Part shown: positions 1-21,076 of the stretch, in pieces
How positions within the stretch are numbered: position 1 is the stretch's first letter
Layout of the letters: every line of letters starts with the position of its first letter
Origin: a virus
IMG/VR virus record: IMGVR_UViG_3300047550_000348
Location: 1-21,076 of that record
Direction: 5' to 3' (one strand)
Length of the DNA stretch: 21,076 nucleotides
Notes under the pieces: generated by a model
Database searches by the model: none
What the model saw: only the letters and a program-made list of their open reading frames with translations
Told to the model about the DNA's origin: nothing
Position numbers and translations under genes: made by a program

Positions 1-489
1 AGCCGCATTTGCGCCAACCGCACCTGCACTACCACCACCACCACCACGAGTAGCCGTGTCACTATTACCGTTACCGCCCGCGTATCCTTGATTGGCTGTG
101 CCAGCACCACCGACAAAGCCTGCATTACTGCCACCACCACCCGACCCACCTGATGACCCATCAGCAGAAGCCCCACCTTTGCCACCACCTGTTGAAGTGA
201 TTGTAGAAAAAATTGAGTCGTTACCATTTGTGCCTGACGCACCGCCAGCACCAACCGTCACCGTATAGGTAGTGCCAGCAACCAAAATTAAAGTGCTTTC
301 ACCTGTTGTCGCTGAACCACCAGTCGCACCATCAGATGTTCGATAACCGCCCGCACCGCCACCACCACCAGCACTTGACGCACCAGCACCACCGCCACCA
401 GCGACAACAAGATAGTTAGCAACAATCGGTTTATAGACGGCTTCGACTTCGTACGCCGACACATAGCCCTGCGACCTAGTGCGAGCCAC
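1..489 (-). CDS. Glycine-rich tail fibre-type protein (C-terminus cut by window edge)
   Basis: 163 codons are open from a GTG start at 489 to the window edge, so the C-terminus is missing. The N-terminus reads MARTRSQGYVSAYEVEAV, followed by NYLVVAGGGGAG and then long runs rich in Gly, Ser, Ala and Thr with short beta-type stretches (TYTVTVGAGGASG). The YLVVAGGGG motif followed by glycine-rich sequence is typical of the glycine-rich domain found in phage tail fibres and receptor-binding tips. I infer a distal fibre or adhesin protein. The GTG overlaps the TAG stop of the upstream gene by one base (TAGTG). No in-frame ATG lies near, so GTG is the best start. The N-terminal G-Y-x-S-A block resembles the start of the fibre-like protein at 708-1277, which may be a shared docking segment. 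Confidence 0.8.
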   Translation of the reverse strand, partial: MARTRSQGYVSAYEVEAVYKPIVANYLVVAGGGGAGASSAGGGGGAGGYRTSDGATGGSATTGESTLILVAGTTYTVTVGAGGASGTNGNDSIFSTITSTGGGKGGASADGSSGGSGGGGSNAGFVGGAGTANQGYAGGNGNSDTATRGGGGGSAGAVGANAA

Positions 490-701
490 TATGACCCCAG
501 TAGCAGTTGTGCTTCTTGCTCAGTAATACCAAGTTTTGTTAGCAACGCTTCACGGGCAGCCTGTCTAACAACAAGTGCTTCAGCGTCTAGTTTTGCTTGT
601 GCTTTGTCTAATTCTAGTTGTGCTAGTTCATCGGCGTTAAAATTGCGTGTAATAGTTTCGCCTGTGATTGCGTCGTAAATGTTTATTTGTGGTGTAGTCA
701 T
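489..701 (-). CDS. Small fibre-associated or chaperone-like protein, 70 aa
   Basis: A 70-residue protein with an ATG start at 701. An AGGA-type ribosome site overlaps the stop of the preceding gene. The N-terminal third is beta-like (INIYDAITGETITRNF); the rest is a charged helix (DELAQLELDKAQAKLDAEALVVRQAAREALLTKLGI) ending LGITEQEAQLLLG. Small proteins with this plan, including a closing LGIT-x-x-E-A-x-L-L-L, are common beside phage tail fibre genes. Their function is generally unknown, and some are thought to be fibre chaperones. It lies between two fibre-type genes with 6 bp and -1 bp spacing, so co-translation is likely. I am sure it is a gene but not what it does. Confidence 0.75.
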   Translation of the reverse strand: MTTPQINIYDAITGETITRNFNADELAQLELDKAQAKLDAEALVVRQAAREALLTKLGITEQEAQLLLGS

Positions 702-707
702 AAATTC

Positions 708-1277
708 CTAACTGTTCGCTATTCCGTAAACGGTTATTGTGCAACTGTGAGTAGGTGTGCCAGCCGTGCTTAAAAAGAAATCTGTATATTGTGTGCTTGT
801 TTGCACGCTTCCACCAAAAGTTTCAGACTTATTATAAATGTTTCTATTGCCCCAATTCGTAGCAATGCAGGTTGATGCCCTTGCTAAATTTGGTGAACTT
901 AAAATAATGTTTAGTTGCGAGGGGTATCCAGTTTCACCTACATAACTTGCTAACATTTTCCAATGCGTAGCGTTAAGGGTTTGATTATTTGATGCAGAAC
1001 CGTTTGCTGTGCCAACATATGAATAGTCATAATTTGACCCTGCGTCAGATGTACCGCTTGTTCCTAATGTCACTTGTGCTTCGCCTGCGTCGGCACTAGC
1101 AACAAGATTCGTTACTTGCACTAAATAATTTTCGTAAGTTGAACTAAAAACATTAGTCATCGCCAAACTGGTTGCGGTAGTAAAAGTTGTTCGGGCAATA
1201 AAAACTAGTGCAGAGTTGATGCCTGTAGGAACAGCCTGAACAACCTGCGCACTCGTATAGCCGTTAGGAACACCCAT
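708..1277 (-). CDS. Putative tail fibre tip / receptor-binding structural protein, 189 aa
   Basis: 189 residues, ATG at 1277, two bases after the stop of the upstream gene. A short N-terminal segment (NGYTSAQVVQAVPTG) is followed by about 160 residues of alternating polar and hydrophobic sequence: FTTATSLAMTNVFSSTYENYLVQV, then NLV, TLGTSG, and a final CTITVYGI strand. The pattern 'TNVFSSTYENYLVQV' recurs in beta-sandwich proteins of uncultured phages, usually annotated only as structural proteins. I infer a fibre head or knob that could bind a surface glycan. There is no enzymatic motif. The N-terminal block resembles that of the glycine-rich protein two genes downstream. The assignment to fibre tip is inference from composition and position. 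Confidence 0.6.
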   Translation of the reverse strand: MGVPNGYTSAQVVQAVPTGINSALVFIARTTFTTATSLAMTNVFSSTYENYLVQVTNLVASADAGEAQVTLGTSGTSDAGSNYDYSYVGTANGSASNNQTLNATHWKMLASYVGETGYPSQLNIILSSPNLARASTCIATNWGNRNIYNKSETFGGSVQTSTQYTDFFLSTAGTPTHSCTITVYGIANS

Positions 1278-1279
1278 GA

Positions 1280-1642
1280 TTAGACCGTAATCTGATTAAC
1301 GAAACCGTGAATCATAATCACATTCGCCGTACCAGCAAACGCCTTCACAACAAGCGCAGTCGCATTACCCTTAATAAGCAACCCAGGAATCACAGTCACC
1401 AAACCAGCCTCAGGCAAAACAGTCACCTCAATATTCCCATCAGGAGCGCTCGCCTCACCCCACTCAATCGTCAACTTCACCGACGAAGCAGAACTATTAA
1501 CCGCATACAACCAAACCTCATCAAGAGTCGTAGTCGTAGTCGAACCAGTATGAATCGTCGTACCAGCCGTAGCAGTAGCAGCAACCTTAATCGCTTTGCC
1601 GTCTGTGCTACCTGAAAGAATCTTCTTAGTGAATGTTGCCAT
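1280..1642 (-). CDS. Small beta-rich virion protein, 120 aa
   Basis: 120 residues with a clear ribosome binding site (AGGAGAT five bases before the ATG at 1642). The composition is almost wholly Ala, Thr, Val, Gly and Ser in alternating strands (KAIKVAATATAGTTIHTG, DEVWLYAVNSS, VKLTIEWGEAS, NIEVTVLPEAGLVTVIPGLLIKGN, ANVIMIHGFVNQI), which suggests one beta-sandwich domain. There is no cysteine or catalytic motif. It lies 14 bp after a fibre-like gene and 2 bp before another, so a small decoration, baseplate or fibre-linked protein is plausible. The family is not recognised by name; similar small beta proteins are frequent in uncultured phage tail regions. Confidence 0.6.
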   Translation of the reverse strand: MATFTKKILSGSTDGKAIKVAATATAGTTIHTGSTTTTTLDEVWLYAVNSSASSVKLTIEWGEASAPDGNIEVTVLPEAGLVTVIPGLLIKGNATALVVKAFAGTANVIMIHGFVNQITV

Positions 1643-1656
1643 TAATATCTCCTATG

Positions 1657-2157
1657 TTAACTGAATACCTGTGAACCTAAAACCAACTGGTCACTATCAC
1701 CCGTCACACCACTCGCAGGCAAAGCAGCCCAAGCAGCATCCGTACCGTTAGAAGTTAGCACATAACCATTAGTACCAATAGCAATACGAGCAAAATCAGG
1801 GCCAGAGTTCATCGTCAACAAATCGCCACGAGTAGTCAAAGTCGAAGCCAACTTGTTCGCCTCATCAGCCTCATCAGCTGTAAACACCGGATAGATCGTC
1901 GCACCCGAAGCATGAACCGCAGCAGTCGTATCATCCTGCGCACGAGTCAAAGTCAAAGTGCTACCAGAAATCGTCGCCGAACACTTCTCCTCAGCCGAAG
2001 TACCTGGATCAATCACAACATAAAACGGCACACCCGCACTAGAAGGCCAACCGGTAGTGGCCGTCAAAGTCACCGAAGTATCCGAAACACCGAGAGCGTT
2101 CGTCGTCGTAGTAGCCGCCGCCGCACCTTTGTACTGTCGTCTAGTTACTGCTGCCAT
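1657..2157 (-). CDS. Tail fibre / baseplate connector-like protein, 166 aa
   Basis: 166 residues, ATG at 2157, preceded by GGAG six bases upstream. Two parts are visible. Residues about 20-95 form a beta domain (SVTLTATTGWP... LTLTRAQDDTTAAVHASGATIYPVF) resembling one in the protein at 4035-4919. Residues about 105-150 carry TTRGDLLTMNSGPDFARIAIGTNGYVLTSNG, a variant of the 'T-x-G-D-L ... R-x-x-x-G-T-N-G-x-V-L' motif very common in phage tail fibre proteins. The ribosome site lies in a 17-bp gap after the large tail protein. I infer that it links fibre parts to the tail. The fibre motif is seen directly; the linking role is inferred. Confidence 0.7.
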   Translation of the reverse strand: MAAVTRRQYKGAAAATTTTNALGVSDTSVTLTATTGWPSSAGVPFYVVIDPGTSAEEKCSATISGSTLTLTRAQDDTTAAVHASGATIYPVFTADEADEANKLASTLTTRGDLLTMNSGPDFARIAIGTNGYVLTSNGTDAAWAALPASGVTGDSDQLVLGSQVFS

Positions 2158-2174
2158 AAGTCTCCGATACTATA

Positions 2175-4031
2175 TCATGCCACCGATCTCATAATAACGG
2201 TAGCGGTTCCTTCCCAATCCCAACGGCTATGAATGTTTGAGTCATCCAAAACCTCAAACTGGACATTCTCGACAATCACCGAATAAGTCTCCTGATTCTC
2301 CTGATAGGTGACAATACGGGGGGTGTCCACCAAATCCCGCAAAAACGCCATCTCGTTATCAACATCCTGAAAATACTCCCTGCCACGAATACTTAGTTTG
2401 CGGTGCATGATTAGTGGCACCGAGAAAATCTGTGAACGCAACGGGGCAGCATAAGCACGACCCATCCACCTAGTCACCTCAGGGCTGACCGTACTATCTG
2501 TAGCCGACCTACCCAAAGTCAGTTTCACTTCAGCTTCAAACACCCGATCTTCTAAACCGTTAAAAGTTTTTTCTTTACCACCAACCAAAGTAAACGCCTG
2601 AAACTCGTGGTACGAACCACCATCGGCTTTAACAGCCAAAGTTACAGACCCATTCAAAGGTCGGGAACGCAAATCCCATTTCGGTATAAACTTCGCATCA
2701 GGTACACCCCAACGATAAATACCTGACGTGAGATAACCGGTAGTTACCAGATCGGTGTGTTCCGTGTAGAACCCGAGACCAGAAACAGAAAAAACTGGTT
2801 TATCTTGGAACTCGTGAATATCTGTCACCGCACCCTGACCTGTGACCATCAGATCAGAAGCATAAGCAGGCTGGTTCGGTGATATGAACACCGACAAATC
2901 CATACGCCCCATACCCGTCGAAGTGGCATCAAAGTTTTTCCACGAAAAATAAATATATTTCCCGACACCAGCGAACGCATCAACAGAGTTACCTGTCACA
3001 ATCTTCGGGCCAATAACAAGATTGCCGTCGGTGTCCGTTGAAGCGACACGGAACCCGTCAGCTAACCCGATAGCGATATAGCCGAGATACCCTTCGATTG
3101 TTTGCACCACTTCACCCAACGGAAGTTCACCGGCAACCGTCGGAATATCTAAAGATGTGCCGTCGGCTTTGACAACAGTTTTGTAAATCAACGATTTGTT
3201 GCCCGCGAAACCGGCACAATAAATATAGTTTTGTCCTGCCGCGAAACCAACCCACGCAAAGTTTGTGTTCGGATGAGTGAACAAAGCAGAAGGATTATTT
3301 GCGCTAGACCCTGGCGTGGTAGTGATGTTCCAAATCTTGTTCTTGTCGGCACCAGCACCGGCAACCATTAAACGGCCTTTAACATAATCCATTTTGCCTG
3401 CGGTTATACCGGTAATGTAATTTGATGCCGCACCGGTAGTCGGGTCGGTTTGGTCGATGTTTCCGTCGGCGTAAGAAAAAAAGACGTTGTATCCGTCGCT
3501 AGTGATATCCACCAAATCTGAAGCGTTTGTGCCTGTCACAGTTGTGAACGAAGTCAGGTTTGTGCTGTACGCCAATGTTTGCCCATCGGTGACATAGACA
3601 CGGGTATCGGCGGTAGCCATGTGAAGGTTCGTGTTCGCAGAAACACGTTTCTGTGTCACATCATGCAGTAATGTCAACGTTCCTTTATCCCAAACGTTCA
3701 CACCTTTAGACGTGTTAAACCTGAACGCTTCAGAATCCGAAGCATCCGAATACTCTTGCCCGCCACCATAATGCCAAGATGACTGTGAACGTCGCCATAA
3801 ACCTTGCGGGTTGATCGCAGACTCACCAGGTTCAGCTGACTGGTCAACCGAATCACGGACACGCGCATCATACTGACGTTGAAACGAACCCGCTTTTGTG
3901 TCAACAAGATACGGTCTGCCGTTGATAGCAACAGGGAAAACATTAGGTACAAGAGTTGTCGCACCCGTACCCGAATAGAACGCGGGCGCAGGACTATATG
4001 CGGTAGTGAAATCTACAAGATAGGTAGCCAT
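2175..4031 (-). CDS. Large beta-rich tail protein, possible tail nozzle/hub, 618 aa
   Basis: 618 residues from ATG at 4031, three bases after the previous stop. After an N-terminal segment with GRPYLVD and QYDARVRDSVDQSAEPGE, residues about 125-420 contain repeated blade-like strands (MATADTRVYVTDGQTLAYST, DGYNVFFSYADGNI, GRLMVAGAGADKNKIW, QNYIYCAGFAGNKSLIYKT, GYLGYIAIGLADGFRVAS, GKYIYFSWKNF). This looks like a beta-propeller. The C-terminal 180 residues form another beta domain. Podovirus nozzle proteins (T7 gp12 type) carry a beta-propeller and follow the adaptor gene, as here, so a nozzle or hub role is my best inference. A minor tail or fibre-base protein is the alternative. Structural is near certain; nozzle is moderate. 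Confidence 0.7.
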   Translation of the reverse strand: MATYLVDFTTAYSPAPAFYSGTGATTLVPNVFPVAINGRPYLVDTKAGSFQRQYDARVRDSVDQSAEPGESAINPQGLWRRSQSSWHYGGGQEYSDASDSEAFRFNTSKGVNVWDKGTLTLLHDVTQKRVSANTNLHMATADTRVYVTDGQTLAYSTNLTSFTTVTGTNASDLVDITSDGYNVFFSYADGNIDQTDPTTGAASNYITGITAGKMDYVKGRLMVAGAGADKNKIWNITTTPGSSANNPSALFTHPNTNFAWVGFAAGQNYIYCAGFAGNKSLIYKTVVKADGTSLDIPTVAGELPLGEVVQTIEGYLGYIAIGLADGFRVASTDTDGNLVIGPKIVTGNSVDAFAGVGKYIYFSWKNFDATSTGMGRMDLSVFISPNQPAYASDLMVTGQGAVTDIHEFQDKPVFSVSGLGFYTEHTDLVTTGYLTSGIYRWGVPDAKFIPKWDLRSRPLNGSVTLAVKADGGSYHEFQAFTLVGGKEKTFNGLEDRVFEAEVKLTLGRSATDSTVSPEVTRWMGRAYAAPLRSQIFSVPLIMHRKLSIRGREYFQDVDNEMAFLRDLVDTPRIVTYQENQETYSVIVENVQFEVLDDSNIHSRWDWEGTATVIMRSVA

Positions 4032-4034
4032 CGG

Positions 4035-4919
4035 CTACTTCCTGAAAACTAGTGGATACTGCTGTTTAAGTCGTGCTGCTTCCGCAACGATACGTTCACG
4101 ACGCAACCTTTGAATGTTCGTCAACGAATCCCGTGTAGCACCAGCAGGCACCTCATCCGATCTGCGAGTGTCACCTTGCGATTCGATAAAGTTCCGTTTA
4201 ATTTCACGCCCGTTCATCATCCGCAACAAAACACCCATCTCCAAAATGTCTTCACAGGATTGCGGTACGAAACACGCTGTCTGCAAATCTGATGACTCGC
4301 TACTGGCACGAGTGAACTCACGTTTCGTGACAACCCGCAAAGTACCAGCCATAACAGGTTCATCGAAAACGATAGCGAAACCTGACGCAAAATCTGATGT
4401 CGGCAAATTGCGTTGCAACCTGACCTTACGGATCACCGGATAGTCGTCAGCCAAATAACGCAACCTGACATCAATCAAATCAATGATGCCTGTACCTGAA
4501 GTCAAATTGATTTGGCGATCAGACCCGTTGTAGCTGATGTCTTGGGCGACAACCCTGAACAGGCCGTTCACCGTGGAACTCAGATCGTCAATGTCGGAGT
4601 TCAAAGCATCCAACATTTGTTGGCGTGGGAACCTCGGGTTTACTGTGGCGAGAACACCAGCGGTGTGTGCTACTGCGGTAGTACCGTCGTAGCCTCGTTG
4701 AACAGTCAAAGTTTTTGTTGCTGTTGCGGATTCCCACACATACATCAACTCTGACTCAATCTCGATAACGGAACCTTCACGGAACCCGCCAAGATCGTAG
4801 GACAGCACAATAGAAGTGTCTGCCGAAGTAACCGTTGTCGCTAACTTGTTTCGTTCCTCAACGGTTCCCGATAAAAGTTGGCGACTGGCTCTAGTGAGTA
4901 CCGCACCAGCAGTTGACAT
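4035..4919 (-). CDS. Probable head-tail adaptor / neck protein, 294 aa
   Basis: 294 residues with ATG at 4919, three bases after the miniprotein stop. Residues about 25-90 form a beta domain (LSYDLGGFREGSVIEIESE, TLTVQRGYDGTTAVAHTAG) ending in ATVNPRFPRQQMLDALNSDIDDL, a helix typical of phage adaptors ('...R...I..ALN.....I'). A mixed middle region follows (FRVVAQDISYNGS ... IDVRLRYL ... VRLQRNL) and then a helical, charged C-terminus (LRRERIVAEAARLKQQYP). It directly precedes the beta-rich 618-residue tail protein, matching the adaptor-then-nozzle order of short-tailed phages. No family can be assigned with certainty. The adaptor call rests on the helix motif, size and position. Confidence 0.6.
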   Translation of the reverse strand: MSTAGAVLTRASRQLLSGTVEERNKLATTVTSADTSIVLSYDLGGFREGSVIEIESELMYVWESATATKTLTVQRGYDGTTAVAHTAGVLATVNPRFPRQQMLDALNSDIDDLSSTVNGLFRVVAQDISYNGSDRQINLTSGTGIIDLIDVRLRYLADDYPVIRKVRLQRNLPTSDFASGFAIVFDEPVMAGTLRVVTKREFTRASSESSDLQTACFVPQSCEDILEMGVLLRMMNGREIKRNFIESQGDTRRSDEVPAGATRDSLTNIQRLRRERIVAEAARLKQQYPLVFRK

Positions 4920-4922
4920 CTG

Positions 4923-5033
4923 TTAGTAGTTTTTGGCTTTCTTCATCGGCATACCAGTTTTCTTGGCCGCCTTCTTAGCGTCGGCTTTACCCTTCTTCGT
5001 GTATGGAAACTTCTTTTTTCCTACCATCGGCAT
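4923..5033 (-). CDS. Lysine-rich miniprotein, 36 aa
   Basis: A 36-residue ORF beginning MPMVGKKKFPYTKKGKAD and ending MPMKKAKNY. Thirteen of 36 residues are lysine and there is one Asp and no Glu, so the net charge is about +12. It has a good ribosome site (GGAG, eight bases before the ATG at 5033). Its first 47 bp overlap the 3' end of the GT-B gene in another frame, and its stop lies 3 bp before the adaptor gene. Small basic proteins starting M-P-x-V-G-x-K-x-F-P-Y are, to my memory, common hypothetical proteins of tailed phages. The role is unknown; nucleic acid or virion binding is a guess from charge. The ribosome site and tight packing support a real gene. Confidence 0.75.
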   Translation of the reverse strand: MPMVGKKKFPYTKKGKADAKKAAKKTGMPMKKAKNY

Positions 5034-6159
5034 AATTGTCGCTCCGTTTCAAAATCTCGAAAGACTTTATATAGTTTGCCTTAGCCAATATATCATAGAC
5101 ACCGTTGTTCACTATATAGTCCACTTCTGGCACGAAATCCCAATGATTGTCGTTTATGCCAGCCTCGCATTTGCGGTTCACCTGAATTTTCAGATAACAA
5201 ATAAACGGCTCATAAACAGGGTTCTCAATAATGTGGCCTACCGGTAAAACATCTATCAGTTTCCGGCATGACTCAACCCAACTGTATTTAGCGACCTCAC
5301 CAACCCGCCCCAACGCTTCAGCTTTATACCTGTCAGAATCCCCGCAGACACGCCTCAGAGCCTCTACAAGCGCGTCAACGTCAGGTTCATCCCAACAACC
5401 CTCAAAGTTGATTATCTCGTAAGCATGACATTCCTGTGACGTTACAGGGATAACCACCGACGCAAGATCAGCGTACTGTGCCTGCCCAGAAGTCGGCGTA
5501 ATAATCGTAGGGATACCCATAGCCATAGCCTGCAAAGGCATCAACCCGAACCCTTCGCCACGGCTTGCCCCAATGAAACAGTCAGCCTGATTAAACCAAT
5601 CAAACTGTTCCTGTTTAGTCATCCACCCCGTATGAATAATAATGTTTGAAGGCCAGGTGCGTTGAGGTACGAACCGTTCCAACGGCACCTTGATATGCAA
5701 CTCTGCGTCAACACCAGCCTTCTCGAAGGCTTCCACCACGACATCCAAACCTTTACGCAACCACATCGAACCACCAGCATGAAACCTGAACCTACTGTTC
5801 GCAGGTCTAGGTGTCGGCTTCCAATAACCGATATTCACCCCTAACGGCACGACAGAAACATTGTCGGAATACTGTGCAAAAAGTTCACGGTTATGTTCAC
5901 ACGGAACAATGATCTGATCGTAACTACCCAAAAACCTGTAATACTTCTCAGGCAATTTCGTTGTTTCCCACATCGTATAAAGCGCACGATGCTGCCCACG
6001 CAAAAACCCATGCGACCTAGACGGGTCATACATCAACACCGCAACAGAAGCCTGATCGTGTAACTGCACACCGGCAGGCAACCCTGACCTGAACCCTTCC
6101 AACATGGCACCATACCCGTACTTGGATGCTTCGGTACCGAACCAATACTGGTAGTTCAT
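4987..6159 (-). CDS. GT-B glycosyltransferase (GT4-like), 390 aa
   Basis: Transfers a sugar from a nucleotide-sugar donor; acceptor unknown. The start is placed at ATG 6159 (MNYQYWFGTE), which forms an ATGA overlap with the stop of the preceding GT2 gene. An in-frame ATG 75 bp upstream would give an implausible Cys-rich N-terminus. The acceptor half has GTEASKYGYGAMLEGF (8-23). The donor half starts near VPLGVN (104-109), then FHAGGSMWLRKGLDVV and GASRGEGFGLMPLQAMAMGIP (198-217). This last is the GT4 E-x7-E region, but the second Glu is Gln here (E202, Q210). About 80 C-terminal residues follow the GT-B core. No membrane segment is seen. The fold is confident; a role in glycosylating tail or capsid proteins is inferred from its place in the structural operon. 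Confidence 0.85.
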   Translation of the reverse strand: MNYQYWFGTEASKYGYGAMLEGFRSGLPAGVQLHDQASVAVLMYDPSRSHGFLRGQHRALYTMWETTKLPEKYYRFLGSYDQIIVPCEHNRELFAQYSDNVSVVPLGVNIGYWKPTPRPANSRFRFHAGGSMWLRKGLDVVVEAFEKAGVDAELHIKVPLERFVPQRTWPSNIIIHTGWMTKQEQFDWFNQADCFIGASRGEGFGLMPLQAMAMGIPTIITPTSGQAQYADLASVVIPVTSQECHAYEIINFEGCWDEPDVDALVEALRRVCGDSDRYKAEALGRVGEVAKYSWVESCRKLIDVLPVGHIIENPVYEPFICYLKIQVNRKCEAGINDNHWDFVPEVDYIVNNGVYDILAKANYIKSFEILKRSDNYADGRKKEVSIHEEG

Positions 6160-6866
6160 GATTCGACGCTCACAAAATTCCATTTGTTCGCCTGCCCAAA
6201 ACCTATTCGGTTCGCACCGACAGCCGTACTCCAAGCCTGCAAATACTCATTTATTGAAGTTACAAAATATGAGAACACGTTGTCACGATAAATAGCACCA
6301 ACAGTTATCGTCGGTTTTGACATAACTCTGATTGTTTTCATGTGCAAACTAGCCCAAGCCAAAGGATACCTAGTATCAAGTTTTGCTAATCCTAAACCAA
6401 TATCCATCGCATCCCTGCGCCACACCGTAGAAGTAATCAATGTTGACGCAGTAAGCGCAGACTTGTCGTGCAAACTATTCATATAATCTTTAATCAACCC
6501 ACAAAACCCTGGCATCACTTCACCGCTTTTAACCGTATAATGCAACACCCGATCAACACCATCCAACATCGGCAACAACATCTCAACAGTTCCAGGCAGC
6601 ATCGTGTCATCGTCACCGAACACCCAAACATATTTACCGGAACCTTGCGTAACACCACGAAACACGTTCGGGTCGCCATCAATGTTTTTCAACCGTTTAC
6701 TGTAATGAACCTGCGAATACTGTTTAACGAACTGTTCAGCGTAACCATCAGGGTCATTGTCGCTAACAATAAGTTCAACACCGTCAACAAGTTGCGGAAC
6801 AATAGAAGCCAAACACGGCCCGATATCAGGCCGATTAAACGTCGGCACATAGATAGTTAAAAGCAT
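6156..6866 (-). CDS. GT-A glycosyltransferase, family 2, 236 aa
   Basis: The start of the protein is a textbook GT2 fold: LTIYVPTFNRPDIGPCLASI (3-22), VELIVSDNDPDG (30-41) with the nucleotide-binding Asp, and YVWVFGDDDTMLPG (79-92), whose GDDD supplies the DxD metal and donor site (D85-D87). At 236 residues it is a compact soluble enzyme with no C-terminal membrane helices, unlike cell-wall polymer synthases. It starts at ATG 6866 directly after the upstream stop (TAAATG) and overlaps the GT-B gene by four bases (ATGA), so the two are very likely co-translated and may act in sequence on one glycan. Substrate unknown. Phage-encoded transferases of this kind modify virion proteins or host surface glycans; which applies here is not shown. 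Confidence 0.87.
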   Translation of the reverse strand: MLLTIYVPTFNRPDIGPCLASIVPQLVDGVELIVSDNDPDGYAEQFVKQYSQVHYSKRLKNIDGDPNVFRGVTQGSGKYVWVFGDDDTMLPGTVEMLLPMLDGVDRVLHYTVKSGEVMPGFCGLIKDYMNSLHDKSALTASTLITSTVWRRDAMDIGLGLAKLDTRYPLAWASLHMKTIRVMSKPTITVGAIYRDNVFSYFVTSINEYLQAWSTAVGANRIGFGQANKWNFVSVES

Positions 6867-7157
6867 TTAGCCAATGATATTGGTTTTGTCAGGCAAAATA
6901 CCTGTCGCCACCTGCCAGTTCTCCTCGGCACGTTTCTCAACAATCGCGGCACCATCAATGTTTTTAGGTTGCTGACCGTTCTGACGCAAACGACGATAAG
7001 CGTCAAGGTCTTTATCCAACACCCGTTCCTTCTCGATGATCCGTTTCGATTCAGGTTTACGGGTAGGCATCGCTTCAGCCGAAACATTAAAGTGTGCGAT
7101 CCTGCAACCGAAACAACCCTCAACATCTAACCCTGGATGAGTTTCCCTATGCTTCAC
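6867..7157 (-). CDS. Actinobacteriophage-type hypothetical protein with GCFGC motif, 96 aa
   Basis: 96 residues from a GTG start at 7157, overlapping the previous stop by four bases (GTGA). The N-terminus reads HPGLDVEGCFGCRIAHFNVSA, with a C-F-G-C pair that could bind a metal or form a disulphide. It is followed by AMPTRKPESKRIIEKERVLDKDLDAYRRLRQNGQQPKNIDGAA and a charged C-terminus. From memory, small proteins with this GCFGC ... AMPTR ... DLDAY ... NG.QPKN.DG pattern recur in actinobacteriophage structural regions with no assigned function. This is one of the better host hints in the window. With only two cysteines, a zinc site would need dimerisation. Confidence 0.75.
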   Translation of the reverse strand: MKHRETHPGLDVEGCFGCRIAHFNVSAEAMPTRKPESKRIIEKERVLDKDLDAYRRLRQNGQQPKNIDGAAIVEKRAEENWQVATGILPDKTNIIG

Positions 7158-7438
7158 GTTATATACGCCCCATATCCCGCCGCGGTTAGCGAAGCAACCT
7201 CAGCAGCCGTAACCTCAATGTCGTGACCACCGTAATATGTTTTAGCGACAGTAGCCATATCGCCAGGCTGCTTCTGAACATAGCTTCCATCAGTCAACAA
7301 AAACACGTTCACACCACGCGCCCTCGGCGCATAATGGCGAGCTAACCGTTGCGCCAACCTTTCATCGGAAGACAACTCGTTTTCGTCAACAGGTAATACC
7401 GCGACCACGTTCTCTGTAGGTGTCCTAAAAATAGCCAT
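7154..7438 (-). CDS. Small tail protein, paralogue of the neighbouring C-terminal domain, 94 aa
   Basis: 94 residues, ATG at 7438 overlapping the upstream TGA (TGATG). Residues about 40-94 (RGVNVFLLTDGSY ... VAKTYYGGHDIEV ... LTAAGYGAYIT) align with the C-terminus of the preceding 321-residue protein (RGLNLYKLTNGEY ... VAKLWHGGRDHFL ... LVADGFGANIT) without gaps over about 54 residues. Both proteins end in the same G-x-x-IT. Domains of this type occur at the ends of actinobacteriophage tail and virion proteins. The first 40 residues are unrelated and partly acidic. I infer a tandem duplication in which this copy lost, or never had, the repeat shaft. The role is unknown; structural is likely. 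Confidence 0.75.
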   Translation of the reverse strand: MAIFRTPTENVVAVLPVDENELSSDERLAQRLARHYAPRARGVNVFLLTDGSYVQKQPGDMATVAKTYYGGHDIEVTAAEVASLTAAGYGAYIT

Positions 7439-8403
7439 CAGGTTATGTTCGCTCCAAATCCGTCTGCAACAAGTTCAGCGTATTCCACGTCAGTCAAAAA
7501 ATGATCCCTGCCACCATGCCACAATTTTGCAACCTGCCCTTGATCTCGTTGTTCCACAGTAGTGTACTCGCCGTTAGTCAACTTGTAAAGGTTTAGACCA
7601 CGAGTATAAGTTTTGTAATAGGAACCTAAACGGTTCTCAACATCGAACTCACCGAACGCACCACCACCGTAAGTGTCTGTGTACGGTACACGGAAAATAT
7701 GTGACTTATCCCAATCAGCGGTACCGGTACCTGCACCTGATCCTGTCGCGGCACGACGCTCAATACGTGCGCCAACACCAGTCTGCGTACCCGAACCCGA
7801 CCCTGTAGCTGTACGCAAAGACACCAACAACCAAACACCCGAACCAGAACCCGCACCCGACCCTGTAGCAGAACGGATGTTGATAACCAAATCGGTTGCA
7901 GTACTTGAACCGACACCTGAACCTGTCGCTGTGCGTGACGGGATTTGCCCAAAGAAAGCACTACCTGAACCTGTGCCTGAGCCTGTGGCGGTTCGTGGAG
8001 CGATATGTAAACCTGTCGAATCAAACGTGCCGACACCTGAACCTGTCGCAGAACGAACAGCAACAACAACTCTTACCGCAGTACCACTACCAACACCATC
8101 GCCTGTCGCTGTTCGTAACCTAACAATGTTCGCCGAAGAAGAAGCAGTACCCGACCCTGACGCTGTAGCGGTAACAGTAAGAACCGCTCGAACACCAAGA
8201 TAGAAACGGCCACCGTTCCTAAACGGAAAACTGAAATCGGTTAACTGACCCAACCGTATCTGAGCAGAACCAGAAGCAACCCCAGAAGTACCACCACCAG
8301 AACCCGTAGCAGTACGACCAACAACACGAAAATAGGTGCCACGATAAAACGGGCGTGTATCAACAAACGGTTCCGCAAAACCCGTAACTGCTGCCTGCGC
8401 CAT
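7438..8403 (-). CDS. Repeat-containing minor tail / fibre protein, 321 aa
   Basis: Starts at ATG 8403 with AGGGGG nine bases upstream. Residues 1-29 are a leader. R30 begins a first repeat-like copy (RTATGSGGG), and after a 27-residue insert there are eight consecutive units of exactly 20 residues (77-236). Each has the core R-[TSA]-A-T-G-[SD]-G-x-G followed by a variable, hydrophobic second half; the first unit is degenerate (VTATASGSG). This suggests a beta-solenoid or fibrous shaft with turns at the glycines. Residues about 265-321 form a C-terminal domain shared with the next gene. The highly regular repeats and the position after the capsid genes favour a fibre or minor tail protein. No enzymatic motif is visible. 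Confidence 0.75.
   Translation of the reverse strand: MAQAAVTGFAEPFVDTRPFYRGTYFRVVGRTATGSGGGTSGVASGSAQIRLGQLTDFSFPFRNGGRFYLGVRAVLTVTATASGSGTASSSANIVRLRTATGDGVGSGTAVRVVVAVRSATGSGVGTFDSTGLHIAPRTATGSGTGSGSAFFGQIPSRTATGSGVGSSTATDLVINIRSATGSGAGSGSGVWLLVSLRTATGSGSGTQTGVGARIERRAATGSGAGTGTADWDKSHIFRVPYTDTYGGGAFGEFDVENRLGSYYKTYTRGLNLYKLTNGEYTTVEQRDQGQVAKLWHGGRDHFLTDVEYAELVADGFGANIT
7696..8175 (-). repeat. Eight tandem 60-bp coding repeats
   Basis: A recurring block on the plus strand, of the form (c)ctgt(c/a/g)gc(g/t/a), falls at 60-bp intervals near 7742, 7802, 7862, 7922, 7982, 8042, 8102 and 8162. Each block encodes A-T-G or A-T-A. The unit is 20 codons with no indels in the eight copies. The conserved half of each unit encodes R-x-A-T-G-S-G-x-G and the other half is diverged. 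The copies are too diverged for recent slippage but retain exact length, which suggests structural selection on period. Confidence 0.9.
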
Positions 8404-8421
8404 AGGGTTTACCCCCTACGA

Positions 8422-8790
8422 CTAATCGAGAGACAGCGTAAGCGAAGTGATCTGAAAAGTATCCCCAGCAGTAACAGCCGCAGACGACGACAAAGCACCA
8501 GTCCACAAAGCATTACCCGCAGTCGAAGCATCCCACAAAGACCAATGCGTAATCGTTTCAGTCGCCGCAACATTAGTCCACTCAAGAGTTGCGTTAGTTG
8601 CGATAGAACCCGACGAAGCCGCAGCCCAAGAAGCAGCCTTACGAGTAGTTTCAGTAGCCGCATTAGATGTCGCAGCCTCACCAGGATCACCGGTATGCAA
8701 CTTCACATACACCGTAGTAGGCATAGTCCAAGAAGCCTCACCTGTTACGTGGTCAAGAATTTTGTTTTCAGCATAATTAGAAATCGACAT
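8422..8790 (-). CDS. Gp80-like actinobacteriophage virion protein, 122 aa
   Basis: The N-terminus SNYAENKILDHVTGEASWTMPTTVYVKLHTGDPGEAA (from residue 4) and the C-terminus THWSLWDASTAGNALWTGALSSSAAVTAGDTFQI match the pattern of a widespread phage family that I recognise as mycobacteriophage Gp80-like. Its hallmarks are S-N-Y-x-E-N-x-[IL]-L-[DN]-H, V-Y-[VL]-x-L-[HF]-T-x-D-P-[GT] and W-D-A-x-x-x-G-N-x-L-W-x-G. The family is all-beta and found near capsid or tail genes; its exact role is unsettled. The ribosome site (GAGAGG, five bases before ATG 8790) is good. It is the first gene after the terminator, so it depends on read-through or a promoter in 8791-8823. Confidence 0.85.
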   Translation of the reverse strand: MSISNYAENKILDHVTGEASWTMPTTVYVKLHTGDPGEAATSNAATETTRKAASWAAASSGSIATNATLEWTNVAATETITHWSLWDASTAGNALWTGALSSSAAVTAGDTFQITSLTLSLD

Positions 8791-8809
8791 AAGAACCTCT
8801 CACACGGAC

Positions 8810-8815
8810 ACTATA
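8810..8815 (-). promoter_or_regulatory. Possible -10 element before the Gp80-like gene (weak)
   Basis: TATAGT on the minus strand, between the terminator and the Gp80-like gene, matches the -10 consensus at five of six positions. The corresponding -35 position falls in the terminator stem and reads TCTGGC, which is not -35-like, and there is no proper extended -10. Position is the main argument: genes after the terminator need a source of transcription. Confidence 0.3.
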
Positions 8816-8823
8816 CACCATAC

Positions 8824-8863
8824 AAAAGTAGGGCCAGACAGAAGGGGAACTGCCTGGCCCTAC
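8824..8863 (-). terminator. Intrinsic terminator after the major capsid gene
   Basis: A stem of 10 perfect base pairs (arms 8828-8837 and 8854-8863, GTAGGGCCAG / CTGGCCCTAC), one mismatch, then three more pairs, enclosing an 8-base loop (8842-8849). On the minus strand the stem is followed by TTTTGT (8827-8822). It lies 30 bp after the capsid stop. On the plus strand the following bases (ATTTATT) form a poorer U-tract, so the minus-strand reading fits the gene direction. Confidence 0.85.
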
Positions 8864-8893
8864 ATTTATTAAATTACTTCAACTAGATGGGGT

Positions 8894-9844
8894 TTATGCG
8901 CCACCAAGTGAAGACGACGAGTTGAGAACACGGATAGCTGCCTGACGGAAAATTCCGTAGCCACCCAACCAGTACCAACCAATCGGATTGAAACGCATCA
9001 ACGAATCCACTACTGGACCACGGACAACCTTCGGATATGCTCCGTTGCCATCTGTGATGCTGTGTGCCTTCGCCAACGATTGACGACCCATGATAAGAGT
9101 TGAATAGAGGTCAACTGTTGAAGCTGAACCACCAGTCAAATCGAGTGGGGCGCGAGGAGTCTCAATGAAACGAACGGCCTCAAACGCACCAATTTCGCCA
9201 TTGTAGATGTTCGCTGTGTCCACATAGTTATGTGGGTCACGCCACGAAGCTGCACCGGTTTCACGGCGAAGATCGTACGAAACGTCTGGGTGAATGAAAC
9301 CCATGTACATTCCGTTGAACGTCTGAGCCTTCGAACCACGCAACTGTGCTGTTGCCTTACGAACGTCATTGGCTTCAATGATGTCCTCTGATTGAACTTC
9401 AGCGTTCGCTGTTGGAGTTGACGAACCGCCACCACCGTAAATCACGTTCGTTGCAGCCTTCAAAACGTTGGCGACAACAGTATCGATTGACGATCCTGCG
9501 TTGTAACCAATGAGGTTTGCTGCAACAGCATCAACGTCAAGGAACGAAGTTCCACGAAGTTTCGCTGTGGTGTTTACTGTGTTGCCATATTCGGCAAGAG
9601 TGACAGTTACTTGGCTGTCTGCCATCGCTACTGCGGTGACATCAACTGTTTCGCTGAGTGTTGCTGTCGCATCTGAGAGTTCCGAGAAAATCGTGAACGC
9701 AACCGATGTTCCAGGCATTGACTGAGCGACAGGCTGTACGTCTGCTGCTGCGTCAAAAAGCATTTCTGAACGGAGCGCGAAATACGCGATCTGATCAAAT
9801 GCCGCCTGATCGACTGATAATGAACTTTGTTGTGTATATGCCAT
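8894..9844 (-). CDS. Major capsid protein, N4-gp56 family (HK97 fold), 316 aa
   Basis: Forms the icosahedral shell. The strongest stretch is MGFIHPDVSYDLRRETGAAS, then W-R-D-P-H-N-Y and NIYNGEIGAFEAVRFIETP (residues about 180-225), followed by DLYSTLIMGRQSLAKA; this matches the N4-gp56-type major capsid family. Earlier landmarks are SVAFTIFSEL and TVTLAEYGNTVNTTAKLRGTSF. Its length is slightly below the usual 330-400. I start it at ATG 9844 (MAYTQQSS) rather than TTG 9868, which would add eight residues with no ribosome site. GGGGAG lies about 16 bases before the ATG; a small hairpin (GACC/GGTC) between them could shorten the gap. It follows the scaffold by 39 bp and is closed by the terminator. 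Confidence 0.9.
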   Translation of the reverse strand: MAYTQQSSLSVDQAAFDQIAYFALRSEMLFDAAADVQPVAQSMPGTSVAFTIFSELSDATATLSETVDVTAVAMADSQVTVTLAEYGNTVNTTAKLRGTSFLDVDAVAANLIGYNAGSSIDTVVANVLKAATNVIYGGGGSSTPTANAEVQSEDIIEANDVRKATAQLRGSKAQTFNGMYMGFIHPDVSYDLRRETGAASWRDPHNYVDTANIYNGEIGAFEAVRFIETPRAPLDLTGGSASTVDLYSTLIMGRQSLAKAHSITDGNGAYPKVVRGPVVDSLMRFNPIGWYWLGGYGIFRQAAIRVLNSSSSLGGA

Positions 9845-9883
9845 GACCTTTAGGGTCTTTCTCCCCAAAGACTTGCTTTGAGG

Positions 9884-10336
9884 CTAGATGTTTTGTTGTT
9901 GATTAACCTGGGCCAGCAGTTGCATAACTTCGTCTTGAGATTTTGCGTTACGGATTTTGGCGTTCCAATCCACTTCAGGATCAACAGACTCACCGAAACT
10001 TTTTGCTTTCGAAACCCTATCCCAAGCTTTTTGTTCGGCTTGGATTTCGGCTTTCGGTTGCGTACCTGCGATGAGATTTGCTTCCTGTGCGGCTTGGCGG
10101 ATTGCTTCTGCTGTCATTTCGCCGTCATAGGCTTTAACGAAGTAGCGTGAAACCGGAGCGTTCAAATCAACGCCCGCTTCCACAAATGCCAACTTGCGTT
10201 GCGCCTCTGTAGCTTGTAACAGTTTGGCTTCCAGTTCTTTATTCTTGGCTTCAAGATTTCGAAGCTGTTGACGTACTGGATTCCGTTCTACCTGGTCCTT
10301 TGCGTCTTCCTCAAACTCGTAGTTCGTATCTGACAT
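9884..10336 (-). CDS. Capsid scaffolding protein, 150 aa
   Basis: 150 residues immediately before the capsid gene. It has an acidic start (MSDTNYEFEEDAKDQVERNPVRQ), a coiled-coil block (LRNLEAKNKELEAKLLQATEAQRKLAFVEAG, about 26-56), a middle section typical of phage scaffolds (GVDLNAPVSRYFVKAYDGEMTAEAIRQAAQEANL) and a polar Gln-rich end. This plan fits scaffold proteins of actinobacteriophages, which direct procapsid assembly and then leave. The assignment rests on architecture and its place before the capsid gene. It has its own promoter about 110 bp upstream, so scaffold and capsid can be made in excess over portal. The ribosome site is weak (AAAGAG region). Confidence 0.88.
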   Translation of the reverse strand: MSDTNYEFEEDAKDQVERNPVRQQLRNLEAKNKELEAKLLQATEAQRKLAFVEAGVDLNAPVSRYFVKAYDGEMTAEAIRQAAQEANLIAGTQPKAEIQAEQKAWDRVSKAKSFGESVDPEVDWNAKIRNAKSQDEVMQLLAQVNQQQNI

Positions 10337-10358
10337 GACCCACTCTTTCTGCCCACAC

Positions 10359-10377
10359 TTGGACTAGAGGAGTCCAA
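10359..10377 (-). promoter_or_regulatory. Hairpin in the scaffold leader
   Basis: A perfect 7-bp inverted repeat (TTGGACT / AGTCCAA, arms 10359-10365 and 10371-10377, loop 5) lying 22 bp before the scaffold ATG. The arms extend close to the translation start and could affect ribosome access or transcript stability. There is no U-tract, so it is not a terminator. Confidence 0.45.
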
Positions 10378-10429
10378 ATGGCTGCAATCTCACCCTGTTG
10401 TACACACCGAACTCGGGGGGTCCGACGGT

Positions 10430-10446
10430 TATCCCCAAAGGGGATA
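10430..10446 (-). promoter_or_regulatory. Palindrome at the predicted transcription start (operator or 5' stem-loop)
   Basis: TATCCCC-TTT-GGGGATA: a perfect 7-bp inverted repeat with a 3-base loop. Its upstream end (10446) is seven bases after the -10 element, i.e. at the expected +1. It could be an operator, or a stem-loop at the very 5' end of the mRNA that protects it from degradation. No U-tract follows. Confidence 0.5.
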
Positions 10447-10452
10447 CCTGTG

Positions 10453-10481
10453 ACTGTATCACCACCCTGAGTGGTTGTCAA
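10453..10481 (-). promoter_or_regulatory. Sigma-70-type promoter for scaffold and capsid genes
   Basis: On the minus strand, -35 TTGACA (10481-10476) is a perfect consensus, the spacer is 17 bp, and -10 TACAGT (10458-10453) matches four of six bases. The -35 ends 10 bp after the upstream gene's stop codon. The spacer holds an inverted repeat ACCAC-N5-GTGGT (10461-10475) that could be a repressor or activator site. The predicted start is near 10446, leaving a leader of about 110 nt before the scaffold ATG. Confidence 0.7.
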
Positions 10482-10490
10482 GTGTTTAGA

Positions 10491-11720
10491 TTATTCGGCT
10501 ACACCCAAACCTGTTTGAACAGTACCGGATGTTTGGCCAGTCGTTCTAGTAAACGATCCGCCACCTTGAAACGCTGCTTTACGGATACCTTTGCGTTCAG
10601 CAAGTTTGCGTTGCGCTTCAACATCGTAACCAAGTGCGGCACCAACTTTTTCTTGTTGCGTCAAAGCCTGCTCACCCATCATCTCGGTGTACAAACCTTC
10701 TTGCAAACCCATCGCCGTGAACCCTGCTTCGGCTTCCTGTGCCGAAATGCCACGAGCAGCGATCTCCTCAGCAGTAGCAGATAACAGTTGAATACGGCCC
10801 TGTTCTTTAGCTCGTGCCGCAATCTTCGCAGCCTCAGCTTGACGGGTCAAAATCGGTGCCGCTTTTTCTGGGTCCAAAAAGTAGGCTGCCAAACCTGCTT
10901 CGCTCACACCGTACAGTTCTTGCATCTGCCGTCTAACCTCAGGGTCAGCATCCTGTACAGCCCTGAAGCCTTCCTGTACACGTGTCTGTAGTTCTTGTGG
11001 TGACACGTCGCCTTCAAGTAGTGCGGTGAAATCTTCTGTCTGATCGTAGAACCCTGGCGGCAAACCGTTCGATTGTAGGAGCCGACGGTAATCGTTTTCT
11101 AAAGCCAAATAGGATGCTGGGTCTAGTTCGGCTAAACCTTTCTTGGCTCTAGCGGTGTTCGCAGCAAACCGTTTTTGGTATGCCTCTTGTCCACGAATAG
11201 CAAAAATTAGTGCGTCAGGGTTATTGATATCCACTTCACCACGAGCGTAAACATTGTACAAAAAGTCGGATAGATCGCCCAATCCGTAGGTTGCTAATAC
11301 TGCTCGAATAGTATTTTTGGCATCTGGGCGTGGCTCAAAACCGCCGCCGCCGCCGCCACCGCCTTTGCCGTCGTCGCCAGTTTCCACCCCATAAGTAGCA
11401 ACGTTGCGGGCTTTACCTTCAGCGATAAGTCTCTCCAACGCAGCCTGAGTATCCGCACCACCACCCAAAGCCCCCGCCTGAAGTTGACGAATATAATCTG
11501 CTGTAGCAGCATCACCAGAAAAACCTGCTGCCTGATAAGCGGCAGCGTCAATAGCAGCAGACTGCTCGGCAGTAAACTGTCCACGACCCTGAGTAGCAGG
11601 ATCAACAGTTGTTGTTGTTGTTGTTGTTGTGCCACCAGTATTAACCGCATCTAACTGTTCTGGTGTAAGCGGTTTAATACCAAGATCAAGCAGATCGCCA
11701 CTAAAACTCATGTCAGACAT
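10491..11720 (-). CDS. Putative internal virion / ejection-cassette protein, 409 aa
   Basis: 409 residues, start ATG 11720 in a TAATG overlap with the upstream stop (a second ATG lies at 11711). The N-terminal region is low complexity: a run of eight Thr (31-38) and eight Gly (120-127), both from triplet repeats. From about residue 135 it is helical and structured (IRAVLATYGLGDLSDFLYNVY ... AYQKRFAANTARAKKGL ... GLPPGFYDQTEDFTALLEGDVSPQEL ... ELYGVSEAGLAAYFLDPEKAAP), then Ala/Glu-rich helices and a Gly-rich tail. Similar proteins occur in uncultured phages near the portal, unnamed. It is the last gene before the capsid promoter. I infer an internal virion or DNA-ejection role; there is no enzymatic motif. 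Confidence 0.6.
   Translation of the reverse strand: MSDMSFSGDLLDLGIKPLTPEQLDAVNTGGTTTTTTTTVDPATQGRGQFTAEQSAAIDAAAYQAAGFSGDAATADYIRQLQAGALGGGADTQAALERLIAEGKARNVATYGVETGDDGKGGGGGGGGFEPRPDAKNTIRAVLATYGLGDLSDFLYNVYARGEVDINNPDALIFAIRGQEAYQKRFAANTARAKKGLAELDPASYLALENDYRRLLQSNGLPPGFYDQTEDFTALLEGDVSPQELQTRVQEGFRAVQDADPEVRRQMQELYGVSEAGLAAYFLDPEKAAPILTRQAEAAKIAARAKEQGRIQLLSATAEEIAARGISAQEAEAGFTAMGLQEGLYTEMMGEQALTQQEKVGAALGYDVEAQRKLAERKGIRKAAFQGGGSFTRTTGQTSGTVQTGLGVAE
11340..11363 (-). repeat. Triplet repeat encoding a Gly-8 run
   Basis: Eight glycine codons, six of them GGC and two GGT. Triplet slippage here would change the number of glycines without shifting frame. It separates the N-terminal low-complexity part from the helical body of the 409-residue protein. 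Confidence 0.85.
11607..11630 (-). repeat. Triplet repeat encoding a Thr-8 run
   Basis: Seven ACA codons and one ACT encode threonines 31-38 of the 409-residue protein. It is a near-perfect microsatellite, so length variation between related genomes is likely and would stay in frame. Confidence 0.85.
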
Positions 11721-13339
11721 TATTGAACCTTTCCAAACGCACGAGCAATAGCCAACCCAATACTCGTAGCATCCTGATTAGCTTGCTTAGTAAACGAATA
11801 CTTATACTTATCGTTAGTACGCAACTCAGTCTCCCACTCAGACATCGACAACACACGAGGCTGCCCATCCTTACGATAATTCAAAGCATCACTAAAATCC
11901 GTAGCAAAATTGATCGTGTTCGGGTCCAACTCCAAAAGTTTCGCAGCCTTCTCCTTATATGAAGCAGACAAATCCTCTAACGTCAAACCGGCATCAATCT
12001 GTTCCGACAAATGCCCATACGTTGCTTTCGCAGCAAGACGGGCCTTACGAATTAAATCGTCACGAGAAACAGCCACACCATCAGCGTTCGGTGTGCCAGC
12101 CAAAACCTGTTCAATTTGCGAATCAGCGATATCCCAAAAGTATTGTTTACCGATATCTTTCAAAGCCAAATACGGTGTAGATTTGCGAACCTCATCAGCC
12201 GCTAAATCGTTCACATATTTGCCGTCAACTTTGCTGAACAGTTCTTTATATGCTTGCTGTTTAAGGTTCTCGCCGGTGTAACCAAAGTTGATAGCCTTTG
12301 TCAAAAACTTTGCTAACTGGCCAGAACCCCAAGTGAAGTTACCAATAGCAGCCGACAACTCTCGGCCCTTTTTGCTGTTTTCAAGTTCGCGATCAAACGA
12401 AGTGCCTCTATAGCGTCGATCAAATTCTTCTACGGGCATATTGGTTTCCTGAGCAAATTTGAACAACTCAAACACGTCAGCGTATTTAGTTCGATCCAAA
12501 TCGGTAAACATCCAAGCGTATGTTGGATAATTTTTTTTGAAAATTTCTTCCCAAGCTTTGTCCTCAACAGCAGTAACAACAGCAGGTTTATCGTCAGTTA
12601 CTACGTTCTTTAATGCTTGTCGAGCAGTCTTACGGTTTTCGGGTGTGTCAGCCAATTTAAGTTCTGCAAGTTTTTTATCAACCTCGGCTCTTGTGATAAC
12701 AACTTTTTTTGGTTTCGGAACAGCCACATCATCCGGTGGTAATTCTTCTGCAACCACTTTTGTCGGCGTAACAACACGAGGACCGACACCTGCGCGAACC
12801 GGTTGATCGCCGCCAGTAGAACTAACACCAGTTGTTGCAACAGGCGCGGTTTCAACTGCCGCGGCAGAAGTACCAGCAGGCACCACGTTGCCGTCTTTTT
12901 GTTGAATTACTAAACGATTAAAAACTAGACCTTGTTTCTCGAAATCTGTGTACGCAGAATTTAACGCCGCCATCGCATTGAGATAAGCGGTTCCTTTATT
13001 CGTATCGTTCGGATCGCCTTTGTAGGCTTTTACAGCAGAATTATATTTCTGTTCTAAAATAGGTATTTGAGTATCAGCCTTTTGCTGCAACTGCGTTTTG
13101 TTGTATGCCACGTTAGTCGCTGTATCGGCTTGTGTTTGGGCGGCTTTATCAGCAGCCTTTTTTAATGGGTCATAAATTTTCTTTTTAGCATCACGATCTT
13201 TTTTGGCTTTTTCATAATCTGCTTGTATTGATGTGAAAGCAGCGGTGCCAGGTACGGCGTTACCTAAATCTGTTTTGAGTTTGTCAACCAATGCTTGTGC
13301 ATCGGCAAGTGCTTTTTCTGCTTTGCTTAGTTCATCCAT
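11720..13339 (-). CDS. Coiled-coil, putative internal virion protein, 539 aa
   Basis: 539 residues, ATG 13339 in a TAATG overlap. Residues 1-130 form a long, very charged coiled coil (LSKAEKALADAQALVDKLKTD ... YEKAKKDRDAKKKIYDPLKKAADKAAQ). Residues about 150-250 are a Pro/Val/Thr-rich linker. Residues about 260-539 form a structured domain beginning AWEEIFKKNYPTYAWMFTDLDRTKYADVF, then MPVEEFDRRYRGTSF, IGKQYFWDIADSQIEQVLAG and LARKAT-like helices, and ending YSFTKQANQDATSIGLAIARAFGK. It is not recognised as a named family. The coiled coil and size fit a structural or ejection protein made with its neighbours. No signal peptide or membrane span is seen. Confidence 0.6.
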   Translation of the reverse strand: MDELSKAEKALADAQALVDKLKTDLGNAVPGTAAFTSIQADYEKAKKDRDAKKKIYDPLKKAADKAAQTQADTATNVAYNKTQLQQKADTQIPILEQKYNSAVKAYKGDPNDTNKGTAYLNAMAALNSAYTDFEKQGLVFNRLVIQQKDGNVVPAGTSAAAVETAPVATTGVSSTGGDQPVRAGVGPRVVTPTKVVAEELPPDDVAVPKPKKVVITRAEVDKKLAELKLADTPENRKTARQALKNVVTDDKPAVVTAVEDKAWEEIFKKNYPTYAWMFTDLDRTKYADVFELFKFAQETNMPVEEFDRRYRGTSFDRELENSKKGRELSAAIGNFTWGSGQLAKFLTKAINFGYTGENLKQQAYKELFSKVDGKYVNDLAADEVRKSTPYLALKDIGKQYFWDIADSQIEQVLAGTPNADGVAVSRDDLIRKARLAAKATYGHLSEQIDAGLTLEDLSASYKEKAAKLLELDPNTINFATDFSDALNYRKDGQPRVLSMSEWETELRTNDKYKYSFTKQANQDATSIGLAIARAFGKVQ

Positions 13340-14190
13340 TACGCCCCCAATTCTTTGATGCGGGCATCCATGATTTGCGCATAATTAGCGGCAGCAAAAC
13401 TCTGTGCCTCAGGTTTGAACTGTCGAAGAATCTGTTTCTCTGCAACAGTCGAAGGTTTAGCCGCCGAAGTAAACACCCCACCAGCAGCCTGCTTTTGTGC
13501 CTCAGCAATTTCCATTTGCTGATAAGTTTTAGCAAACTTTTGTGCCATCGCATCATCAATTTCGTAACCCAACAAATCTGTTGACGCTTTACGGAACACA
13601 ACTTTCAAATCATCCGGTGAAGTAACACGAACCGACGGGGCTTTGCCACCCGCACCTTTTACTTGCGGTGTGCCTTCAAGAATTTGGAAAGCAGTCTTAT
13701 AGGTGACACCGTTAGCGTTTGCAACATTGTTTAAGAACTCTGCCATCGCGCTACGATCAACCGAATCAACCCTGTTCGTACTCGGTTTCGAGTTACCGTA
13801 GTAGCCGCGTGTTTGTAGCAGGTTTGTGTAATACTTGTATTGGGTTGGGTTTTTGATGAGTTCCAACAAAATTGTGTTCGCATCAGTTAGCGGGCTAAGG
13901 TCGTACTGTGGGCGGGTAACGATACCGTTTTCATCAACCAACAACGGGCCTCGATAAACAGTTCTACGACCAGCACCACCACCGCCACCGGTTTCAAAAT
14001 CTTTCGGATCAACAGCAATACCTTGCGCCGAGCCTTTGACTATGCGCGACGGGAAACCGTAACCAGCCAAATAGTTAGCACCACTCTGCTGACCGGCAGA
14101 ACCAAAAAAAGCCAACAATTCTTCTTGGGTCATTTCCGAGATTTTTTTGTCGCTAGTAGCGGTCTGTGTATCTTTAGGGTCTCCAGCCAT
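13339..14190 (-). CDS. Unknown internal-cassette protein, 283 aa
   Basis: 283 residues, ATG 14190 in a TAATG overlap with the giant gene's stop. It has a polar, disordered N-terminus (MAGDPKDTQTATSDKKISEMTQEELLAFFG), a glycine run (FETGGGGGAGRR, near 66-76), then a mixed domain with YDLSPLTDANTILLELIKNPTQYKYYTNLLQTRGYYG and a helical C-terminal half (DDLKVVFRKASTDLLGYEIDD, AKTYQQMEIAEAQKQAAGG). The family is not recognised. Conserved context between the giant protein and the coiled-coil protein suggests a partner in the same virion sub-assembly. No catalytic residues stand out. Confidence 0.6.
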   Translation of the reverse strand: MAGDPKDTQTATSDKKISEMTQEELLAFFGSAGQQSGANYLAGYGFPSRIVKGSAQGIAVDPKDFETGGGGGAGRRTVYRGPLLVDENGIVTRPQYDLSPLTDANTILLELIKNPTQYKYYTNLLQTRGYYGNSKPSTNRVDSVDRSAMAEFLNNVANANGVTYKTAFQILEGTPQVKGAGGKAPSVRVTSPDDLKVVFRKASTDLLGYEIDDAMAQKFAKTYQQMEIAEAQKQAAGGVFTSAAKPSTVAEKQILRQFKPEAQSFAAANYAQIMDARIKELGA

Positions 14191-17100
14191 TAGTCCTCAA
14201 CCTCATACGAAAAGAAACGTTGCCACACACGGCCAAACTCAGGGTTTTCTAAAATAAGCATCTCGCCCATACTAGCCAACTTGTCTCGAAGGTATTGAGT
14301 TTGCTTTGATTGTTTAATGTTGTTTGATCCGAACTGTTGCAAAGCGATGTTTTGTGCCGCAGTTCGGAACGTCAAATAGGTGTTAATTGTTTGAGCTATC
14401 GGACTGTTAGCCACACGAGGATCAGCAACCAAACGGGCCATGTCTTCAACCTGGTTGTCGTATTCGCCCACCTTGAACTCTGCTACCAATGGGAAACCTG
14501 GCAGTTCGGCGTGTAACGCTGCACGATACTGCTTCAAAAGATTACGGTTATCCTCTGAAGGGAACTGGCCAATCTGTTTTCTAGCCCAACGATACTTTGC
14601 TGAACCGATACGTTCCTGAGCCAAATCAATGATTTCTTTGTCAGTTAACCGTTCACGTTTACCGCTACGGATTTGGCGATCCCATACAGCGAACGAGAAA
14701 TCGTCGCCACCTGGCGCAAGATATGAAGCGATGTCTGGGAACTCTTTTAATAAATCGCCGTTGGATCGTTCCCAATCACCGAACTGTTCCGTGGCTTCCA
14801 AACCTTGAACCGTTGACTTAGATTTTGATGAAATGTAGAGACCGGCATCGTCACCGAACTGATCCAAAAAGGTTTGGACAGCCGAATCGTAATCTTTTGT
14901 CTGCAAAGCATAGAACTGTTTGATTAGTTCGCTAACAAAAATGTCGCCGTCTTTAGTGGTGATTTTGAACTCTGTCGCACCGGCTGTCGGTCCGATGAAC
15001 TGTGATAACGCTCGGAACGCTGTCAACCATTGTGCTTTGCCTTTAGCGTCTGATTGCAGTTTTTTGATTTCTTCAGGGTTGCCTAAATCATATTTGCCGG
15101 TGGCTGACAACGCACGTAAAGTTTCGACATAGGTGTTGGCGTAAACGGTGTCCATTTTGCCTTCGTTACGGGTTAATGCCTGCAAAAGTTTTTGTGCGTA
15201 ACCTGGCACGATTGCCCCACCAGTCGCCCGAATATCTTTGCGACCATACGGCAAAAGCACTTCAACAATCTTGTCCGTCTTCGGAGTATCAGGAATCAGT
15301 TTTGATGCCGCCAACTGTGCGAACGGGCCAAGCGCAGGGAACACCTGTAAACCTTGCGACAATCTTTGCAACGGTGCTTTCAACGGTGCATCCAAACCTG
15401 TGATCGCTTTCGCTAAAGCACCCGAAGCAGGGAACATAAAAGTCATAGCGTTAGTCACAGGATCGTTGTAGAAGAACCCTCGACCATCGTTATCAGGGTC
15501 AGCGTTCGCTGCGGCGTTATATACGCGGGTTGTGTTGCGATACAAAGAAACAGGGTCTTCTCGGAAGATATGGCTGTATGTGCCGATGATTTCTTTCCAC
15601 GCTGGGGCGAACGGGGCGATGATACGCAAGATGTCTTCAAGGTTTGTTTTGTTGCTTGCGTCGTACAGCAAGCCTTTAGTTTTTTCTAGTCCGACGTGTT
15701 TCGCGTAGTCGTCTAGTTCTTGCAAACTTGCTGTACCTTTGCCTGTTACTGCTCGATTCAAATCTTTTAACAGTTTCGGACTGCCAACATATTCTTCAAT
15801 GTTTTGACCGGCTTCTTCTGCTGCTTCTTTAATAGCGTTCAAAGCGTCTTGTGCGCCAGCTGGTGAAAGCTCGTCAACATATTTGCCGACTTCTTCGTAA
15901 TAGTATTTTCTGAATACCGGCGAACGTTCAAGTTTGCGAGTGATTGAACCGTACAGTTGACCGAAGAACCAGTTAGTCGGGCGATCCAAAGATTTACGCC
16001 AAGTGCTTGTGTTGCGTTCCGTCGCCAAAATTTCCCGTTTAAGCACTTCTGGTAAACCTTTTTGCCCATCCCAAAGCTGTGTTTTCTGTACAATTTCACG
16101 GAACTGTGGTGTACCCACACCATTATCACCGAAAGCAGTAACAAAATTTGTTCCTTCTTTTGCAACTTTTTGCGAAACAATCGGTTGCACTTCTACCTGC
16201 AAACCTTCTGGTGCCTTAGTCAAATTTTTAGCAAAACGTTCACCAGTATCGGGATCAATGCCTTTAACAATTACGCCAAAAGTAGGGTTGTTCGGGTCTG
16301 TGCTTGTCCGGACCGTTGAACCAACACGCAAAGGGCCATCTTCAACATTTTCTAAATCGCTTAAAAGTCTTCGAAGGGGCGCAACTGTATTGCCGTCTGC
16401 GTCACGCAAAGGGATGCGGTTGAAAGCGTAAGCAAACTCAATGTCGGGTATGTTGCCAGTCAACTCTTGGACATTGTTTACAACTATTCGTTCGGCGTGT
16501 TGGAACAACAGTTGATCTACTTCTTCTGCTGAAATTCGGTCAAAAAATATAGGGTCTAAACGGCCTTTTGCGCCGGTATTATCCCCAATTTCCAACCCTG
16601 AAGCATAAGCATTTTTGATTGTGTCATAAGTTTTTTTGTCTTGTTTTATTGCGGCGACTACACGTTCTTTAGCAACCAATCTAGATTCGCTTGTAACCCC
16701 ACCAAACTCAACAAATGTTTGAGCCGCTATTCTTCTCAATGCCGGCGAATTTTCTCCAACAGAATCAGCAAAAACAAGATAGCCGTTTTGCGCCACGGCA
16801 TCCGTGTGCAATTTCATTCCGTTCACATCCGAACGTGTAGCCCTAGACCATGCACCAGTTTTAACCATGTGGTCAAAAATTTCTTCAGACCCCATACCTT
16901 GTTGACGTAAACCAAAAGTCATCGCTTCTCGAACATCGTCAACATATTCTTCAAGTTTCAAACCAGTCAACAATTCGCCTTTCAAAGACGTGCGCTTAGA
17001 TTGGCCCAACACAAGCGAAATGTATTCAAACGGATGAGTGAACACCGACGGTAAACCTGAGAACGCCATACGAACCTGAGCATCAAGCGAGTTGCGGACA

Positions 17101-19106
17101 ACATAACCGCCAGTCATCAAAGTCAACGGTTTCCAAATTTGGTTCTGCAAAACGTCAATGGCTTTGAAAGCCGCACGTTCTTCTCCGGTGCGCACACGCA
17201 TTGACACGTTTTGTTTCAATGCTTCTCGTTCTGCCTGTAAAGTCCTGATTGCTTCGGCTACATCATCTGGGTCGCCAAGCCCTGTTGAGGCCATTTGTTG
17301 ATAGTAGGCAATATCTTTACCAAGTTTGTCATATAGTTCTTCATCAGTAATTTTTGCTATTTGACGAACAACACTTTTGCCACCAATGGTGCCGGCTTTT
17401 TCGCTAAAGCCGAAAAATCGGTTGGATGTCAACCTGCGCAACTGTCGAACATCAGGCAACACCTGTACTCGTTGCAACATTTCGGATATCTGCAAAGGCG
17501 AAATGATACGGAAATCTCCGCCTTCGCCAAAAGTTTTGATTAAGGTTTCTATTTCCTCTAAAGGCAAAAAGTCTCGGTTGCTGTTAGCCAACCATTGAGC
17601 CATGCCGTTGTCGGTTGTTACGCCAGCACGATTCAACATATATAGCCTGACTTGATCCAAGCCTTCACGGACTTGACGAAAAACATCATCGCGGACTTCT
17701 TGCGCAACGCCGTTAAGTTTCAATACTTCATCAATGGCTGTGTTAAAAGATTCTAAAACCGCATTTTGTTGAGGCCGTGTGCCTGTTTCAGAGAAACTTT
17801 CTATTGCTTCCGCGCCAATACGAGAAACGGTGTCCTCATCCGCGCCGACGGTACGTAAATAATTGATGATATTTTTTGCGGCTTTAGAGTTCTGGAACCT
17901 GTCACCGCCAACGATCAAGCCTTCTTCGGGTTTTTCGGTTAGATATTTTGTTACGACACGACTAGTGTTTTTAACAAATTTGCTGTTCGCCAAAGGCGTA
18001 CGTTCAACAAGGTTCCCACCAAAATTTTTAAGTCTTGTGCCAAGATACCCAGATTTTTGTAGCAATCGAACCTGATCGGTTAACGCACCTTTTTCTAACT
18101 GGAAACCTAAAGCAAGAACGGCTTTAACCTGATCGTCGGTTTCCGCTTTTGCCAACAACGAAACCATTTCATTTGACACGTTCGCGCTTTGGTCAAACAT
18201 ATCCATGATTTTGACCGCATTTTTTTCGTTACGTATCCGAGCAACGAGAGTTCTTGCCCTAAAGTTCGTGTCCATAAAATGCGCATACTTTGTTTCATTC
18301 AAACCAACATCAGACAAACCTGGGATAAATCCTGCGTCGGCTTCAAGAGCTTTACGCAACTCGTCTGTTTGTACCCTGGTGAGCCGTGGGATGAGTGTCG
18401 TAACATCTTTGAACTCTTTGATTGCTTTCGTTACCGGACCTGTCGGATCGGTTTTAACCAAAACCAAAGCATCAACCAACCCTGAAAAAAAGTTGTAAGG
18501 CAAAGTTTTAGGTTTGAAAACCGTGTTCGCAGCAGCTCGCCCGATAGTGAACGCCGACCCGTTGATCGTGCCACGGTATCGTCGAGCGCGTTCACCTTGC
18601 CGTTCCAACAGTTCGTCGCTAACAAAAAACCCTGAACCTGCCGTAATCTTCTCACCGGTCTTGGGGTCATAGTCGCCCTGTGTTGCTTTGATTAACGAAC
18701 CTAACTTTGTTGAAATGAACCAGCCGTCAATGTCCGTGTTCTTGTCAAAGATTTGTGCTACCGCACCCTGAGTGGTTTCAGGAATGAAATCAAGTCCTGC
18801 TGTCAACCAACGTGAAACCGTTTTAAGGTTCCTATACAAAAAACTTGATTGGTCCGGTTTCTCTGGTTCGGCTTGTGTGTCAATAGTTTTTTGTGCCGCC
18901 ATTTTGCCGACAGCATCAATCGCTTCGTTGGATGCGTTCGCTTTCGCTAAAGCCAACTGTGTTTCAATAGGCACCCATGCGGCGCGTTGTTTAACATTAG
19001 AAAGGTTTATTGAAACGTTCGGGTCAAGAACTGGTTGTGGGGTGGCGACTTTTTTTTCTAAAACAGCTTTCTTAGTAGTCGGATCAAGATTGGATTCCCA
19101 TGCCAT
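14190..19106 (-). CDS. Giant putative internal virion / DNA-ejection protein, 1638 aa
   Basis: 1638 residues, by far the largest gene here, ATG 19106 in a TAATG overlap. It is mostly helical and soluble, with no signal peptide and no clear membrane helix. Landmarks are a helical region with GLDFIPETTQGAVAQIFDKN (near 95), KPLTLMTGGYVVRNSLDAQ (about 660), PFAPAWKEIIGTYSHIFRED (about 1165), an amphipathic, small-residue block with FMFPASGALAKAITGLDAPL (about 1220), and a charged helical C-terminus. I found no convincing polymerase, protease, lysozyme or kinase motif by eye. Position after the portal and size suggest an ejection protein like T7 gp16 or a P22-type injection protein, but this is inference. 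A tape measure is less likely because it is not a long heptad-rich coiled coil and no tube genes are present. Confidence 0.6.
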   Translation of the reverse strand: MAWESNLDPTTKKAVLEKKVATPQPVLDPNVSINLSNVKQRAAWVPIETQLALAKANASNEAIDAVGKMAAQKTIDTQAEPEKPDQSSFLYRNLKTVSRWLTAGLDFIPETTQGAVAQIFDKNTDIDGWFISTKLGSLIKATQGDYDPKTGEKITAGSGFFVSDELLERQGERARRYRGTINGSAFTIGRAAANTVFKPKTLPYNFFSGLVDALVLVKTDPTGPVTKAIKEFKDVTTLIPRLTRVQTDELRKALEADAGFIPGLSDVGLNETKYAHFMDTNFRARTLVARIRNEKNAVKIMDMFDQSANVSNEMVSLLAKAETDDQVKAVLALGFQLEKGALTDQVRLLQKSGYLGTRLKNFGGNLVERTPLANSKFVKNTSRVVTKYLTEKPEEGLIVGGDRFQNSKAAKNIINYLRTVGADEDTVSRIGAEAIESFSETGTRPQQNAVLESFNTAIDEVLKLNGVAQEVRDDVFRQVREGLDQVRLYMLNRAGVTTDNGMAQWLANSNRDFLPLEEIETLIKTFGEGGDFRIISPLQISEMLQRVQVLPDVRQLRRLTSNRFFGFSEKAGTIGGKSVVRQIAKITDEELYDKLGKDIAYYQQMASTGLGDPDDVAEAIRTLQAEREALKQNVSMRVRTGEERAAFKAIDVLQNQIWKPLTLMTGGYVVRNSLDAQVRMAFSGLPSVFTHPFEYISLVLGQSKRTSLKGELLTGLKLEEYVDDVREAMTFGLRQQGMGSEEIFDHMVKTGAWSRATRSDVNGMKLHTDAVAQNGYLVFADSVGENSPALRRIAAQTFVEFGGVTSESRLVAKERVVAAIKQDKKTYDTIKNAYASGLEIGDNTGAKGRLDPIFFDRISAEEVDQLLFQHAERIVVNNVQELTGNIPDIEFAYAFNRIPLRDADGNTVAPLRRLLSDLENVEDGPLRVGSTVRTSTDPNNPTFGVIVKGIDPDTGERFAKNLTKAPEGLQVEVQPIVSQKVAKEGTNFVTAFGDNGVGTPQFREIVQKTQLWDGQKGLPEVLKREILATERNTSTWRKSLDRPTNWFFGQLYGSITRKLERSPVFRKYYYEEVGKYVDELSPAGAQDALNAIKEAAEEAGQNIEEYVGSPKLLKDLNRAVTGKGTASLQELDDYAKHVGLEKTKGLLYDASNKTNLEDILRIIAPFAPAWKEIIGTYSHIFREDPVSLYRNTTRVYNAAANADPDNDGRGFFYNDPVTNAMTFMFPASGALAKAITGLDAPLKAPLQRLSQGLQVFPALGPFAQLAASKLIPDTPKTDKIVEVLLPYGRKDIRATGGAIVPGYAQKLLQALTRNEGKMDTVYANTYVETLRALSATGKYDLGNPEEIKKLQSDAKGKAQWLTAFRALSQFIGPTAGATEFKITTKDGDIFVSELIKQFYALQTKDYDSAVQTFLDQFGDDAGLYISSKSKSTVQGLEATEQFGDWERSNGDLLKEFPDIASYLAPGGDDFSFAVWDRQIRSGKRERLTDKEIIDLAQERIGSAKYRWARKQIGQFPSEDNRNLLKQYRAALHAELPGFPLVAEFKVGEYDNQVEDMARLVADPRVANSPIAQTINTYLTFRTAAQNIALQQFGSNNIKQSKQTQYLRDKLASMGEMLILENPEFGRVWQRFFSYEVED

Positions 19107-19468
19107 TACAGTTCGTTTCCGTAAGTGTCCAACAAATCGAGCAGATCATCTGTCGGAAAAATTTGTGCTATTTGACGCAACTCATCTACAGCCATAGCTC
19201 CTTGTGATGGCATCATCGGGATACCGGCACCGAGCGCGGTTGGTCCTGGGCCGAAGTTTGCGCCGGCTGTGATCGGTTCATCTGGTCGTGCTGTTGGTGC
19301 TGTTAACGGTGTCAATGATCCTGGTGCGATACGCGGTTTTTTGCGGATAGGTGACGGCACAGATGTGGGTGGGGTTCCCATCGGTACAGCTTCTTGTGCG
19401 CGTTGTTGCGCTAAACGTTGACCGTACTGTTGGTTTGATGCCGTAGTAATCGGGAGTTGTTCAGCCAT
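19106..19468 (-). CDS. Small proline-rich protein after portal, 120 aa
   Basis: 120 residues, ATG 19468 directly after the portal stop (TAAATG), ending in a TAATG overlap with the giant gene. Residues about 30-85 are Pro/Thr/Gly-rich and probably disordered (GTPPTSVPSPIRKKPRIAPG). Only the last 30 residues look folded (GAMAVDELRQIAQIFPTDDLLDLLDTYGNEL), an acidic amphipathic helix that could bind the portal or the giant protein. Family unknown. The portal's own C-terminus is also Pro/Gly-rich, so this may be a linker-like accessory. Confidence 0.6.
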   Translation of the reverse strand: MAEQLPITTASNQQYGQRLAQQRAQEAVPMGTPPTSVPSPIRKKPRIAPGSLTPLTAPTARPDEPITAGANFGPGPTALGAGIPMMPSQGAMAVDELRQIAQIFPTDDLLDLLDTYGNEL

Positions 19469-21076
19469 TTATGCCCCTAGTTGTGCTAATAGTGCTTCCA
19501 ATGGTGGTGCGCCCGCTGGTCCTTGTACTGGTGCTTCTGCACCCATGCCTGGTGTTGCCAACCCTGGCATTGTTTCTGGTGCGCCTTGTGGCATCGCTGC
19601 GGCTTGTCTGTCTCGTGCGCGTTGATCTGTTCGTTTAACCGCATCGTACAACGTTACATCTTTTTCTAGGACTAGCGATGTGAGATAGGCAAGGTCTTCC
19701 GGCTGGTATGGGCCTTGCGGGTTCACAGCCTGCTGCTGGATAGATGACAGTAACGCTGATTCGACTCCTTCGGCGATGATGCGATCATGTTCTAGTTCTG
19801 GGTCGGTGATTAGCGGGTCTGCTTCTCGTGCCGATTCTTTCGACATTAAACCTGTGCCGAGTCGTTGTCCGAGTCCGATGATAAGACTGTTCACGTCTGA
19901 ACCTGCCGCCGAGTATGCGACATAGTGGAAGTCGGTTTGCCAAATTTTGTTCGGTGTGTAGGTTTCTTGTCCGACTGATGATCGTGACGGGATGAAGAAC
20001 GTTTTGGTTACGTCACCCCAATAGGCTTTTTCGATTGCGATAGCAATTTTGTCTTCCTCAAATAGTGAGGCTTCGAAAGTTGATTGTGCTTCTTGTACAC
20101 GGTAGTCAACGGTTGCTGATAGTACGGAGTCTCCGCGTCGGCCTGTGCGAATGTTTGTGCCTGATTCGCCACCGAACTCTGCTGGGATAGCACCCTCAAG
20201 TCGTTCCTGTCGTTCCAAACGGTCTAACGCTGTATCGGTTTTGTAGCCTGGGTTTAGTTGCAACTGTTGAATGTCGCCACCTTTAACGACACCTAGTTGT
20301 CCTGCTTTGCCGTCAGCTAACTGCAATATCTCAGGGTTCTCACCTGGTCGTGCAACAAGATATTCTTCAGGGAAAATACCGCGCTCGATAGCGATCTCTG
20401 TTAACGCCTGTAGGCGAGCGCGAGTGTAATACATCCCCATAACGCCATCGAACTGTCCACGAGGTTTATCGAGCGTGATCCTGTTCGCTACTACTGCTAG
20501 TGGCATACCTGTGCGGTTTGGTACGAACTCTAAACCGAGGGCATCCATGCCTGCTCGTTCAGCGATATTCAAACCTGGGTTGTCTTCTGCACCTAGCACG
20601 ATGAGTTGTAGTGATTCTGCGTCAACGTATTCGAGCATTGTGTATCGGCTGTCCGAGTTCACTACACCCATGCGTAGTTTTTCGGTGATTTCGTTGCCGT
20701 ACATTTTGATTAGATATGATGCTGATGCTCTGAAAGTAAAGATGCAGTCGTCTGGCAGCATATTGTCTGGGTCATCTACTGGTGCCGCGAATGTGTCTAA
20801 CGGGTTGCGTACAGTCCATGTTGGTGTCAAAGTACGGAAGTTTGGTTTGAGAACTACAGCGGATTGTGAGTAGCCGAGTAGGTGTCGTGCGCGGCGACGC
20901 ATTTTCATTTGCATTTTGTTCTCATCCCAAATGGAGAGCATTGCTTTGCGTCGTTGACGTGCCGAAGATTTTGCCCGTTCGGAGCCTTCTTTGATTGGCG
21001 GGAAGTATGGGGTTGGCATCGTTGAAGATACACGCATAGACATCTGATCCAAACCCTGTACAAGCAGGTTCGCTAC
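19469..21076 (-). CDS. Portal protein (N-terminus beyond window)
   Basis: Forms the dodecameric ring at the capsid vertex through which DNA passes. 535 codons lie in the window and the frame is open to its end (VANLLVQGLDQMSMRVSS), so the true start is upstream; the TTG at 21052 is probably internal. Portal-like features are PYFPP near the visible start, FHAPVDDPDN-type loops (AAPVDDPDNMLPDD), LDRLERQERLEGAIPAEFGGES, a long helical stem region (DYRVQEAQSTFEASLFEEDKIAIAIEKAYW), and the C-terminal LGTGLMSKESAREADPLI-x-DPELEHDRI, common in portals. The last 50 residues are Pro/Gly/Ala-rich. Its place before the scaffold and capsid genes supports the call. Confidence 0.82.
   Translation of the reverse strand, partial: VANLLVQGLDQMSMRVSSTMPTPYFPPIKEGSERAKSSARQRRKAMLSIWDENKMQMKMRRRARHLLGYSQSAVVLKPNFRTLTPTWTVRNPLDTFAAPVDDPDNMLPDDCIFTFRASASYLIKMYGNEITEKLRMGVVNSDSRYTMLEYVDAESLQLIVLGAEDNPGLNIAERAGMDALGLEFVPNRTGMPLAVVANRITLDKPRGQFDGVMGMYYTRARLQALTEIAIERGIFPEEYLVARPGENPEILQLADGKAGQLGVVKGGDIQQLQLNPGYKTDTALDRLERQERLEGAIPAEFGGESGTNIRTGRRGDSVLSATVDYRVQEAQSTFEASLFEEDKIAIAIEKAYWGDVTKTFFIPSRSSVGQETYTPNKIWQTDFHYVAYSAAGSDVNSLIIGLGQRLGTGLMSKESAREADPLITDPELEHDRIIAEGVESALLSSIQQQAVNPQGPYQPEDLAYLTSLVLEKDVTLYDAVKRTDQRARDRQAAAMPQGAPETMPGLATPGMGAEAPVQGPAGAPPLEALLAQLGA

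Follow-up and report, generated by a model that had tools for sequence, protein, structure and literature searches.

A 20-residue repeat array in a widespread phage protein family and its apparent exchange between near-identical phages

The phage DNA examined here encodes a 321-residue protein that carries an array of eight units of exactly 20 residues, and the reading that best explains it, which we hold with moderate confidence, is that of a fibre-type protein, a structural appendage on a short-tailed phage, with an exchangeable array. Judging from profile matches, the repeat belongs to a widespread family of phage proteins without a functional label. The family itself was already catalogued as PHROG 23524; its repeat unit, an insert module of 27 residues and the apparent exchange of arrays are described here, so that an unlabelled family now has an anatomy of unit, spacer module and end domain. 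Phages of freshwater actinobacteria are widespread and few have been isolated, hence their host-recognition proteins are mostly unnamed. An array that can be exchanged between otherwise near-identical phages would be a concrete candidate for a determinant of host range.

Source DNA, gene order and probable host

The DNA comprises positions 1 to 21,076 of IMG/VR record IMGVR_UViG_3300047550_000348, read on one strand; this whole stretch of 21,076 nucleotides is referred to as the window. It is probably a fragment of a podophage genome, with the following genes:

19469-21052: portal
14190-19106 (-): 1638-aa protein between the portal and capsid genes
8894-9868 (-): major capsid protein (PF13252)
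8422-8790 (-): neighbour related to the podophage GP4 fibre I protein gp80 (PF23140)
7438-8403 (-): repeat protein, 321 aa (PHROG 23524)
7154-7438 (-): 94-aa stand-alone paralogue of the repeat protein's C-terminal domain
4987-6866 (-): two glycosyltransferase genes (PF00535; GT group 1)
4035-4919: adaptor-position protein, label inferred from gene order
2175-4031: nozzle-position protein, label inferred from gene order
1-489 (-): Gly-rich domain protein, running off the window edge (PF21722)

The repeat gene lies within the virion structural cassette, and most relatives whose locus reaches that far keep the order scaffold, major capsid protein, gp80-like fibre I, repeat protein, 94-aa protein, adaptor, nozzle; in L035 and L040 other proteins intervene between the gp80-like gene and the repeat gene. 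The glycosyltransferase pair sits inside this cassette, shortly after the repeat gene. Two relatives, L030 and L036, have no recognised glycosyltransferase homologue between the repeat gene and the adaptor, and L016 is without the first of the pair. Streptomyces phage homologues of the nozzle candidate are annotated as hypothetical. The 1638-aa protein has no Pfam match and, by its size and position, is possibly an internal or ejection protein.

The best matches of the capsid protein are to OX376640 (LanE43-AprE7), at 45% identity, and to Streptomyces phages, at about 43%. Together with phages E7 and F5, which were isolated on a 'Ca.' host (PMC10202952), these matches make a freshwater actinobacterial (Actinomycetota) host likely. 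Another protein of the LanE43-AprE7 phage record (L051:7704-9296 (+)), whose gene lies upstream of those for the capsid, contains a long and perfect run of Gly-Thr dipeptides.

The repeat array

The repeat gene can be divided as follows:

8317-8403 (-): N-terminal segment (AVTGFAEPFVDTRPFYRGTYF), residues 1-29, conserved among close relatives
8257-8316 (-): separate first repeat unit, residues 30-49
8176-8256 (-): 27-residue insert (RLGQLTDFSFPFRNGGRFYLGVRAVLT), residues 50-76
7696-8175 (-): array of eight 20-residue units, residues 77-236
7441-7695 (-): C-terminal domain, residues 237-321

Residues 77-236 split without gaps into units 1-8, each of 20 residues: VTATASGSGTASSSANIVRL, RTATGDGVGSGTAVRVVVAV, RSATGSGVGTFDSTGLHIAP, RTATGSGTGSGSAFFGQIPS, RTATGSGVGSSTATDLVINI, RSATGSGAGSGSGVWLLVSL, RTATGSGSGTQTGVGARIER and RAATGSGAGTGTADWDKSHI. 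The first-pass annotation had described eight consecutive units of exactly 20 codons without indels at 7696-8175, and both the description and the coordinates hold exactly. Of the eight, unit 1 is degenerate (VTATA), and unit 8 merges at its end into the C-terminal domain. When the 160-residue array is compared with itself at an offset of 20, 60 residues match, the maximum at any offset in 2000 shuffles being 32.

The repeat is old and selected and not the product of a recent DNA duplication, since synonymous codons differ between its units: 57-64% of synonymous sites differ between units of the window array, and the codons for Gly-5 include GGC, GGT, GGG and GGA. Tandem Repeats Finder reported no 60-base array. 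Pooled dN/dS is about 0.17 for positions 1-10 and about 0.45 for positions 11-20, from pairs that are not independent; this supports a stronger constraint on the conserved half, and agrees with the earlier remark that half of each unit is more diverged. A long antisense frame at 7673-8203(+) was rejected as a gene and is read as arising from the codons of the repeat themselves (PxPDPVAVR).

Family and distribution

Residues 3-321 of ORF 7438-8403(-) match positions 2-342 of the 342 in PHROG 23524 (E 1.4e-97). The profile is matched too by seven of eight further proteins scanned, these seven being all those that have the repeat. At first pass the repeat was not recognised as a named family; it does match PHROG 23524, whose function label is 'unknown'. 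The repeat protein has no Pfam or NCBIfam match at E up to 1 and no significant sequence match in the PDB.

In IMG/VR, 47 relatives came from a protein-guided scan and at least 119 stretches from a scan with a DNA pattern; the two together, all from uncultured phages, yielded at least 133 distinct repeat proteins, which were split into at least 941 distinct units. Among the matches listed (133 proteins), a spacing of exactly 20 accounts for 942 of the 1119 between units, one of 22 for 79 and one of 47 for 53. Both the pattern scan, which requires one or more 20-codon spacings, and the splitting into units of 20 residues favour this period; the 47 loci of the protein-guided scan were chosen without a 20-codon criterion and have the same period. 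Selection on the 20-residue period, as first proposed, is supported by its retention across a large phage family, at 942 of 1119 spacings among the matches listed. The units follow the consensus R-T-A-T-G-S-G-x-G-(T/S)-x-(T/S)-A-x-x-h-x-h-x-h, with G7 conserved in 98% of units, G9 in 91%, G5 in 90% and R1 in 85% (among the matches listed), and hydrophobic residues at positions 16, 18 and 20. The 47 protein-guided relatives range from 254 to 425 aa, and their unit number varies but does not change between close relatives. Some long relatives have extra domains: in L134 an additional stretch lies inside the array, and in L066, L093 and L150 the array is preceded by about 150-240 further residues. 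L134, L066 and L150 have no Pfam match.

A tblastn search for the repeat gave no match in 50,697 phage records, where low-complexity masking may hide some, and a full-text literature search for its letters found no paper. A bacterial or prophage origin was rejected: a DNA pattern of RTATG twice at 60 nt, which can miss divergent copies, occurred in one contig only among 84,980 species genomes. That contig is from Chloroflexus islandicus, where a GSRTATGHGG repeat, unrelated to the present one, precedes a ParA-like protein.

Modules outside the array

The ~27-residue module LTDFSFPFRNGGRFYLG recurs at N-termini and within other arrays. It is N-terminal, ahead of the first unit, in L086, L052, L056 and L042, and internal in other members, with up to three copies (L059). 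A further repeat copy at residue 30 and a 27-residue insert (50-76) had been noted at first pass and both are real. The accompanying idea that one unit had been displaced was rejected, because the intervening 27 residues are an independent recurrent module, which stands alone at some N-termini and recurs inside other members. A weak similarity between the insert and the window's own N-terminal segment (P about 0.01) is only a suggestion that the two may share descent.

The C-terminal ~85 residues are paralogous to the product of the next gene, 7154-7438 (41%, E 4e-11), which itself matches the PHROG 23524 profile (E 1e-20). Among the matches listed, 120 of 133 repeat proteins have the C-terminal domain, and several of the others end at contig ends. 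No sequence relative of the domain was found in the PDB.

Probable exchange of the array between near-identical phages

Where the window and L016 share the other genes from scaffold to nozzle, these are 93-99% identical. Within the repeat gene, residues 1-76 are 99% identical, and unit 8 with the C-terminal domain 97%, yet units 1-7 are only 72% identical, with no indel, so that the array is mosaic. The array differs at 35 of its 101 4-fold degenerate sites and the remainder of the gene at 4 of 92 (Fisher P 6e-8), and relaxed protein constraint therefore cannot explain the difference. The nearest array to that of L016 belongs to L148 (83%), a phage with flanks only 67-81% identical to those of L016; the immediate donor was not found. 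Replacement of a fixed-length cassette by recombination explains the pair best.

Across eight orthologues, near-identical pairs aside, 4-fold divergence is higher in the array than in the flanks in nearly every pair. A second pair, L105 and L145, is milder, with flanks at 98-99% and the array at 88%, and the clear array swap is that of one phage pair, the window and L016. In the comparison that gave this second pair, very low array identities (0.22-0.30) probably come from aligning without gaps across small indels and were left out. A more specific model, in which a fixed-length cassette is swapped by recombination with the end domains as arms, the unit count fixing rod length and the units setting the host surface, is at this stage tentative. 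If true, cassette exchange would be a modular diversity system in freshwater actinobacterial phages that works without a dedicated enzyme.

It is unlikely that the array is a plain shaft or spacer whose sequence drifts, with only the Gly/Thr half of importance, and that the L016 differences reflect incidental recombination with no role in recognition. Neither half of the unit has a dN/dS above 1 and close relatives have a fixed number of units, as such a shaft would have, but weak-constraint drift alone is insufficient to produce so large an excess of 4-fold differences in the array over the flanks between the window and L016.

Evidence for a fibre or appendage role

In L140, a siphophage tail protein, the repeat is flanked by a tail-protein domain (phrog_1887) on one side and by PF21722, a C-terminal Gly-rich domain, on the other; the product of window gene 1-489 has PF21722 as well. 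The arrangement supports the view that the repeat serves as a module of fibres or as a spacer. The repeat protein is a putative tail protein, and the fibre role suggested at first pass fits the gene order and the domain fusions. A place in the head, as a decoration or head fibre protein, seems improbable: the repeat gene is two genes after the major capsid protein and the gp80-like family upstream is labelled 'head protein' in PHROG, but gp80 is fibre I in Pfam and in the GP4 structure, and L140 fuses the repeat to a tail-protein domain.

Predicted structure

The full-length AlphaFold monomer has a mean pLDDT of 39, with about 30 in the array and values >70 only in residues of the C-terminal domain. 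The array alone, modelled with 46 in-register sequences, reaches a mean of 42 and shows two regularly spaced strands in most units, at low confidence. Searches of PDB folds with the models gave no significant structural relative, the match to FapC (E 1.1) not being significant. In view of the low array pLDDT and these fold searches, a confident monomeric solenoid is not supported by the models, under which a trimeric shaft and disorder are both possible. Profile matches of the array in the PDB (a designed filament, fibronectin and a designed helical repeat; E 0.02-0.08) were put down to composition. The best Foldseek hit among viral models, A0A1B0XU09 (400 aa, 34% identity, E 1e-15, unnamed), was set aside as a relative and not a functional clue.

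Also improbable is a flexible or disordered Ser/Thr-rich linker decorated with sugars by the two neighbouring glycosyltransferases, which would suit the low AlphaFold confidence, the Ser/Thr/Gly-rich units and the closeness of those genes, but for which the exact-20 period and the alternating hydrophobics at 16, 18 and 20 would be unusual. The lack of a recognised glycosyltransferase homologue in L030 and L036 also counts against it.

Proposed mechanism

On the reading as a fibre-type appendage, the conserved parts for attachment or capping would be the N-terminal segment, the 27-residue module and the C-terminal domain, with each 20-residue unit forming one structural repeat between them. One short beta strand would run from the hydrophobic second half into RTAT, a turn would be formed by GSG and another strand by xGTxTA, and the units would stack into a rod whose length is set by their number. 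In close relatives the number of units is constant while the unit sequences could be replaced by recombination with related phages, hence the rod probably displays a variable surface, most likely toward the host cell. In well-studied fibres the variable part is usually the tip and not the middle, which counts against this reading.

Comparison with known systems

The closest known entity is PHROG 23524, which matches the repeat protein over the full length of its profile and carries no functional label. The small phrog_8987 proteins of Streptomyces Beephvirinae phages and OX376640 share homology with the next gene and, weakly, with the C-terminal domain, but they stand alone, without the repeat array. 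A relative of the GP4-type podophage tail fibres (gp80, PF23140) is encoded immediately upstream, although the repeat protein itself matches neither PF23140 nor any PDB chain. Curlin and Fap amyloid repeats have about 20 residues, two short strands and Gly turns; the repeat protein is alike in unit size, in Gly turns and in its two (here predicted) short strands, and it matches no Pfam curlin profile, nor any Pfam family at E up to 1. The triple beta-spirals of the adenovirus fibre and reovirus sigma1 are trimeric shafts built from short, regular repeats in which Gly makes turns and hydrophobic residues alternate. The repeat protein resembles them in all three features of the unit, and differs in having no sequence match to them, in its 20-residue period and in its Gly-x-Gly-x-Gly half. 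If the fold is that of a fibre, the 20-residue, silk-like Gly-x-Gly repeat would seem not to have been described before and would give a simple code for rod length.
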